From assembly GCA_029857955.1 (NCBI GenBank), contig JAOUFY010000004.1, forward strand, positions 1-64,000: a stretch of DNA of 64,000 nucleotides. The letters run 5' to 3'. The notes under the pieces are model-generated. The model made no database searches, was not told the origin of the DNA, and saw only the letters and a program-made list of their open reading frames with translations. Shown here piece by piece: positions 1-64,000 of this stretch (position 1 is the first letter of the stretch; each line of letters begins with the position of its first letter). The translations under genes were made by a program, and so were the position numbers. Origin of the DNA: Spirochaetia bacterium (GTDB lineage: Bacteria; Spirochaetota; Leptospiria; Turneriellales; JAOUFE01).

Positions 1-126
1 GCGGTTGTATGGCCTGCTACGTTGTATTATACACAGTTTATGACTGAAACTGATTCATCTTCAGTGATCATTAAGCTTGCGATTTTTTCAGCTATCGCTG
101 GTTTTGGATTTTTATATTTTAATTAA
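1..126 (+). CDS. C-terminal end of a membrane protein (partial)
   Basis: An open frame enters from the left edge and stops with TAA at 124-126, giving the last 41 residues of a protein. The fragment has an aromatic stretch (VVWPATLYYTQF), a short polar loop and a final hydrophobic segment (KLAIFSAIAGFGFLYFN), so it looks like the end of an integral membrane protein. The family cannot be named from this piece. The next gene is convergent, ending 24 nt away. Confidence 0.6.
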   Translation, partial: AVVWPATLYYTQFMTETDSSSVIIKLAIFSAIAGFGFLYFN

Positions 127-149
127 TCAAGTTGGGCATTGAACCCGTT

Positions 150-743
150 TCATTTTATTTTATTGTTTTTTTTTTGTAAAATAATTTTTGAAAAATAAAA
201 TGTTATAAAATAAACGCTTAAGCCGGTAATCACGGCAAAAGGAATCCATCCGACGACCAGGTGAAGAATGGAATTTCCATATTGACTCCAGACGCTAAAA
301 AAATCATTCGTAGAATTAAACATGATTTTTAAACCGCTTAAAAAATTATCAATTTCCATTGGTTGAGCTTTAAATAAAAATTCTCCGACTCTAAGTGACG
401 GTAGTAAAATTAATATATATACCGGAATAGAAAGCCAAACGCCGAGATATACGGCAACCTGATTTAAGCCAAAAATGAAAGCAAGGCCAATTCCAATAAA
501 AGTATGTGTACCAATTAACGGAAAAGAACCCGCCATGACACCCATGGCAAGGGCAAGGGCAATTTTTTGAGGCGAAATTCCCTGCAAGAGAAGCGACATT
601 ATAATTTTTAAGAAATAATCATATTTTTTTCCAAACCAGTTTTTATGCTCAGATTCAAGGTTTTTTAAGGTCGCAGATTTAGCCTCAGGTTTTGCTCCTT
701 TCCTGGATTTTGTGCCTGCTATTTGGGATTTAAGCTTTTTCAT
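150..743 (-). CDS. DUF2062 family membrane protein
   Basis: A 197-residue protein with a basic, lysine-rich N-terminus (residues 1-40), then a DUF2062-type core: the segment ISPQKIALALAMGVMAGSFP followed by LIGTHTF (residues 56-82) matches the characteristic pattern of this family. Hydrophobic segments lie at about 61-95, 98-117 and 160-183. DUF2062 proteins are small inner-membrane proteins, sometimes found next to or fused with glycosyltransferases, and have no proven function. The gene ends facing the partial gene at the left edge. Family assignment is good, function unknown. Confidence 0.8.
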   Translation of the reverse strand: MKKLKSQIAGTKSRKGAKPEAKSATLKNLESEHKNWFGKKYDYFLKIIMSLLLQGISPQKIALALAMGVMAGSFPLIGTHTFIGIGLAFIFGLNQVAVYLGVWLSIPVYILILLPSLRVGEFLFKAQPMEIDNFLSGLKIMFNSTNDFFSVWSQYGNSILHLVVGWIPFAVITGLSVYFITFYFSKIILQKKNNKIK

Positions 744-977
744 CTACAAATCAATACCAATATTTTAGTATAACTCCTTTTGCCAACCACCTTTCTACAG
801 ATGTTTCGATAATTTACATTGTGTTGATAAATGAACCCTTAAGTTCAATGCATTGATCGAAAAGGCTGGTTTTTTCGAAAAACCAAGCAAACATGGCCTT
901 CGACCACTTTTAGATCACATTAAACTTTTTCTTTTCTTAAAAAAGCAAGTTTCGCCTAAACTCACATTAAAATAAAA

Positions 978-2426
978 TTGGACATCCCGTCTCAAACGAA
1001 AATTCATGAGATAGTGAATTCGTCTGTAGAGTTGAGTATATCAACAATAAACAAGTATTCTGTTTTTATTAAAAAAAAAGACATATCATTTGTTTTAAAT
1101 ATACTGTTCGTAATTTTAATATATTTTTATAATCAGCCCGCGGGGCGAATTTTTGGTGAATCGTTGACAACAGATTCAGATTTGCAAACTCAAAATACAC
1201 CTTCAAAAAAACCAGAAATTACTTTTGGCGCAGGAGCAGCTCTTTGGGCGTATGACAGTACATATATAATGGAGTTAAATCCAGAGTTTAAATTTAAAAT
1301 ACCGCTTGAAAAAAGCCAATTTTCATTTGATTTAATTTTACCCGTATTTATAGCGATGGTATATGAAAAAAAAGATAACATTCAAAATGATGTATTTAAA
1401 GGATTTCATGCCTATTTTCGGGGATTTTCTTCAACGGATTACGGGTCTACGCTTTGGCCGGAAATAGTCAGTTCACCGATTTTCTTGATCACATATATTA
1501 AAAAAGCAACGTGGAGTAACGATCATTTACTGGTTTTGATTTCGCCCGATAAACCGCAAATCATTGAACCAATTAAAAATATTTTATGGTATAATCCATT
1601 TTTTGATGTCAATACGGGAATTTTAAACAGATATTTGCAGTTTACGTTTACAACCGGAAAAAACAACGGGGCGGTCTATACTTCAAGTTTAACCAATCCG
1701 ACTTTATTTTTTACGTATTATAATTTTTTTCCTTTTTTAAATTTTTCAGGAGACTTTCTGCAGCAATGGTCTTTTACACCTTCTCTTTGGACAGATCTCG
1801 GCGTGATTAAAAATCCTGATGCAGGGGTTGGGTTTGAAACATCCACCGGCGGTGTTGGTAATGAATTTATCAGATTAAATTTCTTAACTGACGCTCATTT
1901 TTTTTCATCACGAAATATTGTATCTGAAAAATTATCGTATCGATTTGACGTTGGAAGCTCGCTTTTGCTAAGACCTTTTGGAGTGTATGCCGGTTATATT
2001 TATAAAAGCGCGCATCATCCGTACGGTCCATACCTGAGTCCGCTTTACGTGTCAAGATCGCAAAACGATTATACGTCTTTTTCAAAAAATAATGGAATTT
2101 TGTTAAAAATATTACCCGGCATGGATAGTATTTTTAATTTCGGTTTAGATACAGAAATTTACCCTGCAAACCCAATGACGATTTCATTAAAAGGATTATT
2201 GGGAGTAAAATGGGAAAAAAATTCTATCGATCTTGCCTACATTCATGAAGACATTTCAGGTATCAATGACTTTTTAGACAACAGAAAAGACAGTTCAAGT
2301 TTCATTGAATTTCATCTTCAATATTATATCGTTCCTGAAACGTTGCTGCTGGAATGGAGACATGTTGTCAATTTTCGAGATCATTCAGCCATTAAAACAC
2401 TGGTTTCGTTGATGGCCTATTTCTAA
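978..2426 (+). CDS. Predicted outer-membrane beta-barrel protein
   Basis: A 482-residue protein opened here by a TTG codon; there is no ATG before the first hydrophobic segment. A hydrophobic stretch (FVLNILFVILIYFY, about residues 38-51) may be an uncleaved anchor or a signal peptide preceded by a long N-tail, which makes the start uncertain. The rest is rich in alternating aromatic/polar strands and ends in Phe (MAYF), typical of outer-membrane barrels. I do not recognise the family. A GGTTTTTT/AAAAACC hairpin with a short loop lies about 100 nt upstream (866-885). The gene stands alone between a divergent DUF2062 gene and a co-directional hypothetical gene. Confidence 0.7.
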   Translation: MDIPSQTKIHEIVNSSVELSISTINKYSVFIKKKDISFVLNILFVILIYFYNQPAGRIFGESLTTDSDLQTQNTPSKKPEITFGAGAALWAYDSTYIMELNPEFKFKIPLEKSQFSFDLILPVFIAMVYEKKDNIQNDVFKGFHAYFRGFSSTDYGSTLWPEIVSSPIFLITYIKKATWSNDHLLVLISPDKPQIIEPIKNILWYNPFFDVNTGILNRYLQFTFTTGKNNGAVYTSSLTNPTLFFTYYNFFPFLNFSGDFLQQWSFTPSLWTDLGVIKNPDAGVGFETSTGGVGNEFIRLNFLTDAHFFSSRNIVSEKLSYRFDVGSSLLLRPFGVYAGYIYKSAHHPYGPYLSPLYVSRSQNDYTSFSKNNGILLKILPGMDSIFNFGLDTEIYPANPMTISLKGLLGVKWEKNSIDLAYIHEDISGINDFLDNRKDSSSFIEFHLQYYIVPETLLLEWRHVVNFRDHSAIKTLVSLMAYF

Positions 2427-2540
2427 CATTTTATAATGAACATTTAACCAATCTTCCAGGCTTTTAATAAATTTTAGCAAGACTGAATTTTTCTAAACGA
2501 TTTTTATTTTTAACCGATTATGTAGCATAGCAGGAATTAT

Positions 2541-3230
2541 ATGGAAATTAATATGCAGGAAAAATGGAAGTACATTGACGAAAGAGAAGGAGACTTTCCT
2601 GAAGCTTATTTATTAAATGAAGACGGACATAAAATCAAGGTTGAAGTAAACCGTGAAAAAAAACAAATCAAAATATTTGCCGAAACAAAAGACGGCGAAA
2701 TCATTGAAAGTTCGATTACAAATGGCGTGGTTCTTGATGAAAAAAACTGCCGAAGCGGACGAAAAGAAGATCTTATAGAAGAATTTACTGCTATTGGAAA
2801 ATACATCGGTTCCATTCCTGACGGTAAAGTTATACGCCTGATTGGCGGTAATTACGGAGTACTTTCTGAATTTATAGGCAGAGCTTCTCAATATGTAAAT
2901 GAAGATATTAAAATTTTAAAGAGGCTTTTTCAATTGGCGATCAGCCTGCCCGCATTGATATTTTTTAAATCAATTTTATTTTTAAAATATGTAGCCGACC
3001 AGCCGCGAATCAGCGACATCGTAGATGCCGGCATCATCATCACCGGAGGTTACCTTACATATCTGGTTAATTTTAATTATGTTGCAGGCGGTTTTGCTCT
3101 CATTGTCGGAGCGTTAGCCAGCGGTTATCTTGACTGGCTTGTACGCAAGCGAGAGCCTTATATATTAAAAGTACTCATCATCTCCATTCCCGCATTTTAT
3201 GCCATAACCATCGGTATAAGATATCAATAA
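2541..3230 (+). CDS. Hypothetical protein with C-terminal membrane segments
   Basis: A 229-residue protein with an ATG start preceded by an AGGA motif. The N-terminal half (about 1-110) is soluble and strongly charged, with a repeated strand-like pattern (HKIKVEVNREKKQIKIFAET). The C-terminal half holds about four hydrophobic segments (roughly 130-150, 158-175, 178-196 and 208-226). No family is recognised. It lies 114 nt after the barrel gene and is convergent with holB, with two strong hairpins between them. A membrane-anchored sensor or adaptor is possible but unsupported. Confidence 0.65.
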   Translation: MEINMQEKWKYIDEREGDFPEAYLLNEDGHKIKVEVNREKKQIKIFAETKDGEIIESSITNGVVLDEKNCRSGRKEDLIEEFTAIGKYIGSIPDGKVIRLIGGNYGVLSEFIGRASQYVNEDIKILKRLFQLAISLPALIFFKSILFLKYVADQPRISDIVDAGIIITGGYLTYLVNFNYVAGGFALIVGALASGYLDWLVRKREPYILKVLIISIPAFYAITIGIRYQ

Positions 3231-3299
3231 AATTTTATAGTTTTAAAAGTATGTCTGTCAAATGGACATGATTACAAAAAACACACTTCACAAGGTTTT

Positions 3300-3340
3300 G
3301 GGGCAAGTCTGCCCCTAAAGCAGGTACACGGTACCTGCTT
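3300..3340. terminator. Two tandem hairpins between convergent genes
   Basis: GGGGCA at 3300-3305 pairs with TGCCCC at 3310-3315, and a perfect 10-bp stem pairs 3318-3327 with 3331-3340 around an ACG loop. Neither is followed by a T-run, so Rho-independent termination is not certain. The position between two convergent genes suggests a bidirectional 3' end or a REP-like element. Confidence 0.45.
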
Positions 3341-3425
3341 ACCCCGACGTTATTCATTAAATTTAAAATTAATGCGCCAACCGCTTCAGGCTTGAATTAA
3401 AAAAATCATAAAGACATGGTACTCG

Positions 3426-4436
3426 TCATTTTACCCAGGCATTCATCAGCTTTGATAAAAACGAAAAAAACACAACGTTCATGGCGGGAGATCTCGTATT
3501 AAAATAACGAACGTTGAGGCGTCTGAAAAAATGCTCCATCAAGTTGCCCAGGTAAATCAGTTTTTTTTCGGAAAAAGCAGGCAAAGATACAGCTCCGATT
3601 TCAGGGGCTTTTCCATTGATCGATCGGTCTCGTATGGCGCAATATAACGGTAAAAAACTTAGTTTTAAAATTAAACTTTGTGTATCCTGATTTTCGTCTT
3701 TAAATTTTTTCCGTAAATCAATCCAGCCCATGCTTTCAAAAATAATAAAATCGCTTGAATTGTACGAAAGCCGGTCAAAAGCATCTTTTATGTAATCAAT
3801 CCATTTGGCATCAAGCATGGTTTTAAAGGCAGAGGTTTCTTTCCACTCGCTGAAATACCAGAATTTATCCCAAGGGTCAATTGGCGTAAGTTTTGGATCA
3901 GGCCGTATCGACAATGGAATTTCAACACAACGAGATTTAACGGTTTCTTTTAATTGACGTGATTCTTCAACAGAAAGAATAAAATGCGTTTTATCGGGAG
4001 CTTCTTCAAGACTTTTTAGCAGCGCTGATTCAGCCTCATTTAATATAACCGAAGCATCTTCAAAATAAATAAAGCGTACGTTTGAAAACTTCGAGGAGTA
4101 AATTAAAAATTTATCCAGAAGGTGGCGCACGCTTCCAGCGTCAGGATTTTTTTTATCTCCAATTTTAATTCGATCAGTTCCAAAATGATAATAATCAGGA
4201 TGCTCATTTTGTTCCACCATTTTAGAAATCATTTCTTTGGTGTAGAAATCATTTTTCCGCTTTGTCCATAGACTGTTGATGATGGCATCGACAATGATTT
4301 TTTTTTTCTGCACCGTTTGAGAACCGCTGACAAGTATAGATTCAGGCCATTCCTGTTCAGAAAAACGATTAAGCAAATCCCTGCTTTGTTGATAAAGTTT
4401 TCCAGGCGTAACTGAGGAACCTATGTCAGAAGGCAT
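3426..4436 (-). CDS. holB: DNA polymerase III delta-prime-like clamp-loader subunit
   Basis: A 336-residue AAA+ family protein. The central block (SVRHLLDKFLIYSSKFSNVR then FIYFEDASVILNEAESALLK and SLEEAPDKTHFIL) is the hallmark of the delta-prime/DnaX family, with the SRC sensor motif (VKSRCVEIP). The P-loop position reads SGSQTVQKKK and lacks a normal GxxGxGK, so the subunit probably does not hydrolyse ATP, as is usual for delta-prime. It would act with DnaX (encoded at the other end of this window) to load the sliding clamp. Its ATG shares one base with the stop of ilvE, so the two genes are translationally coupled. Confidence 0.85.
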   Translation of the reverse strand: MPSDIGSSVTPGKLYQQSRDLLNRFSEQEWPESILVSGSQTVQKKKIIVDAIINSLWTKRKNDFYTKEMISKMVEQNEHPDYYHFGTDRIKIGDKKNPDAGSVRHLLDKFLIYSSKFSNVRFIYFEDASVILNEAESALLKSLEEAPDKTHFILSVEESRQLKETVKSRCVEIPLSIRPDPKLTPIDPWDKFWYFSEWKETSAFKTMLDAKWIDYIKDAFDRLSYNSSDFIIFESMGWIDLRKKFKDENQDTQSLILKLSFLPLYCAIRDRSINGKAPEIGAVSLPAFSEKKLIYLGNLMEHFFRRLNVRYFNTRSPAMNVVFFSFLSKLMNAWVK

Positions 4437-5362
4437 TAATAAACTCCAGTCAACCAGTGAGAGTGTGAAGGTAATTGCCCTTTTACAATTTTAAAAAATA
4501 ATGATTGAAGTTTTTCTGTTACGGGACCCATCTCGCCGTTACCAATCATTCGATGATCGATATTTTTTATCCATGCCATTTGAACGCCGGTACCGGTTAA
4601 AAAAACCTCATCTGCCGAATAAAGCTCAGAACGGGAAATCACCCTTGATTCGCAGGGAATAGAGTTTTCTTTTGCCAGATTTAAAATCGACTTGCGCGTA
4701 ATTCCTTCCAGAATTGATGAGCTTAAATCCGGCGTGATCAGAGTCTGGTCTTTAACTATAAAAATATTGGCGGCGGTGGCTTCAGAAACGTTGCCGTGGA
4801 TATCCAGAAAAATTGCTTCATCGAAACCATTTTGCATAGCTTCAGATTTTGCAAGGGCTGAATTGATATATCCGCCGTTTGCCTTTGAACGAGTCGGAAT
4901 CATAGACTCATGAATTCTTCTCCAGGAAGAAACACAAACGTTGAGACCTTTTTTTGTATCAAGATAGTCGTCAAGACCAAGAACATACATGGCAAATGAA
5001 TCTTTTACATTATGGAGGCGTGGCGAAAGGTCAAGATCCGATTTATAAATAAACGGCCGCAGGTACACATTTTGAGACCACTGGCCTTTTTTTAAAACAT
5101 TGCGGGCAATTTCAGTAAATTCGTTTTCTGAATACTCAAAATTCATAAACAACATACGAGCCGATTGTTTTAACCTCTTATAATGCTCATCGATACGAAA
5201 AATATAAATATTTTTTTTATCTTCGTTCCAGTAACCGCGAATTCCGCCAAAGCAGGAAGTGCCATATTGCAATGCGTGAGTTTGAATGTTGACCGTTGCA
5301 TTTTGAAGCGGAATGTACTCGTTGTTAAAAAAACATATTTTATCTGTTAAACCTGTTGCCAT
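4436..5362 (-). CDS. ilvE: Branched-chain amino acid aminotransferase
   Basis: A class IV PLP-dependent aminotransferase that interconverts branched-chain amino acids and their 2-oxo acids. The family motifs are present: HALQYGTSCFGGIRGYW near the N-terminus, then KANGGYINSALAKSEAMQNG with the region of the PLP lysine, and the block EATAANIFIV followed by SILEGITRKS. About 308 residues from the ATG at 5362, the usual length. A TTG nine codons upstream (5389) stays in frame; neither has a clear Shine-Dalgarno, and I prefer the ATG. The gene overlaps holB by one base. Confidence 0.9.
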   Translation of the reverse strand: MATGLTDKICFFNNEYIPLQNATVNIQTHALQYGTSCFGGIRGYWNEDKKNIYIFRIDEHYKRLKQSARMLFMNFEYSENEFTEIARNVLKKGQWSQNVYLRPFIYKSDLDLSPRLHNVKDSFAMYVLGLDDYLDTKKGLNVCVSSWRRIHESMIPTRSKANGGYINSALAKSEAMQNGFDEAIFLDIHGNVSEATAANIFIVKDQTLITPDLSSSILEGITRKSILNLAKENSIPCESRVISRSELYSADEVFLTGTGVQMAWIKNIDHRMIGNGEMGPVTEKLQSLFFKIVKGQLPSHSHWLTGVY

Positions 5363-5679
5363 GTTGGAGTGAGTTGCATAGAAAGACAAAACGTCAACAA
5401 ATTGCCTGAAAGAAGGACAAAAAAAAGGGATAGCCCAGGTCAGGTGTTTTTAAACTGGCAAGACCCTGTATGAATTTTCCAAATAAGGATTTTAATCTTA
5501 TTCCACTATTAAGAGTTTTAAATGAATTGGTATGATTTATGAGAAAATAGAAATATTGTCTTTATGGCCTGCTAAAGCTGACCGATATTTTGTAAATAGT
5601 GGCGATTAAAGCAAAAATTTTGTATAATGATGACAGAAAGAATGGATTAATAAAATTTTTTTTAATTTGAGAGGATTGT

Positions 5680-6858
5680 ATGGAAAACCAAAAAGATTTA
5701 ATGGATTTTACAATATCAGAAGATGAGCGACAGGTATTGGATTTAGCTCATGAGGTATGCAAGAATGAAGTGATACCGGCTCGGGCAGAGCTCGATGCAA
5801 AAGAAGAATTTCCTGATAAAATATTTGATAAATTTAAAGAAGCTGGTTTATTCGGCGCCATGTACGATGAAGCTTACGGTGGCCTCGGATTGGGCGGATT
5901 TCTGGACACTTTGTTGGCAGAGGTGGTTTCTGAATATTGTCTTGGCGTTTATACCGCTTTTTTTGCTTCAAAGCTTGGCGCCTTACCGATAGAGTTTGGC
6001 GGTACCGAAGAGCAAAAGTTAAAATTCCTGACTCCAATGGCCAGCGGAGATAAAATTGGAGCTTTTGGTTTAACCGAGGCAGATGCAGGGTCAGATGTAC
6101 CTAACCTGTCAACACATGCAGAAAAAAAAGGAGATCGATATATTTTAAACGGTTCAAAACAGTGGATCTCCAATGCCGGCCGCGCTGATATTTACACCAT
6201 TTTTGCAATTACAGATAAAAGTAAGGGTCCAAGAGGAATTTCATGCTTTGTTCTGGAAAAAGGTATGAAAGGTCTATCTTTTGGAAAACTCGAAAACAAA
6301 CTGGGTATTCGTGCTTCTTCAACTCGCGCTATCATTATGGAAGACGTTGAAGTTCCAGAAGAAAACCTGGTTGGGCTGCATCCAAACCATGGTTTTATAC
6401 ATGCCTTAAAAACACTGAATGCATCAAGACCGGCCGTTGCCGGCGCTGCCGTAGGTTTGGCCACTGGCGCTTTTAAAGAAGCTGTAAAGTATACAAAAGA
6501 CAGGGTACAGTTTGATAAAGCCATCATTAATTTTCAGGCTGTTCAGCATATGCTCTCAGATATGGCGGTAAAAATCGATGCTGCGCGATTGCTGGCTTAT
6601 AGAGCGGCAAGAGCATCTTCGATTGGTCATGCAGATATGGCGAAATATTCTGCAATGGCAAAATATTTTGCAAGTGAAACCGCCATGCAGGTAGCTACAG
6701 ACGCTCTTCAGCTTCACGGCGGTTATGGTTATACAAAAGATTATCCCATTGAAAAAATGTTTCGTGACGCAAAAATTTTAAGCATATATGAAGGCACCAG
6801 TCAGATTCAAAAGAACGAAATTGCCACTTATATAATTAAAGAGTCTTCTCATTATTGA
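5680..6858 (+). CDS. Acyl-CoA dehydrogenase
   Basis: A 392-residue FAD-dependent acyl-CoA dehydrogenase of the short/medium-chain type, for alpha,beta-desaturation of acyl-CoA in fatty acid or branched-chain catabolism. Visible signatures are GAFGLTEADAGSD (FAD and substrate binding), the KQWISNAG strand, the DRVQFDKAIINFQAVQHMLS block, the HGGYGYTKDYPIEKMFRDAK stretch and the C-terminal YEGTSQIQ motif with the catalytic-base Glu. The ATG is preceded by GAGAGGA. It is divergent from ilvE across about 290 nt, so a joint role in branched-chain amino acid turnover is possible. Exact substrate cannot be read. Confidence 0.9.
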   Translation: MENQKDLMDFTISEDERQVLDLAHEVCKNEVIPARAELDAKEEFPDKIFDKFKEAGLFGAMYDEAYGGLGLGGFLDTLLAEVVSEYCLGVYTAFFASKLGALPIEFGGTEEQKLKFLTPMASGDKIGAFGLTEADAGSDVPNLSTHAEKKGDRYILNGSKQWISNAGRADIYTIFAITDKSKGPRGISCFVLEKGMKGLSFGKLENKLGIRASSTRAIIMEDVEVPEENLVGLHPNHGFIHALKTLNASRPAVAGAAVGLATGAFKEAVKYTKDRVQFDKAIINFQAVQHMLSDMAVKIDAARLLAYRAARASSIGHADMAKYSAMAKYFASETAMQVATDALQLHGGYGYTKDYPIEKMFRDAKILSIYEGTSQIQKNEIATYIIKESSHY

Positions 6859-6909
6859 TTTTCTTTCTTATCGGCACGAAACTGCTGCGTGTGCCAATAT
6901 GAAAATTGC

Positions 6910-7047
6910 AGGGTTGTCTAAAAACAGGTCGTTAAGTGATTTTTGCCCCTTATTTCGATATAAAAATAGCCCTTTTATAGAAAAGAGGTCATTTTTATTC
7001 AATAAACGGGGTAAAAATTGTATCGCAGCGACTTTTTAGACAACTCT
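6910..7047. mobile_element. MITE-like inverted-repeat element, copy A
   Basis: A non-coding element of about 138 bp bounded by imperfect inverted ends: AGGGTTGTCTAAAAA at 6910-6924 and its near complement at 7033-7047. The whole sequence is alignable to the reverse complement of the element at 23542-23687, including the shared interior words CTTATTTCGATA and CAATAAACGGGG. It encodes no protein and sits between an acyl-CoA dehydrogenase and priA. No clear target duplication was found. Confidence 0.7.
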
Positions 7048-7127
7048 ACAATTAGATAAAACCTACCTTGTTTATAATGCATTGGAAAACGATTGTCTGT
7101 GTGGAAGTAAAATAAATCCTTATCCGG

Positions 7128-9215
7128 ATGATTGCGGGGGTTTATATCAATTCATATTACAGGGAAAGCATTGATTGCTTTGTTCCTGAAAACCTCAGAA
7201 GCAAAATTGGAATTTTTCAAAGAGTTTATATAAAAAAAGGCCCTGAAAAAATCATTGGTATTGTCGGCAGTATTGCGGAAAATACAATGAGTCGTGATAC
7301 AAGTAATTTGCTGCGAATAACTCATGTTGTAGATCGGGACCCCGTCATTAATCAAGAACAGTTTGAGCTCTCGCTTCGTGTGGCAGAACATTATTTATGT
7401 ACTCGATCCGATGTAATTTTTTCCATGATTCCTTCCGGTAAGCGTGAAAAGATAACACATTCACTGGGTGAAATCACATCTGTGCCTCTGCCTGTTTTAA
7501 ATGAAGACCAAAACCGTATTTTTCAAAAAATCATTCAAATGCCGGCTCACAACACTTCGAGTGCGGTAACCGATAACCTGGGTAAGGTAAATGTTCATTT
7601 GATACATGGTATAACGGGGTCAGGAAAAACCCGAATATACATAGAACTGATTCGTGAATATTTGAAAAAACAACTGGGTGTAATTTTTTTAATACCTGAA
7701 ATTGCGCTCTCATATCAATTTTTAGAAACTTTTAAACCTGTTTTCGGAGACCAGATGGCGATTTTACATTCAGGACTAAGTCGCTCTTTTCGATTTAGCG
7801 AATACAAACGTGTATTGAAAGATCAGGCCAGATTGGTAATTGGAACAAGATCAGCTGTTTTTGCGCCTGTTAAAGATCTCGGTCTTGTGATCATTGACGA
7901 AGAACACGACTCTTCTTTTAAAGAACACACTTCAACAAAATATCATGCCAAATGGGTTGCAAGCGACAGATTGCGTCACAAAACTTCCTGGCCGTTTAAA
8001 CTGTCGCTGTCGTTGGTACTTGGTTCTGCTACGCCAGCGATTGAAAGCATGTACTATGCTCAAAAAAATATTTTCATGCTCCATGAACTTAAAAAACGAG
8101 CAACGGGGCAATTATTACCGCAAATTTACATTCCGCTTCATATGCCGGCAGACGACGGGGCCGATGTATTATCACCATTTTTGGTTCGAAAAATGGAAGA
8201 ACATCTTAAACGTGGAAATCAAGTTATCTTGATATTAAATCGCCGTGGTTATAACAATTGTGCTTTTTGCAATGTTTGTGAGCAAAATGTCATGTGTCCT
8301 CATTGCAGCGTTTCTTTAACGTACCATCGCCTGGATTCAAATTCTGGTTCAGACGGTAAAAATGTTTTAAAGTGCCATTTATGCGGCTATCATGAAAGTT
8401 ATCGAACATTATGCAAGGAATGTGGAACAAAACTAAAACTTCTGGGTAAGGGAATTCAAAAAGTAGAAGATGCGCTTGAATTTCATTTTCCAAAATATGT
8501 TTATGCCCGAATGGATCAAGACAGCGTTTCGGCAAAGGGATATGCAGAAGATATAATCAGCGCCATGATCACCCGAAAAATTGATATTTTAATTGGCACG
8601 CAAATGATAGCCAAGGGCTTTGATTTACCCGGCGTTACATTGGTTGGTTTGCTTAACACCGACATTGGACTTTCTTTGCCGGATTTTCGTGCTTCAGAAC
8701 GGGTATTTCAACTTCTGGTTCAGGCAACCGGAAGAGCCGGCAGACACAGCGCAGGTGAAGTCGTTATGCAAACCATGCAGCCTGGGCACTATGCGGTGTC
8801 AGCAGCATCTGAAAGCGATTACAAAACATTTTATGAACGGGAGCTGAAGCTTCGTCATAAAATGAACTATCCTCCGTTTTGCCGTCTGCTGAGGATAGTT
8901 TTTCGCAGTAAAAACGAAGATACATTATGGCATTTTGTCAATCGTTTGAAAATGCACATTCAGGAAATCTCCAGCGAAAACTCGCTCTTTGATCGTCAGA
9001 CCAATAAAAATCTTCCTTCTGAAATACTTGGACCAATTGAGGCGTCGCTTTATAAAATCAATAATGAATTCAGAGTGCATATTCTCGTTAAAGATCAGTC
9101 TATTGAACATTTAAAAGATTTTGGGAAAAATATTAAAAACTACTACACTTCACAGAGACGTAAATTTGAGGGACTAATAGCCGACTTCGATCTTGACCCG
9201 TTAGATGTACTGTAG
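7128..9215 (+). CDS. priA: Primosomal replication protein N', superfamily 2 helicase
   Basis: A 695-residue PriA helicase that recognises stalled forks and reloads the replisome. The N-terminal DNA-binding region is followed by Walker A GITGSGKT (161-168) and the DEEH Walker B (about 257-260). A zinc-binding insert carries CAFCNVC, CPHC, CHLC and CKEC pairs (about 375-450), and helicase motifs V and VI follow (GTQMIAKGFDLPGVTLVG and QATGRAGR). Length is close to the family norm. The ATG at 7128 has no obvious Shine-Dalgarno. The gene is monocistronic in appearance. Confidence 0.95.
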   Translation: MIAGVYINSYYRESIDCFVPENLRSKIGIFQRVYIKKGPEKIIGIVGSIAENTMSRDTSNLLRITHVVDRDPVINQEQFELSLRVAEHYLCTRSDVIFSMIPSGKREKITHSLGEITSVPLPVLNEDQNRIFQKIIQMPAHNTSSAVTDNLGKVNVHLIHGITGSGKTRIYIELIREYLKKQLGVIFLIPEIALSYQFLETFKPVFGDQMAILHSGLSRSFRFSEYKRVLKDQARLVIGTRSAVFAPVKDLGLVIIDEEHDSSFKEHTSTKYHAKWVASDRLRHKTSWPFKLSLSLVLGSATPAIESMYYAQKNIFMLHELKKRATGQLLPQIYIPLHMPADDGADVLSPFLVRKMEEHLKRGNQVILILNRRGYNNCAFCNVCEQNVMCPHCSVSLTYHRLDSNSGSDGKNVLKCHLCGYHESYRTLCKECGTKLKLLGKGIQKVEDALEFHFPKYVYARMDQDSVSAKGYAEDIISAMITRKIDILIGTQMIAKGFDLPGVTLVGLLNTDIGLSLPDFRASERVFQLLVQATGRAGRHSAGEVVMQTMQPGHYAVSAASESDYKTFYERELKLRHKMNYPPFCRLLRIVFRSKNEDTLWHFVNRLKMHIQEISSENSLFDRQTNKNLPSEILGPIEASLYKINNEFRVHILVKDQSIEHLKDFGKNIKNYYTSQRRKFEGLIADFDLDPLDVL

Positions 9216-9285
9216 TCAGAAGGTTTTTTATAGAAAAATTCAACTGCCTGCCGGGCGTCTCGGCGATTGTTAAAGCGGTAAATTT

Positions 9286-9981
9286 TTAATCACGGTTATT
9301 TCGTTCAAAGAAATCTTCCCATTCATGCTCTGACCACCATTCATGTTCAATTCCATTACAACCTGAACCAAAATGACGACAGCTCATGCAGCCATCGCCT
9401 CGTATATGTTCCGGTATCTTTAATACAGGATCATATTTTTTTATGAGATCTTCGGCAATACGTATATTTTTGTCGGCGTTTAAATCGGTAAATTTAAATT
9501 CTTCAATAAATTTTTCATAGGCATTGTTCATTTCAATTAGCGCCATTCCTCGAATTCGTTCGGTGACTTCCGTTAAAAAAACGCTGTCTTCCTTGTCGAT
9601 GTGTTCCCACAAATTGCCGCAATAGTTTACCGATTTGTCATAAATTGATTTTTTATCTTCATCATTTAAATCGGGTTTTTCAAGTAGCGTCAGTATTTCT
9701 TCCGCGAATGTTAGATGTTCGGTATGTTCAAGCGCATAGTAATATAAAGGTCCTTTATCTCTGGGAAGATTTAATTTCTCAAGAGCAGTAAATATAACAG
9801 CTTCTTCTTTTTGCGTATGAAATTTTACCATAAAGGATATAAAAAAATTACATAAAGCTTTTAAATCTTGTTTGTATTCCAGTGTATCCGCTTCGGTAAG
9901 CATTTTAGCAATCGCTACCATTGAGCCGGCGGCTTTTTCAAACAGACGATGTTCGTTTTCAATATCAGTAAATATGTTCAT
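9286..9981 (-). CDS. Hemerythrin-like four-helix protein with Cys/Trp-rich tail
   Basis: A 231-residue protein beginning with a hemerythrin/HHE-like helix (IFTDIENEHRLFEKA). Further His/Glu-bearing helices follow: FHTQKEEAVIF, ALEHTEHLTFAEEIL and LWEHIDKEDSVFL. These are the repeated HxxxE-type iron ligands of hemerythrin-like proteins, which bind a di-iron centre for O2, NO or iron handling. The last 40 residues (CMSCRHFGSGCNGIEHEWW and on) have three cysteines and several Trp/His, an added possible metal site. The gene is alone between priA (convergent) and truA. Confidence 0.75.
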   Translation of the reverse strand: MNIFTDIENEHRLFEKAAGSMVAIAKMLTEADTLEYKQDLKALCNFFISFMVKFHTQKEEAVIFTALEKLNLPRDKGPLYYYALEHTEHLTFAEEILTLLEKPDLNDEDKKSIYDKSVNYCGNLWEHIDKEDSVFLTEVTERIRGMALIEMNNAYEKFIEEFKFTDLNADKNIRIAEDLIKKYDPVLKIPEHIRGDGCMSCRHFGSGCNGIEHEWWSEHEWEDFFERNNRD

Positions 9982-10051
9982 AAGGTAATATCATAAATTA
10001 TTTATCCAATGTCTACCTTTTGTTTTTTACGTGTGTAAAAACAGTTAAAAT

Positions 10052-10939
10052 CTATAATCCAAGCATTTCGTAATAAGGAATTAATTCATGAGGGGTTTGG
10101 TAATCACGATATCGGGCATTTAGAAATACAAGAGGAAACGCAGGTAATGTATTGCCGGCATTTACCCTGTTTTGACTTTTTAAAATATTTTGCACTTCAA
10201 ACGGTGTTATATCTCCTCTGCCGACTAAAAGCAATGTACCTGTTATAATACGAATCATGTTGTGTAAAAAACCGGAGCCATGAAAATAAAAATATAAAAA
10301 TGAATCTTTAGGTATAATATAAATCTTGTCAACTCGACGAATGGTTATTTCATTTGTGACTTTATAAATGTTTTTGGTAAAAGATGCAAAGTCATGTTCG
10401 CCGATTAAATACTCGGCAGCCTGGCGCATGGAATCCAGATCCACCGGATACCTGATCCAGAGGTGATTGTTTTGATACATGGCCATTCTGTATTTGGACG
10501 TGATGATTCCGTATATGTATTCTCTGGACTGGCACGAAAATCTTGCATGAAAATCATCTGGTACAATATTTCCATAAATAATGGAGATATCTTTTGGCAA
10601 AATACAGTTTAAATTATAAATCATTCTGTCGATATGCATTTCAAATTTATGAATATGCGGATTAGATGATTTATGCGGTAATGAAAGATTGATATTGCTT
10701 TGTGAACTTACATCTTTTGTTCGAAATAATAAATCTGATTCATTAATTTCAAAATGAATAACCTGACCGGCTGAATGTACTCCTGAATCAGTTCGACCTG
10801 CGCAGTGAATTCTTACGTTACTTCTAAAATAAATTTTAAGAATATTTTCAATTTCTTCTTGAACGGATCTTTCGCCTGTTTGTCTTTGAAATCCATGAAA
10901 ATGTAATCCATTGTACTGAATTGTCAGGGCAATTTTCAT
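10052..10939 (-). CDS. truA: tRNA pseudouridine(38-40) synthase
   Basis: TruA converts uridines 38-40 of the tRNA anticodon arm to pseudouridine. The catalytic aspartate motif CAGRTDSGVHSAGQVIHFE is intact. The N-terminal IALTIQYNGLHFHGFQRQ and the C-terminal FLHNMIRIITGTLLLVGRG are also diagnostic. About 295 residues, slightly longer than usual, with a family-typical insertion in the middle. The ATG at 10939 shares its A with the TGA of the upstream YihY-like gene, so expression is coupled; an in-frame TTG one codon earlier is less likely. Confidence 0.93.
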   Translation of the reverse strand: MKIALTIQYNGLHFHGFQRQTGERSVQEEIENILKIYFRSNVRIHCAGRTDSGVHSAGQVIHFEINESDLLFRTKDVSSQSNINLSLPHKSSNPHIHKFEMHIDRMIYNLNCILPKDISIIYGNIVPDDFHARFSCQSREYIYGIITSKYRMAMYQNNHLWIRYPVDLDSMRQAAEYLIGEHDFASFTKNIYKVTNEITIRRVDKIYIIPKDSFLYFYFHGSGFLHNMIRIITGTLLLVGRGDITPFEVQNILKSQNRVNAGNTLPAFPLVFLNARYRDYQTPHELIPYYEMLGL

Positions 10940-13293
10940 CAAGGCTTGTTATCGCCGTAAAAAATCTGGGCAAAAGTAAGATCATTAAATACTTTACTTC
11001 TTGCCGATTTTACCTGATTAAAGTAATTTTCTACTCGCGTTTTAAATTGATTATCGATGCTGGTTTCTGGTATATGATAATCCGTCGGATCAATGTCGTC
11101 CATGATTTCGTTCATTTTAAGAGTTGCCGGACTGACCACCGGAGTGTATCTGTTTTTTCCGGTTTTTTCCAAAATGTTTCTGTCTGTAAACTTTTCAATG
11201 ATGCTGTAAAATTCAGTATAATTGTTGTGGCAAACGCGAACAAGATCGGCTTCTTTTGTAGAACCATTTCCTTTATCATAGTTGTTATACAAAATGTATA
11301 ACATTTTAAGTCCAAACCACATTTGACGCTTTTCTTTTTCTACTTTCATTGTTAAACCGCTAAGCTTAAGCAGTCCCGGGTTTTGTATAAAAAAGGCTAT
11401 TTCTGCTCCAAATAACATAATAGAAACTGATGTATAAACCAACAAGAGAACCAGCGGAATCGCAGCAAGTGTTCCATAAATGGCAAACGTGCCTTTTGAA
11501 AATGAAGAAACGTAGTATTTAAAAACCAAAAGGAAAACTACCCAGAGTAAAGAAGTCACGGCTGCGCCATAAATAGCCGCTTTATTGACAACCTCGGTAA
11601 AGGGCATAACTTTGTATAATAAAAAGAAAATAATTCCGATGACTATAAAAGGCAGAATAAAACTTCCAAAAGCAGAAAGCATGGTTCTGGCAAATGGAGA
11701 CTTTTGAATAACCGAAAATTCATAAAACTTTTCATTAGTGTTTTTTAATATTTCATATCTTGTTCCTGTAATGTAGATTTTATTTTCTTTTGGATTATAG
11801 ATTACTTGAGTCAAGTTTTCCTTTGTATTGAATTCAGTTGGTTTCCATATCGTGCCGGCGTCATCTGTATACCGGATAAAACCTTTTTCTCCAATGATCA
11901 CACCTTCTTTGTCATTTATAAAAGTAATTCCTTTAAATTCAATGTTATTGATACCCAGGTTATTTTTTTTCCAGGTTTTTCCATCATCTGATGAGTGAAG
12001 TAAAGTTCCATAATCGCCGGTTATCCAGACATCGCTGCCGTGCTTATATATACGATTTAAAGTTGCCCTGTCTTTTCCAGTAAGTTGTGTAACTTCGTTA
12101 AAAAGTTTCCAGTGCATACCATTATCTTCACTTACAAGAGATGAAAATGTATCACCGACTATGACAAGTTTATCGCGGCCCAGCATTTGTATGTCATATA
12201 AATCGAAGTCAATATTTTTGATATAATTTGGTACCCAGCTTTTGCCGCCATTGTCGGTTCTCAAAATCAAGCCTTTGTTTCCGATAATATAACCGGTTTG
12301 ATCATTATACATTTTAATTTTATTAAAATGTACATCAAATAGAAGTTTAAAATCTTCACGTTCATAACATTGGATATCCCATAATTTTTCATCGTTACCG
12401 ATATTGTTGATGATGCATCCATTGTCCGTCAAAATCCATGATTTTCCATTTTGAGAAGCATACGAAACAAAAGTTCTCCATGAAATATCTTTTACTGACG
12501 GGTTATATAGTTTTGGCAAATGCGGCTCTTTTTCTTCAGGTGAAAGAATACTGTTTGTTTCTTTGTTAAATAAAATGGTATCTTTGCGGGCCTCAAAATC
12601 AATGTTTGAAACAATATCGACGGGATTCCATTTTCCATTTGTATACGTCAAGTACGTTGCTTTTTCACCTGTAATTACTGTTTTGTTTTCAAGGGCTTCA
12701 AAAGAAACAAGATCTGGCGGAGCTGCTTGATTTACGACTCTTTGTCCAAGAGAAATACCGACTGTAAGCAAAATGGGTCCAAAAATAAGAACCAGTAAAA
12801 AACCGCTGATTTTTTGAATCCATGGGCGTCCCTTTTTAACCATCCAGATTCGGTTCATTGCATCTTCAAGATTACGAAGGGCGCTTGTGGCAGTGAATAA
12901 TAAAACAAGAAAACCAATCCCTGTTACGGCATTGGCATTGTTTAACAATTCGTTTATGATGTTAATATAAGGATCGGGATCAATGGGAATGCCCTGTTTT
13001 CGAATAAATTCACGGGCATATAAAAAATATTTTTCTTTTTCGATTATTTTAGCTCCGACTAAAAGCGCAACAACCATGACGGGAACAAAACTGACAACGA
13101 GAGAATAGCTGATGGACGCTGCACGAAGCAATGCCTCATCATCAAGAAATTTCTTGATGGATCCAATGAGGATTCGTACAACATCACGTAAGCCGTGTTT
13201 AAACGATTTTTGATCAGGTGAAGTATGATCACCTATGATTTTATCCAAGGCAGTAAATAATTTTTTCTTTAATCCCGTTTTTTCCTGTTCCAT
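10939..13293 (-). CDS. YihY/BrkB-family membrane protein with inserted beta-propeller
   Basis: A 784-residue protein with a split YihY/BrkB (UPF0761) membrane domain. The N-terminal part has the conserved LLRAASISYSLVVSFVPVMV and a third helix ending near residue 185. The domain resumes at about residue 540 with further membrane segments and the typical SKGTFAIYGTLAAIPL block. Between them lie about 340 residues with at least five Asp-box/BNR motifs (NGKSW, DNGGKSW, DNGMHW, DDGKTW, DDAGTIW), resembling Ycf48-type propellers, predicted periplasmic. The start at 13293 is chosen because AGAAGGA lies just upstream; an ATG 12 codons earlier lacks one. YihY homologues are normally 280-430 residues. 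Function of the family is unsettled (envelope integrity has been proposed). Confidence 0.85.
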   Translation of the reverse strand: MEQEKTGLKKKLFTALDKIIGDHTSPDQKSFKHGLRDVVRILIGSIKKFLDDEALLRAASISYSLVVSFVPVMVVALLVGAKIIEKEKYFLYAREFIRKQGIPIDPDPYINIINELLNNANAVTGIGFLVLLFTATSALRNLEDAMNRIWMVKKGRPWIQKISGFLLVLIFGPILLTVGISLGQRVVNQAAPPDLVSFEALENKTVITGEKATYLTYTNGKWNPVDIVSNIDFEARKDTILFNKETNSILSPEEKEPHLPKLYNPSVKDISWRTFVSYASQNGKSWILTDNGCIINNIGNDEKLWDIQCYEREDFKLLFDVHFNKIKMYNDQTGYIIGNKGLILRTDNGGKSWVPNYIKNIDFDLYDIQMLGRDKLVIVGDTFSSLVSEDNGMHWKLFNEVTQLTGKDRATLNRIYKHGSDVWITGDYGTLLHSSDDGKTWKKNNLGINNIEFKGITFINDKEGVIIGEKGFIRYTDDAGTIWKPTEFNTKENLTQVIYNPKENKIYITGTRYEILKNTNEKFYEFSVIQKSPFARTMLSAFGSFILPFIVIGIIFFLLYKVMPFTEVVNKAAIYGAAVTSLLWVVFLLVFKYYVSSFSKGTFAIYGTLAAIPLVLLLVYTSVSIMLFGAEIAFFIQNPGLLKLSGLTMKVEKEKRQMWFGLKMLYILYNNYDKGNGSTKEADLVRVCHNNYTEFYSIIEKFTDRNILEKTGKNRYTPVVSPATLKMNEIMDDIDPTDYHIPETSIDNQFKTRVENYFNQVKSARSKVFNDLTFAQIFYGDNKP

Positions 13294-13367
13294 ATATTTC
13301 CTTCTTCTATAAAACGGATATTCGGACAAACGTTTTTTAAATCAAAATTAAAAGTAAATGATAAATT

Positions 13368-16300
13368 TTATTTTCCTGGATAAAGTATGTTTAAAAACTT
13401 TTTTGCGATGGGGTCGGAATTTACACGTTTAATCATGGAAACATAGGGGGCGCGATCACAAATTCCTGAATAGCTGCAGAAATCGCATTTTGACTCCCAT
13501 TTATCTTCTGGAGATTTCTTGTGACCAAATGAAAAAAAATAACCTGAGGCAAGCGTTTCCGAAAGTACATGTAAGCCATCTTTTAAGAGTAGTTCGAGTT
13601 CGCCTGATATTTTATCTATGGGGTAAATATTTTCTTCCTCAATTTCCATAAAATATGTATTTTTTGTTTTTTTAGAAGGGGCTGTAAATTCATAGGCTCC
13701 CTGAATATTTTCAACAGGAACATTCCACATATTATCATTTTGCTTTATTATATCACAGATCGCTTTTATATAAAGCGGTAATTGGAATTTTCCCAGGCTT
13801 TTAATATCATCAATGCTCCATGATTCGTTTTTTGATTTACCGGTTTTATAATCAAGTACACAGACAGATTTTTGATCAGGGCAATAATCAATACGGTCAA
13901 TTCTGCCTTTAAAAGTAAACGAGCCAAGCGCGATGTTTTCAAAAGCAAGTTCAACTGAAAGGGGGTAATGATCGTACAACGGATGTTTTTCATTTTCAGC
14001 AAGGTAAAAAAAATTTTTAAAATAATCTTGAAATTGTTCAAATGCTTCGTTTAAAACAGATCTCGTAAAAATTTCAAAATCTGTTTTATTTTCGCCAAGT
14101 AAATTTTGTTCACCTGTTTTAAACGATTCCATCAGCAGTTTATTCAGATCATTTTGATTTATGCATTTGTTTATTTTAGAATATTCTTTTTGGGGAAATT
14201 TTAATATTAATTGATTGATGAGGTTTTTTGCAGAAGCGTGAAACAATGTGCCTGTTTGTCTTTTTTCAAGAAATCTTTCTTCGTAGTAATTGACCGGCGT
14301 CGATAGTTTTTTAATTTTCTCAAAATGAAAGAGCTGCGGACACCATGCAAGGTTTTCTACGTTTCCTGACGAACTTACTTTTTCAATATTTTCGGGAGAT
14401 ACCAGACCTGTATAGTTTTGATACATTTGCCGGTAGTTATTGCTGTCGCTGAAAGTAAATTTTGATAAAAAAGATTGGTGCAGGTTTTGAACACTTTGAG
14501 ATGATTTATTTTCAGATATGGGTAATTTATCCGGGCTGGTTTCTTGTTCAGAGTCCATGCATGTATTTTTATTTTTACGTTCAAAAAAAGGAAGGTCTGC
14601 CAGCAGTTTTTCCTTTTTAATAATTTTCCCCGGCTCAGACGGTATTTGTTCAAAAATAAAGTCTGACGGGGCGGAGTCTTGCTGAAGATTAAATGTCAAA
14701 CAGTAGCCGCGCTGAACCATCTGCAGGCTGTCTTGAATTTTTCTTTTTTGATCGGTTGCGCTTAAATTAAGTACAAATTTAATTTCGTCGCCAGAGCTTT
14801 CCATAAAGTCAGGATGACGACTTTGAACAGGAAAAGCTTTAGAAGTTAAATTAGTGATAAACAAATAATCAATGGGGGAGTGAACTCCCTCTTGAACGTT
14901 TCTCGCATACACAACAGGTAGTTCATCACGGGGTATTCCCGAAGATTTTAATTTTAAATCGGAGATTTCATCATAAAGCAAAGAATAATAAAAAGCCGCT
15001 TCTATACCTTCTGCAAAATATCTGTCGAGTATTAAAAAACTATCAGTAATTTTATGGATAGCTTCCATTTGAGCATTAAAGACTTCATCTGGCAATCGAG
15101 AGCGTTTGAGATATTTTTTAAATGTTTGTAAAAAAAGAACAGAATGTTTAGACGGAAGAAATTTCATCGATAGTTTTTTTTGATCGTTTTTTAGTTCATT
15201 TACAAAACTTTTAAAATTTTCATGATCTTTTAATGTCTTCATTTTTTGTACTAGAGAATTAAGACTGATCGAAGTATTGATTTCATGGTTATTGTAAATA
15301 AACTGAATGGTATCTTCATGCGAATTATCGCTGTCGCTTAAGGCTTGAGCATAAAAAACCGGATTAAAAAATAATTCAATGAATTGATTTCTGGTAAGTT
15401 GGTCATTTGCGCTTTTAAGTGAAAGTAGATCAATTAAATCTGCCGCTATAGATATAATTGATTTTGTCTTTGCAGAATATTTTTCAGGATGATTTAACCC
15501 AAGCCCTTGTTTTTTCAGGGCGTTTTCCAGGATAGGTAATTCCCTTGCCGAAGCGTAGAGAATAAATATACTGTGAAGCGAAATACCGTTGTCATATAAC
15601 TTTCGTATGGAGCTGGCAATTAATTCATATTCATCGTGAGTATCTTTACATATTCGTATTTTTAATTCTTTAGGTACATGATCATTTGAGAAAAAATATT
15701 TATTTTTCTGGAGCCATTCACCATATGACGGTTTTAAGTTGTCTTGATTCTTAATTGAATATATTTCGTGTTCGCTTGATAATTGCAATGGTTTTAAAAT
15801 ATGTCCATATGAAGAATTGTTTTGAGTTAGATCATTTCTGAAAATAAATTTCCATTGGCTTGCATTATTTTTTATAAGAAAATTCATTTTCAGGATTTCA
15901 ATAACATTGTAGCTCGTTGGGAAAAAACAAAGAACCTGACGGATGTTTAAAAATTCAGAGTCAGGAAACATTTTGCTTTTATTGTTGTTTTCGTTATAGT
16001 TAGACGAGATGTATACTTCGGGTAAAGTCTGTAAGTCATTTTTTTTCATTGACTCATATACGTCGTTAAATAATGAAAAAATTTCAGAAGATAAATCATT
16101 TTCTTTTTTAATGTCAAGTTCATCCGGTTGAATTTGCCTGTTCCAGGAGTAAAGATGCCAAAGGTAAAGAATTTCATTTTTAAACGCAGGAAGTTTTAAA
16201 AGTTCACGAAGATATGCGGATGATTTTCGTACTGCATTTTCTGATTCAATTAGTTTTTCAAATTCACTGACTTTTTGGAATATCATTGCTTTTTCTGCAA

Positions 16301-16541
16301 GTTTCGTATGAATGATTTTGTCTGATGACTTTTGAAACGGAAGAATTTTTTTTATCCATTGGTCAATGGTGAGAAAATGAACATTAAAAAAAGATTTTAT
16401 TTTGTAGTTTTCATGAAAGTATATTCTTAGTCTCATGATGTCCATTACGTTTCGGCACAGTAAAACTGTGGGTTCATCTGGCCGCAGCCATTTGTAAAAA
16501 ACCTTTATAAATTCATCTTCTTTAAGGGATGTATATTTCAT
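13368..16541 (-). CDS. addB: AddB/RexB-like helicase-nuclease subunit with PD-(D/E)XK domain
   Basis: A 1057-residue protein. The C-terminal 300 residues contain a RecB-family nuclease core: FKGRIDRIDYC, then CVLDYKTGKSKN with the catalytic Asp and Lys, then a QLPLYIKAI helix. Four cysteines fit the iron-sulfur staple of AddB: one in NLAWCPQLFHFEKI near residue 735 and CDFCSYSGIC at 1019-1028. The middle (LPVVYARNVQEGVHSPIDYL and FITNLTSKAFP) is the inactive helicase half. AddB works with AddA in double-strand break resection. No AddA gene is adjacent in this window, so it must be elsewhere. Symbol is by family resemblance. Confidence 0.75.
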   Translation of the reverse strand: MKYTSLKEDEFIKVFYKWLRPDEPTVLLCRNVMDIMRLRIYFHENYKIKSFFNVHFLTIDQWIKKILPFQKSSDKIIHTKLAEKAMIFQKVSEFEKLIESENAVRKSSAYLRELLKLPAFKNEILYLWHLYSWNRQIQPDELDIKKENDLSSEIFSLFNDVYESMKKNDLQTLPEVYISSNYNENNNKSKMFPDSEFLNIRQVLCFFPTSYNVIEILKMNFLIKNNASQWKFIFRNDLTQNNSSYGHILKPLQLSSEHEIYSIKNQDNLKPSYGEWLQKNKYFFSNDHVPKELKIRICKDTHDEYELIASSIRKLYDNGISLHSIFILYASARELPILENALKKQGLGLNHPEKYSAKTKSIISIAADLIDLLSLKSANDQLTRNQFIELFFNPVFYAQALSDSDNSHEDTIQFIYNNHEINTSISLNSLVQKMKTLKDHENFKSFVNELKNDQKKLSMKFLPSKHSVLFLQTFKKYLKRSRLPDEVFNAQMEAIHKITDSFLILDRYFAEGIEAAFYYSLLYDEISDLKLKSSGIPRDELPVVYARNVQEGVHSPIDYLFITNLTSKAFPVQSRHPDFMESSGDEIKFVLNLSATDQKRKIQDSLQMVQRGYCLTFNLQQDSAPSDFIFEQIPSEPGKIIKKEKLLADLPFFERKNKNTCMDSEQETSPDKLPISENKSSQSVQNLHQSFLSKFTFSDSNNYRQMYQNYTGLVSPENIEKVSSSGNVENLAWCPQLFHFEKIKKLSTPVNYYEERFLEKRQTGTLFHASAKNLINQLILKFPQKEYSKINKCINQNDLNKLLMESFKTGEQNLLGENKTDFEIFTRSVLNEAFEQFQDYFKNFFYLAENEKHPLYDHYPLSVELAFENIALGSFTFKGRIDRIDYCPDQKSVCVLDYKTGKSKNESWSIDDIKSLGKFQLPLYIKAICDIIKQNDNMWNVPVENIQGAYEFTAPSKKTKNTYFMEIEEENIYPIDKISGELELLLKDGLHVLSETLASGYFFSFGHKKSPEDKWESKCDFCSYSGICDRAPYVSMIKRVNSDPIAKKFLNILYPGK

Positions 16542-16602
16542 TTTATATTGTAAAAAAATATGTTCTAATTTATTTTAAAGCCACTGGTTATCGTGTTATA
16601 TT

Positions 16603-17403
16603 TCAACGTTTAAAAAATAATTTATTTAAAAAAGTAGGGTTAAATATTTTAGGGCGCGAATATTGATATAAAGCCGGAAATTCCGATCGCCATTTTAAAA
16701 CTTCAGAAAGATGAATTTGCGTATCATTGCCTTTTTTGCTTTTGCCGAGATCCAGTAAAATATTTCCTTTAGGGCCAATAACCATGGAATGTCCTCCCAG
16801 GTTTTGATTAAAAGAATGGCCGATTGCATTTACAACAACAAAATAACATTGATTTTCAATGGCCCTTGCCTTTGCCAAGGCAATCATATGATCAATGCGT
16901 TCAACAGGCCATTGCGCTATCAGATAAATTAAATCTGTTTCTTTTGCCGCATATTTTCTAAACAGCTCTGGAAATCGAAGATCATAACAAATGGCAAGAC
17001 CAATCTGCATACCTTTAAAAGTAAAAAAAATGTTATTTTTTCCCGGAGTTAAATGTTTGTCTTCCTGAAAAGCGGGAATTAAATATTGTTTATCATAAAT
17101 ACCGAGAAAGCCGCCGGTTTCATCAACAAAAAAAGCGCGGTTATAAAACCGGTTTTTTTCTTCCCAGAAAAAGGAACCGAGAAAAGCTGATTTTGATGAT
17201 TTACACAGGTATTGAATTTTTCGCAAGTATAATTCACTTTCATGAGCGATGGCTTTCAGGTTTTTATAATTAAATCCGCTTAAAAAAACTTCGGGGCAGA
17301 TGATTATATCAACGTGCAGATTGTTTTCAAAAACCTCGGTAAGGTTTTTAAAGTTAACTTCTGAATTGTCATGAATTTGAGTCTGGTGAAGATAAATTTT
17401 CAT
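16603..17403 (-). CDS. Carbon-nitrogen hydrolase (nitrilase superfamily, omega-amidase-like)
   Basis: A 266-residue nitrilase-superfamily enzyme with the full catalytic triad: Glu38 in CPEVFLSGF, Lys105 in YDKQYLIP and Cys139 in LAICYDLRFPELF. The downstream block WPVERIDHMIALAKARAIEN with the following QCYFVVVN resembles omega-amidases of the Nit2/YafV group, which hydrolyse alpha-ketoglutaramate or ketosuccinamate. Substrate is inferred only. Its ATG faces ubiA across a 220-nt divergent region that contains the candidate attenuator. Confidence 0.82.
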   Translation of the reverse strand: MKIYLHQTQIHDNSEVNFKNLTEVFENNLHVDIIICPEVFLSGFNYKNLKAIAHESELYLRKIQYLCKSSKSAFLGSFFWEEKNRFYNRAFFVDETGGFLGIYDKQYLIPAFQEDKHLTPGKNNIFFTFKGMQIGLAICYDLRFPELFRKYAAKETDLIYLIAQWPVERIDHMIALAKARAIENQCYFVVVNAIGHSFNQNLGGHSMVIGPKGNILLDLGKSKKGNDTQIHLSEVLKWRSEFPALYQYSRPKIFNPTFLNKLFFKR

Positions 17404-17513
17404 ATGTAAACTTAAGATACTTTATTTAATATGATTACAACATCAAGCATATTATAAATATTTTTTATACCATCTGTCACGATTCCTGTGAGCGATAAAT
17501 TCGGTTGCGGCCG

Positions 17514-17563
17514 CCCTGTATTATCAATACGGCAGGGTTGTCTCGACAATGCTGCCGTTTTTT
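17514..17563 (+). promoter_or_regulatory. Possible transcription attenuator upstream of ubiA-ubiX
   Basis: A terminator-like hairpin pairs ACGGCAG (17529-17535) with CTGCCGT (17552-17558), has an inner TTGTC/GACAA stem and runs into six T's (17558-17563). An alternative hairpin pairs CCCTG (17514-17518) with CAGGG (17533-17537) and TATT (17519-17522) with AATA (17526-17529). The two share 17529-17535 and cannot form together. It sits about 60 nt before the ubiA start, as an attenuator would. Whether it is regulated is inference. Confidence 0.5.
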
Positions 17564-17623
17564 CGTGTCCGGCTGCATGCTTAAAAAAGTTGACCGGCTA
17601 GATCTATGCCTCATTAAGACGGT

Positions 17624-18526
17624 GTGTTGAAAATTTTTACAATGATTCGCGATTTTTCACGTATGGTGAAACTTTCGCATACGGTTTTTGCCCTGCCATT
17701 TGCCCTGGTTGCCGTGATGATTATATGGGATCAGCATCTTGTCCGCATCACCTGGCTGGATACGGTTTTTATTGTGCTTGCCTTTACCGGCGTTCGCAGT
17801 TTCTCTATGGCGATCAATCGAATTGCCGATGCTCGTATTGACGCGATGAATCCGCGAACCAGCGGGCGTGAAATACCTCGTGGAAAGTTGACCATTGGGC
17901 AGGTTTGGTTTTTTGCGGCTTTTTCATTGCTGGTTGTCTGGATTTTTTCTTATTTGCTTAGTCCTGTTGCTTTTGTTGTTTCGTTTCCGGCTTTAATTTT
18001 ACTGGCCGGTTATAGCTACAGCAAGCGCTTTACATGGTTTTGTCATCTCTGGCTTGGCGCCGTTATTGGAATGGCTCCTTTGGCCGTATACATTGCCCTT
18101 ACGCAAAGTCTGCCGTTGGATGCATGGATTTTGTTTGTAACCTTAAGTACTTACATTGCCGGTTTTGATATTCTTTATTCTATTCAGGACGTTGATTTTG
18201 ATCGTAAAATGAATTTGTACTCCATGCCGTCTCGACTGGGGATTACTTCGTCATTGTGGATTTCTGCAGTACTGCATTTGTTCAGCATTGCGGGATTTAT
18301 ATCTCTAGGCATAAATATTCATGCTCACGTTTATTATTTTATGGGTAATGTATTGATCATATTTATGATTTTTGCAGAACATGTTGTGATCGGCTGGGGC
18401 AGCCGCCTTAATCGCGATAAAATTCCGGTTGCTTTTTTTAATTACAACAGCGTTGTCAGTCTGTCGTTTTTAATTTTTACTTTTCTGGATGTTGTAAATT
18501 TCAGCCTCTCAAACAGCGGACTATGA
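17624..18526 (+). CDS. ubiA: UbiA-family polyprenyltransferase (quinone biosynthesis)
   Basis: A 300-residue integral membrane prenyltransferase with eight to nine hydrophobic segments. The first Asp-rich motif is NRIADARID (N65, D69, D73) and the second is QDVDFD with surrounding YSIQDVDFDRKMNLYSMPSR. UbiA enzymes attach the isoprenoid tail to an aromatic acid in ubiquinone or menaquinone synthesis. Pairing with a UbiX-like gene also occurs in the futalosine menaquinone route (MqnP). GTG start at 17624, with an in-frame ATG at 17642 as alternative. It overlaps the next gene by 4 nt (ATGA). Confidence 0.85.
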   Translation: MLKIFTMIRDFSRMVKLSHTVFALPFALVAVMIIWDQHLVRITWLDTVFIVLAFTGVRSFSMAINRIADARIDAMNPRTSGREIPRGKLTIGQVWFFAAFSLLVVWIFSYLLSPVAFVVSFPALILLAGYSYSKRFTWFCHLWLGAVIGMAPLAVYIALTQSLPLDAWILFVTLSTYIAGFDILYSIQDVDFDRKMNLYSMPSRLGITSSLWISAVLHLFSIAGFISLGINIHAHVYYFMGNVLIIFMIFAEHVVIGWGSRLNRDKIPVAFFNYNSVVSLSFLIFTFLDVVNFSLSNSGL

Positions 18527-19164
18527 ATGACAAAAATATTAAACTAATTGTCGCTTCTACGGGCGGTTCAGGAAGCGGTTATTTGATGAGACTTTTTTAT
18601 CATTTGCTTTCGGTATCCGGCGAAACGCACTGGATGGCCAGCGATAATTTTTTTACCGTGATGGATTCAGAATACGGATTTAATTTTGCAAATATACCTT
18701 TTGGCATCTGTACAAATGAACTTACAGATAAGTTATCAGAAGTTTATTCGATAAATAAAAAAAACGTTTATCACAAATTTTACAGACATGATTACCGCGA
18801 TATTTCAGCTGCGCCTTCAAGCGGTTCCGTTTTTTTTGACGCAATGATCGTTTTACCCTGCAGCATGAAAACTCTCGGCGCAATTGCCGGCGGCGTCAGT
18901 TCAAATTTAATTGAACGCTCGGCGGATGTTTCTTTAAAAGAACGCCGTAAGCTGATATTAGTTCCGCGCGAGACTCCATACAACCTCATTCATCTTGAAA
19001 ACATGCGCCTTCTGACGCTGGCTAACGCTGTGATTTTACCGGCATCGCCGGGCTTTTATCATCATCCCGAAACTTTAAATGACATTTATGATTTTATCGT
19101 TGATCGGCTGTTTGCTCACGTTGGCATCGAGAAGCGGGCGATCAAAGCCTGGGACGAAAAATAA
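18523..19164 (+). CDS. ubiX: UbiX-like flavin prenyltransferase
   Basis: A 213-residue flavoprotein of the UbiX/Pad1 family, which makes prenylated FMN for UbiD-type decarboxylases in quinone synthesis. Seen are the N-terminal FMN loop ASTGGSGSGYLM, the PCSMKTLGAIAGGVSSNLIE segment with its conserved Ser and Gly residues, and VPRETPYNLIHLENM followed by LPASPGFYHHP. It starts inside the last codons of ubiA (ATGA overlap), so the pair is an operon. A UbiD partner is not in the window. Confidence 0.87.
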   Translation: MNDKNIKLIVASTGGSGSGYLMRLFYHLLSVSGETHWMASDNFFTVMDSEYGFNFANIPFGICTNELTDKLSEVYSINKKNVYHKFYRHDYRDISAAPSSGSVFFDAMIVLPCSMKTLGAIAGGVSSNLIERSADVSLKERRKLILVPRETPYNLIHLENMRLLTLANAVILPASPGFYHHPETLNDIYDFIVDRLFAHVGIEKRAIKAWDEK

Positions 19165-19175
19165 AAAAATAGAAT

Positions 19176-20597
19176 TCAGTGCAGTAATTCTCTTAAGAGT
19201 CCTTTTTCGTTCTGGTATGCTTTGTAGATATTTTCGGCATCTGCTTCTTCAATTTTCCAGACAGATTTGATCGTTAAAATTTTCATGTCATGAGACGTGA
19301 AATCTTTATCAATGGAATTTAGTATTGCCAAAAAAAGACCTGGCAGTCGCAAACCATTTTGAACGGCTTTTTGTATCTCAAAAAAATCTTTATTCGGATA
19401 AATTTCTCTTACACTTGAAAACAAAATAACGGCTTCTGCCTTCATCGGGGTAGTTTTGTCGAGCGACAGCTCTTCTGTTGCCGCTTGAATTTTATCGATC
19501 AAAACGTCTGATATATGATATTTTTTTAATACCGTTTTTAACATGATGATCTGGCCTTTGGCAGACAGCGCCTTTAGCTCTTTTCTTCTAATAATTTTTT
19601 CCATTTCTTTTTCAAGTTCAGCTTTAATGACCTTAAAGTCTTCAGGCATTAATGCTCCAATTCTGTTTAATATGCGGGTATGTTCTTTAGTGTTTTCTGT
19701 TTTAAGAAATTCACTTTTTAATGACCGAATGATTTCATCATTCCCAGGGTCTTTTTGATAACCAAGAACTTTTAAAATTAGAAGTTTTGTCTCTTCGTCG
19801 TATATGTTGCTATTGTACATCGCCATAAATTTATTTCGAGAATCTGGAGTGTAGGCATTGTACAGTTCATTTAAAATAGTTGTTTTTAAAATTTTTGATG
19901 TATCTGATTTAATTAAATTCAGCAATGTATCTTCAATATTTTTAAAGGAGGCTTCCAGTTTTGATTTTTTTTCCAAATCTGGGGACTCAAGTTCATTTTG
20001 TTTTTTAAGTTCATTTTTTCGATCGACGAAGATTCTAACTAAAGCTTGAACAATCTCTGATTTTCGAATTTCATCATTTTCAGATGGTTTAAGCAAATCT
20101 TCAATGAGTAATTTCTCGGACTCATCATCTTTAATTTCACCAAGTATTTGAATTTCATTTGAAGATAATCCGTTGTTTTTATCTGCATTTTTTTTAATGA
20201 TATCAATAATATCGCTATATATTTTTTTAGTTACCTCAGGGTCGTCGCTGGCCTTACTTTGCTCGTAAAGACCGTTTAATGCCATCGTATTTATTTCGTT
20301 GGAGGTTGATTCTGACTGGGCTTCTTTTTTTAACAATTCCCTTGATTCATCTGTGGGTATGGATGCCAAGTCCTTAATGATCATTTCCTGAAGTTCGGGA
20401 TTATTTTCTTCTTGTGCCTTTTCCAGTGCCTTTTCATAATTTTCATAACTATTTTTGTCGCCGCTTTTTGCCTGTTCATGATTTATGTCAAGGCTGTCTT
20501 TATCTTTAATTTGTCTTGAACCGCAATTACAAATAAATAAGGAGCAAAAATGGAGCAGTATTAATAAATGTAAAGACTGTTTTTTATGAATACTCAT
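19176..20597 (-). CDS. Lipoprotein with HEAT-like helical repeats
   Basis: A 473-residue protein with a signal peptide (HLLILLHFCSLFICNC) and a lipobox ending at the CNC motif near residues 24-26. The mature part is almost entirely helical and charged, with repeated units of about 30-40 residues of the form xxLLxxLxxxDxxxRxxxVxAL, reminiscent of HEAT or armadillo-type repeats (for example around EKLLIEDLLKPSENDEIRKS and EIVQALVRIF). Such proteins are common envelope scaffolds in spirochaetes. It converges on ubiX with only 11 nt between the stops. No specific function is recognised. Confidence 0.7.
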   Translation of the reverse strand: MSIHKKQSLHLLILLHFCSLFICNCGSRQIKDKDSLDINHEQAKSGDKNSYENYEKALEKAQEENNPELQEMIIKDLASIPTDESRELLKKEAQSESTSNEINTMALNGLYEQSKASDDPEVTKKIYSDIIDIIKKNADKNNGLSSNEIQILGEIKDDESEKLLIEDLLKPSENDEIRKSEIVQALVRIFVDRKNELKKQNELESPDLEKKSKLEASFKNIEDTLLNLIKSDTSKILKTTILNELYNAYTPDSRNKFMAMYNSNIYDEETKLLILKVLGYQKDPGNDEIIRSLKSEFLKTENTKEHTRILNRIGALMPEDFKVIKAELEKEMEKIIRRKELKALSAKGQIIMLKTVLKKYHISDVLIDKIQAATEELSLDKTTPMKAEAVILFSSVREIYPNKDFFEIQKAVQNGLRLPGLFLAILNSIDKDFTSHDMKILTIKSVWKIEEADAENIYKAYQNEKGLLRELLH

Positions 20598-20842
20598 AGA
20601 TTGATTATCGGTTAGTTCACTGGTTTTAGATAATTCATTTGCAGGCTTTACTTTTAAAACTTAAGGAATAAACCAGCCGGGTAAAATTTTAAAAAATAGT
20701 ATATTAGAAAATGATAATATTATGGTCGAACCCAGGGATTTTTGGCATATTTAAAAAGTTAAAATTTTAAAAAGTATGTCATGTCAATTTAATGCCGGCA
20801 GAAATTTAATTTTAAATTTAACAAGTTAAAAATGGAGAATCA

Positions 20843-21250
20843 ATGAAAACAGTAAATAACGCGGTGAAAATAATATTTCTTACAATTTTATTTGTAAATT
20901 TATCAAATTGTAAACCAAAGGCTTTAGAAGCTTCAAGTATTGAAATTGGGATGAATGAATTTATCTCAGCCTATGACAGCAATGAAAAAATTCAATTGCT
21001 GGATGTTCGTACGCCAGAAGAGTATCAGTCAGGTCATGTACCTCGCGCGGTAACATTGCCTTTAGATGAGTTAACTTCAGGCGCAACAGTTCCGTTTGAA
21101 AAAACGTCAGAAATCTATGTTATATGCCGCTCAGGCAAACGATCCATGGCGGCAACTCAGTATTTAAAAAGTCAGGGATACACGAATGTAAAATCCATCT
21201 CTGGCGGTACAGTAGCATGGTCAGCGCAAAATAAGCCTCTCGACAAATAA
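20843..21250 (+). CDS. Rhodanese-domain lipoprotein
   Basis: A 135-residue protein with a signal peptide and lipobox (FVNLSNC, Cys23), followed by a single rhodanese domain. The domain shows LLDVRTPEEYQSGHVPRAV, the active-site loop CRSGKRS with the catalytic Cys95, and SQGYTNVKSISGGTVAW. It should be a membrane-anchored periplasmic sulfurtransferase or sulfur carrier. The ATG is preceded by GGAG. A clear terminator follows directly, so the gene is a single transcription unit. Confidence 0.9.
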   Translation: MKTVNNAVKIIFLTILFVNLSNCKPKALEASSIEIGMNEFISAYDSNEKIQLLDVRTPEEYQSGHVPRAVTLPLDELTSGATVPFEKTSEIYVICRSGKRSMAATQYLKSQGYTNVKSISGGTVAWSAQNKPLDK

Positions 21251-21272
21251 TTAAATTCAATTTAATACATAA

Positions 21273-21315
21273 TCAAGCCTGGTAATGGAGAATTTGTTTC
21301 CAGGCCTGATTTTTT
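21273..21315 (+). terminator. Intrinsic terminator of the rhodanese gene
   Basis: The arm TCAAGCCTGG (from 21273) pairs with CCAGGCCTGA (from 21300) with one mismatch, and the hairpin runs into TTTTTT. It lies about 25 nt after the stop codon. Confidence 0.75.
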
Positions 21316-21491
21316 AATTTTCAATAATATTCTCTATCTAAATCAGGATAATTCTTTAATTACGCAAATATGAAGTTACCTTTTTTTCAGGTAAAATTAT
21401 TTTTAGTGCTTTACATTGCAGGGCACAAACGAGTAGTGTCCACAAGTTGAAGTTCAATTGTTTAGAATATTTATCCCGCAGAGTATCTCAG

Positions 21492-21497
21492 TATAAT
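21492..21497 (+). promoter_or_regulatory. Candidate -10 box for the RRM gene
   Basis: A perfect TATAAT lies 61 nt before the ATG of the RRM protein. The -35 region at 17 nt spacing is poor, so this is a tentative call. It would give a 5' untranslated region of about 50 nt carrying an AAGGAG at 21548 or thereabouts. The rest of the 307-nt gap from 21251 holds only the rhodanese terminator. Confidence 0.35.
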
Positions 21498-21557
21498 CCT
21501 CACGTATTTTATTCCTTTCAAATTAAATTCATCTAACTAAAACACAAGGAGCATTTA

Positions 21558-21845
21558 ATGCAAATATACGTAGGAAACCTGGATTACGGAACAAACGATC
21601 AGGCATTGACCGATCTTTTCTCACCATTTGGCGAAGTCGTCAGTGCGAAGATCATCATGGATCGTGACACAAACAGATCAAAAGGATTTGGCTTTGTTGA
21701 AATGGCCTCAAAAAACGAGGGCATCAAAGCAATATCAAAACTTGACGGTCAAGATCTTAACGGTCGTAACATTAAGGTAAACGAAGCGCAGCAAAAACCA
21801 CAGGGTGGCGGCGGCGGCGGTGGAAACCGTGACAGACGTTGGTAG
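21558..21845 (+). CDS. RRM-type RNA-binding protein
   Basis: A 95-residue protein consisting of one RNA-recognition motif and a short tail. RNP2 is IYVGNL (3-8) and RNP1 is KGFGFVEM (42-49). The end is a glycine run followed by NRDRRW. Small single-RRM proteins of this type are found in cyanobacteria and spirochaetes, where some are cold-induced or help localise mRNA; the role here is not known. AAGGAG precedes the ATG at good spacing, suggesting strong translation. It has its own promoter candidate and a large structured 3' end. Confidence 0.9.
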   Translation: MQIYVGNLDYGTNDQALTDLFSPFGEVVSAKIIMDRDTNRSKGFGFVEMASKNEGIKAISKLDGQDLNGRNIKVNEAQQKPQGGGGGGGNRDRRW

Positions 21846-21875
21846 TCAGCGTTTAAATTAATTTATTAATTTAAA

Positions 21876-21981
21876 GGGGAGTAAGCTCCCCACGCTTCAA
21901 AGCCCGCCCTTCGAAGTCGTCTTGATTTTCCGGTTGTATAATAACCGAAAGATTGAGGCGAAGTCGGGGGGCGGGCTTTTT
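21876..21981 (+). terminator. Structured 3' end and terminator of the RRM gene
   Basis: A short hairpin (GGGGAG 21876-21881 with CTCCCC 21886-21891) is followed by a long branched hairpin. Its base pairs AAGCCCGCC (21900-21908) with GGCGGGCTT (21970-21978), its inner stem pairs CGGTT (21931-21935) with AACCG (21943-21947), and it ends in a T-run (21977-21981). The basal stem and T-run make it a terminator. The 60-nt interior is more elaborate than termination needs. Confidence 0.65.
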
Positions 21982-22081
21982 CGCTTCCCCTCTTATATTT
22001 TCGTTACACCGGAGATCTCTAAAATTTTCCATTTCATAAAATCTAATCTTTTAAAAAAACTGGTTTTGGCGGTGAAATGAA

Positions 22082-22246
22082 ATGATTCGAAAAATACCTT
22101 TTAAATTTGCTTTGCATTTTCTGTTGGTTTTATCTGTTATCGCGGTACTTTTTCACATCGGCGTTTTGTTCAGGGTAATTCCCTTTTCGATCACTTCTTT
22201 AACTCGACCAACTTCGCCCGAAGTAAGCCTGACTTTAATGCCGTGA
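22082..22246 (+). pseudogene. Possible N-terminal remnant of a small membrane protein
   Basis: A 54-residue frame starts with ATG at 22082 and opens with a good membrane segment (FALHFLLVLSVIAVLFHIG), then LFRVIPF. This resembles the start of a family of small membrane proteins. From about 22153 on, the frame runs antisense through the end of the YwbE gene and loses similarity to anything. It may be a truncated relic or a chance frame. The remaining gap from 21982 holds nothing else that I recognise. Confidence 0.25.
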
Positions 22247-22392
22247 GGATGGTTTGGAGAGTTGGTTAAAATATTCTGGACAATTCCCTCTGTTAGTTTA
22301 CCGCTTCGCTGATCAGCTTTAAGAACAATTCTAACCCTCAGCCCGGCTTTGATGTTTTTACGTTGTTGTCCGTTTGTACTGTCGGTATTCAT
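22153..22392 (-). CDS. YwbE family protein (DUF2196)
   Basis: A 79-residue protein whose core (GLRVRIVLKADQRSGKLTEG, then NSPNHPHGIKVRLTSGEVGR) matches the YwbE/DUF2196 family closely. It is widespread, small and probably SH3-like; its function is unknown. It lies 4 nt downstream of the epimerase-like gene on the same strand and is probably co-transcribed with it. Confidence 0.88.
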   Translation of the reverse strand: MNTDSTNGQQRKNIKAGLRVRIVLKADQRSGKLTEGIVQNILTNSPNHPHGIKVRLTSGEVGRVKEVIEKGITLNKTPM

Positions 22393-22396
22393 AAAA

Positions 22397-23446
22397 TTAT
22401 TTTGATTTAATTAAACCTTTCGATATCAATGTACGGGCAGTTGTTAAAATCGACTCTTTGGCAGGTATCGGCGATATTCCAAGAAGGGTTTTCATGCGTT
22501 TATTGCTGAGTTCTCTTTTAATGCCCAGCTCAAATAAAACACCTTTGGTTTCTTTGTCAAACAATGAAAATAATTTAACTAAAAAATCGGGTATCGTTAA
22601 ACGCGGTATTTTATACCCTTGAGGCGCAAATTCTTCGGCAAGAATGGCGGCAATTTCGGTAAACCAGACGAATCGATCAGTGATGATAATTCTTTTACCG
22701 TTTGCTTCCGGTAATGTCATGGCTTTTAAATGAGCCAGGGCAACGTCTCTGACGTCGACTATTTGAAAACCAAGGTTGGGCAGGGCCGGCACATCTCTAT
22801 CAAGAACTTTTTTAACTATCAATGCGGAAGTTCCGCATTCATTGCCGAGAATCGGACCAAGAATGGCAGAAGGATTGATGGTTACCAGTTCTAACTTGCG
22901 ACTTGCTTTATTTTCAATAAAATTCCAGGCCGCTTTTTCAGCAAGGGTTTTACTGATCATATAGGGAGCATTATCTTTGCCATGAACATCAGACCATGTA
23001 TTTTCATCGAGCATAGAAATATTTTTAGGGTAGGGATGCCCATAAGAAATGGCCGCCATGGATGAAGTCATGACCACACGTTTTACCTTGTTATTTAAAG
23101 AAGCGGTAAGTACGCGAAGTGTACCTTCAACAGCAGGCTTTATTAACTCATTTTCCGCATCTTTCGGAATACCGGCAGGTAAAGGCGAAGCGACGTGTAA
23201 TACACAGGTAGAACCTTTTACAGCCTCATCCCAGTTTTTGTCGGATGTTAAATCGGCTTCAATAAAGGTCAATTGATTCGCAGAATATTTTACATTTTCG
23301 CTTAATAAATTTCGAATATCTTTTTCTCTCGATTTGTTGCGGATCGTGGTTTTTACGCTATAACCATTTTGTAAAAGCTGTAAAATACAATGAGATGCCA
23401 GAAAGCCGGATCCGCCGGTAACCGTGACCTTTTTTTTATTTAACAT
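22397..23446 (-). CDS. NAD-dependent epimerase/dehydratase (dihydroflavonol-reductase-like)
   Basis: A 349-residue extended-SDR enzyme. The N-terminal Rossmann motif is VTVTGGSGFLASHCILQLL (TGGxGFxA), and the catalytic Tyr-Lys pair is in APYMISKTLAEKAAW (YxxxK). The pattern HVASPLP after the second strand and NPSAILGP later fit the dihydroflavonol-4-reductase/cinnamoyl-CoA-reductase-like branch; the substrate is unknown. The start at 23446 is chosen for its AAGGAA six bases upstream; a longer frame to 23503 has no such site. It probably forms a unit with the YwbE gene. Confidence 0.85.
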   Translation of the reverse strand: MLNKKKVTVTGGSGFLASHCILQLLQNGYSVKTTIRNKSREKDIRNLLSENVKYSANQLTFIEADLTSDKNWDEAVKGSTCVLHVASPLPAGIPKDAENELIKPAVEGTLRVLTASLNNKVKRVVMTSSMAAISYGHPYPKNISMLDENTWSDVHGKDNAPYMISKTLAEKAAWNFIENKASRKLELVTINPSAILGPILGNECGTSALIVKKVLDRDVPALPNLGFQIVDVRDVALAHLKAMTLPEANGKRIIITDRFVWFTEIAAILAEEFAPQGYKIPRLTIPDFLVKLFSLFDKETKGVLFELGIKRELSNKRMKTLLGISPIPAKESILTTARTLISKGLIKSK

Positions 23447-23541
23447 AAGTTCCTTTTGATTTTCATATAAAATGACAAGACAGTATTTTACTGTAGACGT
23501 CAAATGTTTTAAAAAGGGGAGAAGATGGAAAATTGTTCATT

Positions 23542-23687
23542 TCGCGGGGCTGTCTAAAAAGTTGCATCGATACAATTTTTGCCCCGTTTATTGAGTGAAA
23601 ACGGTCTCTTTTTGCATAAAAAGGCCATTTTTGTATCGAAATAAGGGACAAAAACCACTCAGCGACCTCTTTTAGACAGCCCCGCGA
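23542..23687. mobile_element. MITE-like inverted-repeat element, copy B
   Basis: A 146-bp non-coding element with near-perfect terminal inverted repeats: GCGGGGCTGTCTAAAA at 23544-23559 and its exact complement ending at 23685, with flanking bases extending the match by two. Read on the minus strand, its interior aligns along its full length with copy A at 6910-7047. It lies between the epimerase gene and the end of the GMC oxidoreductase gene. Confidence 0.75.
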
Positions 23688-23759
23688 TCAAACGTTTCTC
23701 CCCCCGCTTCAACCTTTTGCCAGGCTCAAGGTTTTCGCTTCCCCTTTTATAAATTCAAA

Positions 23760-25358
23760 TCATCGAACAGGCAATGCCAAAGAAGCTGCCAATGTACGGG
23801 CGGCTCGCATGATGACCGCCATTGTGGTGATTTGCGGGTTCACGCCAAGCGCCGTCGGAAAAACAGATGCATCCATGACGAAAATATTTTTATGCCCATA
23901 AAGTTCAAAATTCGGGGCGACGGCTCCTGTTTTTAAATCTGCCGAGGCTTGTATTGAACCTTGAGGGTGGGCGCTTCCGACGGCAAAAAAGTTTTCTTGC
24001 GATTCAGATAAAATCCAGCTAAAGTCCTGTCCTTTTCTAACGGGAAAGGGTTTTGTTAAACTCCTGAAAGGTAAGATCAATTCAGTTGCGCCGGCAGCAG
24101 TTTGTACTTCGGCTAGAGTTTTTAACCCCAGCAGCATATTGGCTGCGTCAGCGTCAGACAGCTTATAATAAATTTTTCTTTTTCCAAATTTCCATTCAAC
24201 AGAAGAATTTACCGGTGAGCCTGCGCCGTCTCTAGCTAAAACAATGCCAGCGTGAAAGTTACGGTAATTTTTCATTGTTTTAAATTGTTCTTTTCCATAA
24301 AAAGGCACGAGGGCAGTTGTGAGGTTTAGTCGATAAGGAGCAGCTTCCATCCAGAAGCCATATCCGTTATTTGCAGGCAGACCTTTGCTGATAACGACAG
24401 ACTGCGGAATTCCCTGAAACATGTTTATCTCTCGGTTAAACTTTGCAAAAATTGTCTGGGTAGGATGAATTTTAAGATGTTTACCCACCATGGAATTACC
24501 CAGGCCGCTGCGTAAAATCAAGGCCGGCGATTCAATTGCGCCGCCGCTGATGATGACGACCCTTGCTGTAATCTCCATTTTTTCAAAAATACCCGAAGGT
24601 ATAGATTCAAAGCGATCAGGTGAAAATTCCGCTAAAACTTTTTTTTCATCTCCGTCAAAGATTTTTACCGCTTGCATGTTTGTAACGACCGTGGCGCCAT
24701 TTGCAATGGCATCGGGAATGTAGGTAAGTGACATGGATTGCTTGGCGTTAATGGGGCAGCCCAGAGAGCATCGTCCAAGTCCGACACATCCGCGGCTGTT
24801 GTTTTTTAATACTTCAGGGTTTAGGGACATAGCGCGGGCGCCTTTAAACAAGACGTTATTGTTTTCGTTTCGCATCGAAACAGGCACTTCATGAACTCCG
24901 ATTCTTTGATGAACCTGATCGATGTAGGTCGACATTTCCTTTTTTCCATACCCTTCTAAACCAAAATTTGTTTTCCATTCTTCGGTCACGTGATTTTCCG
25001 GGTATAAAGATGCCTGCCAGTTTACAGTTGTAGAGCCGCCTAAAGTACGTCCCTGTAAAATAGAGACGCGCCCTTCTTCTTCAGAAATGATTCCTCCATC
25101 GCGGTACATACGGGCAAGACCTTGATATTCATCTGGAGAAAATTTATCGGGGCCAAAAAATGAGCCTTCTTCAATTAAAATTACTTTTAAACCTTTGGCC
25201 GATAATTCTGCCGCTGCGACAGCGCCGCCTGCGCCGGAACCAATGACGACGGCATCGGCAGAAAACTTCCAGATGTTTGTTTTTAATCCCAGCTTTTTTC
25301 GTATTTCGATATGTTTTTCAGGGGTAATGACCTGATCCAGATACATGTCAACATTCAT
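23760..25358 (-). CDS. GMC family oxidoreductase
   Basis: A 532-residue FAD-dependent alcohol/sugar oxidoreductase. The FAD-binding motif is VVIGSGAGGAVAAAEL (about 37-52). GMC signatures follow (GRTLGGSTTVNWQASL), then GCVGLGRCSLGCPINAKQSM, a cysteine-bearing motif typical of the long-chain-alcohol and cholesterol-oxidase-like branch. The C-terminal catalytic region has GSAHPQGS and MDASVFPTALGVNPQ. The substrate is not determined. Its ATG overlaps the TGA of the upstream small gene by 4 nt, so both are made together, probably as a two-subunit dehydrogenase. Confidence 0.88.
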   Translation of the reverse strand: MNVDMYLDQVITPEKHIEIRKKLGLKTNIWKFSADAVVIGSGAGGAVAAAELSAKGLKVILIEEGSFFGPDKFSPDEYQGLARMYRDGGIISEEEGRVSILQGRTLGGSTTVNWQASLYPENHVTEEWKTNFGLEGYGKKEMSTYIDQVHQRIGVHEVPVSMRNENNNVLFKGARAMSLNPEVLKNNSRGCVGLGRCSLGCPINAKQSMSLTYIPDAIANGATVVTNMQAVKIFDGDEKKVLAEFSPDRFESIPSGIFEKMEITARVVIISGGAIESPALILRSGLGNSMVGKHLKIHPTQTIFAKFNREINMFQGIPQSVVISKGLPANNGYGFWMEAAPYRLNLTTALVPFYGKEQFKTMKNYRNFHAGIVLARDGAGSPVNSSVEWKFGKRKIYYKLSDADAANMLLGLKTLAEVQTAAGATELILPFRSLTKPFPVRKGQDFSWILSESQENFFAVGSAHPQGSIQASADLKTGAVAPNFELYGHKNIFVMDASVFPTALGVNPQITTMAVIMRAARTLAASLALPVR

Positions 25359-25912
25359 ATGGAGATTCCTGTGTATTTTTGATAATCGACGTTACCCGAA
25401 ACAAGAGACATGCAAAGTTTATGCATTAACGTATAAATTCCTCGCTGCAGAGGATCATGAGAATTTCTCCATTTTAAAAAAGTCATTTCTTTTTCAGCGT
25501 CGTTCATATGGGTCAGGGTGATTAATGATTTGTTTATATAAAGCATTCCTAATATGGAAGATGGAATGCTCACCAGTTCAAGAATAGCTTTTTCTGTAGG
25601 GTGTGGGTTTTTTGCTCCATAAAGGTATTCATCAAGGGCCTGCCCGATGTTAAAATTTTGAACAGGCATATCTTTTATAAAAAAATTACCCATGATGGTG
25701 ATGTTTTCATAATTCTGGTCGCTGAGTTTTTTTAAAGCAACGGGCGCTTTTTTTGATAAATTGCATCCTGTGACATTCATGGCAAGATAAACCAGCGCCG
25801 AAGTTTTTAGAGTCAGTTTCAAAAAGGCGTTTCTATCTATGGCGTTATTTGTTAAATGTTCAAGAAGATGATCGCTGGTAGAGTTTATATTATTAGAATC
25901 TTTTTTCAGCAT
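25355..25912 (-). CDS. Small lipoprotein-like partner of the GMC oxidoreductase
   Basis: A 185-residue protein with a short soluble N-tail, a modest hydrophobic segment (FLKLTLKTSALVYLAMNVTGC) and a possible lipobox Cys near residue 50. The layout is like the Tat-targeted small subunit (gluconate 2-dehydrogenase subunit 3 type) that accompanies many GMC dehydrogenases, but the twin arginine is replaced by DRNAF. The rest is helical. It is translationally coupled to the GMC gene (ATGA overlap). The partner role is inferred from context and size, not from a firm domain match. Confidence 0.6.
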   Translation of the reverse strand: MLKKDSNNINSTSDHLLEHLTNNAIDRNAFLKLTLKTSALVYLAMNVTGCNLSKKAPVALKKLSDQNYENITIMGNFFIKDMPVQNFNIGQALDEYLYGAKNPHPTEKAILELVSIPSSILGMLYINKSLITLTHMNDAEKEMTFLKWRNSHDPLQRGIYTLMHKLCMSLVSGNVDYQKYTGISI

Positions 25913-26439
25913 GTCATAACATTCCTTTGAAATCTTTTTATAAGATCAAAATAACATTACCTTTCTAAATGTAAATTCAATTTATTAAAGTATTGAATCA
26001 TGGTAATTAAAATAATACCGAAGAAAACATACGAGATCATGATCGACAATCAGAAGAGCGGCGAAATAACGTTCGCGGTTCAAATGTAAAATAATTGTAT
26101 TAATCGATAATAAAATAACAAATGTGTTAGATATTGGTTCTCATAAAGAATCGAGAGTGAAATATATTTCGGTATATGGACGGGATATAATAATTATTAT
26201 TTTTAAGAGTCCAAATGCAATTGATGTGCCTAAGCTTATATTAAATGATGAAGGTTATACATGGAAAAAAGAAACCAAATATTTCTTTAGAGAACCATAT
26301 GCTTCTTAACCAGGATAAAATTATTTATTCGTTTGGCATTTCTAGTGATTTGAAAAAAAAGAAGTTGAGAGAATGAAACTCGTGGGGTTGGTCTCTGTCA
26401 AAAATATATTTACAGTGGTGGTTAACCAAGCACCGATCG
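25913..26439. other. Gene-poor AT-rich stretch with short open frames
   Basis: Between the divergent-looking flank of the GMC operon and the repeat block there is no convincing gene. A 29-codon frame (26000-26089, +) and a GTG-started 61-codon frame (26124-26309, +, beginning LDIGSHKESRVKYISVYG) are present. The second extends upstream without a start as IIVLIDNKITNVLDIGSHKE, which faintly recalls the C-terminal strand of RelE/ParE-type toxins. Both are too short and unsupported to call genes; they may be decayed remains. Confidence 0.3.
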
Positions 26440-26596
26440 TTATGACCATCGTGGTCATTCCGTAGGCTTGGCCCGCATCGTGCGGAGCCTACCTTATGAC
26501 CATCGTGGTCATTCCGTAGGCTTGGCCCGCATCGTGTGGAGCCTACCTTATGACCATCGTGGTCATTCGCAGGCTTGCCCCGCATCGTGCGGAGCC
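26440..26596. repeat. Three tandem 54-bp units, each with two hairpins
   Basis: Units at 26440-26493, 26494-26547 and 26548-26596 are nearly identical; the third is a little shorter and diverged. Each carries a 7-bp hairpin (ATGACCA, loop TCG, TGGTCAT) and a second hairpin with CCGCA, loop TCG, TGCGG, flanked by GTAGGCT/AGCCTAC. In unit 2 one C-G pair has become a wobble, so pairing is kept. It lies 36 bp beyond the end of the DsbA-like gene. Function unknown; REP-like. Confidence 0.85.
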
Positions 26597-26631
26597 ATGA
26601 TTAAAGCAGATTTTCGTTAGGTGAAATAAAT

Positions 26632-27381
26632 CTATATCGAACTCTGAGGCTTTGGTCCCATTAATTTTTCAATCATGTTTTTCATCTTTTCAAAAGAACT
26701 GTAGCCATGTGTGATAAAATGCCGTTTATTGTTTTTGGACAATATAACAGCAGGAAAAGCCTGCACGCCCCATTTGCGGTTTAAGTCAAATTCCATGAAA
26801 GTTTCGTCTTTGACTTCTTCGTTTTCAAAACGGGTTTTAAATTCCGAATAGTTAATTTTAAATTCATCACAAATACTTTTATAAAAATCAAGACTGGCTG
26901 GATTTTCTGATTCGACATAAAATTTACGCTGTATGGCCTCAAAAAATTCCATTTCTGCTGCCCCGATTAACGGTCTTGCCGCTACCACCGCGCGACATGG
27001 CGGTTCGGTGTCGTAATTAAATGATTCCAACTCAAAAAGCTTATAACCAAATGGCCGGCTGCTTTTTTGGCGAACCTGTTCCCAATGGTGTTTTAGCATT
27101 TCCTTCATGTTGATGTCCCACTTTCCTCCGCCGCCGGGTCTTAGACCGCCGACGACTATTTTAAACGGGATTTTAGTTTGCAAGAAATGATCTCGCAGTT
27201 GAATTAAAGCGGAAGAAATTCCATAGCACCATGAACACATCGGGTCGCCGACATAGATGATTTCGACTTTGTTATTTTCCTCATGAGAACCCGCCGCAGA
27301 CAGCTCTTTAAAACTCGAAACCGGACAAATGCCGGTTTCGATGTCGCAATATTTTTTGTCATTTGTATTCTCATCGATCAT
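26632..27381 (-). CDS. DsbA/FrnE-family thiol oxidoreductase
   Basis: A 249-residue DsbA-like thioredoxin-fold protein. The active-site motif is CSWC (Cys49-Cys52) in IIYVGDPMCSWCYGISSAL, and the late cis-Pro segment GVQAFPAVILSKN is present. No signal peptide is seen, so it is probably cytoplasmic, as in the FrnE/2-hydroxychromene-isomerase-like branch. A second Cys pair at the N-terminus (YCDIETGICPVSS) is an added feature. It has no close operon partner; the 54-bp repeats follow its stop. Confidence 0.85.
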   Translation of the reverse strand: MIDENTNDKKYCDIETGICPVSSFKELSAAGSHEENNKVEIIYVGDPMCSWCYGISSALIQLRDHFLQTKIPFKIVVGGLRPGGGGKWDINMKEMLKHHWEQVRQKSSRPFGYKLFELESFNYDTEPPCRAVVAARPLIGAAEMEFFEAIQRKFYVESENPASLDFYKSICDEFKINYSEFKTRFENEEVKDETFMEFDLNRKWGVQAFPAVILSKNNKRHFITHGYSSFEKMKNMIEKLMGPKPQSSI

Positions 27382-27539
27382 TGTTTACATCGTTTTGATA
27401 TGTTAGTTTTTAATTACTTTGGGTATCCGTTTTTGAAAGATTGAATGCATGAAGTGTAATAAAAAGTTATTAACTCAAATGGGATACTAAAAATTTCATT
27501 AATTTGTTTTTTTGTAAAATTCGTCTACAAATTTTAAGG

Positions 27540-27818
27540 ATGAACCTTTGGTATTTTTTATTGCGTTTGATACTTTTGGTTTCAGGGGCATGGGTTTTTT
27601 CATTTATGCTTAAAACCGTATGTTCAAAACCTGTCTCCAAAAAATATTTTGTGTGTATTATGGAAAAGAATTTGCGAAAAGAAACGGGAGTGAAAATATC
27701 CATATTAAATATTTTCATTCCCTCATATATAATGTATTTTTTGCAGAAAATTCATATGTACCTGTCAGGCTGCAATAAATCCGCCGTCAACTGCCATTGG
27801 AAATCCGGTAACAAATGA
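27540..27818 (+). CDS. Possible small membrane protein (doubtful)
   Basis: A 92-codon frame starts with ATG at 27540 and has a strongly hydrophobic N-terminus (LWYFLLRLILLVSGAWVFSF), then a basic stretch and a second weakly hydrophobic part. It runs 54 nt into the 3' end of the SDR gene on the other strand. No family is recognised, and only a poor ribosome site (AAGG directly before the ATG) is visible. Apart from it, the 383-nt gap between the DsbA-like gene and the SDR gene holds nothing that I can name. Confidence 0.25.
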   Translation: MNLWYFLLRLILLVSGAWVFSFMLKTVCSKPVSKKYFVCIMEKNLRKETGVKISILNIFIPSYIMYFLQKIHMYLSGCNKSAVNCHWKSGNK

Positions 27819-28526
27819 AGCGGCGTCTGAGCATAACCATACAACAGCTTCAGCAATTTCAGTTGGTTTACCAAGGCGTCCAACGGGCTCCATCGCTATC
27901 ATGCCTTTTTCAGCTTCGGCGTCTCCATGTGTAAATCTGTCAATCATTGGAGTTTTAATTACGCCAGGACAAACGGCATTGATTCGAATACCGTCTTTGG
28001 CATATTCAAGGGCTGCGGCCCTGGTTATACCCACCACGCCATGTTTGCTTGCTGTGTATGGTGTAATTCCGGCAAAACCGGCCAAGCCAGCCACCGATGC
28101 TGTATTTACGATCGCTCCATATTTTTGTTTTAACATATGTGGCAATTCGTATTTCATGCAAAGCCAGATACCCTTTAAATTAATGTCGATTACACGGTTC
28201 CAGTTTTCTTCGGTTTGATCAATGATGTTCGCCTGATCGCCTTCTATACCTGCATTATTGGCTGCATAATCAATCCTTCCAAATTTTTCAATGACTGTTT
28301 TGACCATGGCTTCTACTTCTTTGCTTTTAGAGACATCGGCTTTTATGAAAACAGCCTTTCCTTTGTGCAGCTGCTCAATCATGCTTACGGTTTCTTTTGC
28401 CCCGGATTCATTTAAATCTACCACGGCTACTTTCGCGCCTTCTCTGGCAAAAACCAGAGCTATTTCTCTTCCAATTCCAGAGCCGGCTCCCGTTACCAGG
28501 GCAACTCTATCATTCATTGGTTTCAT
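27765..28526 (-). CDS. Short-chain dehydrogenase/reductase
   Basis: A 253-residue classical SDR. The cofactor motif is VTGAGSGIGREIA (TGxxxGxG, 12-20), the aspartate after strand 2 (AVVDL) favours NAD(H), the NAG motif is AANNAGIEG and the catalytic site is Tyr-Thr-Ala-Ser-Lys in TPYTASKHGVVG. The C-terminal GFPMAVDGGFIA is also typical. A strong AGGAGG precedes the ATG. Substrate unknown. It is divergent from an MFS carrier across about 270 nt, so the two may share control. Confidence 0.92.
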   Translation of the reverse strand: MKPMNDRVALVTGAGSGIGREIALVFAREGAKVAVVDLNESGAKETVSMIEQLHKGKAVFIKADVSKSKEVEAMVKTVIEKFGRIDYAANNAGIEGDQANIIDQTEENWNRVIDINLKGIWLCMKYELPHMLKQKYGAIVNTASVAGLAGFAGITPYTASKHGVVGITRAAALEYAKDGIRINAVCPGVIKTPMIDRFTHGDAEAEKGMIAMEPVGRLGKPTEIAEAVVWLCSDAASFVTGFPMAVDGGFIAA

Positions 28527-28792
28527 AAAATCCTCCTTACATATTAATAATATGATGAAAATATGAGTATAACCATTATTTTCAGTAATTTTAAAGCTTA
28601 AATATTTGTTTAATTATAATTAATATAAAATCGATACTCTTTACTTAAATAAAATCACAGCATTTCAATTTATAATCCAAACGTCTTTACATATGGACAT
28701 TATATGAAACTATTGACAGATAATATTCATTTTTTAAAATTACCCATGATAAATTCATTGAATTTTATAAAAGTTTTACCTCAGGAGAAATT

Positions 28793-30028
28793 ATGACCTC
28801 AGAAAAAATGTCCAGTGGACAAATCTATACCAGAAGACCAGGCCGTTGGCTTGTGCTCATTGGATACATGCTTGTTGCAGGCGTCAGTCAGATGCTTTTA
28901 TTAAATTTTGCGCCTATATTGACTAGGGTTCAAAGCAAATACAACGTTACCGAGATGGTCGCCAGTTTGCTGATCATGGTATTTCCATTGCTTTATCTTG
29001 TCTTTTCTTTACATGCCGGAAGCTGGGTAGATAAAAAAGGTTATAAATTTACCGTTGGGCTGGGCAGTGTTGTTATGGCCTTGTCGACGTTGTTTAGAAT
29101 TTATGATGAAAGTTTTTATGCTCTTCTGATTGGTCAAATTGGAATTGCGGTTGCTCAACCTTATATTTTAAACGGAATTACAAAGCTGATTTCTGACTGG
29201 TTTGACGGAGAGCAGGCCGCCATTGCTACCGGCCTGGGAACTATGGGTTTAATCATTGGTATGGCTGTTGGTCTTGGGGTCACTCCGGGACTCGTGGAAT
29301 CATTCGATATGAAAGGCGCGATGATAATATTCAGCGCCATTACCTTTATAGCTGCCATATTGTTTTTTGTACTGGTACATCCAAATTCCATGGCGCCAAA
29401 ATCAAATGAAGTGAGCATGATAAAGGGCGCCTTCGGTAAACTCATTCGTAACAAACACTTGCTTTTGCTTTTTTGTATGGGCTTTTTAGGTATTGGATAT
29501 TACAATGGAGTTACCACGTGGCTTGAGCCTATGCTGGCTGTTCAGGGTATATCCAGTAAAGATGCCGGTTTAATTGGCGCAGTGATTAACATTGGCGGTA
29601 TTTTCGGCGCTGTGATTATACCAACGTTATCTGATACTATAGGTAAACGAAAGCCTTTTTTAATCATGTGTACATTATTTGCCTTCGCAGTTACCTATCC
29701 GTTATGCCTTGGTTCAAATGTTAAAATATTGATGGTTCTTGCCGTTGCCATGGGATTTTTTCTTTTACCGCTTCTCGCCTTGTTACTGGCCATGACAGAA
29801 GAAATTGCAGGCGCAAAATTTGCTGGTTCCGCAACAGGGATTCTCATGTTTATGGGCAATGCAGGCGCAGTTTTTGTCATTATATTAATGGAAGTAGTAA
29901 AAGGCGAGGCGACTACATTTATAAATTCAGTTTACTTTCTGCTTGCGGCTTTGAGCATTGCGATCACCATTGCTTTTGTCAGTAAAGAACCCAAGCAAAT
30001 TAGACAGGAAGAAAAAGGTAATTTTTAA
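28793..30028 (+). CDS. MFS transporter
   Basis: A 411-residue major facilitator with about twelve membrane segments. The conserved loop between helices 2 and 3 reads GSWVDKKGYKFTVG, the MFS motif A, and the corresponding loop in the second half reads PTLSDTIGKRKPFLI. Around the middle a cytoplasmic linker (HPNSMAPKSNEVSMIKGAFG) joins the two halves. It resembles nitrate/haem/oxalate-like carriers generally, but the substrate cannot be read. ATG with AGGAG upstream. Confidence 0.88.
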   Translation: MTSEKMSSGQIYTRRPGRWLVLIGYMLVAGVSQMLLLNFAPILTRVQSKYNVTEMVASLLIMVFPLLYLVFSLHAGSWVDKKGYKFTVGLGSVVMALSTLFRIYDESFYALLIGQIGIAVAQPYILNGITKLISDWFDGEQAAIATGLGTMGLIIGMAVGLGVTPGLVESFDMKGAMIIFSAITFIAAILFFVLVHPNSMAPKSNEVSMIKGAFGKLIRNKHLLLLFCMGFLGIGYYNGVTTWLEPMLAVQGISSKDAGLIGAVINIGGIFGAVIIPTLSDTIGKRKPFLIMCTLFAFAVTYPLCLGSNVKILMVLAVAMGFFLLPLLALLLAMTEEIAGAKFAGSATGILMFMGNAGAVFVIILMEVVKGEATTFINSVYFLLAALSIAITIAFVSKEPKQIRQEEKGNF

Positions 30029-30074
30029 AAATAATTAAATCCGTGAAGCGAACAGCGGACTTGAAAATTAAGCG

Positions 30075-31586
<1,512 letters not shown>

Positions 31587-31704
31587 TTAACATATGGATT
31601 GACTTTGTCAAGTTGAATGTAACAGGCAAAGTCAGTTTTGGCCGCATTTTCTTTGGATCTTAAAACAGATGTTTGAACTTTAGTCAGAAAATCAGATATT
31701 TGAC

Positions 31705-31733
31705 TTGACGCTAAACTTACGTCAGTCTTTAAT
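31705..31733 (+). promoter_or_regulatory. Candidate sigma-70 promoter for rtcB
   Basis: TTGACG (31705-31710) and TTTAAT (31728-31733) stand 17 nt apart. The expected transcription start falls at or next to the ATG at 31739, and no Shine-Dalgarno is present, so the transcript would be leaderless. Confidence 0.45.
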
Positions 31734-31738
31734 ACTCG

Positions 31739-32842
31739 ATGCAAAATTCTCACAAACTGACAAGTCTGATACCGCTCAACGCAATAGAACCGGAGGCTCT
31801 TGAACAATTACAGAAGGCATTAAATCATGATTTTGTAAAAAAAATCGCCGTTATGCCAGATATTCATGCCGGTTATGATTTGCCGATTGGTAGTGTCGCC
31901 CTGACCGACAGTATCATTTCGCCGTCGTTTGTCGGCTATGATATTGGATGCGGTATGTGTCAGGTAAAATTACCTGATAAAGAAAATATAATCATTTGCG
32001 ACGAACGGGAAGCTGTTTCCATTCATAACCGTATAAAAGCCGTTGTACCCTCTGGTTTTTCAAGTCATGGTGCATATCGCGAATACATAAACTTTACATC
32101 AGCTTCCGAAGATAAAAAATTTTCCTCTTCAGTAAATTTAAAAATACAATCCCAGCTTGGTACGCTTGGCGGCGGCAATCATTTTATTGAAATTGGTAAA
32201 AACAAAGAAGGCGATGTATTCATCACCATACATTCCGGTTCGCGAAATGCCGGTCATCAGGTTGCCGAACGATATATGAAAATTGGAAAATATCTTAAAC
32301 TTGATTCCGAAGCTGGTAAAGCCTATGAACGCGACATGTTGTTTATGCTTGACTATGCTTTAGCCAATCGACTTGATATGGTAAAAAGCATCGTTACAGG
32401 TGTATTGTCATATAGCGATCAACAGTGGAAAAAGCAAATCCTGCCTACACTGATCAACGAAAATCATAACCATGCTGAAGTTCGAGCCGACGGAGTTTTG
32501 CATCGAAAGGGTGCAACTCCTGCCGCAAAAGACCAGCTTGGCGTTATTCCTGGTAATATGCGAGACGGCGTTTACATCACCCGAGGTATTGGCGACGAAA
32601 AATATTTAAATTCGTCGTCTCATGGAGCAGGCAGGGTGATGAGCCGAAAGAATGCAAAAAGCCTCATCTCGCTGGAAGAATTTAAAAACGCCATGAAGGG
32701 AATCGCTGCTGACGTAAGCGGTCATACGCTTGATGAAGCCCCTTTTGCCTATAAAGATCTTGACGAAGTCATTCGTATGCAAAATCATATTGTGGTTGAT
32801 CTTGTCGATCACGTTAAACCGCTCATAAACATTAAAGGATAA
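31739..32842 (+). CDS. rtcB: RtcB-family RNA ligase
   Basis: A 367-residue RtcB-type ligase, which joins 2',3'-cyclic phosphate and 5'-OH RNA ends using GTP and Mn2+. Metal-binding and catalytic motifs are recognisable: PDIHAGYDLPIG, the GYDIGCGMC cysteine motif, GGGNHFIEIG, HSGSRNAGHQVAERY, HNHAEV, and SSHGAGRVMSR with the region of the guanylated His. It is of the shorter bacterial type (about 370-400 residues) and is followed 2 nt later by a phosphoesterase gene. It may repair broken RNA; no RNA substrate or RtcA/RtcR is seen nearby. Confidence 0.92.
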   Translation: MQNSHKLTSLIPLNAIEPEALEQLQKALNHDFVKKIAVMPDIHAGYDLPIGSVALTDSIISPSFVGYDIGCGMCQVKLPDKENIIICDEREAVSIHNRIKAVVPSGFSSHGAYREYINFTSASEDKKFSSSVNLKIQSQLGTLGGGNHFIEIGKNKEGDVFITIHSGSRNAGHQVAERYMKIGKYLKLDSEAGKAYERDMLFMLDYALANRLDMVKSIVTGVLSYSDQQWKKQILPTLINENHNHAEVRADGVLHRKGATPAAKDQLGVIPGNMRDGVYITRGIGDEKYLNSSSHGAGRVMSRKNAKSLISLEEFKNAMKGIAADVSGHTLDEAPFAYKDLDEVIRMQNHIVVDLVDHVKPLINIKG

Positions 32843-32844
32843 CC

Positions 32845-34107
32845 ATGAAGCACAGTCATATTGTATTGTTTATTGGAATTGTTTCTATTTTATACTCTCT
32901 GGTTTTTTATTATTTTTACCGTCGATTTTTAAAACCATTTCGTTTAAAAGGCCGCGCAAATATATATGCCTTCGCAGGGCTTTTTATATTTGTATATTCT
33001 ACTTTTTTACCATTTTTTTTAATGAGGTTTAAAAAGGAATCTGTGACAACGGTTTCATGGATCGCCTATCTTTTTTTTGGATTTATTTTTACGTTGTTTC
33101 CTGTTATGGTCAGCCGAGATTCGGTTTTAATTTTGTTTCGTACGGTTAAAAAATATATTTTTAAAATTATTTTAATGAGATGGATTGTTTCAGATGATGC
33201 GCCTCAGGATCATTCTGTGCAGGAAATATCGCGTCGTGAATTTCTTGTAAAAAGTAACTATGCTGTTTTAGGTTTTTCAACGTTAGTTGTAGGTCTCGGC
33301 GCCTACCAGGCCAGAAAACCGCCTCGAGTATATGAATCTAAAATACCGATTGCCGGTTTACCAGATCACTTTGACGGTTTTAAAATTGTGCAAATATCAG
33401 ATATTCATCTGGGACTTCTCATTGATGGTAAATATTTAAGTGAAGTTGTTCGCCATGTAAACGAACTTAAACCGGATCTGGTCGCTATAACCGGCGATCT
33501 TGTTGACGGTACTGTCTCTCAATTGAGAAGTCAGGCTGCGGTTTTAAAAGATATTTCTTCTGTTCATGGAAGTTACTTTGTAACCGGAAATCATGAATAT
33601 TATTCCGGCGTTGAAGACTGGCTGGTTGAAATCGAAAAACTTGGCGTAAAAGTACTTATGAATGATCACGATATAATCAGAAAAGCTTTCAGTAAAAATG
33701 AAATGCGCAGCCAAAAGCAAGACAAAAAAAATTTAATCATTGCCGGAGTTCCCGATCACAGGGCAGGGCCAAATGCAGGTCATTTGTACGAGCCTTTGAA
33801 AGCCATTCAGGGCGCCAATTTAAATGACATTAAAATTTTATTGGCACATCAGCCAACAGATATTGATCTGGCTCTTGACGCCGGTTATCATTTGCAGCTT
33901 TCCGGGCATACCCACGGAGGGCAGTTTTTTCCTTACAACATGGCAGTACCGTTGTTTTTTCGTTACAATGCAGGGTTGTATCAACATGCAGGACAAAATG
34001 GAAATCATATGATGGTGTATGTCAATCGTGGTACCGGTTACTGGGGGCCTCCGCTTCGTACCGGAGTTCCATCAGAGATTTCACTTTTAACACTTGTAAA
34101 AGCCTGA
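32845..34107 (+). CDS. Membrane-anchored metallophosphoesterase
   Basis: A 420-residue protein. The N-terminal 150 residues hold about three or four membrane segments, followed by a Tat-like SRREFLVKSNYAVLGFSTLV segment. The rest is a calcineurin-like phosphoesterase with its five metal motifs: QISDIHLG, ITGDLVDG, VTGNHEYY, LAHQP and SGHTHGGQ. It is of the YkuE type, probably acting on lipid or nucleotide phosphates outside the membrane. It directly follows rtcB, so a joint transcript is likely, although a functional link is not evident. Confidence 0.88.
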   Translation: MKHSHIVLFIGIVSILYSLVFYYFYRRFLKPFRLKGRANIYAFAGLFIFVYSTFLPFFLMRFKKESVTTVSWIAYLFFGFIFTLFPVMVSRDSVLILFRTVKKYIFKIILMRWIVSDDAPQDHSVQEISRREFLVKSNYAVLGFSTLVVGLGAYQARKPPRVYESKIPIAGLPDHFDGFKIVQISDIHLGLLIDGKYLSEVVRHVNELKPDLVAITGDLVDGTVSQLRSQAAVLKDISSVHGSYFVTGNHEYYSGVEDWLVEIEKLGVKVLMNDHDIIRKAFSKNEMRSQKQDKKNLIIAGVPDHRAGPNAGHLYEPLKAIQGANLNDIKILLAHQPTDIDLALDAGYHLQLSGHTHGGQFFPYNMAVPLFFRYNAGLYQHAGQNGNHMMVYVNRGTGYWGPPLRTGVPSEISLLTLVKA

Positions 34108-34132
34108 TCAATTACTTTAAGGGGTGCCGGAA

Positions 34133-34199
34133 TCTGCCGGAGGCAGATGAGGCAGGGGGGCGAGGAAAATTCATTTCTGAAAATTTTCATAGCCCCCCT
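34133..34199. terminator. Hairpins between phosphoesterase and V-ATPase genes
   Basis: TCTGCC (34133-34138) pairs with GGCAGA (34142-34147), and AGGGGGGC (34154-34161) pairs with GCCCCCCT (34192-34199) with an inner GAAAATTCA/TGAAAATTTTC stem. No T-run follows. It probably marks the end of the rtcB unit or the leader of the V-ATPase operon. Confidence 0.45.
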
Positions 34200-34266
34200 C
34201 CAATTTTGATGTGAATATAATATTTACTTGACAGCCTTTAAAACGATAAAAAGCGTTATTTTAAAT

Positions 34267-34890
34267 ATGGCACAAGAACAAATTCAAAAACTAACGACAG
34301 CTCTTTACGAAGAGGGCGTTGAGAAAGGCGAAAAAAGGGCAGCAGAAATCATTCGTGATGCAGAGGACAGAGCGGCTCAAATAATTGCCAATGCGCGAAA
34401 TGACGCCCGCCTTATTATAAAAGAGGCCGAAGATCAGTCAAAAATATTCAAGCAGCACGTTGAAACAGAAACCAGAATTGCGGCGAAAGAAATTATCCAT
34501 GATTTTCATCAAACAGTTACCGACATGATTTTAGCTCATGCCATTGACGAAAAAACTGCAGCTGATCTTTCCGATTCCAAAACTCTTTCTCACTGGGTTG
34601 GTAAAATCATAGAGAACTGGCGATGTGATTCCCATGAACAGCCTTCACTGACTGTTTTGTTTTCTGAAAAAGATTTACAGGGTTTTAACAAGTGGTTTGA
34701 AAAAGAAGTTTCAGATGTTTTACGTAAAAAGGTAATTGTAGAATCTTCGGAAGCGATCAAAGGGGGGTTTCAGATCATTCCTAAAGACGGTTCGTATAAA
34801 ATTGACATGAATGTTGAGTCATTTCAAGAATTATTTCGGCATTACTTAAAAACGCGAACGCGAAAGCTTTTGTTCGGCGATCTGGCTTAA
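34267..34890 (+). CDS. atpE: V-type ATPase subunit E
   Basis: A 207-residue peripheral-stalk subunit. Residues 5-80 form a long Ala/Glu/Arg-rich helix (KRAAEIIRDAEDRAAQIIAN) as in E subunits, followed by a globular C-terminal part with KKVIVESSEAIKGGFQI, the family's late conserved block. The ATG at 34267 is preferred over an in-frame TTG 13 codons earlier because the encoded MAQEQIQKL matches usual starts. It heads the cluster E, DUF2764, A, B, all spaced by under 10 nt or overlapping. Confidence 0.85.
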   Translation: MAQEQIQKLTTALYEEGVEKGEKRAAEIIRDAEDRAAQIIANARNDARLIIKEAEDQSKIFKQHVETETRIAAKEIIHDFHQTVTDMILAHAIDEKTAADLSDSKTLSHWVGKIIENWRCDSHEQPSLTVLFSEKDLQGFNKWFEKEVSDVLRKKVIVESSEAIKGGFQIIPKDGSYKIDMNVESFQELFRHYLKTRTRKLLFGDLA

Positions 34891-34896
34891 CCAATC

Positions 34897-35802
34897 ATGA
34901 AATCAAATTATTATTTTCTCTATGCCTCATTGCCTGATATTTCTTTTAACGAAAAAAAAGATTACAGGGAACTTGCGTATTTGTTTAACGAGGTAATTGA
35001 CTCCTTGTCAGATGAGGACAGGCTTGCGGTACGTTACATTCGATACCCAATTGACAATAGCAATTTAATGATTTTGCTTGAGGGTGAGTCAAATCCTGAA
35101 GAAAAATTTCAGCCTTGGGGTAATTATACTCTTGATGAATTAAAATATGAAATAAAGTCAAGAGATACAATTCCAGCTTACATGAGTCGATTTATAGAGT
35201 ACTACCACAAGTTGCTCGTTGAATTTAGCGGTACAAGTTATATTGATTTACTCAATGAATATTTCATGAAAGAAATATTCTTGCTGAATGATCATAAGGC
35301 AAATTCTTTTTTTAATTATGATCAACCTGGTTTTGACTGTCATTTTATCAAACGATGGTTTGTTTTTGATCGCGATTTTAAAAATGTATTAACCGCCATT
35401 GAATGTATGAAACACGATGAACCGGTCGAAAGACGTGAAAGCGTGAGGGTCGATCAGAGGCCCGGTCAGCGTCTTTCAGGCGATTATGAAGTAAGCGATT
35501 TATTGCTCAAAAGCAAGTCATATGATTTTTCTCTTTCGGGAACTTTCTCATGGATGACTAAAGTTTTAAATTTAAATTCTAAAAATATTTACGACTATGA
35601 AAAAGAAATTATTTTAATGAAACTGGAAATGCTGGATGAATTGGCCGGCGATGAAAATTTTTCATTATCAACACTGCTGGCGTATTTAATAAAACTGCAA
35701 CTTTTAATACGTTGGAGCTCACTTGACGAGACAGCAGGCAAAAAATTCATAGATCATATATCTCAAAAAGTTAAAAATTATGCATATGAAAACAACAGGT
35801 AA
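34897..35802 (+). CDS. DUF2764 protein of V-ATPase clusters
   Basis: A 301-residue protein beginning NYYFLYASLPDISFN, the typical opening of DUF2764 proteins, which lie between V-ATPase subunits E and A in spirochaetes and several other phyla. It is helical, with a C-terminal block DEKFAGDENFSLSTLLAYLI-like in character (around residues 245-285). By size and position it may replace subunit C in coupling rotor and stalk, but this is unproven. It overlaps the A-subunit gene by 23 nt. Confidence 0.8.
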   Translation: MKSNYYFLYASLPDISFNEKKDYRELAYLFNEVIDSLSDEDRLAVRYIRYPIDNSNLMILLEGESNPEEKFQPWGNYTLDELKYEIKSRDTIPAYMSRFIEYYHKLLVEFSGTSYIDLLNEYFMKEIFLLNDHKANSFFNYDQPGFDCHFIKRWFVFDRDFKNVLTAIECMKHDEPVERRESVRVDQRPGQRLSGDYEVSDLLLKSKSYDFSLSGTFSWMTKVLNLNSKNIYDYEKEIILMKLEMLDELAGDENFSLSTLLAYLIKLQLLIRWSSLDETAGKKFIDHISQKVKNYAYENNR

Positions 35803-37546
35803 AATAACAGGTATAGTATCTAATCTTGTAACGATTTCGGTAAGCGGTCCGGTTATACAAAATGAAATTTGTTACATTTTGTACAACGGTCTTCGTATCT
35901 TGTCAGAGGTGATTCGAATCGACAATGAGCGAGTTTACGCCCAGGTTTTTGAAAGCACACGGGGAATACAAACAGGAACCGAGGTAGAATTTACAGGGAA
36001 AATGCTCGAGGTTCAACTTGGCCCGGGTATGTTGGCCAAGGTTTATGACGGTTTACAAAGTGATTTATACGCCATGGAAAGTTTATTTATCACCCGCGGT
36101 ATGAGCAGTCCTGCTCTTGATTATACGAAGAAATGGAAATTTAAGCCTTTATGTAAAGTCGGCGACGAAGTTTCAGCCGGCGAATGGCTTGGCGAAGTTC
36201 AAGAAAACTGGATCAGTCACAAAATCATGGTACCATTTCGATTTAAAGAAAAATTAATCATAAAAAGTATCGTCAATGAAGGCAGTTATAATTTGGAAGA
36301 TATCATTGCCGTGGTTAAGAACAATGAAGGGCAGGAATTTCCTTTGACCATGGTTTTCTCATGGCCGGTAAAAAGACCTGTGCGCGTTCACAAAGAAAAA
36401 ATCAGACCTTTCAAAATTTTAGAAACTGGCGTAAGGGTAATCGATATCTTTAATCCGATGATGGAAGGCGGCACCGGATTTATTCCAGGGCCGTTTGGAT
36501 GCGGAAAAACAGTTTTACAGCATACAATTTCAAAACATGCCGATGCCGATTTAATTATCGTTGTGGCCTGCGGCGAAAGAGCCAACGAAGTGGTGGAATT
36601 GTTTACGGAATTTCCAAACCTGGATGACCCAAGAACCGGAAGAAAAATGATGGAAAGAACCATCATCATTTGCAATACTTCAAATATGCCGGTTGCAGCG
36701 CGTGAAGCTTCGGTATACACGGGCATGACCATTGCCGAATATTATCGCGCCATGGGCTTAAAAGTTCTTATATTGGCAGATTCGACATCCCGTTGGGCGC
36801 AAGCTCTTCGTGAAATGTCAAATCGTATGGAAGAATTACCTGGTCCTGACGCCTATCCGATGGATCTTTCTGCCATCGTCGCCAACTTTTATGCCAGAGC
36901 CGGTTTTACATGGCTGAAAAATAACAAAAGCGGGTCTGTTACTTTTATTGGAACCGTTAGCCCCGCCGGCGGAAATTTTAAAGAACCTGTTACCGAAGCA
37001 ACCCGCAAAGTCGCGCGTGCGTTTTATGCCCTATCGCAAAGCCGCGCCGACAGTAAGAGGTACCCTGCAATTGACCCGATCGAAAGTTATTCAAAGTATC
37101 TTGAATATGACGAGGTTAAGCAGGAACTTAACACAATATTTGATATTCAGTGGACAACAAAGGTCAGCCGTCTGATGAACATTTTGATCAGAGGCAAGGA
37201 TATTAAAGATCAAATTGGTATTTTGGGCGACGACGGGGTACCCGTCGATTATCATGAAGTGTTCTGGAAGTCAGAGGTGATCGACTTTGTCTTGCTTCAG
37301 CAGGACAGCTTTGATAAAGTCGATGCCAGTACGCCATTGATTCGTCAAAAGTATATGGTCGATTTATTGTTGTCAGTTTGTGAAAAAAATTATGACTTTG
37401 ATCATTTTGAAAAAGTCAGCGAATTTTTCAAGAAAATCATCAATACTTTAAAACAATTGAACTATTCAGTTTACCAGGAAAAAGATTTTATCAGCCACGA
37501 AGCTAACCTGAATTTACTAATAAGCGAGAGAACAAAAAATTCATGA
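35780..37546 (+). CDS. atpA: V-type ATPase catalytic subunit A
   Basis: A 588-residue catalytic subunit. The P-loop is GPFGCGKT at 237-244, followed by the ERANEVVELFTEFP segment, the SNMPVAAREASVYTGMTIAE block, ADSTSRWAQALREMSNRMEE with the catalytic region, and the SPAGGNFKEPVTEAT loop. The long non-homologous insert between residues 100 and 200 is that of A subunits rather than F1-beta. It is translated from within the end of the DUF2764 gene and overlaps atpB by 4 nt. Confidence 0.95.
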   Translation: MHMKTTGKITGIVSNLVTISVSGPVIQNEICYILYNGLRILSEVIRIDNERVYAQVFESTRGIQTGTEVEFTGKMLEVQLGPGMLAKVYDGLQSDLYAMESLFITRGMSSPALDYTKKWKFKPLCKVGDEVSAGEWLGEVQENWISHKIMVPFRFKEKLIIKSIVNEGSYNLEDIIAVVKNNEGQEFPLTMVFSWPVKRPVRVHKEKIRPFKILETGVRVIDIFNPMMEGGTGFIPGPFGCGKTVLQHTISKHADADLIIVVACGERANEVVELFTEFPNLDDPRTGRKMMERTIIICNTSNMPVAAREASVYTGMTIAEYYRAMGLKVLILADSTSRWAQALREMSNRMEELPGPDAYPMDLSAIVANFYARAGFTWLKNNKSGSVTFIGTVSPAGGNFKEPVTEATRKVARAFYALSQSRADSKRYPAIDPIESYSKYLEYDEVKQELNTIFDIQWTTKVSRLMNILIRGKDIKDQIGILGDDGVPVDYHEVFWKSEVIDFVLLQQDSFDKVDASTPLIRQKYMVDLLLSVCEKNYDFDHFEKVSEFFKKIINTLKQLNYSVYQEKDFISHEANLNLLISERTKNS

Positions 37547-38871
37547 AACCATTAATAAGATCAAAGGCTTTTCAGAAAACGTATTCCAAAATAGAAAATA
37601 TAACGCGCGCTACATGCGAAGTCAGGGCAGATAACGTTGGTATCGAAGAACTGTGTTATGTTCACGGCCGCCCCGCACAGGTTGTAAAAATCAACGGAAA
37701 CAAAATAACCCTTCAGGTCTTTCAGGGAACCGACGGTCTGTCTACCGAATCAGAAATTATTTTTACCGGTAAACCGCCATTTTTAACCGTTGGTGAAGAA
37801 TTAAAGGGGCGATATTTGGACGCCTACGGTCATCCGATTGACGGCGGTCCGGAAATTGACGGTGAAGAAGTAGAAATTGGCGGACCCTCACTAAACCCCG
37901 TCCGGCGAAGCCAGCCGTCAGAAGTAATTTATACAGGGCTTCCGGGAATTGATTTAAACAACACCATCGTTACCGGGCAAAAAATTCCATTTTTTGCAGA
38001 TCCTGATCAGCCATACAACATGATCATGGCCCAGGTAGCTCTCGAAGCTAAAAGCGACATCATTATTCTTGGAGGAATCGGGCTTTCAAACGATGACTAT
38101 TTGTATTTTAAAAATTTATTTGATAATTCCGGTTCTCAAGAGAGAATCATCAGTTTTATCAACACAACCGAAGACCCCCCTGTGGAACGTCTATTAATTC
38201 CAGATATGTGCCTGACTGCCGCCGAACATTTTGCGGTAAAACAAAATGCCAAGGTGCTGGTTCTTTTAAGCGACATGACGTTGTATGCCGATGCATTGAG
38301 TATTGTATCCAATAGAATGGATCAAATTCCGTCAAAAGATTCGATGCCGGGTTCGCTTTACAGCGATTTGGCGCGAATTTACGAAAAGGCCGTTCAGTTG
38401 CCTGACGGAGGTTCGATTACGTTAATTGCGGTAACCACGCTTAGCGGCGGCGACATTACTCATGCGATTCCGGACAATACAGGATACATTACAGAAGGTC
38501 AGTTATTTCTTAAACGAGATACCGAGGTAAGTAAAATCATTGTCGATCCGTTTCGTTCGCTTTCTCGTCTGCGTCAGTTGGTGATCAGCAAAAAAACACG
38601 GGCAGATCATTCCCAGGTAATGAACGCCTGTATACGGCTTTATGCCGATGCGGCCTATGCGCATACAAAAAAAGAAAACGGATTTGATTTAACTCAATAC
38701 GATACGAGATGTTTAAATTTTGCCGCCGACTATTCAAGGGAAATTCTTGCTGTAGATATTTCAAGCGACATGAACCAGATTCTTGACACAGCATGGAAAC
38801 TTCTGGCAAAATATTACAGTAGAGAAGAAACTGCCATCAAGAAAGAATTTGTCGATAAGTATTGGCCTTAA
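37543..38871 (+). CDS. atpB: V-type ATPase non-catalytic subunit B
   Basis: A 442-residue B subunit. Seen are GRYLDAYGHPIDGGPEI, NPVRRSQPSEVIYTGLPGID, the degenerate nucleotide site without a P-loop lysine, LVLLSDMTLYADALSIVSNR and MPGSLYSDLARIYEKA. The gene closes the visible cluster: no D, I or K subunit follows, and a set of hairpins and a reverse-strand glycosyltransferase come next. The rotor and membrane subunits must therefore be elsewhere in the genome. Confidence 0.95.
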   Translation: MKPLIRSKAFQKTYSKIENITRATCEVRADNVGIEELCYVHGRPAQVVKINGNKITLQVFQGTDGLSTESEIIFTGKPPFLTVGEELKGRYLDAYGHPIDGGPEIDGEEVEIGGPSLNPVRRSQPSEVIYTGLPGIDLNNTIVTGQKIPFFADPDQPYNMIMAQVALEAKSDIIILGGIGLSNDDYLYFKNLFDNSGSQERIISFINTTEDPPVERLLIPDMCLTAAEHFAVKQNAKVLVLLSDMTLYADALSIVSNRMDQIPSKDSMPGSLYSDLARIYEKAVQLPDGGSITLIAVTTLSGGDITHAIPDNTGYITEGQLFLKRDTEVSKIIVDPFRSLSRLRQLVISKKTRADHSQVMNACIRLYADAAYAHTKKENGFDLTQYDTRCLNFAADYSREILAVDISSDMNQILDTAWKLLAKYYSREETAIKKEFVDKYWP

Positions 38872-38878
38872 ACCCGCT

Positions 38879-38982
38879 TGTACATCGATGTACATAACTC
38901 GGCTTAAAAGGGGGTCGGCGGCTTTGCCGTATCACTTCAATGTAAATCACAGACCCCCTTGAGCCGCACACGGTTGCGGCTC
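38879..38982. terminator. Cluster of hairpins after the V-ATPase genes
   Basis: Three inverted repeats occur in about 100 nt: the palindrome TGTACATCGATGTACA (38879-38894); AAGGGGGTC (38908-38916) with GACCCCCTT (38952-38960), enclosing a smaller CGGC/GCCG hairpin; and GAGCCGCA (38961-38968) with TGCGGCTC (38975-38982). The position between convergent genes fits bidirectional transcription ends, though long T-runs are missing. Confidence 0.5.
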
Positions 38983-38998
38983 AACCCCTTAAGATAAT

Positions 38999-40075
38999 TT
39001 ATAACCTGTGATGAATGATTTTTTCGTAAAGTTCAAGATAGCTTTTAACGGCATTTCCCCAATTAAAAAACGCCGCTCTTTTTTTTCTGGAATTTACTTT
39101 AGAGACCGTCATTGATGATTTTATTTTTTCGTTAAAAATGTCTGCCATGTAATCGGGGTTGAAGTTCTCCCAGTAATAAGCATCGTCGCCGCCGATTTCA
39201 GGAAGGCTGCTGCAGGTTGACAAAAAAACCGGTTTACCATAACTCATGGCTTCAATAACAGGTAATCCAAAGCCTTCGATCCTGGAAGGGAAAAAAAATG
39301 CATCACAGTTTTCATAAAGCCATGCGCGATCAATGTCAGAAACATTACCGGGCATGATGATCCGTTTTTCAAGCCCTGAGCTTTTAATTTCATTTCGCAT
39401 TAAACCTGCATATGAATCTGTGTCATCGCCGGCAATTACAAGAATGCCATTTTTCAGGAGCTTTAAAAATTGAATTAAAACTTGAAAATTTTTCTTTTCT
39501 TTTATTACGCCAACCGCAAAAAACAATGGTTCTTGTTTATTGAAATCTGTTCGAAAATTCTTTAAAAAATCAGGTTCTTGACTGCTACGAAAAGCTGATA
39601 TATTAACGCCATTATAAATTACAAATGAAGGAACATTTATTGTCAGGTTTTGTTTTGCCGTCTTTTCAGTAAAATTTGAAATGAAGGTGATAGCTGACGC
39701 GCGGTTAACCTTTTTTTGTAAACGCCTTAACCTCATCTGTGCCTTGGCAGGGCTTTTTTCTTCGAGAAAATTTAAATCATGAATTGTAAGTAAATAAGGT
39801 GTTTCTTTTGCCGGAAAATATTCCGAATCCTGGTGAATGGCATGCCATAGATCATATTTTTTATTTATGGCAGAAAAGTGTCTGTTAAAAAATGACAGTG
39901 TTTTGTATGATATGGAATTACCGAATTGATCTGTAAAATTGTCAGGCACGAGAAAGGTAAAATGATGTTTTGAATTTTTTAAGTTGGCCAGTTCCGAAGC
40001 GTACTGTAAAGATATTTGCCCAAGGCCAGTGTAAATTTTTTTTAACTTGCCAAAGTCGACGAGAATTTCTGCCAT
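38999..40075 (-). CDS. Glycosyltransferase family 4-like protein
   Basis: A 358-residue GT-B glycosyltransferase. The C-terminal donor-binding region is clear: FFAVGVIKEKKNFQVLIQFL, then FFFPSRIEGFGLPVIEAMSY with the EX7E glutamates, and CSSLPEIGGDDAYYW. The N-terminal half has the acceptor-domain LLTIHDLNFLEEKSP motif. It likely builds envelope polysaccharide or glycolipid; donor and acceptor are unknown. ATG start at 40075 and divergent from the XRE regulator gene. Confidence 0.85.
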   Translation of the reverse strand: MAEILVDFGKLKKIYTGLGQISLQYASELANLKNSKHHFTFLVPDNFTDQFGNSISYKTLSFFNRHFSAINKKYDLWHAIHQDSEYFPAKETPYLLTIHDLNFLEEKSPAKAQMRLRRLQKKVNRASAITFISNFTEKTAKQNLTINVPSFVIYNGVNISAFRSSQEPDFLKNFRTDFNKQEPLFFAVGVIKEKKNFQVLIQFLKLLKNGILVIAGDDTDSYAGLMRNEIKSSGLEKRIIMPGNVSDIDRAWLYENCDAFFFPSRIEGFGLPVIEAMSYGKPVFLSTCSSLPEIGGDDAYYWENFNPDYMADIFNEKIKSSMTVSKVNSRKKRAAFFNWGNAVKSYLELYEKIIHHRL

Positions 40076-40137
40076 TATGATGAATCAACTGCGTATATGG
40101 AAGGTCAACTTGTTTTAAAAATTAATTATAAAAAATA

Positions 40138-40159
40138 GGGGAGAAAGGGGTTTCTCCCC
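40138..40159. repeat. 9-bp hairpin upstream of the XRE gene
   Basis: GGGGAGAAA (40138-40146) pairs perfectly with TTTCTCCCC (40151-40159) around a GGGG loop. It lies in the divergent region between glycosyltransferase and XRE regulator genes and could be a leader structure of the glycosyltransferase transcript. Confidence 0.5.
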
Positions 40160-40170
40160 CGGTAGACATA

Positions 40171-40197
40171 TTATGTGTACGTACAACGAACACATAA
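40171..40197. promoter_or_regulatory. Candidate operator between glycosyltransferase and XRE genes
   Basis: TTATGTGT (40171-40178) is mirrored by ACACATAA (40190-40197), two 8-bp half-sites with an 11-nt spacer, about 19 nt centre to centre. That geometry suits a dimeric helix-turn-helix protein, most simply the XRE regulator encoded 80 nt away. Inference only. Confidence 0.4.
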
Positions 40198-40276
40198 CTA
40201 AATATACGCAATTCAGATTACATTTTGTCAACAATAAATTTGCTGTACGCCCATTATTTATAAAATTGTTAATTCA

Positions 40277-40687
40277 GTGAACGATATAAACAAAACACGT
40301 GAAAGGTTAAAAAACATAATAGAATCGTCTGGGTATTCTTTAAGAAGGTTTTCAAGCGAAATTGGCATTACCCCTGGCGGATTAAGCGGTATTTTAAGCG
40401 GCCGTTCAAAAATTTTATCAGGAATGTTTCTTAAAGTATTGGAGTATCGATTTAATGTAAACCCTGTCTGGCTTGAAACCGGAGAAGGCGCAACTTACAT
40501 TAAAAAATTTCTCATTGAAGATGCTGATGAGATAGAGCATGTTATAAAACTTAGAAAACTCGATAAGGAACAAAAAAAGTCGGTCATTGTAATGACAAAC
40601 GCTCTTTATCAGCAAAAGCTTCATGATGAAGGCGGCGATTTAATGGTTGCAGAACCTTCCAGAAAAAAATTTAAAAAGTGGAATTAA
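40277..40687 (+). CDS. XRE-family helix-turn-helix regulator
   Basis: A 136-residue DNA-binding protein. The N-terminal 65 residues form an XRE/Cro-type domain: TRERLKNIIESSGYSLRRFS then EIGITPGGLSGILSGRSKI, with the recognition helix around GLSGILSGRS, then NPVWLETGEG, typical of phage-like repressors. The C-terminal 70 residues are basic and helical without a recognised domain. GTG start with no clear ribosome site. A candidate operator lies just upstream. Confidence 0.85.
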   Translation: MNDINKTRERLKNIIESSGYSLRRFSSEIGITPGGLSGILSGRSKILSGMFLKVLEYRFNVNPVWLETGEGATYIKKFLIEDADEIEHVIKLRKLDKEQKKSVIVMTNALYQQKLHDEGGDLMVAEPSRKKFKKWN

Positions 40688-40803
40688 TATAAAATCTGTT
40701 TGCGGTATTTTCGTTGGGCTAAAATATGAAATTTTAAAATCTGCAGGAACATCACTTTATTACAATTGACCTGATATGCAAAAGACGCAATCTTGATCAT
40801 CTC

Positions 40804-41763
40804 ATGGCGCATTTATATCTTTTATTTCTGGTTATTTCTTTAATGACGGCGTTATTAACGGCTGGAATTTACCTTTTTTTATATCAAAAATACAAGCTCG
40901 ATGTAATTCGATATTACCTCTATCATCTTGCGGCGACCATCGTCATGGTATTTTTTGTAGCCTTTAACTTTTATCTTTACCTGAATATGGGCGTTTTTAA
41001 CAACAGGATAAAAATATTATTTGGTTATACCTCGAGCTTACTCTTGTTTAGTGCGCCCGTGATTTACACAAATCCAGTTTTTTCGCGGTTATTGACCGAA
41101 AAAAAGAATACAAAAAAAGTAAAAGGCTTTTTTCTTATGCTTTCTCTATTGAGTGTACTTAACGGAGTATATATTTTTCTGAAAGGTTTTGAGGGGGAAT
41201 TTACTACGCTTCAGGAGGTTTTTCGATTAAATCTCTGGTTATTTGTATTTATCTGGTTTGGGGCTTCTATTTTATTTTTTTCAATGTTTTACTCCTTTGG
41301 TTTGCTGCTTTTAAACTACAATCGTATGGATGATCCCGTTAAAAAACTAAGCGCAAAGTATTTAATTATATTTGCCATTTCCGCGTACATTTTGGCTTTT
41401 TTTGATTATGAAGCGCAAAACCGTCAGCTATTAAATGAAGAATATCCTGTCGGGATTTTTCTGCAGCCGATAACTCTAATGATTTTTTCAGCGATAAGTC
41501 TTTTAGTTTTGTATCAGGCAAAAAAACTTTATGTTCAAAAATCCAGCTCTATTCCAGAGGCGTTTATCTTGAAATATAAAATAACAGACCGCGAAGTTCA
41601 GATCATAGAAATGATTATAGGCGGTTTAAGCAACAAAGAAATTGCTTCCAAACTTTTTTTATCGCCCAGCACGGTACGAAACCATATTTCCCATATTTTT
41701 GAAAAATCGCAAATGCCTACGCGCGGCAAGTTGATTCACTTTATTAAAAATACGGGAATTTAG
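40804..41763 (+). CDS. Seven-TM membrane protein with LuxR-type HTH domain
   Basis: A 319-residue protein with seven hydrophobic segments (about residues 3-25, 39-61, 75-92, 104-121, 140-165, 185-202 and 215-240) and a C-terminal LuxR/GerE helix-turn-helix: ITDREVQIIEMIIGGLSNKE followed by IASKLFLSPSTVRNHISHIF. It looks like a one-component regulator tethered to the inner membrane that could respond to a lipophilic or envelope signal. The LolA-like/barrel pair begins 155 nt downstream and is a likely target. The ATG has no evident Shine-Dalgarno. Confidence 0.85.
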   Translation: MAHLYLLFLVISLMTALLTAGIYLFLYQKYKLDVIRYYLYHLAATIVMVFFVAFNFYLYLNMGVFNNRIKILFGYTSSLLLFSAPVIYTNPVFSRLLTEKKNTKKVKGFFLMLSLLSVLNGVYIFLKGFEGEFTTLQEVFRLNLWLFVFIWFGASILFFSMFYSFGLLLLNYNRMDDPVKKLSAKYLIIFAISAYILAFFDYEAQNRQLLNEEYPVGIFLQPITLMIFSAISLLVLYQAKKLYVQKSSSIPEAFILKYKITDREVQIIEMIIGGLSNKEIASKLFLSPSTVRNHISHIFEKSQMPTRGKLIHFIKNTGI

Positions 41764-41868
41764 TTCCCGCGGTAAATTTTATTCCAGCTCATCCTGCTGC
41801 AAATTTACGGAAAATAAGCTGCAAATCGATGACAAAAGTACAAAAGTACCACACGATTTAAAAAAAAC

Positions 41869-41912
41869 AGGACGAATGTCCTATTTACATTTTATAAAAA
41901 ACTGTCTATACT
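41869..41912 (+). promoter_or_regulatory. Promoter and possible operator of the LolA-like/barrel operon
   Basis: TTTACA (41884-41889) and TATACT (41907-41912) are 17 nt apart, a good vegetative promoter. Immediately upstream of the -35 box is the perfect inverted repeat AGGAC-GAAT-GTCCT (41869-41882), a likely regulator site. The transcription start would fall at about the ATG (41919), giving a leaderless message. Confidence 0.5.
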
Positions 41913-41918
41913 TACGGT

Positions 41919-42665
41919 ATGAAAACCATATTAGTTTTTTTAACCATTCTTTTACAAGCAATTTTCTTGCCCATTCTGCCGCAGAATGTGTCAATCAAAG
42001 AAGATGAAAGTTTAGCGATTCTTGAAAAATTCCGAAAAATTTTATCGGTAGACAGGGAATATAAAGTCACCGGCCAGATGGCGCTGTATACGCCTGATCA
42101 AAAACCACAAGTTAAAAAATATACGGTTTATGCCCAAAACGACAAGACACTGTTGATTTTTACCCAGCCGGAAAGAGACCGGGGAAAAATTATCCTATTA
42201 ATTAAAGACCAACTCTGGCAGTATTTTCCCAAAATTCAAAAAACCTTGGTAATTAATGCGAGTATGAATTTAAGCGGCGGTTTAAATTTAAGCGATATTT
42301 TAAGTTCAACGCTTTTTCAATGGTATGGTTTTACCCGCTGCGACTTTAGCAGCGAAGGTAACCTGTATATTTTGACCTTTCAGGCATTGACCAGGAATTC
42401 GCCGTACGGAACCGTAAAGTATTATTTTTCAGACGGGAAAATAGAATATTTTGAGGCATACGCACGATCTGGAATATTGCTGAAAAAAGTTGTTTTTGTC
42501 AAATACGATAAAGATGAGCAAGGCCAGATTTTTCCTTCGCAACTTAAAATCATCAATGCTCTTGCGGAAAACGACTACACGCTGATCCAAATGTCATCAT
42601 ATCAGGCCATGAAAATACCTGCATATTATTTTAATCCGTCGGCTTTGGACAAAGTTAGCGAGTAA
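41919..42665 (+). CDS. LolA-like outer-membrane lipoprotein-sorting protein
   Basis: A 248-residue periplasmic protein with a signal peptide (TILVFLTILLQAIFLPILPQ). It matches the LolA/LppX-like sorting-protein family in the stretch LLIFTQPERDRGKIILLIKD, then QLWQYFPKIQKTLVI and LKKVVFVKYDKDEQGQIFPS. In other bacteria this type usually accompanies RND/MMPL exporters and a barrel protein. It is followed 4 nt later by a barrel gene, but no exporter is present here. It probably carries a hydrophobic ligand across the periplasm. Confidence 0.78.
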   Translation: MKTILVFLTILLQAIFLPILPQNVSIKEDESLAILEKFRKILSVDREYKVTGQMALYTPDQKPQVKKYTVYAQNDKTLLIFTQPERDRGKIILLIKDQLWQYFPKIQKTLVINASMNLSGGLNLSDILSSTLFQWYGFTRCDFSSEGNLYILTFQALTRNSPYGTVKYYFSDGKIEYFEAYARSGILLKKVVFVKYDKDEQGQIFPSQLKIINALAENDYTLIQMSSYQAMKIPAYYFNPSALDKVSE

Positions 42666-42669
42666 CGCC

Positions 42670-44187
42670 ATGAGGACCATAAAAAAGGGGGCGCAAGCAC
42701 TTTTTCTGACCGGATTTTTCTTGATATTGGGTATTTCAGGAATTTTATACGGTCAAAGTAGTGACGAAGAACCGTCATCAGATTTTGACGTTTTTAAAGA
42801 ACTGCCCGAAAGCCTGGACGATAACGGAAAAAAAAATGAATCGGCTGGGCTGCAAATTGATCTGGTCGCTCAAAAGCAATTTATGCATGATTCGCTGTTT
42901 TTACCTTCCAAAGATTTTGCCGCATTTGATCCCTGGGTTTTTATTCAGGTTTTGCGTTATACAAAAAAAATCACACCATGGAATTTTCTGGGCTTCAATG
43001 TAGACCTTGGCCTGCATAACTCAACGGCAACGAGGGCTCAGGTTTTACACACCATCTCATCACAATACGGCGGAAGTGATGTAATGAACCAGGTACATCC
43101 GATGTTTAACAGCGAGCTTTCGTTTCTTCATTTTTATGTGTACGAGCTCAATACCCATATTAATTTTTCTGCAAACAGGCAAAACAGTTTCTTTTTAGAA
43201 GCTGGAATCTTGCCGGTAAGATTCGGAAACAGTTTTTATAAAAATCCTGTGAGTTTTTTTGAGCGTTATTTGCCGCCAAGAGATTATATCCAGGAATATA
43301 CTCCGCTGGATTTTCCGGGGGCAAAATTCAGCTACATTCATGATCTGTATCGTCTCGATATTTTATTTGTACCTGATTGGGGCATGGAAAAAACAGGTAC
43401 AGATCAGAATGTCGCGCAAATTGCCAGATATCTCTATTTTACAAATCCTGGAAATGTGTTATCGGTTAAAAACAGCTTGAATTTTACCGCCGTACAAATG
43501 GATTACTATTTTTTTTGGGAAAATATTTCGAAAAACAAAATAGCCGATCACTTTGGTCTTGGCGGCGAAATTACCTTGCGCCTGTTCAATTATTTAAATG
43601 CCTCATGGCAAGCTATGGCATCTAACGGAGTAAAGCATTACACAGCAGCTCAAAAAAACGCATACGGAGTAGAGAGTTATACATTTAGCCCGCTGGAAAA
43701 CTCCACAGAGCAGTACAGGCTTGAATCTCTGCTTTCATTGAATTATAACGGATTGGTAAACTACCAGATTTCAACGGGCTATTACTACAATGGATTTGGA
43801 CTTTCAAATCAGGAATACGATGTTCTGGTTCGCGCGTTGAAAGAGGCAAAAGCCGGGTATAATTCGTCAAACCAGGTTTTATCGCAGTCAAGTATGCTGT
43901 TTTTTTCGGAAGTCCTGGCGCGTTACAATGTCTTTAGTTTAAGCCAACATTATTTATTTGTCAATATCGTAAATTTAAAAGAACAGGAGATATTTACCTG
44001 GGGTTTGAGCGCCTTTTTTTCTCTTGAACAGTTTTCTCTAATGCCCGTGGCGTTTACAAATTTTAATGTAAACGGCAACACGAAAATATACCTTCAAATC
44101 GCCGCAAATATCGGAGCTGCGGATTCTATATTTGCAGAAAGTCCTGTCGCGTTTACCGTCAATTCCGGTATCCAGTGGAGTTTTTAA
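42670..44187 (+). CDS. Predicted outer-membrane beta-barrel protein
   Basis: A 505-residue protein with a signal peptide (ALFLTGFFLILGISGILYGQ, cleavage near residue 29), an acidic linker and a long body of alternating strands with many aromatic residues, ending in Phe (NSGIQWSF), the classical C-terminal signal for barrel assembly. It resembles DUF1302/alginate-export-like porins only in general character. It is co-transcribed with the LolA-like gene, so both probably serve the same lipid or hydrophobic cargo. Confidence 0.75.
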   Translation: MRTIKKGAQALFLTGFFLILGISGILYGQSSDEEPSSDFDVFKELPESLDDNGKKNESAGLQIDLVAQKQFMHDSLFLPSKDFAAFDPWVFIQVLRYTKKITPWNFLGFNVDLGLHNSTATRAQVLHTISSQYGGSDVMNQVHPMFNSELSFLHFYVYELNTHINFSANRQNSFFLEAGILPVRFGNSFYKNPVSFFERYLPPRDYIQEYTPLDFPGAKFSYIHDLYRLDILFVPDWGMEKTGTDQNVAQIARYLYFTNPGNVLSVKNSLNFTAVQMDYYFFWENISKNKIADHFGLGGEITLRLFNYLNASWQAMASNGVKHYTAAQKNAYGVESYTFSPLENSTEQYRLESLLSLNYNGLVNYQISTGYYYNGFGLSNQEYDVLVRALKEAKAGYNSSNQVLSQSSMLFFSEVLARYNVFSLSQHYLFVNIVNLKEQEIFTWGLSAFFSLEQFSLMPVAFTNFNVNGNTKIYLQIAANIGAADSIFAESPVAFTVNSGIQWSF

Positions 44188-44318
44188 TGATTCATATGAA
44201 TCATGAGTCAGAAAAGAAGGAGAAATGGGGGCCAGGGCAATGAAATTTCAAGATCGATAACATTATACAGTACCTTTTTTTTGCCGTTTTCCGGGTTGCA
44301 TACTTCACTTGTTAATTC

Positions 44319-44480
44319 TGATGTTCCGACTAAAGTTCGGACATCCGGTTTAAAAACCCGAAGAAAATGCCACCATTTTTGACTGGCCAAAAACGGTGGG
44401 CGCCGCCTAGGGAAGGCATAGCCTTCTTTAGCGCCAAAAAGCCATCCCAAAGCGATGCCATCCGGGCATGGCTTTGGGCG
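44319..44480. repeat. Dispersed repeat with hairpins, copy 1
   Basis: The 400-nt gap after the barrel gene contains no credible gene. It holds GATGTTCCGACTAAAGTTCGG (from about 44320), a TTTAAAAAC-CGAA segment and CTGGCCAAAAACGG, the same order of words as at 51583-51700. A CCACCATTTTT/AAAAACGGTGG hairpin and a second strong one (CCAAAGC with GCTTTGG, about 44447-44480) lie within or next to it. These probably terminate the barrel operon. Confidence 0.5.
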
Positions 44481-44596
44481 GTTTCTGTGCATCCTGGTAT
44501 AAATCTGCAGCAATAAAATATCTTGCTACGCGATTATCATGAAATAATTTCTATGTACACAAACCTCTGCCCATAGCAAAATTTTGATTGATTAAA

Positions 44597-45019
44597 ATGG
44601 CCGCTAAAACTGACAGTGAATTTCCTTCACCTCTTTTACAGCTACTTTCCGATTATTATAAAATTTCTTTGTTATTGGGTCCGCCCCTTGCCGGAGGATA
44701 TGCCGTTTACTACTATCTGAATCAAAACTATGCCGGCGTAGCAGGATTAATCTTTTTTTTAGTAGTAGATTTTTACATGTTGTTTCAGATTTTTCTTAAA
44801 AAAAAGAGCCTGGTGTCTCTGTCAAATATAGTGGTTTTTGCCATGTTTGCGGCCAATGTTATTCCTCTTTATACTTCCACGAACTATTATGAACAGTTAA
44901 ACTGGTTTATTGTTTTTCCTTTTTTATATTTTAATATAGTAGGGTATAAAAATGGGGTCAGATGGGCTCTGGTATATTATGTTACGGTCGGGGTTGATCT
45001 ATGCTGTATCGGGCGTTGA
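44597..45019 (+). CDS. N-terminal membrane part of a frameshifted PP2C phosphatase
   Basis: About 140 residues with four to five membrane segments, out of frame with the phosphatase domain that follows. The natural protein would continue VRWALVYYVTVG into LIYAVSGVD, but a GGGG tract at 44990-44993 has one G more than the fused frame needs, so this frame ends at 45019 after a short missense tail (VDLCCIGR). ATG at 44597 is preferred over an in-frame TTG at 44588. Confidence 0.6.
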   Translation: MAAKTDSEFPSPLLQLLSDYYKISLLLGPPLAGGYAVYYYLNQNYAGVAGLIFFLVVDFYMLFQIFLKKKSLVSLSNIVVFAMFAANVIPLYTSTNYYEQLNWFIVFPFLYFNIVGYKNGVRWALVYYVTVGVDLCCIGR

Positions 45020-45860
45020 CCTTCCCGCATCAGTGTTAATGAGCGCGCTGCTGGCTTCATTGGTAATTTCTATCTTATCTGCTTTTTATATGAGTGTTAC
45101 CGAACAGCTGGCGCATGATCGAAATCAGTATATAGAGCGTTTTAATCTAGAGATGGAGATCGCTCGTAAATTTCAAATGGCTATTTTACCCGATGGAGAG
45201 CATACCCTTTCTGGCGTGCAGATCGGAGTTCGGTATGTGCCTTATTTTGAGTTGAGTGGGGATATTTTTGATATTTATTTGCTGCAATCGGGAAAGGTCC
45301 GCGTTTTTCTGGCAGATATCTCCGGTCATGGGGTGCAATCTTCGTTACTTGGGATGTCGTTGAAAACGTACTACAATAACTTGAGAGAAGAGTATGATTC
45401 TGTGGATACGGTTTTAGAAAAACTAAATGAATTTTTCTACAATAAACTTAGTTTGCACGGTCAATTTGCAACCGCTTTTTTAATTGATATCGATACGGAG
45501 GAGAAAACTCTTTCGTACTCTTCGGCTGGGCATCTTCCGCAAATTTTGGTTTCATCATTGAATTTTCGTTACATGAAAAGTGGCGGCCGCCCACTGGGTG
45601 TTGTTCGCGAAGTCCATTATCAAAGAGTAACAGTGAACTACAATTCGGGAGATCAGATATTACTTTTTACAGACGGGTTAACGGATGGTTTAAAAAATGA
45701 AAACTTTGATGATCAATACCGTGAATTGGAAAAGATGCTTCGACCACTGCTTAACCAAAAGCCATTGACGCTTTTAAACTCACTTATTTATGAAGTGGAT
45801 CGAATGAATAAATCAGCTGATCCACTCGATGACATTGCTTTGTTGTCGATAAAACTTTAA
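44952..45860 (+). CDS. PP2C-type (SpoIIE/RsbU) phosphatase domain, frameshifted
   Basis: Up to 302 residues in the second frame; the true join is near 44991. After two membrane helices and a linker helix (RFNLEMEIARKFQMAILP) comes an intact SpoIIE domain: SGDIFDIYL, ADISGHGVQSSLLGM, SSAGHLPQILV, and FTDGLTDGLKNEN, with the metal-binding aspartates in place, ending DPLDDIALLSIKL. Such enzymes dephosphorylate anti-anti-sigma factors or similar partners. The catalytic half looks functional. A terminator follows at 45937. Confidence 0.75.
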   Translation: MGSDGLWYIMLRSGLIYAVSGVDLPASVLMSALLASLVISILSAFYMSVTEQLAHDRNQYIERFNLEMEIARKFQMAILPDGEHTLSGVQIGVRYVPYFELSGDIFDIYLLQSGKVRVFLADISGHGVQSSLLGMSLKTYYNNLREEYDSVDTVLEKLNEFFYNKLSLHGQFATAFLIDIDTEEKTLSYSSAGHLPQILVSSLNFRYMKSGGRPLGVVREVHYQRVTVNYNSGDQILLFTDGLTDGLKNENFDDQYRELEKMLRPLLNQKPLTLLNSLIYEVDRMNKSADPLDDIALLSIKL

Positions 45861-45936
45861 AGTTGCCTGGAAAACTCATACAGGGGTGCCGAAAAAGGCC
45901 TGACACGGAGCTTGTCGAAGGGCAGGACTTTGCAGG

Positions 45937-45996
45937 CAGGGGCATTTGGTTTAATTCGCCTTTACAAATCAAACAAATTGCCCCTGAAATTTTTTT
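45937..45996 (+). terminator. Intrinsic terminator after the phosphatase gene
   Basis: CAGGGGCA (45937-45944) pairs with TGCCCCTG (45979-45986), continued by TTTG/CAAA, and is followed by a run of seven T's (45990-45996). The rest of the 302-nt gap to the sigma-factor gene shows nothing else that I can name. Confidence 0.7.
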
Positions 45997-46162
45997 ATCG
46001 TTTACCCATTTAAAATAGACATTAAAAGTAAACGGGATGTCTGAATTTATTGTATCTTGTTAAAAAAGGGGTCCTGTTTTATTTTAATTTCAGTCTTCTT
46101 ATTATTGATTTAAGATAAAACATAATATACAGATTGTGAATTGTTAATATATTGATTCAGAA

Positions 46163-46702
46163 ATGGGTAATTATGATTTATCGAAGGAACTTCTTGTTGA
46201 AAAGCAATGGGAAGGAATTTATCAAGATTACAATACGATATTGCTTGGTTACTTAACCAAAAAAACAGGTTATGATCTGGCATGTGATATCATGCAAGAA
46301 GCTTTTTTAAAGCTTTATTTTGCCATGAGAAATGGGAAAAAAATTGAAAATGTAAAGGCATATTTATTTCAAATAGCTAGAAATGAAATGTATTCACAAG
46401 CCAACAAGGTTAATTTGATAAACAATGATGATGTTTCTGTAAAACTTGAAGATTTTAACTCTAATGTAGAGGCAGATTTTGATAAAAAAGAACTCAATGA
46501 TTTACTTGCATCTGCAAAAACAACATTGAGTTCAGTAGAACTTGAAATATTTGAAATGCGATGGCATTTAGGCTTTACACAGGCGGAAATCGCAAAAGTT
46601 CTTCATAAAAGTGAACGACAGATACGAAGAAATATTGAAAAAATTGTTCGAAAAATAAGAATTGTTTTTGAAAACGCTGGCTGGAATCCAACAGACGTTT
46701 GA
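46163..46702 (+). CDS. ECF-type RNA polymerase sigma factor
   Basis: A 179-residue sigma-70-family factor with region 2 (DLACDIMQEAFLKLYFAMRN then VKAYLFQIARNEMYSQANK) and region 4 (ELEIFEMRWHLGFTQAEIAK followed by VLHKSERQIRRNIEKIVRKI), without regions 1 and 3. It directs polymerase to stress or envelope promoters. The gene is followed 15 nt later by a FecR-like membrane protein, its probable anti-sigma factor. The ATG lacks a clear Shine-Dalgarno. Confidence 0.88.
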   Translation: MGNYDLSKELLVEKQWEGIYQDYNTILLGYLTKKTGYDLACDIMQEAFLKLYFAMRNGKKIENVKAYLFQIARNEMYSQANKVNLINNDDVSVKLEDFNSNVEADFDKKELNDLLASAKTTLSSVELEIFEMRWHLGFTQAEIAKVLHKSERQIRRNIEKIVRKIRIVFENAGWNPTDV

Positions 46703-46717
46703 AATAGAGGGATGAAT

Positions 46718-47740
46718 ATGAATAAAAGAAAACTTTTCAGAGCTTTCCTAAATTATTTGAATTTCCGTGAAAATTCTGCCAATGTATTTGAAAATAAAAT
46801 CAGCAAAGAAGAATTGTTTATTCAAAATATCGTTAATGAAAATATTAAAATAAATCAAAAACAACCTCCAGCTGATTTTTTTATAAAATTAAAAAATAAA
46901 AAAAATCAAATGTTAGCTTCGAAGGACTTGTCTAAACAAAAAACAAAGGTGTGGAATGATATACTTATAAATACCTATGTCACTGGATTTTTTAAATTTC
47001 AAACACGGTTTATTTTTGCATCCATGTTCATTATTGTTTTGGTAATTACTTTGTCAGTACCGCTAAAAACTGAAAAGTCAAAAATCGAAAAATTGAGTTT
47101 ATCCAGGCAATTTACCTTGATCAAAGAGGGCGATGTACTTAAAGAAGTTGGACTGAGTATTACAGCTCAACTTATCGGAAAACTTGCCTTTGAAAGTAAA
47201 AATCAGAGAGAGCATGTTTATATTAAAACTGGTTACTGGTTTGTTGACTCAGACTATGCCTCTTTTAAAAAGGAGACCTGGTTTCATTTTCCCGGAGGCG
47301 GTATCAAGTCGATGGGCGCGAAGTTTTACATTGATGTTACTTCCGGATCAGCAAAAATAACTTTAAATCAAGGCCGAATTCAGGCATATTCCACGGACGA
47401 AAATGGTGTTGTCATTAAAACAACAATAGAAAATGCCCCGTATTTTCATGAGTATAATAATAAAAATCTCGTTCCTTTTTATGAAAGCGATTTGCTTGCC
47501 GACAAATCAAACAGCATGGTGGTTCAAAAAATCGACCCATTTGAGAGTAAAGAACAAATGTTGTTGTATTGTAATTTTATAGGAGCCTATGTTTCAATTT
47601 TACAAAACGACGGCAGCCGTCTTAGCGGAATTTTAAAAAAGGTTTGGAATGAAAAATTACACATTCAGACCGGCACAGGACTCGTCGAAGTTACCGGAAA
47701 AAATTTAACCCTTGTTGGTTTAAATACAACAACAAAATGA
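46718..47740 (+). CDS. FecR-like membrane protein, probable anti-sigma factor
   Basis: A 340-residue protein with an N-terminal cytoplasmic part of about 95 residues, one membrane helix (about 98-116, IFASMFIIVLVITLSVPL) and a large periplasmic domain. The latter has FecR-like strands (YIKTGYWFVDSDYASFKKET then GAKFYIDVTSGSAKITLNQG). The arrangement fits a transmembrane anti-sigma factor for the adjacent sigma gene. The second ATG (46718) is chosen since GAGGG lies at better spacing than for the ATG at 46712. FecR similarity is moderate. Confidence 0.7.
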   Translation: MNKRKLFRAFLNYLNFRENSANVFENKISKEELFIQNIVNENIKINQKQPPADFFIKLKNKKNQMLASKDLSKQKTKVWNDILINTYVTGFFKFQTRFIFASMFIIVLVITLSVPLKTEKSKIEKLSLSRQFTLIKEGDVLKEVGLSITAQLIGKLAFESKNQREHVYIKTGYWFVDSDYASFKKETWFHFPGGGIKSMGAKFYIDVTSGSAKITLNQGRIQAYSTDENGVVIKTTIENAPYFHEYNNKNLVPFYESDLLADKSNSMVVQKIDPFESKEQMLLYCNFIGAYVSILQNDGSRLSGILKKVWNEKLHIQTGTGLVEVTGKNLTLVGLNTTTK

Positions 47741-47874
47741 TTTAATTCATTAAACTGAATATAACATGTTATAAAAAATATGTTTTTCAGCATTAGTGAT
47801 TATATTGAATTTCTTCTTTACACTTGCTCTTGACATTCATTTTTGATTGAAGTTTTCAAGTGTAAGAGGTTATA

Positions 47875-50442
47875 ATGATACAGTCGGCATTAAAAATAAT
47901 TTTTGGATCAAAGTATGAACGCGATGTAAAACGACTTACGCCGATTGTTGAGAAAGTTAGTTCATTTGAACCGCATTTGCAAAAATTGTCAGATCTAGAG
48001 TTGGCCAATAAAACTCTGGAATTTAAAGAACGACTTGCAAACAAAGAATCTCTTGATGATATTCTTCCCGAGGCTTTTGCTGTAGTCAGGGAGGCCAGCC
48101 AGCGAACGCTAGGACTACGGCCATATGATGTACAAATCATGGGGGGTATCGTGCTGCACGAAGGTCAAATTGCAGAAATGAAAACCGGTGAAGGAAAAAC
48201 CCTCACATCAACCCTGCCTATATATTTAAACGCTTTAACCGGTAAAGGCGTTCATGTTGTAACTGTAAACGACTATCTGGCGCGTCGTGATGCAGCGTGG
48301 ATGGGGCCGCTTTATAGTTTCCTTGGTATGAAAGTCGGCGTTATCCTTTCTCAAATGTCTCACGATGATAAAATAAATGCCTATAACGCAGACATAACGT
48401 ATGGTACAAACAATGAATTTGGTTTTGATTATTTAAGAGATAATATGGTGGAGCATCGATCTCTCAAGGTTCAACGAGGCCAGTATTTTGCCATCATTGA
48501 TGAGGTTGACTCTGTTCTTATTGATGAAGCCAGAACACCTCTTATTATCAGCGGTTCGGCAGAACAAAGTACGGAAATTTACGCCAGAGTCAATAAGGTT
48601 ATTCCTCAACTTCAAGATAAAAATGATTATGAGGTTGACGAAAAGGCAAGAAATGCCCTTCTCACTGAAATTGGTGTTACAAAATGCGAAAAACTTTTAG
48701 GCGTTTCTAATCTTTATGATCCGGCAAATGTGGATTTGGTTCATCATATTCAGCAGGCATTAAAAGCCTATACATTATTTGAGAAAGATGTCGATTATGT
48801 GGTTCAAAACAATGAAGTGCTCATTGTTGATGAATTTACAGGTCGGCTAATGGAAGGTCGTCGATATTCTGACGGTCTTCATCAGGCGCTTGAGGCTAAA
48901 GAACGTGTAGAAATTAAAAATGAAAGTCAAACCCTGGCTTCAATTACATTTCAAAATTTATTTCGTATGTATGAAAAGCTCGGTGGTATGACCGGAACAG
49001 CAGATACTGAGGCAGAAGAATTTAGAAAAATTTATAATTTAAATGTAACGGTATTGCCGCCCAATAAAGTTATGGTTCGGATTGATCAACCTGATCGGGT
49101 GTATAGAACAGAGCGTGAAAAATTTGACGCCATAGCCGAAGAGGTAAAGCAAAGGCATATCAAAGGACAGCCGGTGCTTGTTGGCACGGTTTCGATAGAA
49201 AATTCTGAGAAATTATCCCGTCTTTTAAATATTAAGGGGATTCCCCATGCAGTTCTTAACGCAAAATTTCATGAAAAGGAAGCCGAAATTGTAAAAGATG
49301 CCGGTCAAAAAAGCAAGGTTACCATTGCCACGAATATGGCCGGTCGAGGTACAGATATTGTTCTTGGCGAAGGAGTAAAAGAACTTGGAGGACTCTATAT
49401 AATTGGTTCTGAAAGACATGAATCTCGCCGTATTGACAACCAGCTTAGAGGCCGTTCAGGTCGTCAGGGTGATCCAGGCGAAACACGGTTTTATCTTGCT
49501 CTTGAAGATAACTTGATGAGGATATTTGGTACCGATCGAGTAGGGCCAATTATGCAAAAACTGGGCATGGAAGAGGGCGAGGCTATTGAACATCGCATGG
49601 TCAGTAGCGCGATTGAAAAAGCTCAAAAACGAGTGGAAGCACATAACTTTGAAATTAGAAAGCATTTACTGGAATATGACGATGTGATGAATAAGCAACG
49701 CAGGTATATTTATTCCCTGCGTAATGAAATTTTAGAGCAAGAAAATATCAGCGAATTAATTCACGAGTTTTTAGACGATTACCTGGTCGAGCATATTGCG
49801 CTTTATATTTCTGATAAGCGGACATCGGAATGGGATATCGATGGTTTAATTTCATGGCTTGAAGGCTCTTTTGGAATTATTTTAAAGTACAGCAAGGCAG
49901 AAATCGAAAGTAAATCCATTGAAGAATTATCTGATGAAATAACAAAATTAGTTAATGAAACCTATAACAATAAAGAAATAAATCTTGGTACTGAAAATAT
50001 GCATGTTCTGGAGCGTATCATTGCTCTCCAGGTGATTGATCAAAAATGGAAAGAGCATTTATACGCCAATGATCACATTAAAGAAGGTGTATGGACAATG
50101 GGCTATGCTCAGAAAGATCCTCTTGTAGAATACAGGTTCCGCTCTTTTGAAATGTTTGAAGATTCTGTTTCGATGATAAAAGAAGATGTGATTAACTTTT
50201 TATTTAAGGCGCAAATTCAGGGCCAGATTCAAGAGCAAATACCGACAGAGACACAGGTTCGCGGCGTAGCCTTTCATCAAGGTTCAAGCGGTTATGGCGT
50301 AAATCCATCGGAGATGCAAAAGCTGCAACAGTCGAACATGAGTGTGCCGCAAGTTAAACCAAAAACAGAGGTAAGTAAAGCAGCTCAACATACCGCAGGC
50401 GGGGCATCGGCTAGAAAAAGTAATCGTCGAAAAAAGAGATAA
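47875..50442 (+). CDS. secA: Preprotein translocase ATPase SecA
   Basis: An 855-residue SecA, the motor that drives proteins through SecYEG. Walker A is MKTGEGKT (102-109), Walker [21 protein letters not shown], then [20 protein letters not shown] and [19 protein letters not shown] of the second motor domain. The C-terminus ends in a basic tail ([11 protein letters not shown]) and lacks the usual zinc-binding CxC...CH motif. The ATG is preceded by AGAGG. Apparently monocistronic, facing pta. Confidence 0.96.
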
Positions 50443-50532
50443 ATGACTGTGATTTAAAAATCAATTGCACAGACACTTTGAGAGTCTCCGGCGGCACAGC
50501 AATCCTGGAGGCGGAGTTTATCTGTTAATTTT

Positions 50533-51534
50533 TTATTTTTTTAAATGATAATAACTGGCTACTAAAAATGTTCCAGTGATGTCGTCACGTGAACATCCGC
50601 GAGATAAATCGGTGGAAGTTTTATTTAAACCAACCATGATCGGGCCATAGGCATGTGCTCCGGCAAAACGTTCAACAAGTTTATAGGCAATGTTACCGGA
50701 TTGCAGATCCGGAAAAATTAAAACGTTGCTTCTGCCTTCTACCGAGTTTCCGTGGGCCTTTCGTTCTGAAACTTCAGGGACGATCGCCGCATCAGATTGC
50801 ATTTCTACTTCAAAAAGAAAATCTGGATTTAGTTTTTCAAGTTCGCGGCCGGCTTCCAATACAGCATCGACAAGTTCGCCCGAACCGGAACCTTTTGTAC
50901 TGTAACTTAAAAGAGATAATCGCGTATTAAATCCAAATATATTTTTTGCTATATTGCCGGTCTGGTGTGCGATATGTGCAAGTTGTTTTGGTCCGGGACT
51001 TATGTTAACTGCGCAATCAGCAAACAGCAAAGCGCCATTTTCTCCCCATTTTGGGTCGAGTCCGTCTACAAAGAAAAAACTTGCCGGCATGCCTTCTTTA
51101 CGATTTTTTCGAATAATTTGAAAAAAGGCACGAATAACGGCGGCGCTGGTTTCAACGGCTCCGCTTATATGGATGTCGGCATAGCCGCTTTCATGAAGCA
51201 AGGTTCCGAAAACAAGCGGGTTTGTAGCTTCACGCCTTGCTTCTTCCAAAGATGCATAATCGCTGGATCTGATTTCAAACAGCCGTTTTGTCAGATTTTC
51301 AATCATATCACTTTTATCGGGATCGATGATTTCAACTTCTTCAAGGTTTATTTTATTTTTATCTGCGAGATTTTTTATATTTTCAGTATTACCAATTATC
51401 GTAACTTTTTTTGCGAAACCGCTTTGATGAATATCTTTAGCTGCGCCGATTACCCTGAGGTCATCACCTTCACTTAGTATCACCGACAGGGGATTTTCTT
51501 TTGCATGATTTTTAAACTTTTCAAGCCATAACAT
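50533..51534 (-). CDS. pta: Phosphate acetyltransferase
   Basis: A 333-residue short-form Pta that converts acetyl-CoA and phosphate to acetyl phosphate and CoA. Conserved parts are SVILSEGDDLRVIGAAKDI, NPLVFGTLLHESGYADIHIS, the GALLFADCAVNISPGPKQLA block, SYSTKGSGSGELVDAVLEAG and NVLIFPDLQSGNIAYKL. The start at 51534 (MLWLEKFKNHAKEN) matches usual family starts; the frame could extend 14 codons upstream. No ackA is adjacent. Confidence 0.93.
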   Translation of the reverse strand: MLWLEKFKNHAKENPLSVILSEGDDLRVIGAAKDIHQSGFAKKVTIIGNTENIKNLADKNKINLEEVEIIDPDKSDMIENLTKRLFEIRSSDYASLEEARREATNPLVFGTLLHESGYADIHISGAVETSAAVIRAFFQIIRKNRKEGMPASFFFVDGLDPKWGENGALLFADCAVNISPGPKQLAHIAHQTGNIAKNIFGFNTRLSLLSYSTKGSGSGELVDAVLEAGRELEKLNPDFLFEVEMQSDAAIVPEVSERKAHGNSVEGRSNVLIFPDLQSGNIAYKLVERFAGAHAYGPIMVGLNKTSTDLSRGCSRDDITGTFLVASYYHLKK

Positions 51535-51582
51535 TTGTGTCAATTTATTTATCACGGGAGATACCGTCAAGACCATTGAACT

Positions 51583-51700
51583 GATGATCCGACTAAAGTT
51601 CGGGGAGTGTTCTGTTTAAAAACACGAAAAAATTCCAGCAAAGCAAGTTTATAACCGCCTTGAAAACTGCCATTTTAAACTGACCAAAAACGGTTTCTGA
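51583..51700. repeat. Dispersed repeat, copy 2
   Basis: Contains GATGATCCGACTAAAGTTCGG, TTTAAAAACACGAA, and AACTGACCAAAAACGG in the same order as the copy at 44319. It fills the start of the 450-nt gap between pta and rpsB. Confidence 0.5.
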
Positions 51701-51852
51701 ATGTTGCGGCAATATGTAGGCTTTGCGTTGTACAAAAAATCTTGTTCAAATGTCATGAAATAGAATATTTCGTTTACAAAACGTTTAAGAATTACAATTT
51801 GACACGATATCAAAGCGTTTTTACAGAAACTTTTTGATATATAAGTAAGTCT

Positions 51853-51983
51853 TGCTGTACATTTGTGTACATGATTTACGAGATGCAATGCATCAAGGGT
51901 AGCCGGGTATCTGAAATACACCGTCTCGAATTCTACCTTTAGGTTTTCATAAAAACCTTCAGGTGTACTATAGGAGTAGAATT
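51853..51983 (+). promoter_or_regulatory. Leader region of the rpsB operon
   Basis: Upstream of rpsB lie a TGTACA-TTTG-TGTACA hairpin (about 51853-51868), a GATGCA/TGCATC palindrome, and AGGTTTT (51941-51947) pairing with AAAACCT (51952-51958) just before the AGGAG. A TTGACA at 51799 and a TATATAAG near 51838 may belong to promoters but have no well-placed partner boxes. The long leader could allow autoregulation by S2, which is inference. Confidence 0.35.
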
Positions 51984-52802
51984 GTGGCAACAATATCAAT
52001 GAAGAGTTTACTCGAAGCCGGAGTCCATTTCGGGCATCAGACCAGAAGATGGAATCCAAAAATGAAGAAATATATTTTTACAGCGCGAAATGGTATACAT
52101 ATCATTAACCTGCAAAAAACAATTGCAATGGCAAAAGTTGCCTACGAAACCATGAGAGAAATGACCGCACAGGGCGGAAAAATTTTATTCGTAGGAACCA
52201 AAAAGCAGGCTCAAGCGGACATAAAAAAAGCAGCTGAGCAATCAGGCATGTTTTACATCAACAATCGATGGTTGGGTGGACTATTGACCAACTTTCATAC
52301 AATTAAAAAATCGATCCAAAGATTAAGAAAACTCGAAGAAGCATTTGAAAACAATACTCTTAATGAATTGATTAAAACTAAAAAAGAAGCGCTGTTACTT
52401 GAAAGAGAGTTAGAGCGATTGAGAAATTATCTTAACGGGATTAAAGAAATGAACGTTTTACCAGACGCTCTTTTTATCATTGATCCGGCTCGTGAATACA
52501 TTGCCGTTGAAGAAGCTCAGAGACTTGGAATACCTATTTTTGCCCTGGTTGATACCAATTGTGATCCTGAAGTTATTGATTATCCGATTCCTGCAAACGA
52601 TGACGCGATTCGCGCTGTTTCTTTGTTTCTTGAAATCATGGTCAGTGCGATTCAAGAAGGCAAGCAAGGCGGAGAATTCTCTCAACTTGAAATTGATGAA
52701 GGGGATCCTGCTGCTATGGAAGAAATTGGCGATCCAAATTCGAAGCTTGATGTTCTTGAAGAAATTGAAACCAAATATGACGCCGTAGATGATACGGAAT
52801 AG
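51984..52802 (+). CDS. rpsB: 30S ribosomal protein S2
   Basis: A 272-residue S2. The N-terminus [20 protein letters not shown], the central [35 protein letters not shown] and the [20 protein letters not shown] to DTNCDP region are conserved. The GTG at 51984 is chosen because AGGAG lies 7 nt upstream and the protein then begins as usual; a nearby ATG at 51963 would add residues. The acidic C-terminal tail (about 35 residues) is longer than in E. coli. First gene of the operon running to proB. Confidence 0.95.
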
Positions 52803-52814
52803 GAAATAATACCG

Positions 52815-53402
52815 ATGGCTATAGAACCAGAAAAAATAAAAACTCTCAGAGAAATGACTTCAGCTGGAATGCTGGATTGTAAAAAAGCCCTCGAAGAGTG
52901 CGGCGGAGACATCGAAAAAGCCGCTGAAGAATTGAGAAAAAAAGGAATCATCAAAGCTGTTAAAAAAATGGATCGTGTTGCCGGTGAAGGACGATTTTTT
53001 TCATATGTCCATCACAATGGAAAAATCGGAGTACTTGTTGAACTAAACTGTGAAACTGACTTTGTTGCCAAAAATGAGTTGTTTAATGACCTTGGTAAAA
53101 ATATTGCCATGCACATTGCCGCATCTGCGCCTCAATTTATTAAAACAGACGAAGTTCCGCAGGATTTAATCGATAAAGAACGTGAAATTCAGCTACAAAC
53201 TTTAAAAGATGAAGGTAAACCGGATAACGTCATTGATAAAATAATGGATGGAAAACTAAAAAAATTCGTGTCTGAATTGTCATTGCTTACACAAGCTTAT
53301 GTTAAAGAACCAAGCCACACTGTGGAGGATATCATTAAAGAATGTATTTCCAAGCTTGGGGAAAATATTTCTATAGGTCGTTTTATCCGTTATACAATAT
53401 AA
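52815..53402 (+). CDS. tsf: Elongation factor Ts
   Basis: A 195-residue EF-Ts, the guanine nucleotide exchange factor of EF-Tu. The N-terminal UBA-like block ([20 protein letters not shown]) has the usual TDVGV variant as TSAGM. The core begins with [20 protein letters not shown] and VAKNELF. It is the short form with one coiled-coil domain, as in many non-enteric bacteria. It starts 12 nt after rpsB with AGGAAA upstream. Confidence 0.95.
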
Positions 53403-53406
53403 TTTA

Positions 53407-54162
53407 ATGCCCATGAAAACCGCAGGAAAGTCTTACAAACGGATTCTTTTAAAACTTTCCGGTGAAGTTCTTGCCGGCGAAGAACATCACGGAATAAACC
53501 CTGCGGTTGTTCGAAATTTAGCACATCAAATCATTGAAGTTCATCAACTTGGAATTGAGGTTGCCATTGTAATTGGCGGCGGAAATATTTTTCGGGGCGT
53601 AAAAGCTGCCAGCGAAGGTATGGATCGCGCCACTGCAGATTACATGGGAATGATGGCTACCATCATCAATGGTCTTGCGCTTCAAGACTTTTTAGAAAAA
53701 GAAGGTGTTGTAACCAGGCTTCAGTCTGCAATTGAGATCAAGTCTGTAGCAGAGCCTTTTATTCGCAGAAGATTGATACGGCACCTTGAAAAAAGAAGAC
53801 TCGTTATTCTTGCCGGTGGAACCGGAAGCCCTTATTTTACAACAGATACAACTGCGGCATTAAGAGCCGTTGAAATTAAAGCTGACGTGGTGTTTAAAGG
53901 AACGCGAGTTAATGGCGTTTTTGATGATGATCCGCATAAAAATCCGCTTGCAAAACGCTATACCCGATTATCTTTTATGGACGCTCTTCAAAAACAACTA
54001 AAAATAATGGATTCTACTGCTTTTTCACTTTGTATGGACAATAAAATGCCAATACTTGTATTTAATATTGAAGAAGAAGGAAATCTTGTTCGTGCTGCAA
54101 AAGGGGAATCAGTGGGAACCTTGATTGATTCTCAAGAAGGAGCTTATTTTTATGATGAGTAA
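53407..54162 (+). CDS. pyrH: Uridylate kinase
   Basis: A 251-residue UMP kinase of the amino-acid-kinase fold, hexameric and cytoplasmic. Seen are [60 protein letters not shown], the [19 protein letters not shown] nucleotide region and [18 protein letters not shown]. Length and order are typical. It begins 4 nt after tsf and its end overlaps frr. Confidence 0.96.
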
Positions 54163-54721
54163 TGAAAGCGTTGAGTTGATTATAGATGACACAGAAGAAA
54201 GAATGGGTAAAAGTTTTAGAGAGCTGAAAAATGCATATTCGCAAATTCGATCAGGACGAGCTACTCCCGGTGTTGTGGAAGATATTAGAGTGGAAGCATA
54301 TGGCGAACTTTTACCTCTAAATCAAGTAGCGTCTATTAATATACCTGAAGCCAGACTCATTACGATTGATGTCTGGGATAAGTCCATTGTACAGGCCGTT
54401 GAGAAATCTATTTTAAAGTCCGGACGTAATTTAAATCCGCAAAATGACGGCGGATTGTTGAGAATTGCCCTGCCTGATTTAAACGAAGAAAGACGTAAAG
54501 AGCTTGTGAAATTATCAAAACAAAAAGCTGAAGACAGTAAAATTGCTATACGAAATATTAGAAGAGACGGCAATGATGCGATTAAAAAACTTAAAGACGA
54601 AGGTCTTTCAGATGATGAAATACATGCTTTTCAGGCTGATATACAAAAAATAACCGATAAAAACATTGGTTTAATTGATGAACTTTTTCATGCAAAAGAA
54701 AAAGAAATCATGACTGTATAA
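54152..54721 (+). CDS. frr: Ribosome recycling factor
   Basis: A 189-residue RRF that splits post-termination ribosomes with EF-G. Diagnostic parts are [40 protein letters not shown], the [20 protein letters not shown] region and [17 protein letters not shown]. The ATG at 54152 (or 54155) has AAGGAG at 54137-54142; a longer frame to 54125 lacks one. It starts inside the last codons of pyrH, so it is coupled. Confidence 0.95.
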
Positions 54722-54726
54722 TCAAA

Positions 54727-55500
54727 GTGGGTGCAGGTAACGATACTATTCTTTTAAAAGTTAAAAAGGGCGAACTACCTTCTCATTTAGCCATAATCAT
54801 GGATGGAAATGGCAGATGGGCAGCCCGCCGGAAATTACTTCGAGTTGAGGGACACAAGGCAGGCGCTACAGCCGTTGATAAAATAATTCAAGCTTCCATA
54901 CAAATTGGAATTCCAGTATTATCTTTATACGCATTTTCTACAGAGAACTGGAAGCGTCCTGAAACCGAAGTTAATGCACTGTTTGAGCTTTTAAATTTTT
55001 ATTTAAAACGAAAAGCTAAATCGCTTATTAAAAATGGAATATCATTAAGGGTTTCAGGGGATATTTCAAAACTACCCTTAAAGTCCAGAAAATTACTTAA
55101 CGAGACAATCACTAATACATCTTCATTAAATAAGCTCATTTTAAATTTATGTATCAATTACGGAAGTCGAGATGAGTTGCTGATTGCCGTTGAAAAATTA
55201 ATAAAAAAAAGAATTGTCTTAGGGGATATAAAAAAGATTTCTTCCTTACCTGAGTGGAATGAGATAGAAGAAAATCTCTACACAAATGGTTTGCCAGATA
55301 TTGATTTGTTAATAAGAACAGCAGGCGAAAAACGGTTGTCAAATTTTATGTTGTTACAATCTGCATATGCTGAATTATACTTTACCGATATTGAATGGCC
55401 TGATTTTGGCGAGAGTGAATTATTAAAGGCTCTCATTGAATACCAAAGAAGAACTCGAAAATTCGGCGGACTTGTAGAAGAATCTAAAACAGGTAAATAA
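54727..55500 (+). CDS. uppS: Isoprenyl diphosphate synthase (undecaprenyl diphosphate synthase type)
   Basis: A 257-residue cis-prenyltransferase that makes the C55 carrier lipid for cell-wall and O-antigen synthesis. The catalytic Asp26 lies in LAIIMDGNGRWAARR; the SLYAFSTENWKRP and LPDIDLLIRTAGEKRLSNFM signatures are present, followed by YFTDIEWPDFGE. GTG start at 54727, 5 nt after frr. It fits the rpsB-to-dxr operon of envelope and isoprenoid functions. Confidence 0.95.
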   Translation: MGAGNDTILLKVKKGELPSHLAIIMDGNGRWAARRKLLRVEGHKAGATAVDKIIQASIQIGIPVLSLYAFSTENWKRPETEVNALFELLNFYLKRKAKSLIKNGISLRVSGDISKLPLKSRKLLNETITNTSSLNKLILNLCINYGSRDELLIAVEKLIKKRIVLGDIKKISSLPEWNEIEENLYTNGLPDIDLLIRTAGEKRLSNFMLLQSAYAELYFTDIEWPDFGESELLKALIEYQRRTRKFGGLVEESKTGK

Positions 55501-55520
55501 GAAGCTATTGGAAAACTTAT

Positions 55521-56420
55521 ATGAATGAAACAGTAAAGCGCATTATAAGTGGAATCTTGATAGCTATAATCTATGGAACGTTTTTTCAAATTGAGTTATG
55601 GAATTTTTTGCCATTGTATCTGTTCATTTGTGCTGTAACGATAATTGTGTTGAGTGAGTTTTATTCAATGTTCCTCGATGAAAAGCTGGATGTTTACAAT
55701 AAAACAATCGGAATAATTTTTGCTTTATTTTTCATAACCATTAATTACCTGCAATCTCTTAAAAATTATCGACTTCATCATGATCTAGGTTCAAGCAGAT
55801 TAAATGAATTTCTTGATTTTATTCCAGAAAGTTCAATTTCTATTTATGCTACATTTATTTTAATGTTCATCACTCTTGGAATTTACAATATACTTACATC
55901 CAGACTTAAAGCGGGTATTTACACCATTGGTATTGTTTTTTTTGGCGTTATTTATATTCCCTTAACCATATCTTTTATTTTACTGTTGCGCGGACAGCCA
56001 AATGGAGTGTTTTATATATGGCTGGTTTCTTTCATCACGGTTATGACTGATACCTGCGGTTATTTCTTTGGTAAAAATTTTGGTCGTCACAAACTACCGC
56101 TTCCGGTAAGTCCAAATAAAACTTGGGAAGGCTATTGCGGCGCCTTTATTATGCAATTGCTGTTAACCATTGGATTTAATGAAGCGGTAAAAAATATTTT
56201 TGAAATTCCAGGTTTTGATCTTACTCAAATAACACTTATTTCAATATTAATTTATTTAACTTCAGTTTTTGGCGACCTGTTTGAGTCTTTAGTTAAACGT
56301 AACGCAAATGCGAAGGATTCAGGTAATTTTTTACCGGGTCATGGCGGCTTACTCGATCGGGTTGATTCCATTATGTTTTCATTACCTGTATTTTATTTTT
56401 ATATCTTAATCGTCGGTTAA
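55521..56420 (+). CDS. cdsA: Phosphatidate cytidylyltransferase
   Basis: A 299-residue membrane enzyme that forms CDP-diacylglycerol from phosphatidate and CTP. It has about eight membrane segments. The C-terminal signature reads SVFGDLFESLVKRNANAKDS followed by GNFLPGHGGLLDRVDS, matching the CDS family pattern including the metal-binding Asp residues. An inner loop with TDTCGYFFGKNFGRHKL also fits. It lies 20 nt after uppS. Confidence 0.95.
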   Translation: MNETVKRIISGILIAIIYGTFFQIELWNFLPLYLFICAVTIIVLSEFYSMFLDEKLDVYNKTIGIIFALFFITINYLQSLKNYRLHHDLGSSRLNEFLDFIPESSISIYATFILMFITLGIYNILTSRLKAGIYTIGIVFFGVIYIPLTISFILLLRGQPNGVFYIWLVSFITVMTDTCGYFFGKNFGRHKLPLPVSPNKTWEGYCGAFIMQLLLTIGFNEAVKNIFEIPGFDLTQITLISILIYLTSVFGDLFESLVKRNANAKDSGNFLPGHGGLLDRVDSIMFSLPVFYFYILIVG

Positions 56421-56435
56421 CCGGATCTGCATCAC

Positions 56436-57560
56436 ATGGATGTTCAAAAAATAATTATTTTAGGCGCTACGGGATCTATCGGCGATTCTGTATTAAAAAT
56501 AGTGAGAAAATATCGGGATTTATTTCAACTGGTGGGGATCAGTTATCATTCAAATCATCAAAAAGCAAGTGAAATTACATTTGAGTTTCAAATACCAAAT
56601 GTATATTGCAGTAATTCACGTGAGCCTATAAACGGTTATGATTTTATAAATCAATCCAGTTATGAAAAACTACTCGATATAGATTATGATATGGTCATTG
56701 TCGCCGTTGTCGGCTCGGCTGGAGTCCTGCCTACATACCATGCCGTTTGTCAGGGGAAAAAAATTTTATTGGCAAACAAAGAAAGTCTGGTAATGGCCGG
56801 TTCTATTATAATGCAGGCTGCCATTAAAAATCATGCCAAGATTCTTCCTGTAGACTCGGAGCATAACAGTCTTTTCCGATTACTTGCAGCCGTACCGGAT
56901 TATCAAAAGTTAACTATTACCGCATCTGGAGGAGCTTTGAGGTCTTTTCCTCTCGATAAATTTTCAAATGTTACGGTCGAGGATGTCTTAAAACACCCTA
57001 CCTGGAGTATGGGCGCAAAAATTACAGTTGATTCTGCTACCATGGTGAATAAATCTCTTGAAATTATTGAAGCTCATCATTTATTTAATAAAGAGTACTC
57101 AGAATTAAGCGCCGTCATTCATCCAGAAAGCTTCGTTCATGCTATTTTAAAACATACCGATGGAAGTTCTTTTTTCCATGTATACAAACCAGATATGATT
57201 TATTCGATTGCATTTTGTATGTTTTATCCTGAACTGCCTCCAAGTATCGTTGAATCTACCCGGGATGAATTAATGACTACGTTAAATTTTTATAACATCG
57301 CACCGGAAAGATATCCTGGATATTATCTTGGAATCAAGGCAGGTGAGCAGGAGGGGATTTTTCCTTCTGTATTTAACGCAGCAAATGAACAGGCGGTTTC
57401 ATCATTTTTATCAAATCAAATCAGCTATACAGATATTATTCCGCTCGTTTCAAATGCACTGGATCAATGTTCACAGTTAGAATTTGACGAGTCCCTGGCT
57501 GGATTGTTAATGTCGGATAACTGGGCAAGAGACTATGTTAAAGGTTTTGTAATAAAATAA
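56436..57560 (+). CDS. dxr: 1-deoxy-D-xylulose 5-phosphate reductoisomerase
   Basis: A 374-residue DXR, the first committed enzyme of the MEP route to isopentenyl diphosphate, feeding UppS upstream. The NADPH motif is ILGATGSIGDSVLKIV. The LANKESLVMAG, PVDSEHNSLFRLL (metal-binding Asp and Glu) and TVDSATMVNKSLEIIEAHHL motifs are intact, as is NAANEQAV near the C-terminus. It begins 15 nt after cdsA. Confidence 0.96.
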   Translation: MDVQKIIILGATGSIGDSVLKIVRKYRDLFQLVGISYHSNHQKASEITFEFQIPNVYCSNSREPINGYDFINQSSYEKLLDIDYDMVIVAVVGSAGVLPTYHAVCQGKKILLANKESLVMAGSIIMQAAIKNHAKILPVDSEHNSLFRLLAAVPDYQKLTITASGGALRSFPLDKFSNVTVEDVLKHPTWSMGAKITVDSATMVNKSLEIIEAHHLFNKEYSELSAVIHPESFVHAILKHTDGSSFFHVYKPDMIYSIAFCMFYPELPPSIVESTRDELMTTLNFYNIAPERYPGYYLGIKAGEQEGIFPSVFNAANEQAVSSFLSNQISYTDIIPLVSNALDQCSQLEFDESLAGLLMSDNWARDYVKGFVIK

Positions 57561-57564
57561 ATAT

Positions 57565-58704
57565 ATGACTTATGTAAGAATAGAAGATCAATTAAAAACA
57601 TCTCTTGCCAAATGTACACACATTGTAATAAAACTTGGCACCGGCGTATTAAATCCGCATATAGAAAAAACGGATTTTTCATTTTTTAAAAAACTTGCTG
57701 ATGAAGTAAAGTATCTACAATCCAGCGGTAAAAAAGTTTTAATCGTCAGTTCCGGAGCAGTTGGTTTCGGTAAAAAAATAAGAAGCAAACGTATTTCTGC
57801 TTTAAAGTCGACAGCTTCTGAAATCATCATGGGAAATTCTCTTGTGGATAAACAGGCATATGCCGCAATTGGTCAGAGTTTTTTAATCAATACCTACACT
57901 GAGTATTTAGATAAGGTCGGCCTTGATGCCGCGCAGATTTTACTGAGTATGTCGGATTTTAAAAATCGTCATCATTTTCAAAATTTAAAACAAACTCTGG
58001 ATCAATTGCTGGATTGGGGGAGCGTTCCTGTAATCAATGAAAATGATACAGTTTCTATTGATGAAAAATTTGGGGACAATGACACGATATCAGCATTAAT
58101 TGCTGGAATGTACCAGCAAAGCTGCCTGATTATTTTAACAACGATTGACGGTTTTTATATGGACAATAAAAAAGTCGATATCGTTCAAGATGTTGAAAGC
58201 GATCATTTAAAAGCAGCCGGCGGCGCGTCCATCGGAGGAATTGGCGGAATGCGGACCAAACTTTACGCCGCTCGAAAAATTATACAATCAGGTCAGATCA
58301 TGAATATTGCTTCAGGTAAAGATCCTGGAATCATTCGGAAAATTGTTCTTGGCGAAAATGTCGGAACATGGTTTATACCGTTAACGCTTGAACCTGTCGG
58401 AGCCAAAAAAAGATGGCTTCTTCATTACCGGCATGCCAGAGGGCAATTGTTTGTTGATGACGGGGCAAGGCAGGCCATTGTCGTTAAAGGCGCATCGCTT
58501 TTAATTGTTGGTCTAAAAAGTTTTAACGGAGAATTTGAAAAAGGCGACGTAGTATCGATTTGTGACGTGCAGGGTGAAGTTCTTGGGCTTGGCATAGTTT
58601 CTGTCTCAAGTGAATCTTTAAATAATCTCCTTGGCGGCAATGTAGAAAAGAAAGGTATTGAAATCATTCATCGCGATAATCTTGCCTTGATGACAAAAAA
58701 GTGA
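57565..58704 (+). CDS. proB: Glutamate 5-kinase with PUA domain
   Basis: A 379-residue gamma-glutamyl kinase, first step of proline synthesis. The kinase core shows HIVIKLGTGVLNP, LIVSSGAVGFGKK, the NENDTVSIDEKFGDNDTISA substrate region and GGIGGMRTKLYAARK. A PUA domain follows (RGQLFVDDGARQAIVVKGAS to the end). It begins 4 nt after dxr, so it is the last gene of the operon. proA, its normal partner, is not in this window. Confidence 0.95.
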   Translation: MTYVRIEDQLKTSLAKCTHIVIKLGTGVLNPHIEKTDFSFFKKLADEVKYLQSSGKKVLIVSSGAVGFGKKIRSKRISALKSTASEIIMGNSLVDKQAYAAIGQSFLINTYTEYLDKVGLDAAQILLSMSDFKNRHHFQNLKQTLDQLLDWGSVPVINENDTVSIDEKFGDNDTISALIAGMYQQSCLIILTTIDGFYMDNKKVDIVQDVESDHLKAAGGASIGGIGGMRTKLYAARKIIQSGQIMNIASGKDPGIIRKIVLGENVGTWFIPLTLEPVGAKKRWLLHYRHARGQLFVDDGARQAIVVKGASLLIVGLKSFNGEFEKGDVVSICDVQGEVLGLGIVSVSSESLNNLLGGNVEKKGIEIIHRDNLALMTKK

Positions 58705-58805
58705 CCTCTATGGCGAATCGAACTTGCTGCGTGTGCCAATCTATAGCCATATAAAAACTTTCTGTGTTTATGTGTGTAAAAAATAAAAAATTATAAGGAA
58801 TATGT

Positions 58806-59345
58806 ATGCCACTAATTAAAAAATTTATCATTTCAATAGCGATTTTGACCGGTATCTTGTATACCATTGGTTACTTTTTGCCTTCCAAATGGAGTGTAAA
58901 AAGATCTATTGAAATTAACCAAAGCTCTGAAAAGATTTTTCCTTATATCAACGATTTGCATAAATGGAGTCAGTGGTATCCGTGGACAAGAGAAATGGAT
59001 GTTTCCATGGTCATCACATATGACGGCGCTGAAACGGGTGCAGGGGCCATTCGTAAATGGAGCGGAAGTTCTATTAAAAGCGGTGAAATAAAAATTACGA
59101 AAAGTATTCCAAATGAAGGAGTCTGGTATTCATTTAAATCGGATCAAACGAAAATTGTTGTCTATGGTTCCATCACTATTGCAAAAAAGGGAAATACAAA
59201 TATTGTGACCTGGGAAGATACCGGCGACAACGGTTACAGTCTGCTGGCTCGTTTTTTTTCAGGAGGTCTGGACAAGGTCATTGGTCAGAAATTTGAAACT
59301 GGATTGGAAAATTTAAAGAGAACTGCTGAAGAGTCGAAACGTTGA
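58806..59345 (+). CDS. SRPBCC-family (polyketide cyclase-like) membrane-anchored protein
   Basis: A 179-residue protein with an N-terminal hydrophobic anchor (FIISIAILTGILYTIGYFLP) and a START/SRPBCC domain: SVKRSIEINQSSEKIFPYIN, then LHKWSQWYPWTREMD, a WEDTGDNGY strand and a final long helix. Such domains bind hydrophobic ligands; the ligand is not known. The ATG has AAGGA upstream. The gene stands alone between proB and the convergent lpxB. Confidence 0.85.
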   Translation: MPLIKKFIISIAILTGILYTIGYFLPSKWSVKRSIEINQSSEKIFPYINDLHKWSQWYPWTREMDVSMVITYDGAETGAGAIRKWSGSSIKSGEIKITKSIPNEGVWYSFKSDQTKIVVYGSITIAKKGNTNIVTWEDTGDNGYSLLARFFSGGLDKVIGQKFETGLENLKRTAEESKR

Positions 59346-59353
59346 TATAAAAT

Positions 59354-60487
59354 TTATAAGTTTTTTATGAAGAATTGAGCTGCTGTAATTGCTGGATTTT
59401 TGGAAGACACCTCTGCTTTAACTTTATCAAATGCATGGATCATGTTTTTAATATACATGTGATCATAATTAATTTTTTCAAGTTCATTTAACACTGGTTT
59501 TGACTTCATATCAGATTGTATAAATTCTTTTGTAATAAAGCCATTGTTTAAAATGTTTACAAGACCAATGTACGGAAGTTTAATCAGGCGTTTACCTAAA
59601 AAATAAGTAAGCCATGAGGTTTTGTATATTAATAAAAAGGGAAGATTAAATAAGGCACATTCGAGTGTTGCTGTTCCTGAACAAACAATTCCAGAATCCG
59701 AAGTCGCCAGAGTAATGTATGGCGCATCACTTCTGACGCTGACAAATTCAGGTAAACCGTATTCCTTTATCAGTTTAGACGTGTGATCTGATGCGGAAGG
59801 TATTTCAAATATCGTTTCCGGGTGTTTTTTATTAAATTGTATCGCAGCATCTATTAAAAATGGAAGATGTCTTTTTATTTCAGATGTTCGTGAACCTGGT
59901 AACAACGCAATTTTTTTTATATTTTTAAGATTTTTTTTGATTTTTGTTATTTCAATTTTATGTTTGTGTTTAAAATCATTTACCTTTTGAACGATGGGAT
60001 GGCCAATAAAAGTTGCAGGTATTCCTTTTTCTTTATAAATGTTCAACTCAAATTTATAAAGACATAGAACTGCTTTGATAAATTTTTTAATTTTATAAAT
60101 TCGACTGAAATGCCATGCCCAGACTTGCGGCGATACAACCTGATACACAGGTATATTGAAAGCGCTTAGTTTTTCAGCAAGTTTCAGGTTAAATCCGGGA
60201 TAGTCGATCAATATGGCTGCAGTAATTTTTTTTTTTTGCGCTTCGATAACGAGTTTGTCAAGGTAATTGCTCAATCGTCGGTAATTTATAATTGCTTCCC
60301 AAAAACCAATGACTGAAAGTTCTTGAATGTCTTTTGTAATTTCTATACCTGCCTGATTCATTGTTGATCCGCCAAATCCCCAGAAAGCATATTTTTCCGC
60401 GCTTAGTTTTTTAAATTGCCCAATAATCGCAGCGCCGAGAATATCCCCCGAAGTTTCACCGGCAACGATTAAAATCGACCTGGACAT
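59354..60487 (-). CDS. lpxB: Lipid-A-disaccharide synthase
   Basis: A 377-residue GT19 enzyme that joins UDP-2,3-diacylglucosamine and lipid X into the lipid A disaccharide. Seen are ILIVAGETSGDILGAAIIGQ, the YQVVSPQVWAWHFSRIYKIK block, ALLPGSRTSEIKRHLP, and CSGTATLECALFNLPFLLIY followed by YIGLVNILNNG. It shows that the organism makes a lipid A-type outer membrane. Its ATG directly follows the purF stop with no gap, so the two are co-expressed. Confidence 0.96.
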   Translation of the reverse strand: MSRSILIVAGETSGDILGAAIIGQFKKLSAEKYAFWGFGGSTMNQAGIEITKDIQELSVIGFWEAIINYRRLSNYLDKLVIEAQKKKITAAILIDYPGFNLKLAEKLSAFNIPVYQVVSPQVWAWHFSRIYKIKKFIKAVLCLYKFELNIYKEKGIPATFIGHPIVQKVNDFKHKHKIEITKIKKNLKNIKKIALLPGSRTSEIKRHLPFLIDAAIQFNKKHPETIFEIPSASDHTSKLIKEYGLPEFVSVRSDAPYITLATSDSGIVCSGTATLECALFNLPFLLIYKTSWLTYFLGKRLIKLPYIGLVNILNNGFITKEFIQSDMKSKPVLNELEKINYDHMYIKNMIHAFDKVKAEVSSKNPAITAAQFFIKNL

Positions 60488-61951
60488 TCAGGAATTTTCC
60501 TCAATTCCATATTCATCAAATAGCATTTTTTGATTTTGATATTCACTTTTTTGGTTATCTTCAACATTTATCGGATAATTACCCGTAAAACAAGCGGAAC
60601 AGTGATCTCCTTCATCGCCTGCTGCTGCTAACATTCCCTCATGACTAATATAAGCTAGACTGTCGACTTGTAAATATTTATGAATTTCTTCAATAGTATG
60701 TGTAGCTGCAATCAATTCTCTTTTTGTAGGGATGTCAATACCAAAGTAACATGGAAACATGGTCGGAGGGCTTGATATCCGAATATGAATTTCTTTTGCG
60801 CCTGCTTTTCTAAGCATTTTAATGATTTTTCTCTGAGTCGTTCCTCTCATTATGCTGTCATCAACAACAATGATTCTTTTACCTTTAACCACAGATGTAA
60901 TGGAATTGTATTTTAACTTTGCTCCAAAATCTCTGATTTTTTGGCTGGGCTCTATGAATGTTCGACCGATATAATGCGAGCGAATTAAACCCATGTGATA
61001 CGGTATGCCAGATTCTGCTGAATATCCAAGCGCTGCGATAGTAGATGAATCTGGAACAGATATCACCATATCAGCTTCAACTGCAAATTCACGGGAGAGT
61101 ACTTGACCAAGTTTATATCTAATATCATATACGCTTTTTTTAAATATCAACGAGTCTGGTCGGGCAAAATAAATGTATTCAAATATACACATGTTGTTTT
61201 TGCTTTTAGGAAAAGGAAACAGGGATTCAACACCGGATTTAGTTACTTTTATAAATTCTCCAGGCTCTACATCTCGAACATATTCTGCATCCATGATGTC
61301 CAGAGCACAAGTCTCTGACGCAAATACTATGCCGTCATCCTTTTTACCTATGACAAGAGGCCTGAATCCGTTAGGATCTCTTGCAGCATATAATGTATCT
61401 TTAGTCAGCATCACAAGTGAGTAAGCTCCTTTTACCATAGAAAGGGCATTCATTAGCGCCTGGCTTAAATCTTTTTCTTTGGATTTTGCCATAAGATGAA
61501 ATATAATTTCCGTATCTATGGTAGACTGGAAAATGGAACCTTCATTTTCAAGTTGTTGCCGTATACTCCAGGCATTGGAAAGATTTCCATTATGAGCCAG
61601 TGCGATAGATCCGAAACGAGATTCCATACGAATTGGCTGTGCGTTTCTTAAAAAACTTGCGCCTGTAGTACTGTATCGATTGTGAGCAATTGCGCTATTA
61701 CCGATAAGCTGTTTTAATTTTGATTCTTTAAATACTTCGGTTACTTTACCCATTCCTGCATAACGATGCAAAGAAAACTCATTAGCTGTAACAATACCGG
61801 CGCTTTCTTGTCCGCGATGTTGCAGCGCATAAATTCCAAGATATGCAAAATTTGCGGCTTCTTCGACATTAAAAATACCCACAATTCCACATTCTTCTTT
61901 TGGATAGTATTTTTTATTTCGCTGTAGAAGCTTTTTTATGAGTGCAAACAT
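60488..61951 (-). CDS. purF: Amidophosphoribosyltransferase
   Basis: A 487-residue glutamine PRPP amidotransferase, first step of purine synthesis. A propeptide of 20 residues precedes the catalytic Cys21 (ECGIVGIF), as in the B. subtilis type, and the four iron-sulfur cysteines are in NMCIFEYIYFARPDS, PTMFPCYFGIDIPTKREL and CSACFTGNYPI. The PRPP loop is IVVDDSIMRGTTQ. It is upstream of lpxB. An inverted-repeat element lies about 100 nt before its ATG. Confidence 0.96.
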   Translation of the reverse strand: MFALIKKLLQRNKKYYPKEECGIVGIFNVEEAANFAYLGIYALQHRGQESAGIVTANEFSLHRYAGMGKVTEVFKESKLKQLIGNSAIAHNRYSTTGASFLRNAQPIRMESRFGSIALAHNGNLSNAWSIRQQLENEGSIFQSTIDTEIIFHLMAKSKEKDLSQALMNALSMVKGAYSLVMLTKDTLYAARDPNGFRPLVIGKKDDGIVFASETCALDIMDAEYVRDVEPGEFIKVTKSGVESLFPFPKSKNNMCIFEYIYFARPDSLIFKKSVYDIRYKLGQVLSREFAVEADMVISVPDSSTIAALGYSAESGIPYHMGLIRSHYIGRTFIEPSQKIRDFGAKLKYNSITSVVKGKRIIVVDDSIMRGTTQRKIIKMLRKAGAKEIHIRISSPPTMFPCYFGIDIPTKRELIAATHTIEEIHKYLQVDSLAYISHEGMLAAAGDEGDHCSACFTGNYPINVEDNQKSEYQNQKMLFDEYGIEENS

Positions 61952-62050
61952 GTATTTGTGAAAAAAAAGATTTACTACGATGACTGGTCAAGTAATATAA
62001 TGTGGATATTTATTTAAAAACAGGCTCTAATGTTGTTAATTGTAAAAAAA

Positions 62051-62195
62051 ACAGGGCTGTCTAAAAAGTTTCACCGCAAAGTCGCGAAGGGCGCAAAGTA
62101 AAGAAATAATGGGATTTCTCTTGTCATTTTCTTTAATTCCTTTGCGTTCTTTGCGTCTTCGCGGTTTAAATTTTGACTTATTAAACAACCCCTGT
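62051..62195. mobile_element. Small inverted-repeat element, copy C (different interior)
   Basis: About 145 bp with imperfect inverted ends (ACAGGG-CTGTCTAAAAAGTT and the complement of ACAGGGGTTGTTTAATAAGT). These ends match copies A and B, but the interior is made of inverted CGCAAAG-type words (ACCGCAAAGTCGCG and CGCAAAGTAAAG mirrored by CGTTCTTTGCGTC). It lies between purF and the tiny lysine-rich gene, in the purF upstream region. Confidence 0.6.
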
Positions 62196-62201
62196 TTTGT
62201 T

Positions 62202-62303
62202 TTATTTGGATTTCTTTTTTTCTTTTTTCACAGCTTTTTTCTCTTTAGCTGTTTTTGTTGGTTTTTTCTTTGTTTCTTTTTTTGTATCTTTTTCTTTTGC
62301 CAT
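62202..62303 (-). CDS. Tiny lysine-rich protein (33 residues)
   Basis: An ATG at 62303 opens 33 codons ending in TAA at 62202-62204. The product begins MAKEKDTKKETKKKPTKTAK and continues with EKKAVKKEKKKSK: more than half lysine, without hydrophobic residues, so it would bind nucleic acid or be disordered. An AGGGTA lies at Shine-Dalgarno distance. It is on the same strand as dnaX upstream and purF downstream. Composition in AT-rich DNA could be by chance, so confidence is moderate. Confidence 0.5.
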   Translation of the reverse strand: MAKEKDTKKETKKKPTKTAKEKKAVKKEKKKSK

Positions 62304-62344
62304 TACTTTACCCTGTTAATTTTAAATTATTTTCCACTAAAATG

Positions 62345-62388
62345 GTAGACTAAAAATATACACTTATATATGTAGTCTACTTTTTTTT
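62345..62388 (+). terminator. Terminator-like hairpin between dnaX and the lysine-rich gene
   Basis: GTAGACT (62345-62351) pairs with AGTCTAC (62374-62380), followed on the plus strand by eight T's (62381-62388). It has terminator form for plus-strand transcripts, though both flanking genes are on the minus strand. The remaining 62304-62519 region is very AT-rich with no gene seen. Confidence 0.4.
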
Positions 62389-62519
62389 ATTTTTCAGAAT
62401 CCAAAATAAATATAAAAGAAAAATAAATGTATAAAATTATTTAAATAATCAAGTAAAAAAAATATAATAAAAAAAATGGTTTAAAAATCAAGCAAGCGGA
62501 AAAAATTAATAAAATGGAT

Positions 62520-63890
62520 TTAACTGTTGAATATTTTTAAATTGTCGTCGCCATGCTCTTCTTTTGCGCCAAATTCTTTTTGTATCATGGAAGCAATGTC
62601 GTCTTCAATTTCAGGTAAAGGTTTGGTTTTATCAATTTCAGATTTTTTTCTTTCTTCGGGTTTTAATGACGGTTTAGATGTTTTTTCAGGCTGGGCATCA
62701 ACTGCAATTTTATCGCTAAATGGCTTACCCTCTGATATTGACTTTTCAAGTCGCGAAAGTTTTTGAAATATAGCTGTCAGCGATGGTTTATTTAATTTAT
62801 CGATGATATCAATGATCGCCATTTCGAGATTAATTAAAATTTCGAAACTATTGGTTGTATTGTAATATGTCCAATTGTTGTATAATCTATATCCTATATC
62901 AAACGTTAACATTAATTCTTCGCTATCCCAGTTTTCAATTATTTTTTCAAGATCACTGATTTGATTCGAAGTAAAGTACCCTGAATCTTTATACAGCTTT
63001 TTTTTAATGAGAACAGTATTTTTTACATAATCCAGAAAATCAAAGAAGAATATTTTTAAATTATAGCCGTCATAGTACAATTTATTAATTAATTCAAGAC
63101 AGTTGCCGGCATTTTTTGTAATTAAATTTTCAAGAAAATTTATGTATAATTGAAAGGGTATGATACCAAGTGTTTCATTTACCAGATCATATTTAATTTT
63201 CTGGTTACCAGAATAAGTAATGATACGATCGAGAAGTGAGATAGCATCACGCATGGAACCTTCGCCTTTAATTGCAATTGGTATCAAGGCTTCTTTCTCA
63301 AATTCAATTTTTTCGCAATTTAATATAAATGCCAGTCTTTCGATAATCTCATGATTAGAAAACTTTTTAAAAGGAAAAGCCTGACATCTTGACAAGATGG
63401 TTTCTGGAATTTTATGATATTCAGTTGTGGCCATGATAAAAACTACATGCTCCGGCGGTTCTTCCAGCGTTTTTAACAAGGCGTTAAAAGATTCATTGGT
63501 TAGCATGTGAACTTCATCAATGATGTAAATTTTATGACTTGATTTCATCGGAGCAAAACGAACATTTTCGCGTAAATCACGAATGTGTTCTATACCACGA
63601 TTCGAGGCTGCGTCCATTTCAATAACGTCAATGTTTCGACCTTCTGAAATTTCGATACAATTATCACAGCTTCCGCATGGATTTGTTGAAATGCCGTTGG
63701 TTTGACAATTTATACTGCGGGCAAGAATTCTTGCTGTTGTTGTTTTACCCACGCCCCGCGAGCCAAAAAAAAGATAAGCATGATTTAACTGGTTAAACTC
63801 AAGGGCATTTTTAAGAGCTCGGGCAGTTTGAAGCTGTCCCATTAAATCTTTAAAAGACGAGGGTCGATATTTTCTTGCCAGATTTGCCAT
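62520..63890 (-). CDS. dnaX: DNA polymerase III subunits gamma/tau
   Basis: A 456-residue clamp-loader ATPase. Walker A is GSRGVGKTT (43-51), the zinc-site cysteines are in INCQTNGISTNPCGSCDNC, Walker B is IYIIDEVHMLTNESFNALLK, and the SRC motif is ILSRCQAFPFKK. The C-terminal part is short, with an acidic/lysine linker (KPEERKKSEIDKTKPLPEIE), so it is a shorter tau than in enterobacteria. It pairs with the holB-like gene at 3.4-4.4 kb. It starts 12 nt after an upstream reading frame on the same strand. Confidence 0.95.
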   Translation of the reverse strand: MANLARKYRPSSFKDLMGQLQTARALKNALEFNQLNHAYLFFGSRGVGKTTTARILARSINCQTNGISTNPCGSCDNCIEISEGRNIDVIEMDAASNRGIEHIRDLRENVRFAPMKSSHKIYIIDEVHMLTNESFNALLKTLEEPPEHVVFIMATTEYHKIPETILSRCQAFPFKKFSNHEIIERLAFILNCEKIEFEKEALIPIAIKGEGSMRDAISLLDRIITYSGNQKIKYDLVNETLGIIPFQLYINFLENLITKNAGNCLELINKLYYDGYNLKIFFFDFLDYVKNTVLIKKKLYKDSGYFTSNQISDLEKIIENWDSEELMLTFDIGYRLYNNWTYYNTTNSFEILINLEMAIIDIIDKLNKPSLTAIFQKLSRLEKSISEGKPFSDKIAVDAQPEKTSKPSLKPEERKKSEIDKTKPLPEIEDDIASMIQKEFGAKEEHGDDNLKIFNS

Positions 63891-63901
63891 AATTTAAAAA
63901 T

Positions 63902-64000
63902 TTATTGGTATATATCTTCCATTAATTTTGAGTGATCGTTTTTATCATCAGCTTTTTTCTTTTTAGCGCTGTTTAGTTCACCAGGTTTTCCAATCTTTAG
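63902..64000 (-). CDS. C-terminal end of a protein upstream of dnaX (partial)
   Basis: An open frame enters from the right edge on the minus strand and ends with TAA at 63904-63902, 11 nt before the dnaX ATG. The last 32 residues (LKIGKPGELNSAKKKKADDK and a short acidic tail ending DIYQ) are hydrophilic and basic. The family cannot be named. Close spacing suggests it is in one operon with dnaX. Confidence 0.45.
   Translation of the reverse strand, partial: LKIGKPGELNSAKKKKADDKNDHSKLMEDIYQ

Follow-up and report, generated by a model that had tools for sequence, protein, structure and literature searches.

Proteins of the YihY/BrkB family (UPF0761; PF03631, TIGR00765) are widespread in bacteria and, as seen in the control genomes, are also present in archaea; their membrane domain is an uninterrupted six-helix core. 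Ycf48/HCF136 (PF14870) is an Asp-box propeller located on the membrane face away from the cytoplasm. Ycf48 is a free lumenal protein, which most cyanobacteria have as a lipoprotein, and it binds D1 via an arginine-rich patch (PMC11449106). Extracytoplasmic propellers joined to membrane helices are likewise found in the Bacteroides hybrid two-component sensors of the BT4663 type, hybrid kinases with large periplasmic domains (~745 aa), while the Asp-box glycosidases and sialidases are characterized by conserved catalytic residues. EMC1, a propeller on the lumenal side, is one of the subunits of a membrane-protein insertase.

The gene described here lies in a window of 64,000 nucleotides (the whole stretch of DNA analysed) and encodes a known kind of protein, YihY/BrkB, carrying a Ycf48-type propeller as an insert. 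Both domain families were already known, and no paper describing a YihY-propeller fusion was found in the literature that was searched. The window protein resembles other YihY/BrkB members in its six-helix core, its conserved residues and the scores of both membrane halves, which lie above the cut-off, and differs from them by a propeller of ~355 aa between TM3 and TM4. Ycf48 is the closest system in both sequence and fold, but the window propeller is embedded in another protein instead of being a free-standing exported protein or lipoprotein, and no conserved arginine patch like that of Ycf48 was seen in the insert alignment, which has no conserved Arg among sites with entropy <1.6. Unlike the BT4663-type sensors, the window protein has one propeller, placed inside a six-helix domain, and no kinase. 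The likeness to the EMC1 N-terminal propeller (PF25293) is limited to a weak match in one relative (E 2e-5), and the window protein is without an insertase core. As regards the glycosidases and sialidases, neither the acidic pair nor the arginine triad of their catalytic residues is conserved in the insert alignment.

Gene layout and membrane topology

The features of the gene and of its downstream neighbour are as follows:

13300..13305, minus strand: Shine-Dalgarno-like AGAAGG just upstream of the ATG at 13293, recognized from the sequence
10939..13293, minus strand: yihY-propeller gene, 784 aa plus stop, ATG at 13293
12727..13161, minus strand: YihY/BrkB N-terminal half, TM1-TM3, aa 45-189 (PF03631/TIGR00765 at aa ~46-190; hydropathy)
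11662..12726, minus strand: inserted beta-propeller, predicted to be extracytoplasmic, aa 190-544 (PF14870, Ycf48 structures of the PDB, Foldseek, ~7 strand groups)
11374..11661, minus strand: YihY/BrkB C-terminal half, TM4-TM6, aa 545-640 (PF03631 profile positions 153-257 at aa 534-638)
10942..11373, minus strand: C-terminal domain, predicted to be cytoplasmic, aa 641-784 (winged-helix-like in relatives)
10052..10939, minus strand: truA (PF01416), one base of its start codon being common with the yihY stop

The membrane domain matches PF03631 (Virul_fac_BrkB; E 7.6e-39, 134.3 bits against a cut-off of 33.7) in two stretches flanking the insert, and an NCBIfam search agrees, with both YihY and Ycf48 models matching the protein. 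Hydropathy gives three helical stretches before the insert (cores of TM1-TM3 at aa 63-78, 124-133 and 166-178) and three after it, and the core residues conserved in the family are present (D52, Y63, P71, E143, N147, R156, P564, G576, P613 and G629). The preliminary description had read the protein as a YihY/BrkB domain split after its third helix, and the two PF03631 halves do lie in order on either side of the insert. The continuity of the membrane domain that marks the family is thus broken by the ~355 aa insert, and the protein is classed as a YihY/BrkB variant because its orthologue in genome G131 is uninterrupted. In the window genome, one PF03631 protein and one PF14870 protein were found, both being the product of this gene.

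The coupling with truA that had been proposed is real in the window, where the two genes overlap by one base at 10939 (TGATG), with an alternative truA start possible at a TTG at 10942; it is not general, since truA adjoins the yihY-propeller gene only in f1 and f4 among the families examined (family codes of this kind being labels of the analysis). Elsewhere in the window, the ORF at 35780-37543 carries ATP synthase alpha/beta domains together with a PF16886 extension, as in the catalytic subunits of A/V-type enzymes.

The insert, which constitutes the TM3-TM4 loop, is predicted to lie outside the cytoplasm by a single rule, the positive-inside rule, which the loop charges follow. The mean positive and negative charges in the family are +4.2/-0.6 for the TM2-TM3 loop and +2.0/-0.2 for the TM4-TM5 loop, compared with +1.2/-0.7 for the flank at the end of TM3 and +0.95/-0.2 for the TM5-TM6 loop. 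The pattern agrees with the periplasmic location originally put forward, and a cytoplasmic topology did not appear.

Sequence, fold and constraint of the inserted propeller

The insert (aa ~190-544, ~355 aa) matches the PSII_BNR/Ycf48 family PF14870 with E 4.4e-21 (75.9 bits against a cut-off of 27), and the nearest solved structures by phmmer are Ycf48 proteins (5ojp, E 2.7e-14). Its Asp-boxes, searched for with the pattern [ST]x[DN]xGxx[WFY], are:

12379..12405, minus strand: degenerate Asp-box, aa 297-305, aligned with relatives and intact in most of them
12235..12258, minus strand: Asp-box TDNGGKSW, aa 346-353, pattern match
12109..12132, minus strand: Asp-box SEDNGMHW, aa 388-395, pattern match
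11971..11994, minus strand: Asp-box SSDDGKTW, aa 434-441, pattern match
11845..11868, minus strand: Asp-box TDDAGTIW, aa 476-483, pattern match

Four boxes therefore fit the pattern in the window protein, where the preliminary description had counted at least five; the fifth (aa ~297-305) is degenerate here. Shuffled inserts contained a mean of 0.07 Asp-boxes and never more than two in 20,000 shuffles, against the four of the actual insert.

For AlphaFold modelling, the input was the window protein together with that of L031 (a genome of the window's genus, whose YihY-propeller protein is 62% identical), a shallow alignment that gave a model weak for the membrane part. The full-length model has a mean pLDDT of 42, with block means mostly of 63-83 over aa ~320-510, while the model of the insert alone has a mean of 51 and contains ~7 groups of mostly four strands. 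With both models, Ycf48 chains rank first in Foldseek (2xbg, E 2.7e-10; 5oj5, E 1.4e-8), further matches including the periplasmic sensor propellers BT4663 (4a2l/4a2m) and BT4673 (3ott) as well as GH74; the NCBIfam glycosylhydrolase model F510_1955 also matches the window protein. The Ycf48-type propeller first suggested from the letters alone is consequently recovered by sequence (PF14870, 5ojp) and by model (Foldseek), and modelling of the insert returned a propeller-like fold. The propeller is probably closed and seven-bladed, the blade count being taken from these low-confidence models.

The insert is less constrained than the membrane core: its median pairwise identity is 0.21, compared with 0.34 in TM1-3 and 0.45 in TM4-6. 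The two g1 genus members share 84% and 79% identity in the core halves and 50% in the insert. Most conserved insert sites are glycines, belong to an Asp-box or are hydrophobic, P193 and D232 being exceptions. D232, the Asp of an ID motif (aa 231-232, window 12598-12603) located between the first and second blades, lies outside the Asp-boxes and is a candidate functional or structural site.

Distribution and history in Spirochaetota

In a survey of 297 Spirochaetota genomes, propeller-bearing YihY proteins were found in at least 12 families (f1, f3, f4, f5, f6, f12, f23, f28, f31, f35, f37 and f42), with the insert at an identical point in 47 proteins and a length of 324-396 aa. Other families have unsplit YihY, and the propeller-free members of the phylum that were measured have a TM3-TM4 loop of 8-36 aa. 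PF14870 at E 0.001 missed the propeller in 4 of the 24 aligned members; individual scans of two divergent f6 proteins with this profile gave E 0.003 for one and no match for the other, but the f6 proteins align with the window protein through the insert. Tblastn against plasmids returned separate Ycf48-like or YihY matches and no fusion, and nothing was found in a scan of viral contigs.

With 139 contigs, the assembly of the window genome is fragmented, and a fusion of two genes by assembly or annotation had to be considered. The same frame, uninterrupted by stops, occurs in dozens of genomes obtained independently, some of them near-complete; such an artefact was therefore rejected and is virtually excluded.

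Two other proteins were noted in the survey. The YihY of f14 (L096:4934-6727) has an unrelated Asn-rich insert of ~140 aa in the TM5-TM6 extracytoplasmic loop, and an open frame of 1491 aa in genome G070 (G070:C234:9306-11039) contains two Ycf48-like propeller matches, the YihY of this genome being unsplit.

A tree of the membrane core was built with the insert left out (57 rows, 381 columns, root not inferred), and the presence of the insert requires two changes on it, one on the stem of a 48-row group and one for G131. This group takes in all the insert-bearing rows with support of 92/92, below the starred threshold, and G131 is nested among insert-bearing sisters at 100/100. Because the PF03631 family is uninterrupted, gain followed by loss is the natural reading of these sequences. 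That the propeller arrangement arose once, deep in Spirochaetota, with one loss among the sampled genomes, is well supported on this tree. A recent foreign origin of the insert was also considered and rejected, its G+C of 0.34 standing against 0.36-0.38 in the flanks and the insert being shared phylum-deep.

In the G131 orthologue (L080:5054-6388), the propeller is cleanly absent at the TM3-TM4 loop and PF03631 forms a single stretch. Its core is 68-80% identical to those of the nearest sisters, and the neighbours of the locus match theirs (EF-G, a sugar nucleotidyltransferase, a TonB-like gene and an MgsA-type ATPase). G131 is a draft genome; an assembly slip, though conceivable, is unlikely, because the absence is in-frame and at the domain boundary.

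One YihY-propeller protein of f5 (L084:5022-7401, genome G020) groups with f1 (92/86), apart from the other f5 proteins, for which transfer or hidden paralogy are possible explanations.

Gene neighbours

No neighbour gene common to all the families examined was found. The neighbours are PBP1a or response-regulator/GGDEF genes in f3 and methyltransferases in f5, and a convergent TonB-like gene is present in f12, f23, f28, f31, f35 and f42. In f4, the gene directly upstream of yihY-propeller (L089:3309-4913) matches LptD_N (E 2e-7), and a homologue holds the same place in L103. LpxC was found in every listed genome of the window's class and was not found in the propeller-bearing f12, f23 and f28 genomes; since the propeller is kept in these, an LPS-specific role or substrate for it is unlikely.

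Proposed role and alternatives

The architecture, homology and history of the protein are well supported, and the role proposed on this basis is the following. The six-helix YihY/BrkB protein of the inner membrane holds a Ycf48-type Asp-box propeller in its TM3-TM4 loop, predicted to be the second one on the extracytoplasmic side, where the propeller is seated on linkers of roughly ten residues; if it is closed, its first and last blades would stand side by side, so that TM3 and TM4 need not spread. The propeller may serve as a docking platform that, much as Ycf48 does with D1 at the lumenal face of thylakoids, grips a partner outside the cytoplasm, be it a client protein, an assembly factor or envelope material. 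This partner would be held above the YihY helices on their outer side, and the core putatively handles lipid or lipid-linked substrates. Docking is considered the most likely role, with a probability of about one half, the mechanism being drawn from the analogy with Ycf48 and from the pattern of conservation. It is favoured because Ycf48 proteins, which bind a membrane-protein client outside the cytoplasm, give the closest matches in sequence and in fold, and because the insert is uniform in length and position in 47 proteins of at least 12 families, with one stem change plus one loss on the tree, the G131 orthologue retaining both locus and core with the propeller cleanly missing. Furthermore, its fast divergence, with glycine and Asp-box sites conserved, points to a scaffold or a lineage-specific binding face and not to a fixed active site. 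Against docking count the gene neighbours, which differ between families and point to no partner, the low confidence of the models (mean pLDDT 42 and 51), and the clean loss in G131, where the core persists alone, so that the propeller is not indispensable.

The propeller could instead recognise or cut an envelope polymer, or present a lipid-linked substrate to the core. Asp-box propellers do include glycosidases, as the GH74 and F510_1955 matches recall, and genetic work ties E. coli YhjD, a relative by the NCBIfam match TIGR00766, to survival in the absence of Kdo: by its title, the 2008 study of Mamat et al. (cited in PMC4404585) reportedly has YhjD giving viability to Kdo-depleted cells. 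Such a glycan- or lipid-binding module or enzyme is nevertheless somewhat unlikely, given an insert in which no conserved catalytic residues were seen and which is retained where LpxC was not found. A transmembrane sensor, in which an extracytoplasmic ligand bound by the propeller would be signalled through the YihY helices to the winged-helix-like C-terminal domain, would fit the matches to BT4663 and BT4673 and the fast evolution of the insert, as well as the Rrf2 (PF02082) matches of the C-terminal domain in 2 of the 24 aligned proteins and in L096; in the window protein itself, however, no Pfam family matches the C-terminus. Moreover, a sensor domain and its output domain would be retained together, whereas several propeller-bearing f6 proteins are without the C-terminal domain, which G131 and the propeller-free YihY proteins have. 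Because the two are lost independently, the sensor-like role suggested in the preliminary description is disfavoured and appears unlikely. Fast divergence and the clean loss in G131 would also suit a spacer or stabilising lid with no specific partner, and the Asn-rich insert of f14 indicates that the family tolerates extracytoplasmic inserts; that such a spacer should keep a uniform length in 47 deeply diverged proteins from no fewer than 12 families, with one loss sampled, is however quite improbable.

Implications for the YihY/BrkB family

A domain fused in cis to YihY is a clue to the membrane side and the kind of partner with which the family may work, and the presence of propeller-bearing and propeller-free orthologues in one genus offers a natural comparison for the contribution of the propeller. 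A broader proposal, advanced here as a rather doubtful one, is that a client-holding propeller of the Ycf48 type has been built into YihY lineage-wide. If this were true, YihY would take part in the assembly or export of envelope components, and elsewhere the equivalent function would fall to a distinct extracytoplasmic partner of the unfused YihY proteins.
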